Source: Bullera alba
Taxonomy: Eukaryota > Basidiomycota > Tremellomycetes > Tremellales > Bulleraceae
Direction: 5' to 3'
Assembly: GCA_001600095.1 (NCBI GenBank)
Contig: BCIX01000003.1
Span: forward strand, 558,001-622,000
Length of the DNA: 64,000 bases
Below, piece by piece: positions 1-64,000 of this stretch; within the stretch, counting starts at the first letter, position 1, and each line of letters starts with the position of its first letter. The notes beneath the pieces are model-generated. The model made no database searches, was not told where the DNA came from, and worked only from the letters and a program-made list of their open reading frames with translations. The position numbers and the translations under genes are program-made.

Positions 1-76
1 AGGTGTGGAGGCAATTGTGAGTCGAACCAGGGACTTTGAAGAATCAAGGCAGGTAGCAGGTAGCTAATGATACCAG

Positions 77-1959
77 GTGGAGAGTGACGGAAACCTCATC
101 AATACTCCTCCTCCTCCTTGACTCCCGGTGTCCACCCCTACATTGCCCACCATCGTTGAGGGCCCATGTGAAATCGATCAAACCGGCCAAAGAGGTCATA
201 TTGGTCTTGACCAAATCCGATCTGGTGGACCCAACAGCCCTCGCCGCATGGCGAATTTGGGTCAAAGAGTGGTGGGGGGAGGATCAGGTGGAAGTGGTCT
301 CTGTCATGTCGTACGACCTGGACTTTTTGAGAGGTGAGACTCACTTACACCGTCTATGATCCAGCCGCTGATATCTCGTAGAAACGGGAAAGCACAGACC
401 CGATATCCCTCTGGACTCCCTCGATCAACTCATCGATGCTCTTTCAAGAGCACAGCAAAGGCTTCTCACCCCTCCAGAGAGGATACGCGATGATGTTGAT
501 AAGTTGAGCAAGTGGGAGCCTCGGGTGCGGAAGGAAGTCGACTGGCTCAGCCTCAAGCGGTCACTGGGGAAGGCTCATCCGGACGACGATGTGCAGTCTG
601 CCGACGAAGAGCCTTCGAGGGTGCCATTGGACCTCGAAGTGGGGAGCTCAGGGTCAGGGATTGAGGACGAGGCAAAGAGGCAACAGAGGGAGCCTTTGAC
701 AATAGGCTTGATCGGACAGCCGAATGTTGGGAAATCATCACTGCTCAATGCCATTCTTGGCGAGCAGAGGGTCCGAGCGAGCAAAACGCCGGGAAAGGTA
801 GGTGATACGGCCTTGGCTGAGGTATTGTGCTAATTGAGCAATTAGACGAAACACTTCCAGACTATGTTCTGGGGACCGAAGAAAGAGGTCAAATTGGTCG
901 ACTGCCCGGGACTCGTGTGTCCAAGTCTGGTCGGGTTGGAGACTCAGGTGAGTGCGCTCCGCTCTCAGACCTCGTTTGACTGACGAGTGCAGGCATTGGC
1001 GGGGAGTAAGTCCACCCAAAGGGCTATTGATCGAATGAGAATGACGTCTGACCACTGCCAGTTCTACCCATCTCGCAAATACCGTCTCTGCCGGCGTGTA
1101 TCCACCGAGCGGCGGACTTGCTCCCTGTGGAAGTCATTTTCCGCATTCCTGCCCCGGACGCAGATGGCCTCGATACCGATTACTCTGCCAAGAAGACCTG
1201 GAGAGAGCCGAAAGAGGCTCAAGGTGGGGATGGCTCCAAGGTCAAGTGGACCGCGGGTGGTTTAATGGAAAGTCGGGCATTGGATAGGGGATACCGTGAG
1301 TTGCTCCTTCCCAGGACAACTCCCTTTTTCCGCATCACCCTTGTCTGATTATGACCGAACTGACAATCGCCGTAGTGACCGCCAAGGGAGGAAGGCCAGA
1401 TGCCAATCGTGCCGGCAATGAGAGTGAGTGTGCTGTCGTCATTTCAGTTTCGTATCGAAGACCACAAATGATTCTAACACACTCTACAGTGATGCGCGCA
1501 CTGGCAGACGGACGGGTGAGATGGGGATTCTGGCCCCCTGGCTCCGATCTCAGCGGACGGGAGGGTAGTGGAATATGGCTAGACGACGCCTCTGTCGATG
1601 ATAAGGCGGAAGAGGCAGGGGATCACTCGGACGAAGAGGCTTTGAGCGAGAGTGGCGATAGCGACATCAGTGAAGAGGACGAGGACGAAGACGACAGGTA
1701 TGAGGAGGAGCTGCGCGACGAGGAAGACGCCCAATCGCCGGTCGAGGAGGAGGAGGAAGGGGAAGAAGGGGAAGACGAGAGCGATGATGATCTAGCCGGG
1801 GCAGCAAAGCCGAAAGGAGGCTTCTTCGCGGCGCTGGATATAGGCGGGGAAGATGAAGATGAAAACGACGAAGAAGATGAGGAATCCGCTACATCGAGCG
1901 AGGACGATGGAGAGGACGAGAGTACGGGCAGACCTGCAGGGAAAAGAGATGCCCTATAA
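77..1959 (+). CDS. GNL1-type circularly permuted GTPase (5' end outside the window)
   Basis: Only the 3' part is present; about 513 codons are visible. Exons: 77-333, 382-797, 846-947, 993-1005, 1062-1295, 1376-1423, 1490-1959, and all phases close. GTPase motifs occur in permuted order, as in the GNL1/YlqF-YawG class: WRVTETSSILLLLLDSR, then the G4-like motif TKSD, then the P-loop GQPNVGKSS, the switch region KTPGKTKHFQT and G3 DCPG. The C-terminus is a long Asp/Glu-rich tail, as in GNL1. Family members act in ribosome biogenesis and nucleolar shuttling; that role is inferred here. The nearest alternative is Lsg1, but the short insert between G4 and G1 and the acidic tail favour GNL1. The 77 boundary follows a CTAAT branch point and a CAG acceptor. 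One exon is only 13 nt. Confidence 0.85.
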
Positions 1960-2187
1960 AGCTGTCGACGAAGATATACGACCTTGAACCTTGTTAGCGA
2001 AGGGAGATCGACGGTGATTGCGACCGAACATTTAGATATCTGTAGCCATAGTCATAATCTTGCATGAATGCTTCGAGACGCGTTAAGAACGTGATGACAA
2101 AATACATATACAGGCTACAAAGCATAGGAAGCATAGGATACAGTGATCATACGCGCTCTCAATGCGTTCTGAGCGGAATGGATCGAA

Positions 2188-2752
2188 TCAACAGTTGTAG
2201 ATCGGGATCGCCGCGGTTGCGATTGCTTCCACCTCTCCAGCAGGGTCATTCACAGTAAACACGCTAGAGACATCAGCTCCAAATTTGTCAAGACTCGAGA
2301 TTGGACTTACCAGGTCGATCCGGCGGGGAATTCGCTGCCGATTCTGCCGATGGGAAAGGTGTACTTGAAGCGCTCGGTGGAGTTTTGGACGACAAAGGTG
2401 GTCTAGACCGAGCTGTGTCAGCGCTGTATTCGAAGATGAGGTGGACTAAAGTCCCGTGTATGAGGAGAACCGAGTGATCAAGGCTAAGGTGTATCTGTTC
2501 CTGCGTGATATTTGGACCCACCTTGTCATTCTCCTCGGGGTACCCCTGAAGATGGAGTCTCGCCTGGACGTCATAGACACCCGAGCCGCCGCGCCAGTAC
2601 AGCGTCTGTACGGAGTTGGCGCAGAGGTACTCTGGGAATGAAGTGGTGAACTCCAAAGCCGGGACACTGGTCACATTGTCAATCGGTGCCGCATTTGTGA
2701 TGAGGAGACTGCTTAGAGCCGTGAGGGCCAAGGCGAGGGTACGAGTGAACAT
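2188..2752 (-). CDS. Small secreted protein of unknown function
   Basis: Three exons (2752-2522, 2402-2311, 2263-2188) give 132 residues with closed phases. The start at 2752 is chosen because it begins a clean signal peptide (MFTRTLALALTALSSLL, cleavage near TNAAP); an in-frame ATG further upstream would bury it. The mature part is about 110 residues, beta-rich in appearance, with three cysteines (YLCAN, STC and the last residue of IYNC) and NST/NVT glycosylation sites. The stretch around CANSVQTLYWRGG resembles the Ig-like N-terminal module of Kre9/Knh1-type fungal wall proteins, but too weakly to name it. The first intron (119 bp) is long for this locus and is the least certain element. 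It is convergent with the GTPase gene, with 228 bp between them. Confidence 0.7.
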
Positions 2753-3284
2753 GGCGAAAGTGAAGTGGGTTTCTGGTGAATAATGGATGATGGCTGATGA
2801 GGGATGTATGTGGTACGCTTGCTCAGCTGTGCTTGAGGAGAATCGGGATGAGGGGAGGACGATCAGTAGCGTAACGTTCGTCAGCTTCATATATCCTATC
2901 TGGGTGATATCGGCCTGTTAACTGTAAGTCAGTTCACGGATCGCTCTAGCCTGATGACCGAGACTATGCTGTACACCACAATACACCGCCTGCGTCGATC
3001 AATCCTCAGCCATGCTGGGACGATGAGTCAGCACTCAGCCGTGATCATGGTCCAAAGGCTGTCCTTGCGGTGCAGCCAAGATCCAGCTGGCCGCACTCCT
3101 CTCCCGAGGTCCCTGCTCGAGAGAGTAATGACTGTTGTTGTGATCACCGCCAGACCCTGCAATGGTGGTCACGAGTCCACAAGTACACCGCTGTCTATCG
3201 CCGTTCGCTGATGCAGGGGTGAAGATACCTGCGGGAGTGCGCATGGTACCCGGCCGAGTATTGACTAGTGGGAGGTATTGATGA

Positions 3285-3370
3285 ATTCGAGCCTATTCGA
3301 GCTAGTCTCAAGCTTGTCTTCAGTTGAGCCTCGAGCTGATCTCGAGCTGATCTCGAGCTCAGTGAGTCAG
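3285..3370. repeat. Degenerate CTCGAGCTGAT tandem repeat
   Basis: The motif CTCGAGCTGAT and close variants recur three to four times, making overlapping CTCGAG palindromes. It is a local low-complexity tract with no sign of a mobile element. Confidence 0.6.
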
Positions 3371-3842
3371 TCAAGCTCTCACCGGATTCATCGTCATCGT
3401 CCGCACGATACGCCCGACGGCCCGAAGAGACGCTGGGCCCGATGAAGACCACGTGGTGTTCACGTTTGGCTGCATCGCTTATCGATTGTGACGATTGACG
3501 AAGATCCTGCATGCCTGCATGGAGCTGCCTGGAGCCTCCCGGAGCTGCATGCATCGTCCTGCACTGTCCTGCATGATTCGCGCTGAGCGCTGAGCCGAGG
3601 TCTAGGTCCTAGCTGAATTCTGGACTTTGGTCCGCGAAATCGAGGGATGGACCTGGATGGACTCAGATGAAGACTGGGTAGCGGGGATGGTCAGGCCGGA
3701 TGAACAGGGGGAGGCGAGGATGACGAAGTAAGTACAGTAGTTGAGGGTCTTTAACAATTAACAGCACCCCGAAAACCTGAATCCCACGACGATCACCCGA
3801 GACTCCGCAGATCTGGGCACCGTATGTGCGTTCTTGTCTGTT

Positions 3843-3920
3843 CTTGTGAGAGAGGGAGAGAGCCTGAGAGCGCCTAATAGTAGAGCCTGTGAGAGCAGGT
3901 GAGAGCCTGTGAGAGCCTCC
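3843..3920. repeat. Degenerate GAGAGCCTGT tandem repeat
   Basis: Copies of GAGAGCCTGT/GAGAGCCTC with small spacers repeat about five times. It is a simple purine-rich repeat in the spacer with no coding potential. Confidence 0.6.
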
Positions 3921-5324
3921 TCGAGTCTGTCACAATGGGTCCAGGCCTTTTGTCAATGCTTCCCACAAGACCACCTTTTTTGATGGAAGGTGGGGAGGTG
4001 ATGCATAATCCGTCCCACATACCACGAGATCGTATACGCTTCAATGCGGCTCATGATCTCAGGATCTTCAGCCCGAGGACATAGTAGCAGTCAAGTATGA
4101 TTTATGACGACGCCGTAGAGCGACATGCCTCCTCGTGAGTCGTCGTCGTCACTTAACTACTCCCGCTCGATCCGCCATCGTGCACCGCTTTTTTTACTTC
4201 GGCAGACGCAACATGTGAGACGCGAAACAGAGAGAAACTCTGCGCCCGCCTCGGGTGGATGATTGTATAGTGGGGTACTAGTGGTATGCAAGCACTGCCA
4301 GCCATCCAGTCGAGATAGAGATCCAGGATCTCTGCTTTGCTTTCTGCTCATAAGACCGGACCGTCACCGACTCTAGCGACTCTCCACCACGCCAACAGGC
4401 ACAATTCGCTCCCTATAGCTAAAAAGACCCTTTCTTTGTCACTGGTCACATCCAGCCCTCGGCTCATTGCAACTCCGGACACTTTGATCACTATCACCGC
4501 ATCGACAAAGGCAGCCTGTCAACCAGATACAGCAGGTCACTCGAAATCACCACCCTAGCCCGCGCCACCGCCCACCGGTACCGCCCCGCCTGGACAATCT
4601 TTTTCACCAAAACAAAACCCTCAAGCTTGACGAGGTTGATCTAGACATTGCTAGTCGTCTCGCCCCCATCTACAACTCATCTCCGACCAGCTCCGACCGC
4701 AATCAAAGTCAACATACCATGTGTGAGTGAGCAGCAGCGGCGATCATCCTCTTCTGCACAGCTATTCTTGGCTTCTGGGTCTTGTCGTGCCTCGCTGTGC
4801 TTTTGATCATCACCTCAACCCCGCTTTCTTCCCCTTCCCCTCCCCACTCCCGCGGTATTCCCTCAACCTCTCCCATCAGCCTCCGAGTCCTCCGAAGCAG
4901 GGTCCTGTACCTGGCAGCATCACGTCCACTCTGTGAAAATTGTCATCGTGGGTCCGGAGACGACGAGCAACCGACACTTGTCACTCGTCCCACTCCTGTC
5001 ATACTGTGTCACATCACCAGTATACCTCACAACTCCTCTTCTTCGTCCTTCAGTACTAGTGTCGCTGCTACGAACCACTTGCTCTGCTATAATTCCTCTG
5101 TGCAACTCCCGACCAACATCGTTCAACCCTCGACGGTCGTCGTCAGCGCTTGCCCAGTGTTGAAACTTGTGCGACCCAACGACCATCTTCGTCATCCTTT
5201 CATCCTTCCTCACTTTCCCTTGATACGCACTACCGACTTGCTGGGCTCCTCATTCCCACTTGCACAACATCCCAGCTTGCCACGAATCCAGATCTAGTTA
5301 TCGTCAATCAGCGCACAGTACACG

Positions 5325-6813
5325 ATGGCTGACATACCGATCTCTCGTCCCACCTCGGCCTCAAATACACCCACTACTCCACCAGCGTCATCCGTCGCCC
5401 CAAGTGTCGAGCCAACGACCCCACCCGTCTCTTCCGCAGAGCCCACATCCAGCGTTGCGCCAACGAGCAGTGAACCCCCTACTTCCTCGGCTCAACCCAC
5501 TTCCGCCCCACCGACGGAATCTTCGTCAGCAAATCCAGGCTCAGGAGGATCTAGTGCTGCTGGTGGAGGCGGAGGTGGAGCCAGCTCAGCGTCTGCGACC
5601 ACCACCTCGCCTGGCCAAAGTGTCGCCCCGACCAGCAGCGGCGCTGCCGCTAGCAGTACCCCCGCACCATCAGCATCTGGCTCGGCCAGTGCTGCTGCCT
5701 CGTCTACAGTAAGGACAACTACCATGTGAGTGGAGACGTCATATAAATTTTGCTCGGGCAGAGGAAAATGGACATAAGATGGGTAGGAGGCTACGGCTTT
5801 TACCCATCGAATTGCCCTACCTGCTTACTTGCGTTTCATTGCTGACACATACATCAGTGTCACTACCATCACCAATGCCGACGGTTCGCTGGTCACATCC
5901 TCGGAAACCAGACAGATTACCGAGGCTGCCAACGGAAACAGTGGCGGCGGCGGAAGCAGTGAGTCTTTGGCGGTCAAATGGAATTGTACGCTCCTGCTGA
6001 CTCTATATCAGACACTGGTGCCATTGCTGGAGGTGTCGTCGGAGGTGTTGTCGGATTAGCACTCATTGCCGCTCTCATCTTCTTCCTCATGAAGAAGAGG
6101 AGAAGATCACACCGCGATGACTTTGACGACATGATGGTGAGTCAATGCGATACATCGTGTCGGACCAAGGCTGACGGAGTGCAATACCAGTTCGACCCAA
6201 GCCGAGCTCAGAACCACGCCGCTGTCGACCTGGCCGACTCTGGACCCAACACCGTCGAGCCATTCTATACCCCAGGTGTCGCTTCTACCGCCGCTACATC
6301 GCCCGAAATGTCACAATACCCTCGATCAGCCGCTACCACCTCTGACGGAGGCTACGGAGCTCAAGATCTCTCTCGAGGTCCATCATCGGCCACTTCTGCC
6401 GGCTTCGCTGGTCGAGGTACCGGTATGGGCCAGCCGCCCATGCCTTCCATTCCCGACGGCTACGCTGCAGGTGCTGCAGGCGTAGCGGGCGGTGCTGCCG
6501 CCGGTGGACTGGCAGCAGGAGGAATGAGCTCGAAACAGAGGGAGGCGTACTCCGAGCAGCAGCGATTCCGTGTGGCCAACCAGAACCAGTATGGCCAATC
6601 CAGTGGCTACAACGCTCCTGGAGGATCTGGCAACGTATCACCAGGAAGCGAGCCGATGAGTCCTGGTGGCACGTCGATGAGCGGTCCCGTGACGGTACAC
6701 GAAGACGCCGGTGCTGCCAACGACAGCGAGATCCCGCCAACGTGAGTCTGCCCAAAGATTGACGTCAGGCTGGTCACTGACTTGCAAACAGATACGACTC
6801 TATCAGGCGCTAA
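5325..6813 (+). CDS. Ser/Thr/Pro-rich single-pass membrane protein (Mid2/Wsc-like layout)
   Basis: Five exons (5325-5725, 5858-5958, 6012-6136, 6191-6741, 6792-6813) close in phase and give 399 residues. Residues 1-165 are a Ser/Thr/Pro/Ala-rich, probably O-mannosylated ectodomain. A helix GAIAGGVVGGVVGLALIAAL followed by FFLMKKRRR (about 168-195) is a clear membrane segment with a basic stop-transfer signal. The remaining 200 residues are cytosolic, Gly/Ser/Gln-rich and end in PPTYDSIRR, a tail that looks conserved. This layout is that of fungal cell-wall stress sensors and of Skg6/Axl2-like membrane proteins. No signal peptide follows the chosen ATG, which is odd for a type I protein: either the helix itself directs insertion or an upstream exon is missing. 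Confidence 0.75.
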
Positions 6814-7513
6814 GCCCAATGCAACCCCACATCACTATTGCCGACATCGATCAGCCCTAGAGGTTGAAGAGTTGCAGGCGCATACGAACATTTACCACGA
6901 ACCACGTCATTTCAACAAATTGTATAATCGGGCGAGGAGGACATTATCACTTGCACACAAGCGATACTGCCGACGTCGCCATCACGCTCCTTCTGTCTAC
7001 AGTATAGTACGGATCATGCACCACTACAGGCCGGATCTATCGCTGGGTCGGGCTGACCGACAGTACACATATTGGACTGAGGAGGAGGGCTTGACAAGGG
7101 GTTTCTCGCTCACTGACACTTCATCAGCAGACTCCGACAAGTCTCTCTGATGCGACTAAGCGACACCTCTCACGCCAACCTTCGCCAACCTTTCCAGGCA
7201 AATTCCCTTCTCGCCAGTCCGGTCGGTCGTCTCTCTCACCACTTGCCACACACGCCCAGTATGAGCAACAAAGGGTGGATCTGCTGACTTCCGTCGCAGG
7301 ATGCACGTGCGTCGCGAGCTCTGTTCCTCCTTTCATATCGCTAAGCGGAGTCCCGATTGGCAGTATAGCAGATTCGCATGGATGATTCTGTTTGACACTG
7401 CTATAAAGCTGCCAGCCGCATACCTCGGTCTCTTCGCCCTTCTACACCATAGTCGATTCAGCCTGCGGAGGTATTGCATACCCCTTACAATTCCCTTACA
7501 ACCTCACATCGAA
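6814..7513. other. Intergenic spacer
   Basis: This 700-bp stretch lies between two plus-strand genes. Short reading frames here have no splice support. The last 150 bp are CT-rich and probably form the promoter and leader of the next gene. I see no repeats or RNA genes. Confidence 0.5.
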
Positions 7514-8023
7514 ATGGCCGATACACAATCTTATCATACCTGGGACCCAAAACCAAGTAAGCTCAAGGACGATACGATAGCAGTATATCCAGATGCTGAC
7601 TAGCGAGTCGTAGTACCATTTCCCTCTTCACGCCCTTCGTCCAACGAAACCTTCCCCGCGGAGTACATATCTCTTCTTGGGCGTTACGGATGGAACATCG
7701 AGGAAATACCAAGCACTGGCGACAAGAGGGACACCATCCTCCAACTCATCGATCGAGGCGAACTCGAGGCAGCGAGCGTCGTCCACGCACTCGAGGTTTC
7801 GGTCGGAAGTACGCATTGGAGGCCGGAGCATATTGCTACCTTGGAGCACCAGCTCACAAAGGCGTCGAGCGGGAATCCTGATCTTCAAGATAGCGTGTGG
7901 ACGAAAGCGGAAGAGGCATTGATGAAGCTCAGCAGGGAGTGTGCTGATGAAAGGCGGAGGGAGGCTCAAGAAGCTAGTGAGGGTAACTCCACCAATGTAT
8001 CACGGGCTCCCATCGAGTGCTGA
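7514..8023 (+). CDS. YGWN family member A (divergent, shortest copy; function unknown)
   Basis: Two exons (7514-7556 and 7614-8023) give 150 residues. The frame is fixed by phase and by similarity to the next three genes: GRYGWNIEEI followed by DTILQLIDRGELEAASVV corresponds to their Y-G-W-N...ETVLALVEKGDPDAADLV block. It is predicted soluble and mostly helical, with a charged C-terminus and no signal peptide or membrane segment. It lacks the middle exon (DRTT-AGGINIADF) that the other copies carry and is about 100 residues shorter. It could be an early-diverged member or a reduced copy. I recognise no known domain. Gene-level confidence is good; function is unknown. Confidence 0.65.
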
Positions 8024-8842
8024 TAAATCTGACATGGATCTCCGAACGAGCCTAGATGGGACTTATGTCAGGTCAGGTGTGACTGGAATGAGTGATGTAT
8101 TGATGCCCATGAGTCGCAATGACGGTCAGTGCTGATGCAACACGTCATGACACGTCATCGAGCTATCAAACGCTTTCTCAGCACATGCTTTCTGATCATT
8201 GCCTGATGGTTAAGCGGCGCGAAATATCCGAGGAGGTGAGTCTGCAAAGTGGCTGAGACTGTGATGTCGACACTCGACCTTGAATCAGGGGACAGACATG
8301 CCCGTGAGCTGGAGCCGTGTCGCGGGCAATATCCTGTGGACTGCCGACTGTGGCCTCTGTGGTGTGACGTGGTGTGTTCTCAGGCTGACTGCTGACTCCT
8401 ACAGGAGACAAACATCAAAGGTTGAGCTACGCAGCAGACACCGATGTGTATGACTTTGCGCTCGAGATTGTACATTCTCGTCGTCATCTGATCGCGACAT
8501 CGACACTCGACATCGAGGACATCCTATCATGGAAGCGAGGACAGGCGCTCTGACGTGTCTCGACCAGAAATGACGCAGTAAGCAAGCAGGTGCTCCTTTG
8601 ATGGTCATCCCCAGTCTCCCATATTGCCAAGCGGTGGGACAGCTAGGGAGTGGGGATTGCGCGACCAGTACTGGGAAGGATATCCATATATAACTCGTAA
8701 GTGCATTGTCCCCCGGCTACATTCACACATATCCTCTCGCCGTCGACGCTATCATCAACATACCGGTCATCGAATAGGTCATTAAAACCTCTATCGTCAA
8801 TACTTGTTCCGCAAATTTCCAAGTGATTCAGAAACTCATACC
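8024..8842. other. Intergenic spacer between YGWN genes A and B
   Basis: About 820 bp with scattered TGACG-type short repeats and no supported gene. The right 150 bp, with its AT-rich stretch and AATTTCCAAGTG before the start codon, is the likely promoter and leader of gene B. Confidence 0.45.
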
Positions 8843-9755
8843 ATGCCGCCACCTACTGTCACAGATGCCGATGAGGAGGAGGAACATGTCAGTCGTGAGT
8901 CATGATCTGCCTTTTCAGCCCCATCACGTCCATTTGACTGAAATGTCCCCTCCGCCAGTGGAGCTCATGATCAAGGAGACCGAGCGAGGGATCTCCTTGG
9001 CCGACCGCACGACCACGACTGCAGGCGGAATCAACATCGCTGAATTCAAGCGGGACGTGGCGTAAGTGTGAATGTCTACAATCGGTCATACTGTGCGCTG
9101 ATATGTCTCGCGCTCCTTGTTCAGCCTCAAACGTTGGAAGAACGACCGAATGTCAAGAGGACTCATACAGTACTCCGACTACACCAAAGGCGTCTTCTCT
9201 CGGTACGGCTGGAACACTGACAAGATCTCACGAATCGGCGATGACAGAGAAACGATCCTCGCGCTCGTGGAGAGTGGGGATCCTGAGGCTGCTGATCTCG
9301 TGCAGAAGATGAGCTACCTCCGAGGCGAGGTAGACCTTTTGTATACAGTATCATACCTGGACGATCTTCAGTCCAGGGTCAGTGCAGCATTCACCAAGCA
9401 CCCCGACTTGCGAACCTCGCACTGGCTTCCCGCTACACGAACATTAGCGAGCATCAAGCGATCCCTCAGCCAGCAGACGGAGAAGGACAAGGAAGATTAT
9501 ACCCTCAAGCTGGCAAATACCGTCTACTACCTCACGGAGAAACAAAGCTCCACGTTCGAGGACATCATGGACCAGTTCAAGCTCGAAGCAGAGACGAGAA
9601 CTGCCGTGCAGCCGATCTTAGATGTGCTCGTTAGCGGCAATCAGCCAGGTGTCAACAAGAAAAGGAGGAAGGAGATAATGAGCCAACTCTCTCAGACCCT
9701 GGACGACGCGAAATCTAAAGGCACTACCTCCAGCGCTTCAATCGCTGAGAGTTAG
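8843..9755 (+). CDS. YGWN family member B (function unknown)
   Basis: Three exons (8843-8894, 8959-9061, 9125-9755) give 261 residues with closed phases. The first exon is short and acidic (ATDADEEEE-like). The second, exactly 103 nt, encodes DRTTTTAGGINIAEFKRDV. The third carries RGLIQYSDYTKGVFSRYGWN, then ETILALVESGDPEAADLVQK, then a long helical region. Exon 2 has the same length and phase in copies C and D, which shows common descent of all three. There is no signal peptide, membrane segment or recognised catalytic motif. Charged helices and the repeated DP-AADLV block suggest a cytosolic or nuclear scaffold or binding protein, but that is only an impression. Confidence 0.75.
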
Positions 9756-10510
9756 AAAGCCGAGCAGATTGATATCTCTGCCTTTCCACCGTTTTATACT
9801 CACTTCCTTACCTCCTTACTTTATCGCTTGCTGACTCTCTCACTTGTTCGTATACAGACTTTGCTGATCACAGACTCTCGCTGTGCATGTGCCTTTGTGA
9901 TTTTCGTTCATGACGGAAAATAACAGATGGTACCAGGAGACGATCGTCTGAAAGCACTGGGGATTGGGCCAATCAGACCATGTTTGACTTTGAAGTCTCA
10001 AGTCTTGAGTGGACTGACCTATACTAAGAGCACCGTTTCACATCAGACGCTCCTGTGTTCATGAATACCTCGCTTGACCAGGATGTGAATACTGGAATGA
10101 CGCCATTCACAGACGGTGCAGTAAGACCGAGCACACCAAACGGGCTCACGGCCTACCGCTCTGAGCTACAGCTCGTACAAGTTTCGAAGCTCACCCTTAA
10201 TCCTTATAGACCCACCGCAGTCCGCACCGAAGTGGCGCGTTTCACTAGCCTAGCCCCTTTGGTCGTTGTCTCCGTTAAATTGGTGTTCAGAGTCTCAGAC
10301 TCGTCTGGTCCTTTGCGTCTCGGAGTCTTGAGAGGCGTCACGAGTTTGGTGCATGGATTTGTGAAAGTGGGCTTCTCTACCATCTTATATATCTAGCTCA
10401 TCGTGTCCGCCAGTGGCGAGTTTTTCTCTTCTCTGGGTATCATACCAAACGTGGAAGTCCTACTCTCATACTATCCGCTAGAAACTCACCGCAGAACACC
10501 GATCAATACC
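9756..10510. other. Intergenic spacer between YGWN genes B and C
   Basis: No gene is supported. The right end (10327-10510) is a duplicated promoter segment, annotated separately. A frame of about 110 codons near 10055-10396 overlaps that non-coding repeat and lacks splice or composition support. Confidence 0.45.
10327..10510 (+). repeat. Promoter segment duplicated upstream of YGWN genes C and D (copy 1)
   Basis: This segment aligns by eye with 12272-12458 along its whole length. Shared blocks include GAGGCGTC-CGAGT, ATCTAGCTCAT-GTG, TTCTCTTCTCTGG, ATACCAAAC-TGG and CCGATCAATA just before the start codon. It sits directly upstream of gene C and therefore holds its promoter and leader. Duplication of the regulatory region together with the gene points to a recent local duplication giving C and D. 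Confidence 0.75.
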
Positions 10511-11575
10511 ATGTCTTCATGTGGGCACGATGCTTTCAGCGACATCAAGGATGCCTGTGAGTGCAGCCAGCCGCCCGGCGTTGTCTCCGATTCCGTTCCT
10601 TCAGAGTCTCAGACTCCAGAATCATCGAGTTGGCGTTTCACGAATGATGTTGAACTTGACTGACTTGTCCCGTCTCACAAATAGTCACCCGCATGGTCCG
10701 GAACCTGGAAGATACAGAGATCACCAAACAGGACCGAACGACCAACGCCGGTGGCATCAACATTGCGGATTTCAGGCGTCAAGTAGCGTAAGTCGTCCGG
10801 CATGTTGACTGGTGACTGGTGTACATGCTGTGCTGGAGTCTTGCGGCTAGGGTATCAGACTCTCACTCACTGGTGTCTGGACTGCGGAGCGTCTCACGCA
10901 AGTCGAGATCATGCTGACAAGGCTGCACTGCACAGGCTCAAACGTTTCCTTCACGACAAAGTCCCTAGAGGCATGACTGAATTCTCCACCTACGCGAAAG
11001 GTGTCTTCACTCAATACGGATGGAACACGAAAGCCATCTCTCAGCTCTCTCGAGGAGTCGACAATTCGGAGACTGTGCTCGCTCTCGTGGAGAAGGGGGA
11101 TCCTGACGCAGCTGATCTTGTCCAACAGCTGGGTCGTCTTCGACCAGAGAAGGTGTACATGAAACCGCAAATTGACGGCTTGCAAGAGAGACTTCGTTCT
11201 GCCTACAAGTCTCACCCCGAATTCGCAACAACTGTGTGGCTTCCTTCTATCCAGTCTTTGGCCAAGGCCAGGAGTGTCGGTAAGACGGTCGACACCAAGG
11301 CCGCCAGTGTGGTGTCGGCGGCTACGGCGAAGCTCTTCAGCGCAGTTTCTGAGACCGCCAGACTGATGGGCAAGAGTGTCGAGGAAGCGATGACAGACAT
11401 GGACTACACCGATGACGAAAAGGCAATGTTCGCCCCGTACATGAAGGCGGAGGATGCTGACGCAACCGAAGACATGCCCTCTGTGGATCTTGAGGACCCT
11501 GACTCTGAGGATGAGGATGATGAAGAGGACTTTGAGACACAGATCAAAGACTTGTTCGCTATGCTGCGACAGTGA
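10511..11575 (+). CDS. YGWN family member C (function unknown, acidic tail)
   Basis: Three exons (10511-10556, 10685-10787, 10936-11575) give 262 residues. Exon 2 is 103 nt and encodes EDTEITKQDRTTNAGGINI. Exon 3 begins LKRFLHDKVPRGMTEFST and continues with KGVFTQYGWN and ETVLALVEKGDPDAADLV. The last 40 residues are strongly acidic (PDSEDEDDEEDF) and end in an amphipathic IKDLFAML helix. The upstream 180 bp is duplicated before gene D. It is the closest relative of D by sequence and promoter. I do not recognise a domain; acidic tails are common in chromatin and RNA-associated proteins, but that is not evidence of function. Confidence 0.75.
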
Positions 11576-12458
11576 TTGAGGTTTGTCTTTGGCTTTGCGG
11601 AGTGGCGGACTGCCGTCTGCCAGTAGTCAGTACTCAGTATTCAGTAATGCTCATTGTGGCGAGTGGCTAGGTCGAAGTTCGAAACGTCGAGATGAGGAGG
11701 GGACAAGTATAGCTATTAGCGGCATGCACCAAGTCGTCAGTTGGGTTACAGTTTACAGGTTGTCAGGTCGTGTGGGAAATCGGCGAGAAAGTGGAAGTGA
11801 CAATGACTTCAGAGTTCAGACCTCAGACTGACAGCCATATCGATAATCGCCTATCGGCATATGCTATCGAGATTCGAGCCACATTCAACGATAGTGCGAT
11901 ACATATTACTGACAGTCACGACTCACGACCCGACGACTACACAATAGTAATACACAGGACACAATCACAGCTAGAGCCTCGCAGCAGTATTCCAGTTGTA
12001 CCCGCAGTAGTCTAAATCTTGGATGCGAATGACAATCTACTTCGTAGATACGGGGACATGGCCGCCGTGATTGGCTCGCCGGGTCGGCGAATCGACGCTC
12101 TGGCCTCTGGGCGGCTCTGGCTCTCCTGACGATCGTAACCTATAAACCTACATTCAGCTGCTGGGGGACGGCCATTCAGTCACTGCCCCAAGGATGTGTG
12201 TTTCATCAGCTCATCCCCTTTGAGCGATGTCCCCATCATATTGGGGGTCAGACAAGTCTTATCCTTTGATTCTCAAGAGGCGTCGCGAGTATTGTGCACG
12301 GATCTGCTGAAAAAGTGAGCTTCTCTGTCATTTACCACATCTAGCTCATTGTGGCCGCCGGTGGCGACTCTCTTCTCTTCTCTGGATACCATACCAAACC
12401 TGGCAGTCTTACCTAACACTATCCGCTGAACACTCATCACGGAAGACCGATCAATATC
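11576..12458. other. Intergenic spacer between YGWN genes C and D
   Basis: The left part is unique sequence with short CAGTA/TATCGA repeats and no supported gene. The right part (12272-12458) is copy 2 of the duplicated promoter segment. Confidence 0.45.
12272..12458 (+). repeat. Promoter segment duplicated upstream of YGWN genes C and D (copy 2)
   Basis: This is the partner of 10327-10510 and ends at the start codon of gene D. The two differ by scattered substitutions and a few small indels, so the duplication is not brand new but is younger than the split from genes A and B, whose upstream regions do not align by eye. Confidence 0.75.
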
Positions 12459-13406
12459 ATGTCCTCATCTGCTCAAGACCACGATGCGTCCAGCGGCATC
12501 AAAGCTGCCTGTGAGTGTAGCTCGAACTTTGAAGCCGCACAATGTTGTCCACCACCACTCCAGTCCTCCACGATTTCGGTATGATGTTGGACTTGGCTGA
12601 TATCCAAACTTTCAATAGTCACGAGCATGATCCAGGATCTGGAAGACACACAGATCACCAAGAAGGACCGGACGACTACTGCTGGTGGCATCAGTATTGC
12701 GGATTTCAAGCGTGAGGCGGCGTGAGTTGATCTGTTCAGCTGATAGATCGACCGATGAAGCCCGCATTTGAAGTTCCGAACTAACATACATGATACCGTT
12801 GACAGGCTCAGACGCTTCGTGAACCACAGCTTGCCTAGAGGTATGACCGAATTCTCGACTATGGTCAAGGGTGTTTTCACCCAATACGCTTGGAACCCAA
12901 AGGCCATTTCCAACGTGTCTCGAGTGTCAGACGTGACCGATACGGTGCTGGACCTGGTCGAGAAGAATGATGCTGACTCCGCTGACCTGGTCCTGAAGTT
13001 GAGCTACTTGCAAAGCCAAAGCCGGATCTACTCGAAGGACGAGCTCGATACGATGCAAGCGGCATTAAGTCAGGCTCTCAAGACTCACCCCGAATTCCAG
13101 TCTGTCTGGATGTCAGGCATTCCGACCCTTGCTCGAGCCAAAAGAAGGTCGAACGCCTTGACCATGGCCCTGGAGATCAAAGATATGGCTGCCGAGGCCC
13201 TTTGCGATCTGGTTACAGAGCTGGCGGAGCAGGAAGGAGTCTCAGTGGAGTCGATCATGGCAGAAGAAGATTGGACGCAGGCAAGCAGAGACACCGTGGA
13301 GCCTCTGCTGGTTCTACGACGTGTCAAAGCTGCAGAGTCGAAGGCGGAGGAAGATGTGTCCGTTGACGATCTTCTCTCGGCTCTGACCGTGACGAGCGAT
13401 GTCTAG
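12459..13406 (+). CDS. YGWN family member D (function unknown)
   Basis: Three exons (12459-12510, 12619-12721, 12806-13406) give 251 residues. Exon 2 is again 103 nt (EDTQITKKDRTTTAGGISI). Exon 3 reads LRRFVNHSLPRGMTEFSTM, then KGVFTQYAWN (Y-A-W-N instead of Y-G-W-N), then DTVLDLVEKNDADSADLV. The C-terminus is acidic but shorter than in C and ends DDLLSALTVTSDV. Intron positions and phases match C exactly. It is soluble and helical with no signal peptide. It closes the four-gene same-strand cluster. Confidence 0.75.
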
Positions 13407-14245
13407 TGCGATTATACAGGTGCGTCCAGCCCTGGTAACCATATCACTTGCAAATAGTATGTCGATAAGGACGAGGAGAGTATGCAGGTCCAGGTATTGG
13501 ATCTGTCCATGTGTCGCACTTGATAGACTCGAGGACGGAGGAAGTCGTCTGCGCGAAATGTGAATTCGCCACTGATTCTCTTTGATACTTGGCACTTGCC
13601 ACTTGGTCTCGGTCACTAGTCTCGATCCCATTGCGAGACGCATTTCTGACTGTGGAGAGTCTTCCAGTCGATTCTCTCTCCCACCAACCAGTCTCTGGGC
13701 ACAGTGGACCTGAAGTGGTCAGTCTCCCCCAATTTTGATCCCTGCGATCATCGAGGGCGAGGCGCCGAGGCGATGATCTTCTCACACTAGTCGCCGCCAC
13801 GTGCCTTGATATACACTCATCGTAGACGTGGCCTGATGATCTTACATCCCTTTGAAACGGGAAAGGAGTATGCCTGTTGTCTTCGCAGGTGTTCGCCCTC
13901 CCTTTGGTTGCATGGTAGCGGTGTTGGATGGAAGAGTGATGACATTCGATGCATCGCCCGCTGTGGAGTGCTGTGGAGCTTAGTGCTGTGGATCTCGGAA
14001 CCTATAATCAGGGTCAGGGAAAGAGAGGTCTCAGAGCTCCCCGCGGGTGTTACGTTATCGGGTGAAACGATGGCTCGGACGCATTACGCACTCGATTCCA
14101 GCTGGATCCTCTCTGGGTGTGAGAGAGTCTAGAGACGATTGATTCAGTCGTCGTTGCCTATCGCTCTCCAACATTCATCTGTATCGATCTAGAGGGTCTG
14201 ACATCTGCAGTATCGATCTCACGGAGCAGGTATAGAAGTCCAAGG
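13407..14245. other. Intergenic spacer
   Basis: About 840 bp after the YGWN cluster. A reading frame of about 108 codons at 13806-14132 is not supported: it has no splice sites, a poor start context and an unusual Cys/Trp-rich composition. I see no repeats or RNA genes. Confidence 0.4.
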
Positions 14246-14910
14246 ATGTTAGATACCCGACGACGAGAGAACGACATTCCACAATCTTCTTCTTCGACCA
14301 TCAGTAAATCCCATCAGCCTAGCTCATCATCATCCTATACCCCTCGATCAGCATACCCCGTTACGCCCAGCACGACCTCAAACTCTGGAGAGGATAGCTC
14401 TGTTCCGCCTGCCCGTCTCAACCAGCTGGCCGGCACGAGACCAGAAGTGAAGGTCAAAGCGGAGCCGGAAGTCGAGGCCGCTTCTGCTTCTGCGTCACCC
14501 GCTCCCTCGGCTCCAGCGAAGAAGAAGAAGAAGAGGGGGTGGAAGGGATGGGCATTAGTGGTGGAAGATGATGATGGAAACTTGCTGGAGGTGCGAGAAG
14601 ATGGCAGTCCTCCCCCGGACTCTGTGCCGGCGGAGAAGTCAACTGCGAGGCAGAGAAAGTCACAGAGTCGCCAGACGTCGGTCCCGGGCGGTGAGTCCTT
14701 CGGACAGAGCTGGGAATGCTCGATAGAGGTCCAAGCTGATACATCGGGGCTTGATCAGAAGCCCAGGCCAGATCAGCGCAGAGGCCTGCTCATATGATCT
14801 CCGGCCTGAGGAGGAGTCAGAAGAGCTTTAGCCCATACATGCCCGTTGACGACGTGAGCGCTGGTGAGTGCGAGAAGATTGGTATTCCAACCATACAGTC
14901 CAACCCATGA
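14246..14910 (+). CDS. Small basic/acidic disordered nuclear-type protein, unknown
   Basis: Exons 14246-14690 and 14759-14910 give 198 residues. The intron is chosen because its donor is GTGAGT, a CTGAT branch point lies 20 bp before the acceptor, and the phase keeps the frame open. The N-terminal 90 residues are Ser/Thr/Pro-rich. Then comes a Lys tract leading to RGWKGWALVVEDDDGNLLEV, which could be a small folded motif with an adjacent nuclear localisation signal. The end holds LRRSQKSFSPYMPVDDV. A second, 35-bp intron (14864-14898) would extend the protein to 15053; it is shorter than other introns here, so read-through to the stop at 14910 is preferred. Function is not recognised. Confidence 0.55.
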
Positions 14911-15164
14911 ATGTAAAGAACCTAATGTTGACCAACGTTACATCATCCCTGCTTCCTCACCTTCCTCTCGCCCAACCTTCCTCAACTTCATCCCACCTCT
15001 CTACCTCCACATCCGATACCCTCCCCCTATCATCCACCTATCAATCCTCCTGAACGCTTCTCTTCGACACCTCCTCGTCGATATGCTTTACGCTTGAACC
15101 ACTTGGAATCCATACTCGACGACTACTTGGCCTCCTTGCCCCTACTTTTGTCCAACCCTAAACC

Positions 15165-17878
15165 ATGCCCCGCTATAAACCACATGCTGCCTACCGCTGT
15201 CGGTGCATATCGCCCACGTCTTCGCCATCGTCGTCTCCCCTGCTGGTCTTCATGTCCCCCTCGATGACATCTACCACACCTTACACAGCAGGCCCATCCA
15301 CCACTACCAAGCCTACTGGGCGGAAGCCACCCAGGAAACGCATCTCAAACGGCTCTGACAGCGCGGGCGACGTTCACCCTCCCGCCCCCAGAAAACGGCG
15401 ACGAATCCTCTCGACCCCGGCAAGCGATGCTCATCACCCAAGTCCCAATCAAAGCCATCGAGATCAATCATCCCCCGTCGCCTCATCCTCCAAAGACAAG
15501 CTGTATGCGGGATCAGCAGAGCAGCATCCTGGACCTCGCTCTGTCGCCTCTTCCGTTCCTCGCACAAGCCAAGCTCCGAGATCAACCGCTTCTCCGCGGC
15601 GTGATTCTCCCCGGCCAGTGCCTCGCCCCTCCAAGAAAGGCAAAGAGAAGGGAACTGGACCACCGCCTGCTGCCGAGTCCCATCGGTCTAGATCTTCCAA
15701 GCTCCCGAGCGTCGAGGCTCGAAACAGCGGAAATGACGAGCAATCCCGCTTTGACACCCCTGCCTCCACCACCGCCAGTCGTCCAGGAACGGCTGCACGT
15801 CAGACACCCTCGACAAGCGCTTTGGCCGACGAGGTGGATATCCCCGATCCCGCACTTCAGCCTCGAGTGGGAATGGGAGAGCAGTACCCTTCACCTCCCG
15901 AGAGCAACATTAGGTCAGAAGCTCTGTTCCTGATTGAAGAGGCTGAGAAGAGAAGGAAACAGGAAGAGGAACAGGGTCGACGTGAACCACCTCCTGATCC
16001 GGCCAATGTGACGCCGCCACAGGCAGTACCAACAGGCCGAACGGTGTACTCTGTGCGACGGCCTACTGCGGATCATGTCTCTCCACACCACCCTCCAACG
16101 ACAGAGGAGAGGCCATCGTCATCGCGGTCCCAACCCCAGCTTCACTCTTGGCAGCCGCTGCCAGGCTCGACGGAGCTCGTGTCTGTCCCTTCAATGCCAA
16201 GTTCAGTCGTGTCTCCAACCTCGCCCATCGAGTATTCTCGTCACAACGGCTACCAGGGGACCTACGATGGCCGCAGTCACGGACACGCTCAAACCCTCAA
16301 CAAAGGTCATCATGACCCTGATACACCTCACGCAGCATTCTACGAAGCGCCGTACAATGAAGACTATGGCCATCACAGCCGATACAGTAGCGCTGCAGAA
16401 GGCAAACGGACCTACCAACCTCCCGTACGTTCAACTTCGGCTCGTGACGATGCCCGCTACGCCCGCATATCGAGCTATCCTACACCAGTGACCGCCCAAA
16501 GTCACCAGTTCCGAGACACCCTCGCCCAATCCTCCCATAAGCAGACTCCGCAGTCACATGGCACTCGATCCACTTCCCCGCAGCGACCACCTCGCCAGGT
16601 CTCTCCTATGTTATCGAATCCTCGACGTCAATCCTATGCCCCTCCCGGTGGTCACCCCGGCAGCAACGTATTTACGCCGCGACCAGAAGCACGACCCCAT
16701 ACGCAACCTCAATCACACACTCAAACTCATCCATATCGTCAACCGCAACCCCACACTCAGCCTCGATCACATACCCGACCTGAAGCATCTTCACGATGGG
16801 CACATCCTCCGCCTGGCTTCCTCCCGGAGCTAGAGCCAAGTCCATACCTCCCACCACCACAGTCTGTCGGCAGCAACCCCTCTAGCTACTCTCTCAACGG
16901 TCATCGAGCTAGTGTATCCAGCAATCGCACCCCGAGCAGTTCGAGCACCGGACAACCTGTGCTGGTGAGGGAGATCACCAAGGGGCGCCAATGGACGGAT
17001 CACAACGGTTCTCCGAACGCTTCCCGCAGGAATCATGGGTCCTTCGATACCGGTCACGACTCGATTCAAGCATACCGCCGATCGTCTAATCCAAGCGCAC
17101 AGTATCAGCGGAGTTCCAATGTCGACGAGCTGGAGATGATCTCGCGGACACAGCAAGCAGCATCGGGCAGACAGTCATCCGCGCCGAGGCCCGCCCAACG
17201 CCACGAGCCGCCCATCCATGCGCCTGTTCCTCAGAAGCATTCGGCTAGGGAGAACATCATTGTGGGGGAGCATCAGAATGGGTATGACGAACTGTCGGCG
17301 AAGATTGAAGAGGATTGCGAGGGATTCGTCAACAACGTCAAGGTGAGTAGGCGCGTGGTCCACTACCAAATGTCCAAGATCGTCCAGAGAACCAGGCTGA
17401 CGTGATTTTTCCTCATCTCCTTCTATCGATCATCCTAATGTCGCCAACTATGACACCTATCTGATTCGCCTCATAGGAGAACCTCAAGAGCATCTTGGGA
17501 TACTACTTCCCCACGAACAGATCACACCGAGACGCCTTCCTGGAGAGGATCGGTCGAGGGCTGATCGACTTGGGGTGGCAGTTGACGAACGATGCCGACA
17601 CAGCAATGGTTGGTCCAGAGAGGCCGACGGATCCGGCTGAGATCCGGGGAGATACGAGGGATACGAGGGAGATGAGGGATTCAAGGGATTCAAGGGATAC
17701 GGGCGACGCGGGCAACCCCAGAGATACGGGGTATGCGAGGGACATTCGGGATGCGAGGGATGTGAGGGATGCGAGGATCGTTAGGGAGAGAGGAGACCAC
17801 GTCCTAGGAAGCGGCGGAGGACAACGGGGATATGAGAGATCGCGTGATTTGACAAGAGTCGATCAGGGCATACTCTGA
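15165..17878 (+). CDS. Large disordered Pro/Ser/His-rich protein with RD-repeat tail, unknown
   Basis: Two exons (15165-17342, 17477-17878) give 859 residues; an internal ATG at 15252 is an alternative start. Residues 1-700 are low-complexity: Ser, Pro, His and Arg rich, with basic clusters (RKPPRKR, RKRRR) suitable as nuclear localisation signals. A short ordered-looking segment spans the splice site: EEDCEGFVNNVK, then ENLKSILGYYFPTN, then RDAFLERIGRGLIDLGW. The C-terminus is a degenerate three-residue repeat of the form R-D-x (RDTRDTREMRDSRDSRDTGD), encoded by a matching 9-bp DNA repeat. I recognise no catalytic domain. The layout resembles chromatin or RNA-processing adaptors, but no family can be named. 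Confidence 0.7.
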
Positions 17879-18280
17879 GTTTCATCGCCTGCTCCGGCAT
17901 TCGTCAACTGTTTTGACCATGGGGACGACTTGGCTACAGTCTGTGACTTGTATATATCGCACGTTTGTATCCCGCACTCGATAGTGCCATGCCATACAAT
18001 CTTATCGTCAAGGTCGCGTAGTAGTGTGATTAATGTCCTGCCTTGACACCCAGGTAACCTACCAGATTTGATATAGCCTGACCGAAGCTGCTCCGCGTGC
18101 TCCTGTTCACCCATGAGACTTCCAGCTACCCCTCGCGCAACTCGGTCAGACGAACGTGGCCACATGTTAGCATACATGTCCAGCCAGACGTATTGCGGAT
18201 CGTGATCATCATCATGCTCTCAGTAGCAAAAGGTATCTTGTACGCCGTCATGCTGGGAAGATCTGACCCATTATACCCGC
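17879..18280. other. Intergenic spacer
   Basis: About 400 bp of 3' flank before the tandem repeat. No gene, RNA or repeat is visible. Confidence 0.45.
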
Positions 18281-18491
18281 TGTAGGAATAGCCATTTGGT
18301 GGCCAGTCCGCTGCTCATGGAAATCGACCTTATTCCTCATGTAGGAATAGCCATTTGGTGGCCAGTCGCTGCTCATGGAAATCGCCCTTATACCTCATGT
18401 AGGAATAGCCATTTGGTGGCTAGTCACAGCTTGTGGAAATCGCGATTATACCCGCTGTAGGAATAGCCTTTTGGTGGGCAATCACAATACA
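18281..18491. repeat. 58-59 bp tandem repeat, about 3.6 copies
   Basis: Units start at 18281, 18340, 18398 and 18456 (the last partial). Each begins TGTAGGAATAGCCATTTGGT and continues GGCCAGTC...CATGGAAATCG...TTATACC. Copies 1 and 2 are nearly identical and 3 and 4 more diverged, so the array has grown by unequal exchange. It has no coding potential. It is a candidate minisatellite or repeated binding site upstream of the nucleoporin gene. Confidence 0.9.
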
Positions 18492-18513
18492 AAAAACAGC
18501 TCGTCATGGTGAT

Positions 18514-18640
18514 CCCAAAATGTGATTGTGACTAAAAGTCATGATCATGATTGTGATTGTGACTGTGATTAATGTGATTGTGATTGTGATGTGATTGTGG
18601 TTGGGCAAAAGTGATTGAGAATCACAATCACCTTTTCCCA
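18514..18640. repeat. TGTGAT simple-repeat tract with inverted ends
   Basis: Several runs of TGTGATTGTGAT with variants are closed on the right by the inverted form AATCACAATCAC at 18620-18633; another inverted copy, CAATCACAATAC, lies at 18479-18490. The arrangement could be the end structure of a small non-autonomous element or just an expanded microsatellite. Confidence 0.6.
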
Positions 18641-19285
18641 CTAAGGGCGTGCAAGAGGATGATTTGGCGAGCCTGGTTGTTGCAACCAAGTAGGCTCTTG
18701 TCACCACCCCGTCCACTTTCACCACTAGGCACCCCTGAAGTGGGCCTTGCGACGAAATCTTGGATACACCTCCCAATGTGACAGTAGAGCGGGATTTAGG
18801 ACGCCTGCGTGATGAGAAGAATAGGTTCCCGTCCCGGCAAGCAAACAGAGGCGCCTAAAGACGCCCGGACCGGTACTCTTGGGATTAATTATGTAAAAAC
18901 AGCGTATCCTGATATATTCTCCGCCGGGCAGGCTGTTTTAGCGAGTTGGCGGCCAGGCAGGGCCAGGCAGTGATTTATTTCAATCCACCCTCACTCACCC
19001 ACAGACAACACGTCCTCAAAGCACACTCGACAGCCGACGACAGAGCATTGGTCGTCTCGTCAGCAGGTACTGGATGGTGACCGCCTCGTGTCCACAACAA
19101 TAGTCGACGAAAACAATAACGATTCCAAGGGAAGAAGAAGGTTACAGCGGTGTTCTTCACGTTCGAGACGACTCCATTCTGGCATATACCTGTCATCAAC
19201 CGACCGCCTTGTTCTTCGCTCGTTCCGGTCCATCACGCTGCTATAATCCAACCACAGTAACTCGTATTAATCGACCGCTAGCATA
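18641..19285. promoter_or_regulatory. Presumed promoter and leader of the nucleoporin gene
   Basis: About 645 bp between the repeat block and the start codon. It includes an AT-rich patch near 18885-18925 and a GGCCAGGCAGG repeat near 18950. No gene is supported; the promoter role is inferred from position only. Confidence 0.35.
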
Positions 19286-22200
19286 ATGTCCGGCCTGCCT
19301 GTTAGTCAGAGACAATCTGACAACCTGTTCGACACGCCCTCACGCCAATTGACTGGACCCAGCCGACCATCTTCGAATCCACGCACGCACTCGCAGCCAC
19401 CTTATGCCCGGCCCGGGCCATCAGGTCTAGCTCCGAGTGGCAGAGGACTCAATGGCTCGCCTTCGTACGCCCTCAATGGGAGGAGCTCGCTCAATCTCAG
19501 CGCCGCCTCTGGACCCCAAAGGATCCGCAATTTGACCTCTTCCTCTGCAACCAAGTCGACCGGCGGCGGCGGCCTGACTCGCTCAGGATCAGAATCCTCC
19601 TTGGGCCTGATAGGAGGATTGAAGTCGATCCTGTCGAAACCATTCAACTGGCTGGGGACACCGGCAAAACAGCCCAATGGCCAGAAGAGGGATTTCGAAC
19701 ATGAACTAGAGTCATCGGGACAGGATCAAATGGATGTATCGCCCACAGCGGCGAAACACGCCCCTAAACGCGCCAGAAGGAGATCACCCACGCCCCCCAC
19801 CGGTCCATACTCCCCCGCTGGGAAGAACGAGAATGGAACGCTGGAAGTCACCGGGAGAGCAGTCTCGGGATTCATGTTGCCACCTCTTCCACCGAATGTC
19901 TCGCTGCAGCCCTCGCGTTCGACGCGTCTGCAACAGCCAACAAATTTTTCTAGACCACTCACCACCTCGCATTCGATGCCGTACCTCGATCCTCCGGTTT
20001 TGGGCTCGCCAAGCAGAAATAGGGCATTGGGCCGGAGTCGCAGAGTCGACCTCGCCGCGATCGCCAACGGCGAGGTCGAAGTTGAGGACGAACAGAGGAT
20101 GGTCAAGAGGGACGATGGGGACAATTGGACGGCTTGGCGCTCGGCGGCAATGTCTCCACCTAGGAGCACCGCGTCGCTGAGAGGTCAACCTTCGAGGGAC
20201 AGTGCAGATGTGAGTGTGTTCTAGATCGGCAAGCAGGCAGTCATGCTGATCAAGCCATATTTCAGTTCGCCCTCCCCTCTGCATCTCCCTTCCGAGTGCC
20301 TGCCTCGCCTTCAAGGCACAAAGCTATCCAGGGTGGATCACTATCACGCTCCAACACCATCGCCAATGTCCACCGAGCGGCCAGCGTCACGTCCGACGTC
20401 AGCATGGGCAGGGAGTCTATGGGTGGAATGAAGCGATCTGGGTCTTTGCTCTTTGGGGGTTCGAGCAGACAGACCCTTCAGAATGGAGACGCCGACGAGA
20501 AGATGAGTGTCGATGGAGAAGGAAGTGTACTGGTGAGTCATGAGCGCTGGTGCAGTTGCGAGGCAAAGTGTACTGACTTCTTGAAAGGACTGGGTATTGA
20601 AAGACAGACAGTCGACAACGCCTGGTCGATCGTCTATGTTGCGGTCGGGCTCAATGGGTCCTACCGTCAAACGAGGCCCGCTTGTCTGGAACGCCGAACA
20701 GGGCTTTGTCCGACAGAGCGACTTGAAGCAGCGTGAGTTCCACTCTGTCTTTGACGTGGGCGGATGCATGCTGAAACCTATCAGCCGAGTCCGCTACAAT
20801 GGTCGGATCCAACGAAGCCGAGAAGATCCTCTTTGCACTCGAGCACCGACGGTCCACACCGCTACAATCTGCAAAGTCCGCTGTCCCGTTCTCTCAGGGC
20901 GGACCGTTCCCAGCCGAACTGGTGGGAGCGTCCACGAGACAAATCAGGAAAGCGATCAATGTCCCATTGGCCACGTCGATCACAGCTCGAGCGGGGGAGA
21001 CGGCCAGGAGTAGGAGGGAGAAGGAACTTGCGGCGGATCGAGAACGAGGCGTTTCCGTCCTGATCAGTCCGTATGGAAGGAGGAGGCAGGCAGAGCAGGA
21101 GAAACGGGAGATCCGGAGATCACAGTCAATGACCAGCGACGCAGGTGAGTCAGGGGAGAATGGTCAGGGGTGGAAAGCTGATTATCACTCAGGGCATAAT
21201 CGGAGCGAGAATGGATCCCGGGGTCATTCACAAGAAGCCCCCTCCCGATCATCTCGCGGTGACCAAGACATGCACTCTGACCGATCTGAATCAGAGGCCG
21301 AGGCTCCAGCGCCAGCTGCCACACCTCGCCGATCGTCAAGACTCCGTCGAGACGCCTCTGCCGAGCCTGAACCCACGCCCAGAGCCCGCCGCGGAGGATC
21401 CACCAAAGGAAAAGGCAGAGCGACAGCCCCCGCTCAACCCGAGTCCACCACGCCCAAGGAGACGCCTCGCCGATCAACAAGGAGGAAGACGCCACAAAGG
21501 TCTGCATCCCCACCACCCAATCGCCCAGTATCGGTCGTTCCCGCAGTGCCCACCATTACCGAGACTGCGCCCTCGCCCAAGCAGAAGGAGACGACGTCGA
21601 CATACCAGCCCAGAGACCAGAGTGACATGTCGCGCGATTCGTCCTCTCTCCGAGCCAAATCCAACGTGTCTGTGAGGACGCATGTGCCCTCTAGTCGAAA
21701 CACCTCGCGAGGGTCTACGCCCAATGGCTCGGGAAGGTACTCTGCCAAGGAGGAGGATCTGCCGGATATGGACGAGCTGGAACAGGTCAAGATCCCCCTC
21801 CCGTCATTCTCCGGTATCAGCTTTGGAAATCTATCCGCTCAAGCTGCCCCCAAAGACAAGCCTTCCGAGAAGGCCAAGGACAAGTCCGCTTCCAACGAGA
21901 AAGCCTCTGGATCCAAGCCAGCCCCGACCTCCAAATCTGAAACGTCGTCGTCGCTCGGGGTTCCCCGACTGCAAGCAGGTCCCTTGTCTCGGCTGAACAC
22001 CCGGCCTAGAGCTTCATCCCCCTTGGCCTCTGGATCGATAGTTGCCGAACCCGAGTCTCCGCCGACCGTCCCAACTGCCGCGCCCGCCGCGAAAAGCTCG
22101 ACTGTCAACAATGATGGTTTCGTGCCTCTCTTTGGCGGTGGTGCTATGGCCACTTCGGCCAGCAAACCCGCGCTTTTCGGCGGATTTGGCCCCGCTCCCC

Positions 22201-24000
22201 CACCTGGCCCACCGGCCACCGGTGGCTTATTCAGTAATACCCACCCCGGTCCCGCCGCCACTGGACAGCTATTCGGTGGTCCCCCCTCGGCTTCCGCCCC
22301 ATCCACTGGCGGTTTATTCGGTGGTGGCAAGCCGGCTCCCGCTTCCACTTTCCAGCTATTCGGTGGTGCCCCGGCTCCCGCTCCGTCCAGTGGCGGTCTA
22401 TTCGGTGGACCAGGTCCCCAGAAGACGTCCGGACTGGGTCTGGGTAAACCCGCTCAACAGGAGGATGGTGGTGATATTCCTGATTTCTTCGGAAAAGCCT
22501 CCTCGACATCTGGCACGACGACACCTGCTCCTGCTCCAATCGCCTCTTTGTTCGGTTCCGCCCCGCCAGCCCCAGCACCAACAGTCGCACCGACTGTGCA
22601 GTCGACGAAACCCGCATCGGAGACGCCGGGACTGAGCGTCAATGGGTTCAACTTTGGTGCTCCGACCTTGAAGACGGATACGGGGTCGGGCTCGGGCTCG
22701 GGATCGGGACTCTTTGGCTCTGGCAAACCGCCAGCTACAGCCGAGCCCGCCAGCACCTTCAGCGTGAGTATCCCTTATGATTGAGTAGGCAATGTGCTGA
22801 CTAGACGTGTGACAGTTTGGCAGGCCTGCTGAGACCAAGTCGACGTTCAGCTTTGGCTCCTCGACACCCACCAACGGCGACACTGCGTCCCCTGCTCCCG
22901 CCAAGACGCCAGAGCCGGCGAGCTTCAGCTTTGCTCCAGCGGCCACAAAGCCCGCCGAGCCCAAGGCCTCCTTCAGCTTTGACCAGGCCTCTGGCGTGAA
23001 GAAGGATGAAGCCAAGTCGAATGGATTCTCATTTGGCGCTCCCTCCGCTTCTACGCCTGCTGCCACCGCTCCCGCCGCTGGGGAGGCCAAAGCCCCACCG
23101 TTCTCATTCGGCTCGACAACGAACGCCGGCGCAAGTTCCGGATCATTCAGCTTTGGCAAGACGGAGGAACAAGCTAGCACGCCAGTCTCGACCCCGGGCT
23201 TCAACTTCGCTCCGGCCGCTAGCAGTGCGCCACAGTCTCCCAGCAGTGAGTCAAGTCTGCACCGATCGTCAAGTTGTTCTGACGTGGTGATAGCAAACCC
23301 CCCGTCCTTCTCGTTTGGCGCTCCAGCGACCAACACCAATGGCTTTGGCAACACGACCGGCACTACCGGCCCTACCGGCACTACCGTCACTAGCGGCTTT
23401 GGTTCCACTACTCCCTCCGCCCCGGGGTTCACATTTGGCTCCACCGCCTCGACCCCCGCCACGAACCCCTTTGGCTCGCCTGCCACCACTCCGGCAGCCA
23501 CCCCCGCCCCAGCGTTTAATTTCGGCTCGTCCACCCCAACCACCGCGCCACCACCGTTTGGCGCGAGTGGCGCGAGTTTGCAGAGCCACAATGCCTCAGG
23601 CTTCAACTTCAGTTTCGGGCAGTCCAACCCCCCTCCCCAGGACTCTCCCTCTACGCCATTCACTTTCGGCGGAGGGTCTGTTCCCAACAACACCCCCTCA
23701 ACGCCGTTCGGCTTTGGCAGCGCGAGCTCGACGACGCCGCAGACTGCCCCGTTCACATTTGGCGCGGGGGGAGGAGCAGCGGCGCCTCCGGCGCAGCAGC
23801 CATTCCAGTTCGGGGCCGGAGCTCCAGCACCGAGCTTTGGTGCCGCACCAGGGGGGAGTACGTTCGGAGCAGCCCAAGGAGGAGGAGGAGGGGGTGGAAC
23901 GCCGGGCTCGCCCGCCGGGTTTAGTATGGGTCTAACCCAAGACCCGGGCAGTCCGTCGGGGAGGAAGATCAAGCCGCTGAGGCGAGGTGCCAGGCGATAA
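19286..24000 (+). CDS. FSFG/GLFG-repeat nucleoporin, Nup1/Nup60/Nup153-like
   Basis: Seven exons (19286-20209, 20266-20532, 20588-20732, 20785-21144, 21193-22763, 22816-23245, 23294-24000) give 1467 residues with closed phases. Two introns are 48 bp, a multiple of three, and are inferred from donor, branch and acceptor motifs. Residues about 106-123 (GLIGGLKSILSKPFNWLG) form an amphipathic helix like the membrane-binding helix of Nup1/Nup60. The middle is disordered and charged. Beyond residue 800 come GLF/LFGG repeats, then many FSFG and FGFG repeats that bind karyopherins. The end, RKIKPLRRGARR, matches the basic tail typical of Nup1 relatives. The protein should sit on the nuclear-basket side of the pore. 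The exact orthologue (Nup1 or Nup60) cannot be settled by eye. Confidence 0.85.
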
Positions 24001-24268
24001 AGAGCCAAGTGGAGGTTTTGCGGGATTCAGAAGTGCAGATATTGAAGAATTGGAGATGAGAAGATAGGAATGGTGGAAGAGTCACCCGGGATTGATTGTA
24101 ATGACCGTACAAGGCTCTCAAAACAAGGTAATCATAGCATACATATTCCATCTGTCCCATCATGCAATGTACTCAGAAAGTGTGGCATAGTACGAGGACC
24201 ACGCCTTGTGTTCGTCCGTGATGCGAGAGACGTGAGTGAGCCCATCAACCACCACGGACTCCCCGACT

Positions 24269-25095
24269 CTACTCCAGACCTAGGGTCTTAAGCCTCGCTC
24301 TGCCTATCCGCCAGATATCACCCAAACCCCTCTGACACTCCGCCCTCCATTCATCGCTGTCCACGGGTCGCACCATCGCCTCAGCCTCGGGCGAGTTGAG
24401 CGGCGGTTGATCCGTCGCGAACCCCTCTGGCAGGGGTTGAGGCGAGGTGGGCAATCCGAGGATGGTCTCGAACTCGGGTATGATGTCGGCTCGAGGGCGG
24501 GCGTTGACAAAGGTGATATACCGCAGCCCTGGGAAGACCTGGCAGTAGAGCTGGTTCAGGTGGGCTAGTCTAAACCCCCGGTCAGCGTTTCACTTCCATT
24601 TCTGTGAATCCATACAGCAGCAATTTGAGGCCGGGAAAATCCGCATACTGCAGCAATTTCAGGTCGGGGAGAATCCGCATACTGCAACAATGAAGTCGGG
24701 AGGAGTTTGACTAGGAGGAGAGAATGATTTATGTGGACGTACCGATCAAGCACCACCTTTGGGGTGGTAGGCCCCGCTGCCTGCTCTTTCCCACTCAGCC
24801 CCGACACTTTCGGCTCGCCAATCATCGGGTGACCAGCCAGAAATCGGGCCTTATCCTCCCATGACCACCGGTCACACAGAGCCTCCGATATGTTGATCAG
24901 CTCGGACGCCGAGGGCACTTGAGCCTGAGATTGTGTTTGTGTTTGTGCCAGGACTTGAGGGACGAGGAGGGAGTGTAAGGTCGGAGTGGGCTCGAAGAGC
25001 GTTGCGAGCAGAGATCCAATTTGATTTTCGTCGACGCCGGCCGTTGAGGCTGAGCTGCTGGCAGCGGAGGATGCCTGCTCTATCTCGATTGGCAT
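24269..25095 (-). CDS. OHCU decarboxylase (urate catabolism)
   Basis: Two exons (25095-24743 and 24569-24269) give 217 residues; an upstream in-frame ATG at 25128 would add 11. The sequence carries the family signature around AGHPMIGE (His89, the conserved catalytic-site histidine), INISEALCDRWSWEDKARFL before it, and FPGLRYITFVNARPR with a C-terminal GDIWRIGRARL helix. The enzyme converts 2-oxo-4-hydroxy-4-carboxy-5-ureidoimidazoline to S-allantoin, the last step from urate. It ends KTLGLE, with no peroxisomal SKL-type signal, so a cytosolic site is likely. The Gln/Ser-rich insert at 50-65 is unusual but still modest. The 173-bp intron contains a 35-bp direct duplication. It is divergent from the Tfb5 gene, with 268 bp between the starts. 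Confidence 0.88.
24616..24684. repeat. Direct duplication of about 35 bp inside an intron
   Basis: Two adjacent copies of CAGCAATTT-AGG-CGGG-AAATCCGCATACTG lie within the intron of the OHCU decarboxylase gene. They explain its unusual length compared with other introns here. Confidence 0.8.
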
Positions 25096-25363
25096 TGTCA
25101 GCGGTGGGGGCAATAGCGAGAATGGCAAGATGAATCGTTGCTGAAGACCACCATCTTATCTCCTTGTTGGCCCGACAGGATCGGATCTGGTCAACCTCCA
25201 CCTCTAGGGGAAGAATTGGTTCCGCGCGTGGAGCATCGATCTCATCCAACATCTTTGCCTGCATGTCTGCCTTGCTTCCTTGCTGGTCTCTCGCTCTTGG
25301 CCTCTGCGTACATCCCAACGATCGGACAATCCAGTAACGGCGCTCACGCACCCTCCGCCCCGG

Positions 25364-25856
25364 ATGAGCTTCGTCTCCGATCCATACAACGTCCGCGTGA
25401 CGTCCGGCGTGCTCGTGACGTGGTGAGTGCGAGGTCATCGCCGTGTCACTGCTATTCCCAATGGTCATGCCAGCAGAAGTATGGGTCGTTGCAACACGAT
25501 TCAGCGACTGTCACTGGCAACTAACCCTTAAATCGATTGAGCTGGTGCTGACTATGTCCAGCGACTCGGCGGCCAAGCAGATCCTTCTCCACCTCGATGG
25601 TCAACGCGAAGGCAGCTATAAATTCATCATGAAAGACGGTGAGCCCAAAACCGCCCTCTGTACGGACGAGAACTGACGATGGGGCGTAGTGGACGACACG
25701 CATCTCCTCGTCAAGCGGGATTACATGGAGGAAATCAAGGATCTCCTGCAGGACGAGGTGAGCAAGTGTGGTGTTCACTGTTCAGCGTTTCTAGGCAAGG
25801 CTGACCAAGGTGGATAGTTGGAGAAGAACACTTATATTCAAGATCCGAATGCCTAG
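25364..25856 (+). CDS. TFB5: TFIIH subunit Tfb5 (TTDA/GTF2H5 family)
   Basis: Four exons (25364-25422, 25562-25638, 25690-25757, 25818-25856) give 80 residues, close to the usual 65-75. The family core is clear once spliced: SGVLVTC joins DSAAKQILLHLD, followed by VDDTHLLVKRDYMEEIKDLL and LEKNTYIQD. Without the first exon the conserved GVLV strand would be missing; an in-frame ATG inside the intron is therefore not the start. Tfb5 stabilises the TFIIH core through p52/Tfb2 and is needed for nucleotide excision repair and efficient transcription initiation. The first intron (139 bp) is long. The gene is divergent from OHCU decarboxylase. Confidence 0.88.
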
Positions 25857-26087
25857 CCAGGCCTAGCCCAAGTCCTCAACTGGTGCTCCGGTGATGAACG
25901 GGAGACACATCTGGAATCGTCACGGCTCCACCAGTCGAGACTCTTTGTACCCGGAACGAGGAAGCACGTGGCAGTCAGGCGGCCTTGTGGGACTATCGAT
26001 ACATTCAACTGAAGGCCTGAGTCATCCTGCTCAACCCCACTCCTTCCCCTACGATCCAGATCAGATCTCCCTCTTTCGAACTAAGCA

Positions 26088-27610
26088 CTAGTCGGCACCC
26101 ATCTCAACATCGCCCTGCAAACCCATCCCGACATCACCTTCCGAAGCCAAGCCGACGTTGCCCTGTAACGCCGCGTGGAGGTCTTCGTACTGCTGCGACC
26201 CCTGCTCCGAGTGTACGCCTTGCTCTAGCTGCGAGTTTTGCTCAGGCTGCAAGTCTTGCTCTGGCTTGAGCCATCCGGCGAAGGCTCATCACCCTGCCGG
26301 ACATCGACGTCTCCAGATGTCGCTGGTCGAGTTCTCGCGGCCTTGGTCTCGGCAATAGCTTGCACCTCGCGCCGAGTCCCAACCCGACTGATGGTCTCGC
26401 CCCGTTCGAACAGGTATCTACTCGCGCTGGTGGCTATACCCGTAGAGTAGAGGAAAGAGGAGTTTACCCGGGCCATCCCGTTATCGCGCTGGTTGACGGC
26501 GTAGGCGACATTGGAGCAGATGGATGCTACTCTCTATTTCAAGCTGAATCAGAATGTATACAGCTTTGGGTGATGGATAATTGATGGTGTGGACTTACCA
26601 AGGCGACCCGGGCTTCGCGTTTGATTTGCGGATCCTTGGTTTTCACGCCGATCCCCCTGACTGCATCTTGCAATTTCGTATGCCTCTCTACTAGATCCAC
26701 CTCGGCAATACCGCCTCCCAAATACACTGCGCTTGGCGGGAGGGCCGCTGCAGACTCCTGGTCGGGATTACCCCCGGGCTGCTCGTCTCCGTCTCCGAGC
26801 TCGTCCTCCTCCCCCCCTTCCCCCTCCGCGTCCGCTTCTCGGGGTGTGACCTCGCCCGCGATCGCAACAGGTGCGCTGTGGTCCGCGGTCCCAGCAGGCG
26901 CGTTCGAGCTATCACCCTCGGTGGTAGACGTGGCGGGCATGTCGACATTGGTGGCTAGTATAGCCGAAGAAATAATGTGTGAGAGGTACAGCTGTTCAGA
27001 CAGCGAATGGGCGGCGATCGCCCGGATCTGGGCCTGTCGGGGCGTGTCGATATCCACATCGGTTACGGAAGAGAAATGATTATTCTTGCTCCGTTGAAGA
27101 GCCTCTCGAGCGACAATAGCCCCTGCCTACGTCGTCCGATCAGCCAACACCCTGCACTCATCCTCCGAGCAACCAGACTAGACTGGAATTACGTTTGACC
27201 CACCTGGCCGATAATCCAATCATCATACAAGGCCTGCTTGTTCAACAAGATCGCCTTGATCGGATCTAGGATCCTCGTCTGAAACGTGGCATACTGCGTA
27301 TTCCACCATTTATTGCTATTCCTCGTTCCTCAAAGCGGGTATTGAGAATACCGGAGAAGAATGCCATTGGCAACAGAGGGGCTATCTTCTTGATAGAGGC
27401 AAAGAGCACGGCGTCGTCCTCTTTCTCCTGTCTTTCCCGACGGGCAGCTTACTTGGCCTCCTTCTTGGCTCAACGCTCTGCGTCGTACTTTTCCCATCTC
27501 TCGAGCTGGATCCGCTCCTTTTCCTCCTTTTTCTCGCGCTTCTGCTGGGCCTTAAAGTTCGCCCACCATACTTGCCGCTGCTGCTTTGTCATGGGCGGAG
27601 ACTTCGGCAT
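26088..27610 (-). pseudogene. Decayed multi-exon gene of unknown family
   Basis: Coding blocks can be followed in order. MPKSPPMTKQQRQVWW begins at 27610 and runs into a charged coiled-coil stretch. WWNTQYATFQTRILDP ends at 27204. Then come 27126-26605 (PRQAQIRAIAAHSLSEQLYL and an acidic linker) and 26548-26225 (ASICSNVAYAVNQRDNG). The frame is broken. A TGA and a TAA interrupt the coiled-coil block; each would be a sense codon with a single C in place of T. A frame change is needed before WWNTQ, and another near 26268 to reach a Gln/Glu-rich tail ending at 26088. Some breaks might be unrecognised introns, so an intact but badly modelled gene is the alternative. I cannot name the family. Integrase debris lies next to its 5' end. 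Confidence 0.5.
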
Positions 27611-27967
27611 CGCGGCACTGATCTCCTCGAGTCGGGGCTGCAGGTGGTGAGTGCGGGCAGTATAGGTCGTGAGTGGCAATGAGCATGGACGCGACTGGGT
27701 TTTATCTTGGTTTAATCTCTGACGCGTAGGCTGCAGCTGCAGGTCGACGTGAAAACAAGTTGGTTTCACGCGGTGCGACTCGACTCTAGGCTGCTCTGGA
27801 ATTATTACAAGTTTACTTGTAGCCTCATTTCAATCGGACTCTGATCACAAAATCTACATTAGCGGAATCAAAAAACGTGAGGTGGACGGGCGGAGTGCCG
27901 AGCGCCACCGCGCTTCGCTCGACACCAACTCGACACCTGGCATGACATACACTTTGCATACACTCCT

Positions 27968-28590
27968 ACGTGGAGACGTGTGATCATTGATGACTGTAAC
28001 AGGACTAAGACACGTCGTCACCTACCTTTCGGCGGACTCAAGCCGCTGCCAGTCCCAATTTTCCCTTGGTCATCGACATCGATGGACCTGATCGAATTCC
28101 TGCCTACTTCGGACGACAACTCCATTCTTGTTGTGGTGGATCGTCTCACCAAGATGGCGGTCTTCATCCCTACGACAACCTCGTTAACGGCAGAAGAACT
28201 CGCTCAACTATATGTCACCCACGTATTTCCGAAACATGGCCTCACAAACAACATTGTATCTGACCGCGGGTCAGAGTTCACCTTGTCATTCTGGAAATCA
28301 TTCACCAAGCTAGACAACATTGAATCCCACCAGTACCGCCTTTCATCCGGAGACCGATGGTCAGACCAAAGGTGTCAATCAAGTACTCGAACAGCACCTT
28401 ATAACCTATACGGACTATCAGCAATCGAACTGGTGTAGTCTACTCCCACTCGCCGAGTTTGCTTACAGCTCGGCACCCCCACTCGTCCACTACTGTGTCA
28501 CCCTTCTTCGCCAATAAGGGGTTTGACCCACCATCACACTTCACACCAAAGACGATACCCGATTCCGAACCCACTTCCCGTAAAGGCAGA
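27968..28590 (+). mobile_element. Ty3/gypsy retrotransposon integrase remnant
   Basis: Integrase core blocks appear in order but in different frames. LPVPIFPWSSTSMDLIEFLP leads to VVVDRLTKMAVFIP (first catalytic Asp) and FPKHGLTNNIVSDRGSEFT (second Asp). After a frame change come [20 protein letters not shown] (Glu) and [12 protein letters not shown], and after another [17 protein letters not shown]. This is the C-terminal part of a pol polyprotein. No reverse transcriptase, gag or LTR is visible, so it is a dead 5'-truncated fragment of about 0.6 kb. Confidence 0.85.
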
Positions 28591-28750
28591 ATTCAAGGCC
28601 CGTCAGGGGATAGAATGAGTCAGGCAGGTCTACGTGCATCTAAAGATATCTGGAGTTTTATGTTTTCAGGAAGACAAAGGGACGTTGGAGCTAGGAGAAC
28701 CTCTATAGAACGACCCATCTATACGAAACACCAGGCAGAGGAGCCTCTGC

Positions 28751-29403
28751 TCACTCATCGAACTCGTCGGCGGCCCCGAAGTCGTGAGCGGCCTCGCAGG
28801 CGGCACTCACGATCTTCCCAACGATCGAGAGCAACTCAGCCCTCTCTTGGGCATCCGCGTTCGCCCTCTCGGTTGCTCGGACATTGTAGGATCCAACCAG
28901 GTCGGATAAATCGGCGATGACCAGACGTAACGCTCGGAAACCGCCATCGGTATCAGGATGGTCACAATGGGACGAAGAGGACTACACCATTGGATTAGCA
29001 CAATAGCACAGAACCACCACACGTCGCCAGCGCTGAAGTAGGAGAGTGGAGTGTAGGCCCAAGAGTTGTCACTTGGGGCAGGGGTTGGATGCCCAAAGTC
29101 AAGGGGATTTACACCATTGAGGGCGGCCATGTAGTAGAACTGGTCGAAGCCAGCGGCGACTCCATTGGGATTAATACCGAAATTATTATCGACCGGAGCG
29201 ACGTTGGTCTCCCCGAAGTCCATCTGGCCATTCAACAATCAGAACTGCATCATACTTGTATATCTCAACCGACCGACTCAGACACAGAACCACCACATAC
29301 GACCCTTCACCCTCTTGCGCGGAGGAGATGGGGGATCCTCGAAGTCGCCGCCATTTTTCGGTTGTGGTCTCGGACCCACCAACTTGGAACGTACAGGCTT
29401 TGC
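28751..29403 (-). CDS. Unknown protein, 3' exons supported, 5' end unclear
   Basis: Three exons fit in phase: 29403-29311, 29223-29023 and 28981-28751, encoding 174 residues to the stop. The last intron is 41 bp with a CTAAT branch point and perfect phase, which argues for real splicing. The blocks read GGDFEDPPSPPRKR, then MDFGETNVAPVDNNFGINP, then a C-terminal helical region (ALRLVIADLSDLVGSYNV, ERAELLSIVGKIVSAACEAA). The first donor (AGG|GTGAAG) is weak. No convincing start codon links upstream, so the gene may be 5'-truncated or decayed like its neighbours. I recognise no domain; the helical end could dimerise. Confidence 0.4.
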
Positions 29404-29537
29404 CTAACTTGGTGTACCCTCTAACCGCCCTATACTGCTGCCAGTCAGCAGCGTCCGACCCCATCGACCGTTAGCAGTCACAACGCTCAGTCCACTCCTC
29501 GACCTACTACCAGTTACCTAGAGTATCCGGGACATAG

Positions 29538-29918
29538 GTACCCGGCCGTTCTGCAAAGCTACACAACCAGTCGTATACATCACCAGGAGCAGCAGCAGGG
29601 TTCTGGAACCAACCGAACCAACAAGCCGGAACGTCCAACGTGGGACCCTCTCGGCCTACCGCACCGACTGGATCGGGAGATCCATGCAGTGTGACCCCCG
29701 CTAGGCAACCCTCACCTTCCGAGAGCAGCAGCGCGCCTTCGACGCCCGACCTTGTTGAGATGCCAAATGGCATGTTCAAGTTCGGAACGCTCGCCGAGTT
29801 CAAAGCCACAGATCTATACCAGGCGAAAGCTGCGTCTAAAGGCGAAACGACAGTAGCGGAAACGATAAACCTCATAAACAAACTCGAAACACATTCATTT
29901 CAAAGTGACACTACTTGA
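29538..29918 (+). pseudogene. Orphan coding fragment, unknown
   Basis: An open frame of 126 codons starts after an acceptor-like CATAG at 29537. Its content is gene-like: a Pro/Ser-rich part, then PSTPDLVEMPNGMFKFGTLA and TTVAETINLINKLE. No upstream exon or start codon could be joined to it. It lies head-to-head with the preceding minus-strand fragment inside the decayed region and is probably a remnant or the last exon of an unresolved gene. Confidence 0.35.
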
Positions 29919-30072
29919 GTCTACAACTTTCGCTTCTATTTGAAGTCTCATCGCATCTATATGGAACCCCACCTTACCCTCATCCAACTTCGTCGCCACA
30001 GTACGCTCACCAAGCCAAGCATCATCTCCCTGATCTCAAATTCCAGGACAGGGATCGAAACCAGCAATCACC

Positions 30073-30319
30073 ATGTCCGACGACTCGTCGTCCGACTCCG
30101 ATTTCGCGGCCGTGTCGACTGGGATCAAGGCGTACATCAAGCGGCGGGGCTAAGGAAAGGGCTAAGGGAGTGTCAGAGGTACTCAGGCAGCTGAGGGAGC
30201 AAGGTGTCGAGCTTGACGTGGAGGAGGAGGAGGAGATCGTTGAGCGAGACACCGAATTGCAGGCCAACCCTAGTTCCCCCATGGTCCTGGTGATACAACT
30301 GCCAAGAACTTCTCGATGA
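30073..30319 (+). pseudogene. Short frameshifted coding fragment, unknown
   Basis: It begins MSDDSSSDSDFAAVSTGIKA and KRRG, then hits a stop; a one-base shift in the G-run at that point continues as AKERAKGVSEVLRQLREQGV and an acidic helix. A further shift at a run of five C residues (near 30280) would open a Ser/Thr-rich frame. Two breaks in mononucleotide runs within 250 bp mean decay or sequencing error. No family is recognised. Confidence 0.4.
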
Positions 30320-30421
30320 GTTCAAATCCCAACATGGCATCTAGTTACCATACATCCGCTACGACTACCAACACAGGAACGCCCCTACAATGGCGCCAAA
30401 CGCCCCTTTCCTCCTCTACGT

Positions 30422-30790
30422 TCACCAGTCATTCTGCTCGAGGAAACGGCCGATCTCAGTCTGTAACTCGGCCACCAATCGGAACAGTTGAAAGATCTGG
30501 TTCCTCATCTCCGCGAACCTCGCTTCCAGCTCAGTAGGCGACACGACGGGCACACACCGCCTCTTCATGGTCTTGCATCGGACTAGTTCGACCAATCCGA
30601 TGGTTCACATTCGGCATGCTTGACCTGGCACCTTCGGCACTCTGTCCTGGTAGTTGGAACCGACAATGGACCGGTCGACGAGGCGACATTGGTGCTCCCA
30701 GTGGCTATAATGGGAACATTCGTCATCGGCAGAGCGAGGTTGTCATATGATGAATGGGGCGACATCCACTGCTTGATACGGCGGAGCGGC
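30422..30790 (-). pseudogene. Frameshifted fragment with paired cysteine motifs, coiled coil
   Basis: Two minus-strand frames meet near 30590. The upstream one contains TECRRCQVKHAECEP (C-x2-C-x6-C). The downstream one contains VRCKTMKRRCVP followed by TELEARFAEMRNQIFQLFR and ends at 30422. A one-base shift joins them, giving a Cys-rich pair plus a leucine-rich helix, as in short zinc-binding, DNA-binding or transposon-linked proteins of basidiomycetes. The frame break makes it a probable pseudogene. Confidence 0.4.
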
Positions 30791-31195
30791 TTGGTGTATA
30801 ATTGAGCAAGTTCAACTGCGGATTGGGCTGTTGACCATCAGTGCCATACCATTCCCAATCCTGCGACACCTAATCGACTCTCAACACCATTCACGTCTAC
30901 CATCTGGTTCCACGCCGCACCAGATAAGAGAACATCAACGAGATCAGGAGATGAGCAGGGGAAACAGGCTCCGAGCGACTCAATTAAAGCACCGAGCATC
31001 CCCGCCAGGGGATGCAACTGCGTTGGCTTCTTTCTTCAAAATTCACGTATAGCCCAAGGAGATGGTTCTGAGATGCTGAGGCTACGGCCGTAGTTCACAG
31101 GATCGAATGATCAATATGCATGACAACATCCGATGGTCCCGATCGAGATACAAGACATGTGTAGTAGCAGATGCTACACGCTGAGGCAGCGCCGC
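30791..31195. other. Intergenic spacer
   Basis: About 400 bp downstream of the histone deacetylase gene. Nothing recognisable is seen. Confidence 0.4.
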
Positions 31196-34100
31196 TCATT
31201 GGCGTTCCGGGTCGCTCGGGGCGGTACGATAGACACCACCACTACTCGTGCCCGTGCTGACAGTCGAGTTCGCTGAGCCTTCGCGGTATCCGCCTTGAAG
31301 TCCATCTAGCTCGTGGGGTAGCCCTCGATCAAATGCACCAGAAGCGGATATCGCTGGTCCTGACTGATCCATAGTGGTCGGGAGGGAGGGGTACACCGAT
31401 CCACTAGGCGCCGAGCCTGCGGTCGAGGATGGCTCGGGTTTGGATTGGGGTATCCGGGGGATACGAAGCATTATCTTCGGAGCAGATGCGTTGGAGGCAG
31501 CACCCATTTGTGGGACTTGACTCCCCGGCGGTATCGTATTGAGATGCACTGACGCGTGACTCTGCGCATCCTGCGTTGTATCCTGGGGCGATATGAGCCG
31601 AGTCGCGGCTACGACAGGCGGTTCGAGCGCAGCTCCGGTGTTGGTCTGGCTGGCCTTGGAGTTCGAGGGTTGGACCGTCCTACCTGGTGAACTTCGCAGT
31701 TGACGCTCTGGCGTCACCTCCTTGAGCTGGACTTTCTTCGCTCTCTCGGCAGTGGGCGTCGAGTCTGCAGTTGACTCCAGTCTTTCGAGTTTGATCTCCC
31801 TGCTTCCAGCTACACCTCCGATACCTGGACTCGCCGCGGGGACATTGAAGACAGGCCTAGGCTTGCCCCTCCGCGAGATGGTCGGCGGAGGCGTGATCAT
31901 CTCGTCGTCCTCCTTGACCTGCTTCTTCCGCTCTCGGAGCGTCATCCTAGCCGTGCTCATCACCGGGGTATTGACCGTCGAGGGCGGTGCGGACGATGAA
32001 CCATCGACTCCTTCGAATATGGACAATAGGCCGTGCGTCCGTGTGAGATATGGTGCCGAAAGGTCCGTTGGAAAGGGAAGGAGTTTGCCCGTCCTCTTCT
32101 TCTTCGTCGCCCTCTCGATCTGTTAGTCTGTCAGCGCACAATAGCCAGTACAATCCGCCGGGCTAGATTGGATGACATGATGATAAGGGATCGACCCACG
32201 TTCATGAGCTCGCCCTCGCTCCACCACTCCGCCTCGCCCCTCTGGCCCAAGAGGCCAATCACGTGCCCCATAGCAGCGCTGGTCAATGCCTTGTCGCTAT
32301 ACCCCCCCTCGAGCACCGAAACGACTTTGCCCTCTGTGTGTTGGTTCGCGAAATCAACAATATCCTTCGTGTATCGCGAGAAAAAGGAAGTTGGGACTCG
32401 TCTATCGTGCCGCTGCATCGCTTGGTGTTCGTGCTCGCACGCGTCGAACCCGGCGCTAAGCGGTGTCAGCGTTACTTACACCGCATTTCCCAGACGGTGG
32501 AACACCCTCAGCCACGGAGAACCCACCTGATCAGCACGATGGTCCGGTCCGGCTCGGCCTGCGTCTCCTCCATGAACAACCGGGCCTTGGAAAGTAACGC
32601 GCTGTACTTTGGGTATATCCTCTCGTAAAAGTCTTCCTCGGAGGTGTAGGGCTGTAGGTGGATGTTCTCACTGCTAGAGTGTCAGTACCGCGAGTGTGGA
32701 CTCCTAGGTCGGCAGGGCGAGTGACCTACATGTACTGCCCGTGAGCGGCGAGCGAGATGGAGGCGTCTTTGATCAAGTCGACGTCGCCGTCCTCGCAGGG
32801 ATAGCTATACTGCGGAATAGGGTCAGTACATTTCCACACGAACGAGACAGTGTGTGACACCAGGCATCCTATTTAGGCTGCGAGAGAGGAGAGTATGAGG
32901 TGTGATGATGGTGATGCCAGTGCGATGATCTGGGATTGAACACCTCAGAAGACCACGGCCGTAGTGGGGAACTGGCCTCCCCAAGGATTGGTGAGAGGCG
33001 CACTCACAATGTCGTGAACGGATCCGTAAAAGCTCTTCCAGTTGCGTCTCCGTTTCCCCTTCCTGCTCATCGCCTGTGAAGGCGGTTTACCCGCTTTGAT
33101 GGCGAGGTCTTCAGCATGCGACGCCGCGTTCAATGGCATGACTAGCGCTTGTGTGCCATTACCTGACTCCCGATCAGCCAATCTCGCCCTCAAGCCTATG
33201 GGGCTTTGACATACCGTGGTGCAGGTCAAAGTCGATGATGATCGCCCGATCGATATCATGCTCGAGGTAGGCTACGAATGTCACTTCAACCCTCCGACGG
33301 ATACGCAGTTCGGCCGTGCTCACCGTGTAAAGCGCCCACCACCACATTATTGACATAGCAGAACCTGAACCAAGTCAGCGCGGAGTCAGGCATCACCCGT
33401 GGGGGATTCGCTCACCCGGACGGAGCGTCTTCGCCGCAGTGATGCCCAGGCGGGCGGATAGCGCAGAAAGCCTTGTTGAAATTCGAGGTGACTGGGGGGT
33501 CAGAGGTCGTGCCTTTCTTGGGTGTTTCGTGGATTGGCAACCGGGGAGGCGTGATTGGCCCCTGTTGAACCGGTGCTAGAGATTGGCATACTCGGTCTAC
33601 AGCTTGACACACAGTCTGGATCTACGACCAGTCGATCCGTGAGCGATTGCACGGGATACAAGCTACGCTTTGACCGGACGAAAACTCACTGCACCCTCAA
33701 TTGCCAATACGCTCCCTGGTCCAAGGTAGAGATCCCCCTGGTTCAATCCCAGGCCGGGGGGGATCTCACACCCCGTCTCTCTGATCCGGTCCACTGCCTC
33801 GGTGGCCCATTTTAGCAGATCTTTGAGATATGTCGACGAGGCAGTGAGGCTCGATTGGGGAATACTAATCCCGTCCGGAGGGGGTGAATGGGCCAATTGG
33901 AGTGCTTTGTGATGAAGGAGGATCTGTCCGGGTAGAGTTGGCGACAGGGGTGGTGGGACAATGTCGAGGTGGGCGAGGGGAAGTTTGTACTTGGTCTGAG
34001 AGGGTTGGATCGAAAGACCGGATAGCATTGCCGATAGGTCATCCGACGTCGAGCCCGCACTAGACAGGGCACCTGAGCCTGAGGTATTGGCGTTGCTTGA

Positions 34101-34316
34101 GTGACCGAGATTAGAGGCTAAGAGTCTGGCGACTAGGGCGTCGGCTTCTTCCAATCTGGCAACAGCGGCGGCGACGCCCAAGAGGACGGCACGGAGACGT
34201 TCGGGTCGTTCGAAGATATGGGACGAGTTGGCGTGCCGGATGTATCGATGCTGCAGGCATGCAGGCTGGATGAACAGCCCGAGCGGGCGGGCATCGTGTG
34301 CTGAGGAGTCTGCCAT
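31196..34316 (-). CDS. HOS3: Hos3-type class II histone deacetylase
   Basis: Nine exons (34316-33690, 33621-33416, 33364-33324, 33271-33215, 33162-33008, 32809-32730, 32670-32527, 32455-32200, 32119-31196) close in phase and give 829 residues. The deacetylase domain spans about 15-520. It has RPPGHHCGEDAPSG with the paired catalytic histidines, DFDLHHGNGTQ with the Asp/His zinc ligands, AGFDACEHE with the second Asp ligand, and VLEGGYS near the end. Blocks such as YSYPCEDG and RRVPTSFFSRYTKD are characteristic of the Hos3 branch rather than Hda1/Clr3. The C-terminal 300 residues are disordered and basic (TLRERKKQVKEDD). Yeast Hos3 works as a zinc-dependent homodimeric enzyme on histones and bud-neck targets. 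The gene is head-to-head with the Rsc4-like gene. Confidence 0.92.
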
Positions 34317-34972
34317 GGTCGGGGCGTTATTGCATGTGTCGCCTAATGAGATGATCGAATGACGAAGCAGTGGCTGGTGAAGGGGCCATTCAGAGGTGAG
34401 ATGATGATTCTGGAAGTGTTGACTATCGACGATGTTGACGCGAGGAACGCACAGAAGCAGGTTGGAGCAGACCAGTCCCCGGGTGTCGACAACACACAGC
34501 ACCTTCCCTCGAGTGTAAAGCAATCTCGACCGAGTACTGAAGTTTGAATGCGGTTCAACTTGTCAACAAACTCGAAACACGAAATCGAAAACACCCTGCA
34601 AGTAACAACCTGATTTCACCAGATTCATCAACAAAATCCAAGCTCGTCGCCATCCACCGTCTCGTCTCGCATGCATCTACCCACTCCATTCCACTCCTCA
34701 GTCATGCATCGCTACCTGCAAGTGCAACTACTCGTGAGGTAGGTCGCTGGTTTGTGCCACACGGTGCGCGGGGTTTGGTCGCGTCCAAGTCTTGCAAGTT
34801 GCGGGATCAATTTCCGAATTCCATCGCGAGGTGGGAACATGGGCCATTTCGGTCAACATGAGCCGTTGTCCTGGTATCCATCTCGCACTGGACCGTCAAG
34901 CGTGATTGCCAGCTCTCTTCACTGCTCAGCATATGTCACTGAGGCAATAATCCCACCGAAACAGCACTCATC
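34317..34972. promoter_or_regulatory. Shared divergent promoter region of the HDAC and bromodomain genes
   Basis: 656 bp separate the two start codons, with no gene between. Any regulatory element here can act on both genes; a direct role is inferred only from geometry. Confidence 0.5.
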
Positions 34973-37705
34973 ATGTCGCCTCGGTCAGCAAAGGGCACAG
35001 GGGACTCCGCTCTTACGGAAGCCGGCACAAGTACAAATCCAGCTGCCAGTACCGCCGCGATTGATGTACCGGGAGTGGAGGACGCAGCGAAAGTGAAGCG
35101 AAAGAGGCCGTTGGGCGTAGATCCATCTTTGATTATCAGCTCGGAGAGGACAAAGCGGAGGAGAAGCCCTACGCCCGAGGTGGAAGTCAAGGAGGAAGCA
35201 GGGGTGGATCCCAAGGACAAAGAAAGGGCAAAGGCGCTCGGGATGGCTATCTACAGGAAGATCATGGACTCTACAGGCTCAGAGTGAGTAAGACGGGTCA
35301 TACACCACACGCTTTATCCAGTTGGCTCGCGCTCTCTGCAGTGAGAATAGCTGATCATGTGCTGCGAACAGAGGAGAGTCTATGGCAGAACCATTCATTA
35401 AACTCCCCAACAAGGTGGACTATCATAGTTGAGGTGATGGGAGCGAGAGAGGTGACTGACGGAGCTTTTCTCTTCAGCGCTCATTCCCAGACTACTACGA
35501 GACGATCAAACATCCCATGAGTCTGGAACAGGTGCGGGCAAAGCTAGATCAATCCGAGTACGACACGCTCAAGGACGTCGTTGCGGATATCGGCCAGATC
35601 TTCAACAATGCCAAGCGGTGTGAGTCTGCCATATCAATGAAGTTTCAGCTTTGTCTGACATTTGATGTAGATAATGTGAAGGAATCACTGATATTCCAGT
35701 ACGCCAAAAAGCTACATGTGAGTGGGACCACATAAACCCCCATGGTCGCTAGCTAGGCTGAGTGGACATTCTGCAGAAAATGACAAAGACATTCTACACC
35801 CAAACCACCACACCTGGGGCAGAGTCAGGATCAGAACACGACGAAGAGCCAGAACCCGCTGCTGCAGCTGCACCCAGTCGTTCGGCTCAGAAGCCCACGC
35901 AAACGGCCCCAACTACGGCGACGGCGCCTGCTACCGCCACCGCCGGCAGCGGGAGTGCAAGTGCCCAACGCCGACCGGAACCCTCGGCGTCGGCCTCGGT
36001 GGAGAGGGAGGATGTGGACATGGGCGGACCGTCCAACGCCAGCGCGGACGGGAATGACGATACACCCGGCGCCCGAGGCAGAGCTGGGGTCAAGCGGGGA
36101 AGCTATATGAAAGACGGACCGACAGTGTATAAATTGGTCAAACCGATTCTCAAGGCGATCCGGGAGACTCGATCCAGAGAGTGAGTCGGAGCCGTCAGGC
36201 TCCGGTCGTAGGTGAGGTGGGGCAAAGCGCTGATATGGGACTCTTTAGTCGGAATAGGGACATTAGCCAGTTTTTCGAAGTGCTACCCGATCGCAAGGTG
36301 TTCGTGGACTACTATAGGGCCATCGAGAGGCCAATATCGCTGCGAGAGATCGAGGTGGGTTCTAGAATGACAGCCGCAAGACTCTTTGCGGAATGCAGCT
36401 GATGTTGTGACTCGGCAGGAACGCATGGTGGCCAGATATTACATTAGCAAAGAGCAGTTTTACGACGATGTCGAGTTGATGTGCAGGAATGCCATTGCGT
36501 ACAACGAGGACGATAGCGATGTGAACAGGGACGCCCAGCAGATACTGGTGAGTGGTGGCCGCCAATTCCTGGTATGGTACATGTGCTGAAACCCGCTGCA
36601 GGAAGTGCTGGAGATGCAGAAGAATGACGTTTTGAACCGGCTGAACGGGCCTCAAGTCAGTAAATTCAGAGTCAAACAGACCTCCACCACCCCAAGTCGT
36701 CATGACCAACGACCGCCCTACGATTCCTACGGTCGAGGATCGTACCCGCCTCCGGGGGCTTCACCCGGACCGGGACAATACTATCCATCCCCACATCAAC
36801 AAGGATCACCACTCCCTGCACAGGGATACCCACTTGGTCCCCCAGCCCAAGGATACCCTCCGCAGGGAGTCCCGTCCCCTTCGCCCTCGACATCGGCATA
36901 CCTCCCTGCCCTGCCAAAGGGCGTCGTGAACGAGGACATAGTAATGTCCTTGTCGCGATACCCCCCTTATGAGCAGCAGGCCTGGGCGGCATCACTCCCT
37001 CCGGCCGGGATACAGATGTATCGCCAAATCACGGCCGCCAACGAGGCGAGAAAGAATGGCAACCCCCGAGCACCCCTAAATGGATACGGCAATGGCTCGC
37101 AACCCGCGGTGATGACCGACTTGCCATCGTCCGGAAGACCGAATGGACAGCCATCGTTCCCAGATCGTCATGCGCCGCCGAGTCCAACGGTGAAATATCT
37201 AGACTTTGCATTCGCCTCTGGACCGAATTACACTCATCCAGTATCGGGTCTGAATCCCTTCCCGGCCTCGTCAAACGGGTACGGGGGCCAGGGGACGGGG
37301 GTCAAACACGCTATTAGGCTGCAGAATATGAGAGGGGTGATCACCCACGCGGTGGTCTTGAGCTCGGACACGACGGAATTGGAGATCACGGCGCATATCG
37401 ATCACAGCTCCAGGGACAAGTCGACGACAAGTACCGCAGGCGCAGGGACGACTGCCGGCAGCGCGGATCAGGGGGTATCGACACTTCAGGACCAAACCCC
37501 AGAAGTGTCGCTCAGGGTCAATGGCAACCAAGGCTCCCTGCCAAAGTTCATCTATGACGACGCTTCGAGGTCGGATAAAGCCACGGCGATGCGGTGGACG
37601 ATCAGCGTGCCGGCCTCGAAGCTAGAGACGAAGATTGAAGTCGTGGCGACGAAACCGGGCGCGATGGCCGAGACGACTTGTATCTACGTCAGCAGGCAGT
37701 ACTAG
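34973..37705 (+). CDS. Rsc4-like double-bromodomain chromatin remodeler subunit
   Basis: Eight exons (34973-35283, 35372-35414, 35478-35619, 35671-35717, 35777-36180, 36249-36354, 36419-36547, 36602-37705) close in phase and give 761 residues. Bromodomain 1 (about 85-185) has FIKLPNK, PDYYETIKHPMSLEQV and NNAKRYN with the acetyl-lysine-binding Asn. Bromodomain 2 (about 298-400) has FEVLPDRKVFVDYYRAIERP and NAIAYNEDDSDV. A Pro/Gly/Tyr-rich linker follows, then a conserved-looking beta-rich C-terminal domain (about 590-758, ending CIYVSRQY). Tandem bromodomains plus a C-terminal domain fit Rsc4 of the RSC complex; Rsc1/2 are excluded by the lack of BAH and AT-hook. The second donor (AAG|GTGGAC) was chosen because it restores the usual spacing before PDYY. 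Confidence 0.85.
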
Positions 37706-38051
37706 GGGGCGGGGGAGCTGGCTGTGAGGGGAATGAAGCGCATGGTGTGTACTTGGCGCTAGGCACAGCTCGGAAGAGAGGACGTCTGAGGGGAAGTGAG
37801 GGCATTACTAGTACACGAAAAGGCATGTTGGGAATAGTCGGACTTCAGAGTATCAGTCAACCTGGTGATTGAGATCGACGCATGTTGTAAGCTCCGACAG
37901 GAACGATAATCTGGTGACTCAAGATCAATTGGTACTGTACCGCATGGACAAAACAACGTCCTCCCCTCGTCCTAGCCCGCGGCCGGGGCTAGGGTTTCCC
38001 TACCTTGGGAGTGACAGGAAGATCTCGTGACATAAGATCTCGTGACATCGC
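37706..38051. other. Convergent 3' spacer
   Basis: 346 bp between two converging genes. It contains an imperfect duplication, AAGATCTCGTGACAT, at 38021-38048. No gene is visible. Confidence 0.45.
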
Positions 38052-39401
38052 CTAGCATACATGCTCGACTTTTGCCCCGGAAGCCTTCTTCGGCCCGAGA
38101 TCCCTGGCCACCGTCCTTGTGAACTGCTCCATCATCATCCCGAACAAGCTCCTAGTGAGAGCAGCGTCCCAACGGCCTTTACTCCATTCGTCCCTGATGA
38201 ACGCATGTTGCGCCTGCACCTCCACGAACTGGTGCGTGGTCAGCTTAGTCACCCATGAGGTAGAGATTCTGGCAGCTGTAAGGAAGAGGCAAAACGCCAG
38301 CTGTGAGTTGTACTCACTGAGAAAGTCAGACCGGCATCGTCCATAGTCTCCCGAATCAGACTTCTTCCCGCGCGATCAACGTGCGTGTCTTGTTTCCCGA
38401 ACACGAGGGTGATTTCGCCTTTGCCGTTCAGATCGCCATTACGGATTTTGATCAGTGTGTCGTCTGATTTGCCCGCGCCGAGGGATGCAGTGTGGATGCT
38501 GGAGAGGGTAAATCAGCTAAACCTATAACGTGACAAGTGATCAGCGTACTCTGTGGCGAACCAGCAAAAGGTGGATAGAACCCGGCTATCGAAAGCGCAC
38601 TATCAGGAGTCAGAAAGAGCGCCCGTGCTTGTAATGGTTGCGAGACCCACCCGTAAAGCCTAATAAAGGTTTAGCTATTGCACAATGGCGCACCAGGTAC
38701 TAGGTAGCTCAACGCACCAAGTGACCACCGAGACACATCCCAGTCGAGGCTATTCTGCCTGTACAGTTCGGCATCGCCATGAGGACGTCAATGGCCAGGG
38801 TTTGGTCCTATCAGTCGGGTCAGCTTCCCAAGAAGACGAGCTCGAGTTCTCGACAGCTGACCTCGTTGTACGCCTCGATGGTCTTTTCGGCCTGTTTAGA
38901 AGGGTTAGCTGCGGTATCATACATGCCATGTGAGGATTTCCACAGCTGGACCACGGAGCAAGGCCACTCGCCACTTTATACCACCCACCTTGTAGCTATT
39001 GCCCTTGTCTGTACCCTGGGTGTCGTATGAGATGGGCTCTGGACCCTCGAACTCGTGAAAGACGCATGGCAGGGCAACGATATAACCCTCCGAAGCGATG
39101 TTTCCGCCAAACCTGCAGGACGTCAGAATCGATAGCTGTATCAAATCGATGGATGTTCAGCTACGCACCTCTCTACTGGGCCGGTGACCTGGTATATCTC
39201 TGAGAAGACGACACATCCGGGGAACATTGCGTCTGGGTAATCGGGGACGTTGGGTTCGAGGATGTATACCCTCATCGTGCCCTTCTTCCCGTTAGAAGTC
39301 GTGGGGACATCTTTGTACGACGATTTGATGAGCATCTTGGCCAGCGGGTCTCTGGGTGTTGGGGATAGGTGGTGTAGCTTGGTATGGAGAGTGTAGCACA
39401 T
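38052..39401 (-). CDS. Dienelactone hydrolase family protein
   Basis: Eight exons (39401-39169, 39112-38989, 38891-38862, 38807-38718, 38659-38651, 38599-38550, 38498-38318, 38228-38052) close in phase and give 297 residues. One exon is only 9 nt. The family signature is complete: MRVYILEPN and FSEIYQVTGPVERF near the start, the nucleophile motif STGMCLGGHL (Cys154), FGKQDTHVDRAG (Asp216) and VEVQAQHAFIRDE (His247), the Cys-Asp-His triad of carboxymethylenebutenolidases. It is probably a cytosolic alpha/beta hydrolase on lactone or aromatic ring-cleavage products; the true substrate is unknown for most fungal members. A second in-frame ATG (MLIKSSYKDVP) is where many relatives begin and may be the true start. 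It is head-to-head with PAT1. Confidence 0.9.
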
Positions 39402-39685
39402 CACCGAGCTCGCTGAGGCGGTCAACGGGGGTGGTCCACCTCCACCTCCCCCTACTTCGGCGTTATCTCGGCGTTATCACCACAGCGGGGCAGTGTGGCA
39501 CCTTATACCACTCGATCGTCACCACTCTGGTGCACACTGATCGTAGGTCCACTCTCCAGTCATACAAGCTAACATCTCTACCACTGCTCACTATCACTAC
39601 AAGAGCTACATACCCGGACAGCACGCCTATTCTCGCGACCCACTGTCGATCTTTGTTTTTGGTGATCGACCCACAACAGCCCAAC
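39402..39685. promoter_or_regulatory. Short divergent promoter of the hydrolase and PAT1 genes
   Basis: 284 bp between the start codons; the PAT1 side is rich in CTATCACTAC-type pyrimidine-purine mixed sequence. The role is inferred from position. Confidence 0.45.
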
Positions 39686-42600
39686 ATGTCGTTCTTCGGG
39701 TTCGACTCTGCCCTCCCAGAGAGACGAGACCTACCCGGTCAAGCAGGTCAAGGGCAAGCTGGCTTTGGTTTCCAGGGGAATACCGCCAACCAGGCATTTG
39801 GCGCCGGTGAAGATGAGGATTTGGCAGTGTACACCTGGGGCCAGGACAATGGCGCTAGTTTGCTCGAAGGCGGGGATGACATGAACGACGAGACGTTTGG
39901 TGACGTCGGACCGATCAGTGAGTCCAGCCTTGGCACATCCCACGCCTTGAAGCTCCTCTTGGGCGATTGAAGGAGGGATACTGGGATACTGGGGTACTGG
40001 GAGCTGACGGATCGGCTAGGCAACAACTTTCAATTCTCACAAGCCGCCCCTTCCGCCTACACCAAGCCAAACCCAAAGATCGCGTCGACTCAGAGTCGGT
40101 ATGGACCCAAAGCGGCGTACGACCCATTCGCCGCGTCAGAGGATGACTTTTACGACTCGCGTCCAAAGAGTGAGCAGGCCAGCTCACCACCACGGGTTCT
40201 ATGTATTGGAGGAGCTGGCTGACGAGACTGGCGTTGTAGAGACTGCCAAACCAGCAGCCAAACGGCCGACAAGCAATGTCCCCCAAAGTATTCCAGCACC
40301 GCAGACACAGCCGTTTTATGGCTACAGCAACACCAGGCCGATCCAGCACGAACCCCAGCCCGGACCAAGTTGGGGAGCAGCCGGCAGCTCAGGTCAGTAC
40401 ACCTCTATGAATTGTGTAGGGTGTTGTCTTACCTGACTTGTAGTGACGAAACCGTTCGCCCCGCCTCCAGGAAGGCCGACGTCCGGTGCTCCGCCGCCCG
40501 TGGGCCAGATCAAGTCTTTGGAGGAGATTGAAGCGGAAATGTCCCGAGTCGCCGTGTCAGAGCCACCTAGACCAGCGCAAACACAGCCAAAAGTCTTCAC
40601 CCTCGAGGAGATTGAACAGCAGATGATGGCTGGTGCCTCGGAAGAAGCTCCCAAACCGCCTCAGCAGCTCCAGCAGCAGCCACCCCCTCAATTGGCCCAG
40701 CCCCCGCGCGAGGACACGCCCGTACAGAGCGGTCTAGCTGGATCGGGGTATGCATCCGGTCAAGCGCTCCTCGACAGCATGTTCCCCGAGCTCGGTATGC
40801 AGCCTCCGGCCGGCAGGACAGGCCCACTGGGACCCGCCGACCAGCCCCAGCAGCCGCAATTGTCGCCAGAGGCACAAGCGAGGATGGCCGAGCTGCACGA
40901 TCGACTCAAAGCCAAAATCGAGAACATGTCGAGGTACAACAACCTCATGGGTTCGTCAGACAAGGACTTTATCACCAGGATCCAACTCTCCCAACTGGCC
41001 TCTGCCGACCCGTACACGTCGGATTTCTACGCCCAGGTCTTCTCGGCGCTCCAGCGAAGTCGGATGCAGGACGAGGAGGGCCCGACCGTGGTCAACGTCA
41101 CAAAGGGCTTTGGATTCGGTGTGGGAGGTGCCGCCGGGAATAGGTTTGGAAAGATGGGTGCGGCGACAATGCAAAAGCTCTCGTCGCAGGTCAAGAAGTT
41201 GGTCGAGAATAGGCAATACCATCAGAAGTCCATGGGTACTGGTAAGTTCTCGCCCTCCAAACTATCTGTAGTAATCCACTGACAATGCCTTGTAGCCGCT
41301 CTGCAAGGGGCTTTGGGCAAGGTGACTCGAGGAAATGCCTCGGCGCCAAGACCCGTCCTAGCTGTTCCCGGAGCAGGCTCGAAGGATGCCCGACCGGCAG
41401 TGGCGGCCTTGAATCAGCAGTCTGGGATTCATCGCCGAGCGCTCACCAAGAAGCAAGTCATGTACGCCCTGGAAGAGCTGTACGACAGCGTGCTCGAGCT
41501 GGAGCAGATGAGGCGACAGATGCCGTCGGTGGAGGACCAGGAGAGGATCGAGTTGTGGAACTCGGAATGCTCGGAGAAGGTTGATATCATCTGGAGACGC
41601 CTAATGGTCATGGAGCCCCTGGACGTTAGGTGCGTGATGCCCCCAACGCATCTGGATCAAAAGGACGGTACTGATAAGTCACCTTGTCTATAGCACCCCG
41701 CACCCGTTCATCGCATTGCTCAACGCGCCCAAAGGCCAGAAACTGTTTCCCCGCCTCTTGAGACATCTCCCCCATCAGCAGGCTCTCACCCTGTTGACCC
41801 TGCTGATCGCGACATACCCCCAACTCGACGTCGTTGCAAAGGCGCCCCCTCCCCCCGTTGCCGATGCCTCGCTCTTGACCAAGGCCGACCGGTTGGACCG
41901 AGCGAGGAGAGAGGCCGAGACGGACAACTTTCTCCACTGCGTCGTTCCCGGTGCGGACATGTTGATCAACAGATGCAACTTGGGTCTCGTGGCCGGTCTC
42001 CTGGGCATCTGCGCACAGAGGATGGAAATTTGGAAAGTGGCTTCGACGAGGGTGCGTCCTAAGCCCCAGCGCTTTGACGAATTCCTCTCGCTGACAACCC
42101 CCATAGCCCGGTGTTGCTCTCTTCACGGCACTGCTCTCCCGAGCTCAAGGCCTGATTCGAGCTCCGCCCCCAGACGCCAATGCCCCGCAGTTTCAGCATC
42201 CAGAAGCCACCGAGCTCGACCAGTGGAACAAGACATTCGGGTACTTTCTCCAAGTCCTCCTCCCCCACCTGGCCGAACTGTTCCCATCGTCCGTCGCGCA
42301 AAGAGCGGCCTTTGGACCGGGCGCGTACCTCCTCGGCGCGGAGGCAGAGAAGGATAATCCGGAGATGGACAGGCGTGAAGCGGAAGTATGGGGTCTGGCC
42401 GCTGCGTAAGTCCGCCTAGATTGACATCCCCCAGATGCACGGCTAACGCCGGGTAGACTCGCTGTGAATGCCCCAGAGGACCAGCAGACGAATCTGGTAG
42501 CTGCGCTCAGAGAAAAGGTGAGACACCCGGGGGTAAGATAGAGCAAGTTGGGGCTGATGAACTCGGGAAGATCCTGCACACGGTCACAGCGGCAAGGAAT

Positions 42601-42749
42601 CCGGTGACACCCCCCGCCAGGGCGGAGATCAAGTTGAGAAACGTCAACATGTTCCTCAACGGTCTCGTGAGTGATCGCAGCGTGGTCTTCTGTGTGCCTG
42701 CAATTGGGCTGACGCGCCGCAGGGCCTGGACGCTTCGATGATCGAATAG
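39686..42749 (+). CDS. PAT1: Pat1, decapping activator
   Basis: Ten exons (39686-39917, 40020-40169, 40240-40392, 40444-41241, 41296-41629, 41694-42051, 42107-42405, 42457-42517, 42571-42666, 42723-42749) close in phase and give 835 residues. It starts MSFFGFDSALPERR, the Phe-rich N-terminal motif that binds the Dhh1/Ddx6 helicase. The middle is Pro/Gln-rich with repeated SLEEIEAEM and TLEEIEQQMMAG helices. The C-terminal half holds the conserved Pat1 core: LTKKQVMYALEELYDSVLEL, NAPKGQKLFPRLLRHLPHQQ and the helical repeats to the end. Pat1 bridges Lsm1-7 and the decapping enzyme in deadenylated mRNA decay and sits in P-bodies. The final exon has just 8 codons before the stop. Confidence 0.92.
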
Positions 42750-43144
42750 AGCAACATCTGGAGAGGACTAGCGAGTGCACTCGAGTACGAGTACCATGGA
42801 TATCACTTGCACTTGTCACGCCAAACAACGTCGAAAGAACATCACAGCACAGCTATAGGATCCACAGTCGGAGAAACGACCAATCGCCAGCTGAGGTCAG
42901 AGGTCTCGGCCACTGTCACACATAATGTATAAAAGCTAGAAGTACACGGTCGACGGATGGTTTCTCGCCAGAGGCTCCAGCAAAATGACGATACATGCCT
43001 CCACTGACTAACTGCCTACCGTATTCTGATATGTACTGACAATAACACTGTATCGACATCAAGGAGTACCCTTCCCCCAAGCCAAACACGCCAATTCGCT
43101 TGAACCCCAAACCCAACCGATACACTCCGGTGCAGACTTAAGAC
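42750..43144. other. Convergent 3' spacer
   Basis: 395 bp between PAT1 and the converging membrane-protein gene. No gene or RNA is visible. Confidence 0.45.
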
Positions 43145-45850
43145 CTAGAAGAACCGCCTCTTCTGGTCTTTATCACTGAGCGAAGGCAGGATATCCCGTC
43201 CCTCCATCCAACCACCTTTCGACTGGTCACCGTGGTCCCCAGCACCCTGTGCAGTACTGCCCGCGCCTACACCCAGTCCACTTGTCGCGATTGTAGCCCC
43301 CGGCTGAGGAAGGGGATCGAGGTATCCGTCCAATATCCCCCCAGGGGTCATTGGCCTATCGTCCTCTCTGGCCGTTTTGATGCTCATCGAACCGACGTTC
43401 CTCCTCCTGCCGAAGAACCGCGCCGAGGCGTTATGGACGGGGGCGGGATCGGCGTTGGGGGCGAGAGAGGGGAAGTAGGAGTGCTTGTCGGCGTAGGAAT
43501 CCCTCAACGAGGTGAGCGGCGATGAAGCTCCTTTAAGCGCTGCGCCCAGCGCTCCCGATCGACTGGGGAGGTCGTCGACTGTGTCCCCCTCGGCCAGTTC
43601 CCGGGGTAAGCCCTGATGATGGTGCTGTTCCGGACCGGTGGCGGTGGGTGAATCGAGGGATCCGAACGTGTTGGGGCTGTCGACCCGATTACCCAGGAGG
43701 AAGAGCTGGGATCTGGACTTTGATTTCGACCTCAACTTGTGCGGCGACTTCGATAACCGCAAGAAAGAAGTCTGAGGCTTTGTCCCCCGACTCGTTTGGA
43801 TCGGGGTGACGGACCTCGAGCGACCTCTCTCCCCGCCAGAGTGGGCGACGGCGAAGTCGATGCCGGAGGTGGCAGGGTGGTGGGCCTTGAAGGCGAGTTG
43901 ATCCAATGTCGCCGTTGAACCACCCGAGTCTAGGCGATAGGTCGTGGTCCCCAACTTGGGCACGAACGAGTAGGGCAGTGCCTTGGAAGTATCGCCTTTC
44001 TTGCTCTCGTTGCCGGGCAGAGGGAAGAATGGATGGGTTCGAGCGCGCTCTGGGGACAGGTTCAATCTGTTGGACAGGGCGCCCGTGTGTCCAGTCGAAG
44101 TGGACCATCGCCAGAACTAGAGAGTGTCAATCTCGATCACAAGGAGAGAATACCGGGTGAGAAAGGGGGACGGACTCACAGTGGTCTGGGGCTTGATCGA
44201 CTCTGGTTTCTCAACGACGGTCTTCTTGGCCTTCTTCCTCCAGAGGCAGAAGAGCAGTGAGGCGATGATGGCCAATAGGACCAATGCCCCGGCTGTGGCT
44301 ATCCCCGCGATCGCACCGCGGGAGATACCGGAGGGTGCGGGATCACTCGCTTGCGAGCTTGCCGAGAGGGGAGTGGGTGTGGGCGTGGGCGTCGATACAG
44401 GATTCGTGGTGGGAATTGCCAGCCTGTGACACGAGTCAGGCGGACAAGCTGGGTGAATTGGGAGCGACTCACAGACCGGACCACGATTCCAACCGGTCGA
44501 AATACAGTCTTCCCCCTTGGACAGTGTTCCTCAGAGTGACATTGTGGGGGACATCACCCAGACCGGAGCGGTAGAACAGTACAGAGCCATACCTCCCAAG
44601 CATCAGAAGCTGGCGCGAACGAGCTTTGGAGGGGACTCACAGTCTGGAAGGCGCTTGGGCCGAGTATGCACCCAGTACTTGGTCGTCCAGGGTGACCTCG
44701 TATTCTCCGCCTTGGGGGCCAGTTGTGCCGTAGACCAAGAAGGTGGACCCGGTGAAGGCGATACTGGTAGCGGCGCCGGAGACGTCTGTCCAGGACATGG
44801 AGGAGTTGTAGTTGTTGTCCGCGGTGAGGGACTCGCTGTCGAATTGGGTCTAGCCAAGGAGTGTCAGTCTCCGTTTCGTGTTGTGTTTCGACTGTCAGTC
44901 TCTCGGAGGGGTATCGACCTCAGTGTCATTTCGAATTGGACAATCACGGTCGAGGTCTCCCTCGGTACTCCGCATCACACATTCCCCTAGGATTCCCCAT
45001 CTCAAGTTTGTTTCTCATCACCAGACGATTCCTCCAACTCCTCAAGTGTTGACTCGAGACTGGACTCACCGTGTTAATCCAATTCGACGCCCCCTTCTCC
45101 AGCATGTTCCACCCAGGCGTCAACCTCACCCTTCCATCCCGCCAGGCCGTATCGTCCACAGAGGCCAGCACACTCTCTTCCCTCTCCATCGCACCGACGC
45201 CCACCCTCGCGCCCCCGAACACCATACTACGTTCCCCCGCAGAGTCGAGGTGGACTATGGTGGAATGTACCCCGAGCGGGAGGTTGGTGATGGGGAGGGT
45301 GAAGTGCTCCGTGGCGTTTATGTAGATCCGGGGTATGACTCCAGAAGAAGTCACCAAACCCGAGGCGGAGGCCGGCGATGAGGACGATACGGACGATTCG
45401 TTGGTGGACTTGATGGTATTGGAATGGACGAAGTCGAAGGAGATGGAGGAACCGGTGAACTCGAAGCCAATGGTCGAATTGGAGCGAAGGGTCCTTGACG
45501 TTGAGCCAAGGCTGCCATCTGTTGCTCGCTCCGGGACGCACTGGGCACAGGTATATGAGAAGAGAGGCGAGCTGGCAGGTGGTGTTCAGCTTTCACTTCA
45601 CTCCTCAGGAAGAATGCAGCTACTCACCTCGCAGGGATGTAGACCTCCATCTTCAGTCAAGTCAAACCTTGCGTCCAATTCCACAGGCGAATGATCGGCA
45701 ACAGTGGAAGAGAATGTCGTGGTATACTGCTGCTATAGCGTCAATAAGATCGCTCAGTCGCCTGCTTCTCCCAGACAATCGGTGATCAGCATCAACAGCG
45801 ACGAAAGCAAACAACGCGAGTGCAGTCAGAACTTAGAATCTACTCTGCAT
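43145..45850 (-). CDS. Single-pass membrane protein with large ectodomain; signal peptide interrupted
   Basis: Six exons are secure (45732-45628, 45540-45070, 44849-44641, 44592-44473, 44423-44180, 44116-43145), encoding 706 residues. A seventh 5' exon (45850-45797) is inferred because it encodes the expected signal core VLTALALFAFVA, but codon 6 of that exon is TAA. The ectodomain has two beta-rich, glycosylated parts (GFEFTGSSISFDFV, GWNMLEKGASNW; SMSWTDVSGAATSIAF, YGTTGPQGGEYEV). A membrane helix, AIAGIATAGALVLLAIIASL then FCLWRKKAKK, follows a Thr/Pro stalk. The cytosolic tail is about 330 residues, Ser-rich and basic. This layout is common in basidiomycete surface proteins of unknown ligand. 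Either the start lies in an exon I could not find, or this allele is disrupted. Confidence 0.7.
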
Positions 45851-46263
45851 TCCCCTCCCCGCCCACTGTGCATTGTGTGTCCCTCCTTGTCGACCACTCC
45901 CCTCCTGTCCGTCGTTGACGACCGGGTGCTTGGACCATGATTGGATTTCTGAGGATCAGGACAGGTACAAACAAACACTCTAAGACTCCTCCGGGGATCC
46001 TCTGCGGCCAGTGTTTCACCCCGTAGTTTCAGCGTGAAACGCGGCCCTGGCGTGCTCGGGGCCGGCCCCGGCCGCTGCTGGCTGCACACTGCCGCCTTGC
46101 TGCACTTGATAATCGTCGACACTGCCGTAGTCAATAGTGCATAAGACGACATGCAAGTAAAACAACATGATCAAGATCCCGAGATGATCAACGATATCCA
46201 CAGCGCCGTCCGTGCAGATCCTCCCCTCCTCCCCTTCACCACCACCGCCCTTCGGCCGGGCCC
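45851..46263. other. Intergenic spacer
   Basis: About 410 bp upstream of the membrane-protein gene and downstream of the RhoGAP gene. A GGCCGGCCCCGGCC GC-rich patch lies near 46060-46075. No gene is visible. Confidence 0.4.
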
Positions 46264-49200
46264 TCACTTCTGCCACGCCTCAACCCTCTCTTGTCGAGCC
46301 GACACACCTCGACTTCCCACCTGGCCGTGAGAGGGGTTGTACTCCGGGTCCACGTCCTCCGGGTGCAGATTGTCCAGGAGTTGCAATATGAACTTGCTCT
46401 CAAAGCTCGAGTTTGTGAACACCGTGACAAGATGTTCCGACGTCGTCCTCAGGATGTTTGGTGCAAGGACCAAGGCTGTGGATCATATCAGCACTATGCG
46501 ACTTGTTGAACTCGATGAGCTCAGGACGGGGTGGACTCAGTACTCACCCAGATTCTGCGGCGTCATCTTTGTCGTGTTGACCACATCACCCCGCACAAAT
46601 AGCTGGAAGAAGCTAATGACAAATAAGAGCACTCTGCGATTGTACACCGGCAGCCGGGACACAAAGCCCAATGACTCTGAAGTCGACTTTGAAGCCGTCA
46701 ACGCGGCGTTGTACATGTCTGTCGGGATCACAGGCTCTTCCAGCTCTCTGAGCCACAGTTTGAACAAAGAAGCCACGACGTGCGGGTCGTCTATCCCTTT
46801 CTAAGGGGGTGTCAGCTGATGTCGTAAACAGGAAACCACAGTGACCAGCTGGGTCACATACCAGTTGATAATGCCCGCGATCGATCCTCGACTTCAACTC
46901 GGACACGGCATCCGCATCCCCCGGCACCCGAAAGATGCCCTCAGACGTCAAACCGCCAAGAGCCAGGATCCCATCGGCGAGGAAGGGTAGAATCACGGGC
47001 GCCTTGAGCGAGGGGTAAGAGCGGCTTTGAAGTGACATGATTCGGTCCAGCGACTCTCCGTATACTGAGGGGTAGAACGCCGCGTCCTGAGAACGGAGAA
47101 TCAGCTTGCTTGTTCTGCACCGAAGTTCCATTCTACAAAGCTGACCCACCGAGGCATGCTCGATCTCGCCAATGGTCAACGACCTCCCTCTTCCCCCTTT
47201 AGCCGACAAGATATCGAGCTTGTTCAGGCAGTCTACACAAGTGGTCAGCTGACGGCACGAGCGCAACGCACAAAAGCCAGCTTGACAGTACCCACACTTT
47301 GCCATCACCGTGATGCCATCAGTGCCCGCCTTCCCGTTCTTCTGCAGGAATGCCCTGACAAACGTCTCAAAGTTCTTCGTCGGGCCGAACGAGTGGACCA
47401 AGACGCAGAACAGCTGGAAACCAAGCACGAGGGCGTCACTGAGTTCTAGGATGAGCAAAGCAGCTGGAAAGAAGTGGAGGGCTTACTGTTCTGGATTCTT
47501 CGTCAATTGCTTGATGAGCTGACAGTAGATCTCGTCTCTCATATCCCCATTGGTGACTCCCAGCTGGATCATCCACCTGATCTCCTCCAGCACGAGCGTC
47601 TTCTCATCCTTCGCCCCGGGGGTAGCGCCGCCAGCGGCTCCGTGACTCCCATCGCTCACGTTGCTCGACTTCCCCTTCGCTCCTGCTGCGTTCTCGCCTT
47701 CGGCGATCTTGGCCAATCTCCCTCTTGAGGCATTATCCCCGGCACCGAGCTGTGGCAGGTTCTGAACGCTAGATGAGCCCAAGATCGGTTTCGCTCCCTC
47801 TACCATTCTGTCCCTCTCCCCCATGACATGCTGGATGACTTTGAACGTGGTGATGGCGTCCTTCTGCAGTGTCGTCTTGGGAAGTACTAGGATAGGCGAG
47901 GTGATTGGCTGTTTCTGCCATTCCATGATCCGTTCAATGGGCAGCTTCTTCTGTCGCAAGAGTCCGGTACGTTTCGTCGCGAAGTACTCAGAGGCAAAGT
48001 CGTCCTTCTGGAACGATTGTATTTGGGTGGAGATTGCGTTGGGTAGGAGGGGATGGAGACTGAGAGGTAAATGAAGTCAGCTTGTTTTTCTTAGCCATAG
48101 CTGCCAATGATGAGGGTACAACCGCAGTGTGGTCTCGCGCTGCGGATTGACAACCTGCAGCCGAAATTCATAGCCCGACTCACCCTGTACTCATCCGCTT
48201 GGTCTTCACCGGGCTGTCCACGTATATCGGCTCCAGGGGCTCTTCCTTCGAGACCGCCGAGCTGCCGGCTGGCATCGGTCTTGGTCCATCGTGGAGAGGG
48301 ATAACAGCGTTGGCAGACATTGTTCTTGTTCGATGGGAGATGCCACTCTCTACAGCTTCAGGTCAGCTAGATCAGACGTCGAACTCTGGGTGATAGCTCA
48401 CCATCGAACGTGTCGATCGAGGACTGGGTGAGAGCTCTAGCCTTCCCCTTTCTCGGGCTGCCCAAAGCTCCCTTGTTCTTACGCCTGTCCCACCATCCAG
48501 CAGTCCCAACAACTCCAGCTTGATCCACGCCTCCGCTCAGATCCCAGGTCGAGTCATTGTCCGATACTTCCTCGACAATACTCAGCGTCTTGCGCCCTTT
48601 TGCAGTGAGAAGTATCGTCGAGTCATCGGCAATCCGCCTATCTAGGCCTTCGGCGCTCAGATCAACTTGACCTCCGGTAGGCATAGCTTCGGGAAAGACC
48701 AGAGTGGGGGTGAGCAGAGGAGGCGAGTGTTGTCCTGCATTTGGACTGGTGGCAGAGTCGGTAGAAGCGGACCTCAGCTTTGTGTGAGACTGGTGTATAT
48801 TGTCGTTCTTTGCAGGACTAGGAGGGGCAGGGGGCTGACGAGGACGTCGAGGAGAAGCTGCGGTGTCGGGAGAGAGGAGGGTGGGACTGGTTGGAATCGA
48901 AGTGCGTGACTTGGGTTCAGGTCGTTTGGGCAGAGCAGTTCTCTTATTGAAAGAGCTGGATCAGCAGCGTGACATGAAAGCTGCAATTCACTCACTTGTA
49001 TGAGCCCAAGAGGAATCACGAAGGCTTCTCCACCTGGCCTTGTCCATTGCGTCTTCCCCGTCAAGGTGTCTAAGGCCGCATCAGCATGACTTACGACTAC
49101 CGCCGAGCACCCTCGCAACTCACTGTAGTAATAGCTTCGGTTGTTCCGCGAGGCATCTGCCAGTTCCCACCATTCACCATCTGCCGATCGGGGCACTATG

Positions 49201-49926
49201 AAGGCGCCAATGGGTGGCTCCCAGCTACAGTGGCCTAGCGTGCGAGTGAGCTTGGTCAAAATCGCCAGGTGGATTATGCAGAAGCTCACCTGAGGCTGGA
49301 CAGGCGAAGAAGACGTGCTGGGTCTGTCGATGGGATCGTCAGCTAGCAGCCTCGGACTGGAGAGTGGGGCCCAGCTGACTCACCACTGGATCGGCAATGG
49401 TGACCCAGAACTGCATACTCCAGCCCAAAGTCGGATCCTCGCATCTTGACAACGCCTCCCTCACGTCCATCCCCGGTGGCAGGATTTCCCTCGGATCTCT
49501 GGTCAAGCTTGCCGTCGACCTTCCTGGTGATGCTGCGGGCAAGTTGCTGGAGCCAGAGGAATTCGAGTTTGAGTTTGAATCTGGGATGAGCAGATTTTGG
49601 GATGGATGGTACGGGTAGCCGAAAGGTTGAGCCAACCCTCTGATCCTTGCCGGAGCCTCCCTTTCCGCGTCCTGCTTTGCCCAAGCGTCTCGCAAGGCCT
49701 GCTTCTCCTTGTTCCTTTCCGCCTGTACGTCGCTACTGCTCGAATTGCGGATGGGCGTGCTGGCGGCGCGAGATGGACCTGGTGGTGAACGCGTGATAAA
49801 CTCGTACGTCGGGGGCACTGGCAGGGTGTTTTGTCGTTGAGGGGTCGCCACGTGAACGGGAGTTGAAGGGTCGAGGGGTCGGATAGTCGTAGGGTCTGGA
49901 CGTGAGAGTGTAGTGGTGGACTGCAT
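46264..49926 (-). CDS. WW-MyTH4-RhoGAP protein (ARHGAP39/Vilse-like)
   Basis: Twelve exons (49926-49384, 49323-49290, 49234-49124, 49069-48996, 48942-48402, 48349-48184, 48059-47487, 47438-47296, 47232-47150, 47086-46862, 46800-46548, 46475-46264) close in phase and give 985 residues. Two WW domains lie at about 172-205 (MQFWVTIADP ... CSWEPP) and 215-242 (GEWWELAD ... YYYNTLTGKTQWTRP). A long disordered linker follows. MyTH4 spans about 490-740 (FQKDDFASEYFATKRTG, MRDEIYCQLIKQLTKNPE). RhoGAP spans about 760-960, with arginine finger Arg809 in SEGIFRVPG and MTPQNLALVLAPNI near the end. It should stimulate GTP hydrolysis by a Rho/Rac/Cdc42 GTPase, guided by proline-rich partners and microtubule or membrane binding. 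Domain order matches animal ARHGAP39/Vilse. Confidence 0.9.
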
Positions 49927-50671
49927 GTCTGACAGTACGAGTGGTCAGAATGGCGATGAGGGTATGAGATGCGAGGGAGTTGGGGGATCGGAGGTGTCAG
50001 GTCCAAGCGTCGCCTGGGGGTCAGAGCGATGGTGACCGGAACCGCGGGGGTGAAAAGTCCAGGCTGGGCCGACAGCGGTCAGGCGAGTCGATTCGGGCAA
50101 AAGTGCAGCAGCGTGATTCGATACGTGGTAGCCTCACATGCTCAGTGCAGGGCAGTTGAGATCTAGAAGCTAGAGGCATGCATGTGAGATGCAAGACGAG
50201 GTCTACACTGCTACAACATCAACCCAGACGCCAGAACCAAACAAGAGCCGGGGGCGGGTCACAGCTTTACGAAATTCAGCACGGCATTATTACCGGTTCG
50301 GGCAAGTTTACCTCGTTTCAACTCTGACACAAGGGTGGAAGCAAAAGGAGATCGAGAGGTTGAACCGTTGAAACCGGTCTGTGAGCTGTGAGTTTGGGCG
50401 TCGTGTTCGGCTCGAGGATGCCGATGGACAAGGAGGGTCATTGTCGGACAGCAATCTGACGACGCAAACGGCATGCTCTTCCCCACCTAGATTCGACGCA
50501 CGCATCGCGGGTGCGACTCCATTGTCCAAATGATACTCAAGTACGGGTCACTACGAACAGATGTGCGGTCTGGTTTCCCGCCGGTCGCCCGCCGGCCGCC
50601 TAACGAACAGGGCCTGTAGGAGAGGAACCACGAGCACATGACCCTTCTTTGCTGTTTTCTCTACAGAGATG
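49927..50671. other. Spacer and presumed promoter of the RhoGAP gene
   Basis: About 745 bp. The right end approaches the first RNA-like unit. No gene is visible; short frames lack codon or splice support. Confidence 0.4.
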
Positions 50672-50751
50672 TAGCTCAGCGGTAGTGTCATACTGCGATC
50701 CTTCGGCTGAGCAGGTTGAAAGCCTTCCTCAGCGTCGCGATCATCCTTTTT
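50672..50751 (+). ncRNA. Pol III-like unit 0 of a ten-unit array (tRNA-like)
   Basis: It has an A-box-like TAGCTCAGCGG (50672-50682) and a B-box-like GGTTGAAAGCC (50714-50724) with tRNA-like spacing of 42 bp, followed by CGCGATCATCC and a five-T terminator (50747-50751). The arms do not fold as a full tRNA: the acceptor and T stems do not pair, so it is not called a tRNA. It has the most canonical promoter of the array and may be its ancestral or degenerate tRNA-like form. Confidence 0.4.
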
Positions 50752-51142
50752 GCGCGGATGCTTTGAGGAAGTACAATGCTCTTTGGACTGCATACTCAGC
50801 TCGCCGGGCATAGGGAGTCTGAAGAGAGTCGTCCCTTTTGGCCACTACATGTCTTCGACAACGTTTGCCGGGATGTCTGTTTCTTGCAATGGCTTGAGTT
50901 AATGGCATTGGCCAGCCCTAGCCACTTAGTTGACAACTGGCTGAGTCGCCGACGATGTGTCATATGAGTTCTCGCAGACCGCAGTTTGTTCAGATTTCAC
51001 CCAATACGGAGAGATGTGCAGTCAGCTTTCCCGCAGTCCCTGGCCTGGGGACATCCTCTGTCACTCGAAGTAAATACTGCTGCCTCGTGTGCTACACGAC
51101 ATGTCACATTCCCGTTGATCTCGGGGTACGTGAACCGTGGTG

Positions 51143-51340
51143 TACATAATCGTCATTCCATCAACATTGTGTATCGGTGGCGTAGCACAACGGTTATGTA
51201 GCAGTGTTATGGCTCTACCTGCCTATGCATTGCCTCACAATCCTTAGGCTGGGCCGCCCTCGCTATCTGCAAAGTTACCTATCGTATCGGGTCTGTTTGA
51301 CGTAGTCGAGCCTTCTCAACTTAGCGCGATCAGTCTTTTT
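51143..51340 (+). ncRNA. Pol III-like unit 1
   Basis: TATA-like TACATAAT (51143-51150), A-box-like TGGCGTAGCACAACGG (51178-51193), then GCGCGATCAGTC and five T (51336-51340). The span from A box to T-run is about 160 bp. There is no open reading frame of note. Confidence 0.4.
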
Positions 51341-51590
51341 GGGCCGGCATTCTCGAAGATTCACGATGAGCTCTCATGACTTACAGTATGCAAACGACCA
51401 CCGCAGAGTAGCTTGACGCTGCCGGAGTAAGCGGTCTGTGCGCAGGTGATCCAGCCTCGGGCATCGGGCAAGACCGATTCCAGGATCCAATTCCAGACCG
51501 CATCAGATCGGTCTAGCCTCCCGATCTCCTGAGCCCAACCTGATTCCCTCACGTCATTCGATAAGGCTGCGTGTCGTTATATAAAGCACT

Positions 51591-51624
51591 GTTGCGGTAG
51601 CGGGGGGCTTCCTGCTACCGCAAC
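51591..51624. repeat. Perfect 11-bp inverted repeat with 12-base loop
   Basis: GTTGCGGTAGC (51591-51601) and GCTACCGCAAC (51614-51624) can form a strong hairpin with a G-rich loop. It lies between a TATATAAA and the A-box-like motif of unit 2, so it could be part of an RNA or a protein-binding site. Confidence 0.85.
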
Positions 51625-51862
51625 AAGCACGTTACGCCTCCTACCCCCGTGTCCCACAGTAGCGGTCGCGTAGCGTAGTGGGTATTCCGTACCAATCCCA
51701 CGGATTGCAGGCTCAGTCGCTCATATGAGCAAGCAGAGTTTACTCCATGAGCTCGCCAGTAAGTCAAAGCTTGCATCACGGTTGTACCAATAGTTCAGGA
51801 TCATACATCCTTTCGACCTTTGTTCAAAACTCCAGTCAAGGCCACTTTCTGTTCGTTCGGCC

Positions 51863-51886
51863 GTCAGTCAGTCAGTCAGTCAGTCA
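51863..51886. repeat. (GTCA)6 microsatellite
   Basis: Six perfect copies of GTCA lie within unit 2, just before its T-run region. Confidence 0.95.
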
Positions 51887-52015
51887 AGGGCTTGCAATCC
51901 TACCCGATCAGGGACACTCTTTTTCCCTCTCAGAGGTGGATACACTGCCTCAAGAAGGTAGATTCGAAGACGAAAGGATCATCCTCGTCCGTATATGCCT
52001 AAACTCGATGGATTC

Positions 52016-52200
52016 TTATAGCCGTTTTGCTCAAACTCCGCTATGGACGCTCTACGGGACGGTCGCGTAGTACAACGGTTAACGCCCCAGGATCCGGGGG
52101 CTGAACATCCCTCAGACTTGCACCAGCAGTGCTGGACAGCACGACATGTATGATGCATACGGCGCGATCAATCCCGCTGCAATGATCTCCTACCCTTTTT
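52016..52200 (+). ncRNA. Pol III-like unit 3
   Basis: A-box-like TCGCGTAGTACAACGG (52063-52078) followed directly by TTAACGCCCC, a very tRNA-like D-arm start. A CCCC/GGGG stem with a seven-base loop follows where an anticodon arm would be, but the loop lacks the usual pyrimidine-U start. ATGATCTCCTACCC and five T (52196-52200) close the unit. TTATAG sits 42-47 bp upstream of the A box. Confidence 0.4.
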
Positions 52201-52287
52201 GTCTCCACACAGGCTATCTATCCCGCCTCGTGTTTTCCACGACATGCCTTCGGACCTCGGACGTCAGTTGAAGGTGGCAGTAGCTCA

Positions 52288-52697
52288 TATACACAGCTTG
52301 TGTGTGGACGCTATCGATAGCGTAGCACAGTGGAACGATAGACGTCTTGTCAATCCCCATCCGTGTTAACAGTAGACACACTACTGTCTGATGTCAGATC
52401 TGACATACAGGGCATGACGTGCAGGACGCCGCCAAGCGGTGTCCCGGGGCAGTAATCAGTACTGTCCCATGTGCCAGGGCGATGCGTCGCCCATTGGACA
52501 TCGGCCAAGTTCTGTCCGGCGCACGAACAGGTCGAACATCGACTGTTCAGCACACATGGAAAGTATGCTTAGCATGCTGTTCCGTCAACCCTCCTCCCCT
52601 GAGGGGGAGAATCCTCGAAGTATTCGGGGAACTTCGAATATCGAAGTCACTCACAAGCATCGTGAGACAACACGGATCGCTATCATCTGTGCTTTTT
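52288..52697 (+). ncRNA. Pol III-like unit 4
   Basis: TATA-like TATACA (52288), A-box-like TAGCGTAGCACAGTGG (52318-52333), B-box-like TGTCAATCCCC about 30 bp later, right motif CGCTATCATC (52678-52687) and five T (52693-52697). Internal hairpins include GGGCGA/TCGCCC (52477-52492) and CTCCCC/GGGGAG (52594-52609). Confidence 0.45.
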
Positions 52698-52994
52698 GCA
52701 TGCGGTGATGTCCTTGACTTCTTAGTCTTCGGCGATCTGGATGCCGACTCGCTACTGTCTAGCCTCAATATCGAAGCGCGATCGCAGTTCGAGACTTACT
52801 TCGCATTCGACTTGACCCTGGCCAATCCTGACTAGTACTAGGCCCGATTCCTGGCGCCTTGACTGTAACTAGTCAAGTCTTATCGTCCTTCCAGCCCAAT
52901 GGGCTCGTTGTATGCACTCATATGCGCCCCCTTGACCTCATCAACCAGCATGGCGGACATGAAATTTGAAACCTGAAACGCCAACTGACGGCGA

Positions 52995-53584
52995 CATATC
53001 GACCAAGATCACCTTCGCCGAATAGATAGCGTAGCACAGCGGGACGATAGGTGTTGAGAGACACTGATCCACTCCCTTCCATGCGACGCCGAAAGTTGAA
53101 AGACTTTCCCGTCAGGCCTGCACGGCGCCGCTGGTGTGATGCCTGCGGCGCCAGCAGTGCGTTCGGAACAAGCGTAGGGTTGGCAGGGGTAAAACCCTCT
53201 ATCTACCCTTTCCGTTTCGAGTATGCTGTGGCACCTACAGACCTCACGACCGCAAGGCGTGAGGATACTGCTCTGCTTGTGACACTCATTGTGGTCCTCC
53301 GTGATCGTTCTGGTCATTCGTGATCGGATGAGGAAGTAGTGCATAAGAACAACTAGTGCTACTCGAGGCAACTCGTCACCGACAGCGCGTTACATTACGA
53401 TGAACGCATCCCTGTCAATCATACAAAGCACTTATGGGCAATTGCGAGGTGAAAAAGCACTCACAATTGTTCGGTCAGACTACCTTGCCAGCCTAGGACA
53501 CCCGAAGCCGGGGGGTTTCCTCCAATTCTTCGTCAAGAAGATCGTGTGTGAACCATCAGCATGGATCGTTATCATTATCTTTTT
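52995..53584 (+). ncRNA. Pol III-like unit 5
   Basis: TATA-like CATATC (52995), A-box-like TAGCGTAGCACAGCGG (53027-53042), right motif CGTTATCATT (53567-53576) and five T (53580-53584). It is the longest unit. Hairpins GGCGCCGC/GCGGCGCC (53124-53152) and CCTCACG/CGTGAGG (53242-53264) are perfect. Confidence 0.45.
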
Positions 53585-53798
53585 ACATGGTGAGGTGAAG
53601 CAGAGCGCTAGCAGCCAGGTGGCTTTGAGTCAGCGTACTACATTATGTACTGAGTGCGTGCTGCCCCATGCCCGCGAGCAATGCATGTATGCTTGTATCC
53701 GATCTGTGCGCCATGCATTCCCACCACATGATCGACTAAGACTCGTCGATGTGAAACCAAACATGAAACACCGCCAATAGTCCCACTGTGACTGACGG

Positions 53799-54199
53799 CA
53801 TAGATCGACGACGATCATCTCGTCCCATTAGGTAGCGTAGCACAACGGGACGAAAGACGTCCGTCCAATCTCAACCATGCGGGGCAGGTGAGATTCTCCC
53901 TACGGAGGCCTCGCCCTACCCAAACCCAAGCGAGTAGTTCCGGCATCTTCGTCCAACGGGAAAGTCTGAGCAGGTCCGAGTGATCACCGGACCTCGACGA
54001 CTGGATCGTTTCGTGTATGAGAGTGCGCAAAGGACTACCGCCTGGTCATCCGAACCAGGGTGACCTGGCCTCGGGTAACTCCGGGGTCATAATGAATCGT
54101 CCTTCACATACAGAGGGATGGTCGACCTCGAGTAACTTCGGGGTCCTAAACAACCGATCGATCACAAACTCAGCAAATGGAACGCTACCATGTCTTTTT
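53799..54199 (+). ncRNA. Pol III-like unit 6
   Basis: TATA-like CATAGAT (53799), A-box-like TAGCGTAGCACAACGG (53833-53848), right motif CGCTACCATG (54183-54192) and five T (54195-54199). A GTCCAATC B-box-like block lies about 31 bp after the A box. Confidence 0.45.
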
Positions 54200-54392
54200 G
54201 GCGACAGCCATGAACGTTGGCAACTGGCCGAATGCGAAGATGGGCCTCGCTCCAGCCAGAGCATCATAAGCACATCGTCTGACATTGATCACGACGAGCT
54301 ACCGAGCTCAGCGATTCACTGTATGCACTGTTTCCATGCAGAACCGCAGCGGATCGTGGTGATACACTGTGTGGAAGTGATGCCGAAGAAGG

Positions 54393-54701
54393 TATAAGTT
54401 ATGCAGAACAGCGATCGATTCCTGTTAGGTAGCGTAGCACAACGGAGAATGACGTCCAATCAATCTGTGCCTTTGGTACGGTGATCTTGCTGGGTGCTGG
54501 CCGCAAGCCAGTGCTCGACAATGAATGCCGTCCCGTCTTCAAGGGAGTGCCTCCGATCTGCCTCGTGCATGGAGCAGTGATGTAACTAGCTAGTACTCGC
54601 TGTTCCGGCTCACGAGAATTATTGAGGAGGAATGCTTGGATAAGCCCGGCCTCGAAAGAGGTTTCCAAGGCGAGGACCGCTATCATCGAAACACCCTTTT
54701 T
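54393..54701 (+). ncRNA. Pol III-like unit 7
   Basis: TATA-like TATAAG (54393), A-box-like TAGCGTAGCACAACGG (54430-54445), right motif CGCTATCATC (54678-54687) and five T (54697-54701). A CTGGC-CGCAA-GCCAG hairpin lies near 54497-54511. Confidence 0.45.
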
Positions 54702-54800
54702 GTGAGCAAGTACACTCATCAGCATCCCCAGTGCTCGATATCTACAATTCCGGTGGAGACCGGTATCTGTTTGCTCTCATTCGGATGGACTTGGACTGGA

Positions 54801-55113
54801 TATATACCGAGATCGTCCCACTTGACTAGGTAGCGTAGCACAGCGGGAATATTCATTGTTCAATCCACTCACGTGCCGTGCGTTGGAAGACCTGCTACCT
54901 GCTTCGGCGTGGCATCCTTCTGCCAGTTCACGAATGGCACATGGCGTTGTTGCTGTGCCGATCAGCATTCGAGGTGTCTCTCATGAGACATCTCGAGGGC
55001 CACGGAGACAGAGTCTGGGCTTCGCTCCGTGGTCTCGGTCCTTCTCGGTTCAGGGGGTTACGGGCTCCCTCTGTCGAAATTGAAGCCATAGGCGATCGCT
55101 ATCATCACTTTTT
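54801..55113 (+). ncRNA. Pol III-like unit 8
   Basis: TATATA (54801), A-box-like TAGCGTAGCACAGCGG (54831-54846), B-box-like TGTTCAATCC (54857-54866), right motif CGCTATCATC (55097-55106) and five T (55109-55113). A 10-bp stem GAGGTGTCTC/GAGACATCTC (one G-U pair, 54971-54994) and an 8-bp stem CCACGGAG/CTCCGTGG (55000-55032) lie inside. It is the best-formed unit. Confidence 0.5.
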
Positions 55114-55273
55114 GGTCCATTGTCCTCGGTCCCTGATGAGACTGGCCGCATGATAACCGTACTGACTGGTATTTGTTTCAGATCTTCGATACGACTTACT
55201 ACTGAGGTACTGTGCGAAGGACGGTGTCAAGAATCATGGCCCTAGCCTATAGGTCACGGCCCAGTTTCCACGG

Positions 55274-55503
55274 ATAGATAACCGCCAAACAGTCCTTCGA
55301 GATTAGGTAGCGTAGCACAACGGAGTAGACAGTGTTCAATCCTATTTACATAGATGTCTTGTTAGCCATACTTGACATCAGCCCGGTTACAAAGGTTCGC
55401 TGCTTTGACAGCATTCGATCTGCCCTGCAGCGGGCAGGTCGAGGGTCACGGTCTGTAGTGGACCGTGATTCCAAACCAGGACGGGACGTTATCATGCCCT
55501 TTC
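55274..55503 (+). ncRNA. Pol III-like unit 9
   Basis: TATA-like ATAGATAA (55274), A-box-like TAGCGTAGCACAACGG (55308-55323), B-box-like TGTTCAATCC (55333-55342), right motif CGTTATCATG (55487-55496). The T-run is broken (CCCTTTCTGC), so termination may be weak. A nine-pair hairpin GTCACGGTC/GACCGTGAT (one G-U) lies at 55445-55469. Confidence 0.4.
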
Positions 55504-55754
55504 TGCTCGACATGCAGTGTGACCCAGTCGGTCTCAGCTTGGACGGCCGATATGAGGGGTCGGACGTCTTAGATTGATGGTACAGACGCTAAGTGCATGA
55601 GGTATATTATACTGGGATGGATATGTACAAGGTCTACAAGCTAAGTGGGTACAATCCGTATGCGTTCTAACGCGATGACAAGGTGTAAACATGATAAGTG
55701 TGATGTAGATGTGGTGTCTCGATATATCCTCCCGTTTTCTCCTACTATCGGGCG

Positions 55755-58700
55755 CTAGTGAGCGGTACCGATCTCCGGCATTCCTTCCTCCAGAAGACTT
55801 CCCCACTCGTCCGCCTGTGTTGGCGGCGTGGACCTCTCCTTCCTCTCCTTCAGGCCCTGTGCCTCCCATGGCGCCAAGGCCGAGATCGCCTTTTTCCCCT
55901 TGGAGTGTCCCCTCATGACTGGCAGGTCGTCCTCGGAGTCACTCGAGTCCATCACCATAGGCCATTCCTCCCCCACCAAGACTTCCGGCGCTCCCCACCC
56001 CTTGACCAGCATTTTGGGCGGGGGCATTGTCGACCCTCTCAACTTGAGCGATCGAAGGGATGGCGTCGGTCTGTCCGGGTTGAACCTGTTCGATCGGGGT
56101 AGACCCGAGTTTCCGGAAGCCGATCGGACGAGCGGGTTGGATCGGAGGAAGCTGCCCGCGGCGAGATCGATCTTTCGAGCCAAAGTCGGTATCTTCCTCC
56201 CAGAGCTGGAGGATCTCTTTTGGTTGACCTTGATGGCGTCGAAGAAACTCTCGATATCGCGTCCAGTACCGCTCAACCCATTGGCATTCGCGCCATTGAT
56301 CGGGTTGGACCTCACGGATCGGATAGAGCCAGTGGGTGAAGAAGGCGCAGAACCGCCCCAGGGGAACTTGCCGGGCATGCTGATTCCCATTCCAGTCGTC
56401 GCCTTGGATCCACTACCGCCAGGCGAGCTCGCCGAGGGTGTGGAGGGCCTGGATTGATGAGACGACACCTCAACCACCACCATCACAGCTTCAGTCACGT
56501 CGTCTACCGCATGAGGAGTGATAGGGCCGTTCGAGTCGGAAGACGAAGCTCGTGAAGCGGTCGACTTCCTACTCTCCAAGACTGGGTGGGTTGGCGTTGG
56601 CGAGCCGACGTTGATCCTCGATGCCGACTTGGACTTGCGGACGGTGAGCGGCGATGACAAGTCGCTCGAGCCGGATCTGCTGGGAGGCGAGTTGTTGGCA
56701 GAGGTTGATCGAGCGAGTTTGACCTTGTACCTTCGCCTTGGGGACGTCGAGCTTTCTCCGGATAACTTCTTGAGCGTGATATCCCTGATTGCCGAGACAA
56801 AGCCCTCTTCCTCGCTCTCGCTCCCGCTCCAGCCTAAGTTCTTGGTGAAGCTCATGCCGGGTCGCAAATCGGTAGGGGAAGTGCTGCCCGAGCGAAGAAG
56901 TGCTGGACGACGCTTTGGCGAAGGCTCCTTGTTCAAGCTCGTGTTTGGCGAGAGGATCTTCGACTGGATAGCGGCTCGGACTAAGGGTTGAGAGATGTCC
57001 AAGTCGGAATCGGCGTCGATCTCGAGCTCGCTATCATCATCGATAGAATTGGCCTTTTTGCTGGGAGATCGCTTGATTGTCTCATCGAGACGTGGACTGC
57101 TTCGACCAGTGTATCTCCTCTCCGCGAAGGGCGGCGGGGTGAGAGGCGAGTTCATCGTGGTGATCTGATCGGCAACAGGAGTGTCGAGACTGATCTCATT
57201 CACGGGCACAGTGCCGGCGTTCTTGCTACCTGGAGTCGGGGTCGTCTCCTCGTCTTCAGTGAGCGTTGACGAGTTGTGTATCTCGTCGACGACTTGAGTT
57301 GGGGGTGTACGCTGAAGAGCGGAGAATGACGTGACACCAACCCGTCGAGTCGCCGGCATGACCGTCGGAGGAGGGGTATGCTGCCTCGAAGGTGGGACCG
57401 GGAATGAGAGCATGTCACCGACGCTGACAGCTGAATCGGTTCGTCGATGGGCACTGGCACCTTGACCATTCACGCTCGAAGCGGCAGATTGAGACCTGAG
57501 GTGAAGATCCCCTGGCAACATGTCGATACTGTCCGAATGAGCGTCTCTGAGCATGGCCGATGCGAGTAGTGGTTTGAGCACTTTGGGCTCCAAAGCCATG
57601 TGTTCGAACGGGTTGATGAGCTTGAACGGGGTGATGAGGTGGTCTGGGGTGTTGTACACGCCCAGGCCTTTGAGACTCGAGCTCGAGACCGCCGAGTCAT
57701 TGGTGAGCGGTGGCACCGAGAGGGATGGGGACGCGGGCAATGCGACTTCTGCCTGTTCTTCGAACACGGGCATCTCCTCGGCGAGCAGTTCGGGCGATGG
57801 AGGCGCGAGTTGAGGTGGCACCATGGGTGGGTTCTCGTCGATGATTGGCGATGGACCACTTCGTGGACTGAGACCCATGTCTTCACCCCAAGGCGCTCTG
57901 TTCATGGACTGGATGGGGGTCTCTGCGATCGAGCCCTCATCATCGCTCAGTGTCGAAAAGGCCGTGACGCTGGACTGCTTTGGTGTAGGAGCGGCCGAGG
58001 GAAGCAACGAGCTGTAGGCCGAATCCTGTGCCTCGAAAGTCGCTGTGAACGCCGGCTTGGCAGTGTTGAACTCTTCGGCATCACCGAAGTCGCTTCGCGA
58101 AGCGAGACTATCGGCTCCATCAGCCGAAACCGAGGAGAAGATTGTCGATGCGATGGACCCGATGGATGCTCGGACTGAAGGAGCGTAGGACAGAGCCGAG
58201 TTGCCGTCGCAAGAGGCCATCGAGCCGAGTGAGGGGTTGCGCAGTGCTGCTCGGAGTGATGACATTGGCGCGGCAGCATAAAAGGAGCAGTCGCTTCGGT
58301 CACTGATGCTGGGAACTCTGCTGGGCTGAAGTCGCTCGTCGTCGCTGGGGTTGCAAATCGATCCCTCGAACGAGAGTCGGCGGTTGTCTTCCGATAAGCT
58401 CTCGGCGATGCTGAGTTGGGATAGCCGTTTCGACATCTTGGGATAAGGTAGGGGTAGTGATTTGAAGTCTTCCCTCTCCTCTCCTCCTTCCATTCGGATC
58501 TCAGGGATGGACAGCCTCGACATGGGCATGAGCTCCAGACCGCGGTCGTCGCCAGATACTGATGATGGACCTGATCGACTGATGAGTGCCGACCCGAGAG
58601 CCTTGGAGGTCCGAAGAATGTCGTCTCTCAAGCCGGTAATAGACGAGGTGCTCAGCCTGTGTTCGGACTTTGCGAGGTGCAGCGGTGAAGGTGAATACAG

Positions 58701-59327
58701 TCCGTTGTCGCCTCTAGATTCTGGTGAGGACAGTGCCGAGTAGTTTGATGTCGGCGTTCCCCAGGCCAGGTTCAGACTCGTAGGTGCAGGCGAAACAGGT
58801 TCGTCGTCGAAACGGACCTTGGAGGATCGTCTGCGGGATGGGCTGGTGGATCCATCGGTCGAGAGGCTCCTGAAGGATGGCCCATAGTCGGTGTATCTGC
58901 CGACTACTAATGAGCTCGATGCTGATCGACCTGACCGCGACGGTGCAGCGGGATACGAATCGGCCGAGGACACGGATGAGGTCGAGGGTTTGCGCAGAAT
59001 AGACGCAGAAGGTAGCTTGCCTCGAGGCGAGATAGAGTCCTATTATACAACGTGAGTATGGGCAATCTCTATGCTCGCTATCGTATCACTTACCAGCGAG
59101 TTGTTCGACTGGAGCGAGATGATGGAGCTCCTGGCCGAGCCGCCCGGCGTGTTGAGCTCGAGTGTGGTCTGTCTCCTGCTCCATCTCCTCTCCCTCTTCG
59201 CTGCTCTCTCCCTTTCCTCCTCCTCCATCAGAGCCGCCTTGGCCAGCATCATCTTCTCCATGGGCGAGAGGTATGCTGCAGTGTCCATGGGGAAACGTGA
59301 AGATCCAGCTTCTGCAGACGCGAACAT
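55755..59327 (-). CDS. Long Ser/Pro-rich disordered protein, unknown
   Basis: Two exons (59327-59094 and 59039-55755) give 1172 residues. The start at 59327 is the first ATG giving a gene-like N-terminus (MFASAEAGSSRFPMDTAAYL); a frame extends further upstream without support. Residues 20-60 hold a charged helix (EKMMLAKAALMEEEERERAA). The bulk is Ser/Pro-rich with many SP sites, KVRFDDEP and scattered acidic patches. The C-terminus looks conserved: KMLVKGWGAPEVLVGEEWP, DSSDSEDDLPVMRG and ALAPWEAQG. There is no membrane segment or enzyme motif. SP-rich disordered proteins of this kind are often kinase-regulated cortical or cell-cycle factors, but no family can be named. The single long exon is unusual here. 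Confidence 0.8.
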
Positions 59328-61511
59328 ATTGGGTCGAGACCGAGCTAACTTTTGCTGGCAAGGAGTTGGATGAAACTGTGTTGATTTTGGCTCGGGGTAC
59401 AGGCACGGGTTTGATCCGGTTATCTCCTGCAATAGACTCCGAGATGACCGAGAGGGGGTGGATCAAAGCGGTGGTGAAGGGTGGTGGGTCTGGCGGTGTA
59501 CCTGCTTGGGATGCTCCGTCAGTACACGTGCTGAGAGTATGTAACTAGTCGATCTCGCGATCGAGCAGCTGTCTGTGACAGGAGGACGACTGGTGGAAAT
59601 TGTCGACGAGGCCGAATCGCTCTGCGGCTAGGGGTTTGCGGTTTGCGGAACATGAAACTGGACTCACTCTCTGATGCTATGAGCGAGGGGATAGAGTGTA
59701 CAGATTCAGTTGTTGTATCGTCGAGATAGGCTGTTGAGCTTGTCGATCCTGCGACAGCGTACGGCGGGGTCGGAGCTTGAGTTACAGTGGTGCGAAGGAT
59801 TTGAGGATGGCAGGCAAGAAGTATCGTTCGGTCGGTGGGGATGAGGTAGTGAAAGCAAGTTCGAATTCACTGTGGATGACACGAGAGCGAACGTTCGACG
59901 CACCCGCCTCCTGCGTGTGTCATGTGTCCTGGCGTGTCATCCATATCAGCTAGGAGGACGCTCGGATTACTACGCCTCACACCGTCGTGACCGCTTTCGA
60001 CGTTTGTGCAGTCGTCCTGCTCAGCGCCTCCTAATTTGTCTGTGAAATCTCCCTTGCCATTAGCCCTTTTCGTCGAGTTCAGTAGACTATGATCGAGGCA
60101 GGGCTAGGGTTGCGGCGGAGGCGGCGTAATGTCGATCTTTCCCGGGCTCGCGCTCTTCAAGCTCAGGGTGCGGTGTCACGGCACGGCCGGGTCAGGTCCC
60201 GTCCTTCCGCGTCGTGACGGCGCAGGCTCTGAGCCGGAGCCGTTAGCAGCGCTACTCGATTACGTTACCGCGACCGGGAAGGCGAGAACGCAATCACCGG
60301 GACCAACTGTGAGTCCCGTCCCAGGGAAAGTTTGCTGATGTAATGGCACCATAGCTTTTCCGAAACAATTGCGACTCTCAACCACTTCTCCACCTCCTCG
60401 TCCGCACGGGAGGATGCACATGTATGCCAAGCGCTGCTGCGACTCCCACATGCACCGAGGTCGGACGGATCGGTGGTGACACCTGATTGACCGGGACGGA
60501 AGCATGCCGACGGGTTTGTCTTGCTCTCATCGGCATTCGATCAACTGCCTCTGGCAACCTGATACGAGCTGATACACCACAGCAGCGAGGTACTGTCTGT
60601 CTGTACATCCTCTTAGATCTTCACGCCTCCGCCTCCGGTAGCAGGTTTGCCTTTTCGCGCCGGATGGGCGCAGATCTTCAAGCGATCAATCGAGTGTGAA
60701 ACCTCAGGCAGCCTCAGGCATGCATGCACAGTGTCCTCTCGCCTGCTCTGGCCTCACGCTATGTAGCCTCCCTCGTTTCCGTAGCATCTAGGATCAAGGT
60801 ACCCGCTCACGATGTGACCGGGACGCGTCGTAACGGGTCGTAACTAATCACCCTTACTAAATCCTCGCTCCGAGCCCGAAAGACAGACTCATCTCCCTGC
60901 CTGCCGTCCCGGTCACAGCGATCGCAATGTGAAAGACACCCGGGTTCCGGCTGGACCAGGCTGGACCCAGGCCAGCCCAGGCCCGCCACGGACTAATTCT
61001 CAGGACCCGAAGATGAGCGCTGCCGATCCTGGTCTCGCTATAATGTTACCGCTTTACGTTAAATGGTTAGTCACGGCAGAGAGCTGTTGATTTCGGCACT
61101 GGGAAGCCTCGCTGGCCTTCGCTGACCTCTGCTGACATGACCTCCAACTTTCCCGTGAGCCACAGTCATTCACATAAGCTTACATACACTTCGTTTCCCA
61201 CGAGCTAGCACGGGCTCCCACGAGCCAAGAGACGTGTTATCGGTCCTTGCCATACTCTGTGCGATAAGAACAGGTCACGCACATGTGCAATCGTTCAAGA
61301 TAGCGGCAGAGGTGCGACTCGTGGTTGCCACAATGGTACGACTGATAGCACATGGGTGTTGTTTGGATTGCTGACTGGGCTCATCCCGTTCCCGCAGATG
61401 GCGTTCGACTCCGACGCCTGCTTCTGTAATCGTTACATTGTGATTGATCAAAGTTGATATCACGATACGTGGCGTGCTCTGCAGAACACATACAGTGGTC
61501 CGCGACTGGAC
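59328..61511. other. Intergenic spacer of 2.2 kb
   Basis: It separates the Ser/Pro-rich gene from the transporter. Several short frames occur on both strands, the best at 60129-60338, but none has splice sites or gene-like composition. No RNA gene or mobile element is seen. Confidence 0.4.
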
Positions 61512-63349
61512 CTAGATCACGCGCTCGGGCAACTCGAACTCGTCCTGCCTTCCCCCACCTTTCACACGCTTGGCCAGTGCCATAATCCGCTTGGAGACGT
61601 ACTCTCCTCGTGCGAAGAGCAGTCCCACGACGGCGCTGCTGGCCAGACTGACCGCGACGAGGGAGACCAGTCCGGGAGATCCCGCCGAACCCCATACTCT
61701 CGCGCTCGGCGTGGTGTGGGATTGGTACAGCGCCGCACCGACAGTTGGACCGAGAGCAGCGCCAAGTCCTCGAGCGATGGAAAAGCCTAAATTCACACGT
61801 CAGCTGCAGTCGGGAGAGTGAATTCCAGCTTATACTTACCGCTGAAAAGCATAGTCTGTTGCTCTCTATCAGGACCGGCTATGGCGTGGGCACTTTGCGA
61901 CCACATGGCGGTGAAGCCACCCGTAGCCACACCGAACAAGACGGCGAACGGTGCAAAGACGGGCAGACCAACGGTACCGCCAAATCCCCACATCGTGAAG
62001 ACCAACAGACAACCGATACTCGAGCTCAGTGCCATTGCTGTAGGCGGGCTCATTCGCTATACGGAGTCAACACAGTCACTTGGTTCCTACTCACGTCTGA
62101 CAGGAAGCCCCAGAGGACTTGTGCGATAATGCAGCTGATATTGAAACCCGACAACAGGCCAGCGCCGGCAGTGGAATCCAAAGAGTCAGAGAATCGAGGC
62201 AGGAATAGGCCGACGTTGCTGGTCAAGAGTCAGCGGCGTGGAGGATGTTGCACTCACAAGTAGCCAAAGCCCTGGAGGAGAGTGGTGAGGAAACAGCCAA
62301 AGAATCCCGCATGCAGAAACGTGCTGAAGAACGGGGGCATGGGCATTCGAGCAACGTCTCTCGTGGCAGTGATGGGGATACGGGGGTTGATGAAGTGAAT
62401 AGCAATGCCCTATGACGATGTCAGACAGTACTGCTTACGGGATGGAAGGCCACTCACCCCAAGTACAGCTGTGGTCAGTGCGGTGATGCGGAGCAGCCAA
62501 GCCGAGCCCAGGTGGTCGATGGCATATTGATAGACAATTGGCATGAACTGAGTAGCGATCGTATGAGCGGGTTATCCATACTCAAGAATATCTTGATCTC
62601 GACTCACTGCACCGCCAACTCCTCCTCCAGCGAAGATGATGCCTGCGGCAGTGCCCTTCCGCTTATCAAACCACCTGAGAGTGTGCGTCAGCGAAGAATC
62701 AATAGCAGCGGATCAGGAGGCACGATGACTTACTCTGGGAGCCACCGTATGAAGGGGAACGAGCTCAGACATGCAGCAAGGCCTGGTCGGTGTCAGCTAA
62801 GTCGTGACTAGTCTGAACTGCCAACGTACCGGGGAGGACCCCCTGGAAGATCACCAAGAGCCACGTCCTCCTTGCGAAGCTCGCTCCAAACAGCGAGGCA
62901 CAGTACAGCAATAACCCGAACCAAAACGAGGGCTTGATCTGTCGTGGATACCGATTGTACATGTACAGTAGAGGTAGTCCAGTTGCATCTGAAAGTGTCA
63001 GGGTGAGCTGAACCCACAAGACAAGAGTGGCAACCCTTCACTTACAGCCTGCGAAGAGGGATAGCGTTCCGATGAGCGAGATTGTGGTTTCAGACGATTT
63101 GGAGAATGGCTAAGGCGGTCAGTACCGGATCATCCTGTAGTCCCGTGCGATAACCGCCCCGCTCACCTCTGTCGCCGCGTAGTACTTCAGAAACACACCA
63201 TTCGAGGCTAGAGGCCCCCATACCAGAACTTCCACTACGAAACTGGAAAGAACGAACAACCAGGCTTTGCGGCCAGTATCCACCGGAGGGAGAACCGGGA
63301 GCTGTCGCTCAGGCTGTCGGATAGTGAATGTCTCCGCCAATAGACTCAT
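61512..63349 (-). CDS. MFS transporter, monocarboxylate permease type
   Basis: Ten exons (63349-63167, 63109-63046, 62988-62830, 62782-62734, 62674-62608, 62547-62458, 62409-62258, 62218-62095, 62056-61840, 61786-61512) close in phase and give 459 residues with about 12 hydrophobic segments. Signature blocks: LVWGPLASNGVFLKYY in TM1, SLIGTLSLFAG, EWFDKRKGTAAGIIFAGGGV (the loop 4-5 motif of fungal MCH-type carriers), and GFLSDRMSPP between TM8 and TM9. The loop motif and lack of a sugar-porter signature place it with monocarboxylate/riboflavin-like carriers (MCT, SLC16 relatives) at the plasma membrane. The substrate cannot be read from the sequence. An upstream TTG codon in frame is not a start; ATG at 63349 is used. 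Confidence 0.87.
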
Positions 63350-64000
63350 CGTATGCTGGCGCGAGCCTAGGTTCAAAAGAGCTAAATATCAGCGCACGTC
63401 AAGTATGAACACCGGCAGCGACTGAGCGTTCCGAGACGAGCATAGAGGAAAATTCAGCACGACTCGGTCGGCTTTGACCGGTACGGTACGAGTACGGGTC
63501 AACTGATCAACTGGAATTCAGCCAGATCTATAATGGAACTCGGAATAAGATCATGGTCCTTTACCAAGTGGACGCCTGCTCGTATTTGCAGTGCGAGAGT
63601 AGTTCGATCAGGTTCACGTCGATCTGCTGGTGATGATGCTAAAAGGCGAAGGGAGAGAGAGACTCGGTGCAGCTTCTCTGACCAGTCTGAGTCTGACGAG
63701 CGTTGAGTAATCGTGCCTGATTTCCCTAGTCAGATCTAGTGCGCCCTGGTTCCGGTGTAACCAGCCATTAGGCGATGCGCAAGCGATGCTGATGCGGTGA
63801 TCATGGGAAGGAATTACGACGATCACACAGCAGCCAGCGATACAGCTCTCACAGCTGGCACGGGCATATGTAGAGCCCCCGAGCAGTGCAGCTTACTTGC
63901 TCACACGGGGTGTGTAGCTGCACGTAAGCTCAGAGCCAAGCCGACAACCCCCGAGTCCAGACTCTGAGGAAACACAATATTCTCCGCGTTTCATCTCCTC
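63350..64000. other. Presumed promoter of the transporter gene and window edge
   Basis: 650 bp with no supported gene. GAATTCAGCC and AGATC-type sequences occur, with no clear regulatory repeat. The last bases may belong to a gene outside the window. Confidence 0.35.

Follow-up and report, generated by a model that had tools for sequence, protein, structure and literature searches.

Fungal Pol III is usually associated with the genes for tRNA, 5S, U6, RNase P and SRP RNA, together with a few more. Elsewhere, vault and Y RNAs, which are Pol III products usually of about 100 nt, have paired ends and variable middles, and SINEs have tRNA-like heads. A close described analogue of the locus studied here is provided by the Class I RNAs of dictyostelids (RF01414), in which, according to the account in PMC7919456, a short stem that is maintained despite sequence change joins the 5′ and 3′ ends, a conserved stretch of ~11 nt adjoins the 5′ strand, and the rest is variable in sequence and structure. 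These RNAs, of 42–65 nt and reported there to be unique to dictyostelids, derive from genes that are often clustered and have an upstream promoter element (the DUSE lying at about −60) and a T run suggesting Pol III (PMC7919456). Within fungi, milR-1 to milR-4 of Neurospora are described as Pol III-dependent with downstream T runs, milR-4 also needing RNase Z (PMC3547838).

Here we analyse a row of units in Bullera alba (GCA_001600095.1, contig BCIX01000003.1, forward-strand positions 558,001–622,000; this stretch of 64,000 nt is referred to as the window, and all positions below count within it) that resembles these systems to different degrees.

Results

Units with common ends and unrelated middles

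Nine units (U1–U9) lie in a row on the plus strand between 51,176 and 55,504, preceded by a doubtful tenth (U0) at 50,665 (Table 1); U1–U9 have their ends in common only, and their middles are unrelated. The left end consists of a 7-nt strand followed by UA-GCACARYGG, and reads, in our own numbering of the units, as tRNA positions 1–19 including box A; the right end has a complementary strand of 7 nt, followed by A, by a trailer of 3–25 nt and by T5. The left motif TAGCGTAGCACARYGG was present at all nine positions proposed for it in the original prediction, with no mismatch in six units and with one at 51178, three at 51666 and two at 52063, as was the shorter tRNA-like form TAGCTCAGCGG at 50672. 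With up to three mismatches, TAGCGTAGCACARYGG had ten matches in the window (the tenth at 29546 on the minus strand, with three mismatches), compared to a mean of 1.13 and a maximum of 3 in shuffled sequences, none of 100 reaching ten. The right motif CGYTAYCAT, expected in six to seven units, was exact in six (U4–U9), and U0–U3 have a variant ending in CGATCA. On its own and with one mismatch this motif was not enriched in the window (41 matches; mean of 33.3 in shuffles, 8/100 of which reach 41); followed by 1–15 nt and T5, it occurred five times in the 19.4-Mb genome, always inside the array, and the reversed control pattern did not occur.

The predicted order of left motif, right motif and T-run was kept in 10/10 units, with T5 starting 82–555 nt past the unit start (80–560 bp after the left motif had been proposed). 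A run of five T, described as usual, closes nine of the ten units, and TTTCT takes its place in U9. Plus-strand runs of T5 or longer number 24 in the window, nine of them in the array, each ending a unit, and 15 in the other 58.8 kb; for comparison, A5+ runs number one in the array and seven elsewhere. T4 is absent from the 2,517 nt of the U1–U9 bodies (3.3 expected, p = 0.024). In the tRNA genes of this genome a T4+ run starts at most 43 nt from the 3′ end in 27/27 cases (T5 or longer in 25), and the units have such a Pol III-type terminator directly after the predicted RNA, whose length before the trailer is 110–550 nt.

That the middles are almost unalignable was borne out by plus-strand blastn among the nine bodies, which gave self matches alone at E ≤ 0.1, and by an ungapped identity between units that drops to 0.25–0.29 past +20. 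The array also has no credible protein gene, as had been noted: its longest ATG ORFs are of 126 aa, and a Pfam scan of 10 of the 18 array ORFs of at least 60 aa gave none above cut-off (best E = 0.013).

Table 1. Units and TATA-like elements of the array, with positions in the window.
Feature	Position	Strand	Details
U0, doubtful unit	50665..50751	+	box-A-like TAGCTCAGCGG, T5; neither closing stem nor TATA-like element
U0 right-end variant CGCGATCA	50736	+	
U1	51176..51340	+	GGTGGCG-TA-GCACAACGG ... CGCGATC (51325-51331)-A; T5 51336-51340; stem 6/7
U2	51664..51924	+	GGTCGCG ... CCCGATC (51903-51909)-A; T5 51920-51924; stem 6/7; no TATA-like element at −30
U3	52061..52200	+	GGTCGCG ... CGCGATC (52163-52169)-A; T5 52196-52200; stem 7/7; no TATA-like element at −30; no folding excess
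U4	52316..52697	+	GATAGCG ... CGCTATC (52678-52684)-A; T5 52693-52697; z about −7.6
U5	53025..53584	+	GATAGCG ... CGTTATC (53567-53573)-A; T5 53580-53584
U6	53831..54199	+	GGTAGCG ... CGCTACC (54183-54189)-A; T5 54195-54199
U7	54428..54701	+	GGTAGCG ... CGCTATC (54678-54684)-A; T5 54697-54701
U8	54829..55113	+	GGTAGCG ... CGCTATC (55097-55103)-A; T5 55109-55113; box-B-like TGTTCAATCCA about +29
U9	55306..55504	+	GGTAGCG ... CGTTATC (55487-55493)-A; TTTCT 55500-55504 (interrupted T-run); box-B-like TGTTCAATCCT about +28
TATA-like element TATATA of U8 (−28)	54801..54806	+	
Other TATA-like elements	U1 −31, U4 −30, U5 −30, U6 −32, U7 −35, U9 −31	+	

The ends are complementary and most units fold in excess

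The left and right end motifs are mutually complementary, a relation that the original prediction had overlooked. Across U1–U9, 61/63 positions of the end strands are paired (all seven pairs in seven units, six in U1 and U2), that is, 96.8% in register versus 22–65% with partners slid by 1–3 columns; the stems of U2 and U3 have C–G in place of A–U. Taken jointly, the best pairings ahead of the first T5 in U1–U8 exceeded those drawn at random from the 15 control T-runs (p = 5e-5). Singly, the pairing of each of U3–U8 was matched by 1/15 control runs, and that of U1 and U2 was no better than at most of them (11/15 and 10/15). No closing stem was found in U0, whose best pairing is 5/7 (reached by 12/15 control runs) and 3/7 with its own CGCGATC; U0 may be a relic. 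Covariation was limited, with both sides changed in one of the seven pairs and 31/500 shuffles reaching the covariation score, and re-pairing the strands among units gave p = 0.055.

The MFE structures include the end stem in 8/10 units (with the mismatch in U2), joining ends up to 550 nt apart, and in the predicted ensemble the U1 stem is not formed (probability 0.00). Since shuffled bodies also allow the stem (mean probability 0.40–1.00), its ensemble probability is weak evidence. The folding of the units as a whole reached z ≤ −2.4 in 8/10, U3 showing no excess, compared to nine spacers all above −1.75 and a mean of 0.07 for 40 random windows. Bodies folded alone gave z ≤ −2.6 in 7/9, and z was lower for the sense than for the antisense strand in 9/10 units, four antisense strands (U4, U5, U8 and U9) having z ≤ −2.3. 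Several MFE structures hint at a junction past the end stem, formed by a hairpin after box A and another helix next to the 3′ strand; as a shared element it was dropped, being too inconsistent among them.

Promoter-like elements and relation to tRNA genes

A TATA-like element was identified at −28 to −35 in seven of the nine units (U1 and U4–U9) and was not found at about −30 in U0, U2 and U3; such an element occupies a comparable position in 19/27 of the genome's tRNA genes. The matrix used for scoring was hand-made and untrained, and its scores exceed the window background both for the units (p = 8e-5) and for the 27 tRNA genes (p = 3e-10). Box A occupies its tRNA position in the units, and the same 14-mer pattern recurs in the genome's own tRNA-Arg(ACG). 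This 14-mer, GCGTAGYACARYGG, has ten matches in the genome, eight in the array, one in tRNA-Arg(ACG) and one on C1 (reversed control, four); the C1 match looks coding by eye and comes without tRNA match, Rfam match or visible unit. Using a matrix built from the 27 tRNAs, we found a box-B-like match scoring within the range of the genome's own tRNA genes near box A in U8 (p 0.033) and U9 (p 0.003), both values uncorrected, and in none of the other seven units, which speaks against box B as a general unit feature. Beyond box A, the nine-unit alignment (U0 excluded) has a tRNA-type end stem, the tRNA residues U8, A14, R15, G18 and G19, and a base after the 3′ strand.

Searches for known families and further copies

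Comparison with Rfam, which the original prediction had proposed, returned no family at threshold: the window gave zero matches at gathering, and positions 50400–55760 at E ≤ 10 gave a sole match, to the lncRNA HOXB13-AS1_2 at 54995–55033, which at 16.3 bits (cut-off 40; E = 2.4) is sub-threshold and was taken as chance. The RF01414 covariance model had no match in either search. ARAGORN reported no tRNA in the window, and of three short tandem arrays (11-, 4- and 9-bp units) none connects the units. The original remark that no described fungal RNA family was known to have this pair of motifs agrees with the absence of an Rfam match and with the literature: among the matches listed, mostly from outside subscription journals, no title or abstract beginning describes such an array in fungi.

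No further unit copies were found in the 19.4-Mb genome among the best-scoring candidates. The left 17-mer with up to two mismatches had ten matches, eight in the array (U2 being missed) and two on C1, one of which was inspected and showed no tRNA, Rfam match or visible unit; such matches are uninformative, because the reversed control gave 20 (8 forward, 12 reverse). The seven matches with 0–1 mismatch all lie within the array. Compared to the genome at E ≤ 1, the array matched, besides itself, its own inverted repeat alone.

Discussion

The original prediction favoured a family of noncoding RNA genes over a decaying satellite, and the paired ends, T5 runs, promoter-like TATA elements and folding excess present in the DNA, together with the lack of an Rfam match, back that choice. 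We infer from them transcription by Pol III, as well as the processing, shared protein and function considered below. With a probability of roughly 0.7, U1–U9 constitute a tandem Pol III gene family in which an acceptor-like stem would close transcripts with unrelated structured bodies. Each gene would rely on a box A inside the transcript, placed as in a tRNA, and on a T-run as terminator, with a TATA-like element ~30 bp upstream in 7/9; a stem no longer than 7 bp, followed by A, would join the ends of the RNA. This frame would correspond to tRNA positions 1–19 together with the acceptor strand of the 3′ side and the discriminator position, while the anticodon and T arms of a tRNA would have given way to an unrelated body that is usually strongly folded. 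Such ends would be a common handle, serving as promoter and for end protection and perhaps recognized by RNase P, RNase Z, La or a single shared protein that binds the closing stem and the UAGCACARYGG strand. In the bodies, selection would act on folding and not on sequence, as it may do in the variable part of the Class I RNAs of dictyostelids. More tentatively, and with the odds against it, the array might be cassette-like, with a fixed tRNA-derived frame of promoter, acceptor stem and terminator and with inserts that have in every copy been replaced or become unrecognizable through divergence, most of them under selection to fold; if so, this fungal locus would make diversified, end-protected structured RNAs, which might, for instance, serve a common binding protein as decoys or scaffolds.

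Among other explanations, the one that survives best, though we judge it unlikely, is that the units are Pol III-driven small RNA precursors like those of Neurospora milRNAs, with body hairpins cut by Dicer and loaded into Argonaute. The precedent is the Pol III dependence described for milR-1 to milR-4 (PMC3547838), and the genome has a PAZ and a Piwi match some 1.3 kb from each other on C2, as well as two modest RNase III matches that pass the cut-off (E 1.7e-5 and 1.1e-4). Nonetheless, when helices without bulges are scored, the longest in an MFE structure spans 7–13 bp depending on the unit, and no long perfect target was seen, the genome match at E ≤ 1 being the inverted repeat mentioned above.

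Less probable again is a decayed tRNA gene cluster, that is, pseudogenes whose ends are their last recognisable parts. Decay is not expected to leave complementary ends 550 nt apart (U5), nor does it fit with bodies that mostly fold far better than shuffles, with the lack of any tRNA model match, or with the preservation of both end strands, of the T runs and, in most units, of a TATA-like element around 110–550 nt devoid of T4. It would nevertheless account for a left end that reads as tRNA 1–19, for the 14-mer in common with tRNA-Arg(ACG), and for the weaker state of U0–U3 (U0 stemless; U1 and U2 with 6/7 pairs; U3 without folding excess; U0, U2 and U3 without TATA-like element).

Membership of a known scaffold class, vault RNA or Y RNA, is very improbable: those Pol III RNAs likewise combine paired ends with variable middles, but none of these families was matched in Rfam at gathering or at E ≤ 10, most units exceed the usual length of about 100 nt, and an exon-by-exon genome search found 0 TROVE/Ro60 domains, with a control positive in 1/14; a search for MVP gave 0 matches, as it did in the control genomes. 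A tandem satellite or SINE-like family of short mobile elements, suggested by the repeated left motif and its SINE-like tRNA head, is the least credible of all, given that no other genome copy was found, the bodies are unrelated, and the spacing is irregular with no tandem period across units.

Comparison with known systems

Viewed as a candidate Pol III gene family, U1–U9 share with tRNA genes of the same genome box A and positions 8–19, the 7-nt acceptor strands, the base after the 3′ strand, the TATA-like element, the short trailer and the T run, the nearest such gene being tRNA-Arg(ACG) at C5:1097932. They differ from tRNA genes in their overall 110–550 nt and in having no cloverleaf, with no T or anticodon arm detected by eye, ARAGORN or Rfam. 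Vault and Y RNAs resemble them in Pol III transcription (inferred here), paired ends, variable interior and small clusters, and differ in that the units are mostly larger, without Rfam match, in a genome where no Ro60 domain was found. With the Neurospora milRNA loci, also fungal and described as Pol III-transcribed, the array shares TATA-like elements and downstream T runs, and for milR-4 a tRNA-linked processing is reported (PMC3547838); it differs in that no long uninterrupted hairpin was seen in the MFE structures and in being a tandem family with tRNA-like ends in common.

By analogy only, the architecture resembles that of dictyostelid Class I RNAs as described in PMC7919456: both have a stem joining the ends, a motif beside its 5′ strand, likened here by description and not residue by residue, and a variable rest, and in both the genes occur in clusters, with a promoter element upstream and a T run. 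They differ in length (110–550 nt versus 42–65 nt) and in promoter, the array having a TATA-like element near −30 and a box A inside the gene, Class I genes a DUSE at about −60 (PMC7919456). If the proposed reading is correct, this tandem set of nine RNAs, tRNA-like at their ends and with folded but unrelated interiors, would be an added RNA gene family for basidiomycetes, and a search for complementary ends followed by a Pol III terminator could expose such genes where similarity searches with the bodies fail. The array would then be an independent counterpart of the Class I RNAs found in social amoebae, and would offer a way to study the use of a closing stem held in common around free interiors.

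Results

The tRNA-like left motif of the original prediction, placed in units between 50,672 and 55,503, was present at every position named, and the T run expected after the right motif was found as T5 in nine of ten units; the right motif itself proved exact, on the plus strand, in six of the ten, the other four carrying a variant ending in CGATCA. Alone, the right 9-mer is not enriched (41 matches with at most one mismatch in the window versus 33.3 in shuffles), and with a T5 within 15 nt downstream it was found five times in 19.4 Mb, each time inside the array.

Coordinates of the array and of other features noted (window positions unless a contig is named)
Feature	Position	Strand	Description
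U1-U9	51,176-55,504	+	nine candidate RNA genes
U0	50,665-50,751	+	doubtful tenth unit
Segment before U2	51578-51625		TATATAAAG followed by inverted repeat
TATATAAAG	51578-51586		start of that segment
U6 internal duplication	54069-54169		77% over 44 nt
Gene right of array	55755-58529		924-aa protein
Three adjoining ORFs	9150-13406		201, 257 and 187 aa
Second Piwi-domain match	C3:2056853-2057260		reads through three TGA and one TAA

Each of U1-U9 starts two bases upstream of the motif originally described, with a 7-nt strand, UA and GCACARYGG or a near variant, and its right motif opens with a 7-nt strand complementary to the left one, followed by A, so that by complementarity the two end motifs are parts of one structure. 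Over U1-U9, 61 of 63 positions are paired (7/7 in seven units, 6/7 in U1 and U2), and sliding the partner strand by one to three columns reduced pairing to 22-65%. Pairing upstream of the first T5 in U1-U8 jointly was better than when runs were drawn at random from a set of 15 control T runs (p = 5e-5); taken singly, U1 and U2 were equalled by 11 and 10 of the 15 controls respectively. Only one column pair has changed on both sides, from A-U to C-G in two units, the covariation score of the stem was reached by 31 of 500 shuffles, and a re-pairing test of the end strands gave p = 0.055.

Left strands of U1-U9 and their right-hand partners
Left strand	Partners
GATAGCG	CGCTATC or CGTTATC
GGTAGCG	CGCTACC, CGCTATC or CGTTATC
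GGTCGCG	CGCGATC (U3), CCCGATC (U2, one mismatch)
GGTGGCG	CGCGATC (U1, one mismatch)

The end-joining stem is part of the minimum free energy structure in eight of ten units, the exceptions being U1 and U0; in U0 no stem of the U1-U9 kind was found, and its best end pairing was 5/7. Its ensemble probability in transcripts with trailer was 0 in U1, about 0.4 in U4, 0.67 in U3 and at least 0.8 for the majority of pairs in the other units, and without trailer 0 in U1 and 0.82-1.00 in the rest. Because the stem also forms with shuffled bodies, with probabilities still averaging 0.40-1.00, these values add little, and it is sequence complementarity, rather than ensemble probability, that argues for a predicted end stem. 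The geometry of the ends (7 bp, two bases, GCAC, A14, R15, Y16, G18, G19 and, just beyond the 3' strand, a single A) would match, in our own reading of the numbering, tRNA positions 1-19 and 66-73.

The bodies between these ends are unrelated in sequence. The first two 10-nt blocks had mean ungapped identities between units of 0.91 and 0.69 and the right-strand block one of 0.74, and no other block examined exceeded 0.34; plus-strand blastn between bodies returned self matches only, including the internal duplication in U6, and a genome search for copies of the array at E<=1 matched, besides itself, only its own inverted repeat. The U6 duplication includes segments CCTCGGGTAACTCCGGGGTC and CCTCGAGTAACTTCGGGGTC, both predicted hairpins with a GUAA loop. 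Folding z-scores lay between -2.4 and -7.6 in eight of ten units (exceptions, U0 and U3), compared with 0.63 to -1.74 in the nine spacers and a mean of 0.07, with one value below -3, in 40 random windows. Stripped of their ends, seven of nine bodies still gave z <= -2.6 (exceptions, U1 and U3). The sense strand was more stable than the antisense in nine of ten units; antisense strands of U4, U5, U8 and U9 also reached z <= -2.3, because perfect hairpins fold on both strands.

Promoter and terminator elements were compared with those of 27 tRNA genes recovered from the B. alba genome, a lower bound for the set. Scores of a hand-made TATA matrix at -42 to -22 exceeded the window background both for these genes (p = 3e-10) and for the nine units (p = 8e-5), the threshold of 3.5 being reached by 19 of 27 tRNA genes, seven of nine units (at -28 to -35) and 7.8% of window positions; upstream of U0, U2 and U3 it was not reached. 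A box B within the range of the genome's own tRNAs occurs near box A in U8 and U9 only. Each of the 27 tRNA genes has a T4 or longer run that begins no more than 43 nt from its 3' end, and in 25 of them this run has at least five T. The array holds nine of the 24 plus-strand T5 or longer runs in the window, each closing a unit, and one A5 or longer run, with seven elsewhere in the window, while the U1-U9 bodies (2,517 nt) contain no T4 where 3.3 are expected (p = 0.024).

The array is weaker on its left side than in U4-U9. The stem is missing from U0 and imperfect in U1 and U2 (6/7), while U3 pairs fully (7/7) but shows no excess of folding; a TATA-like element is lacking in three of these four units. 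U4-U9, by contrast, have all of these features, although the T run of U9 is interrupted. The inverted repeat in the spacer before U2 has 15-nt arms, TGTTGCGGTAGCGGG and CCTGCTACCGCAACA, 93% complementary and 6 nt apart. GGTAGCG, known from U6-U9 as their left strand, also occurs in this segment, which may represent promoter sequence of U2 that has been displaced, or else a small hairpin RNA of its own.

The 924-aa protein encoded right of the array has three Kwoniella matches (27-31% identity) and no Pfam domain was found in it. Another window protein has two near-identical matches (97% identity across 70% of the query, and 100% across 63%) and also matches many unnamed proteins and Tremellales sp. 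Uapishka_1 (34%). These matches place the organism probably within Tremellales or close to them. Three adjoining ORFs share K-G-V-F-x-x-Y-x-W-N near the N terminus, none with a Pfam match, and appear to form a local family of unknown proteins. Elsewhere in the genome, PAZ and Piwi matches lie about 1.3 kb apart on contig C2, and an Argonaute is therefore probably present; the stops in the second Piwi match, on contig C3, reflect either introns or a decayed gene. Two RNase III matches were both modest, and a genome search for a Ro60 domain found none.

Discussion

The simplest account of U1-U9 is a putative Pol III gene family with a tRNA frame, which would comprise TATA-like element, box A, acceptor stem, A, trailer and T run, around bodies that may be selected for folding and not for sequence. 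That the units are instead milRNA precursors, for which PMC3547838 offers a fungal precedent, seems less probable to us; among predicted helices scored without bulges, the longest has 13 bp. For a Pol III family, promoter needs leave the complementary 3' strand unexplained, and therefore something acting on the RNA should keep it. Protection of the ends might be the reason, or else RNase P, RNase Z, La or a binding protein common to the units, a choice that we could make only by inference.

Among the literature matches listed (titles and abstract beginnings), none describes such an RNA gene array. The closest published architecture that we found is dictyostelid Class I RNA, which, according to PMC7919456, has an end-joining stem, a motif of about 11 nt beside the 5' strand and a variable remainder, and is encoded by clustered genes with probable Pol III transcription. 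Since RF01414 gave no match in Rfam scans (window at gathering threshold; 50400-55760 at E<=10), this resemblance is one of likeness, not membership.
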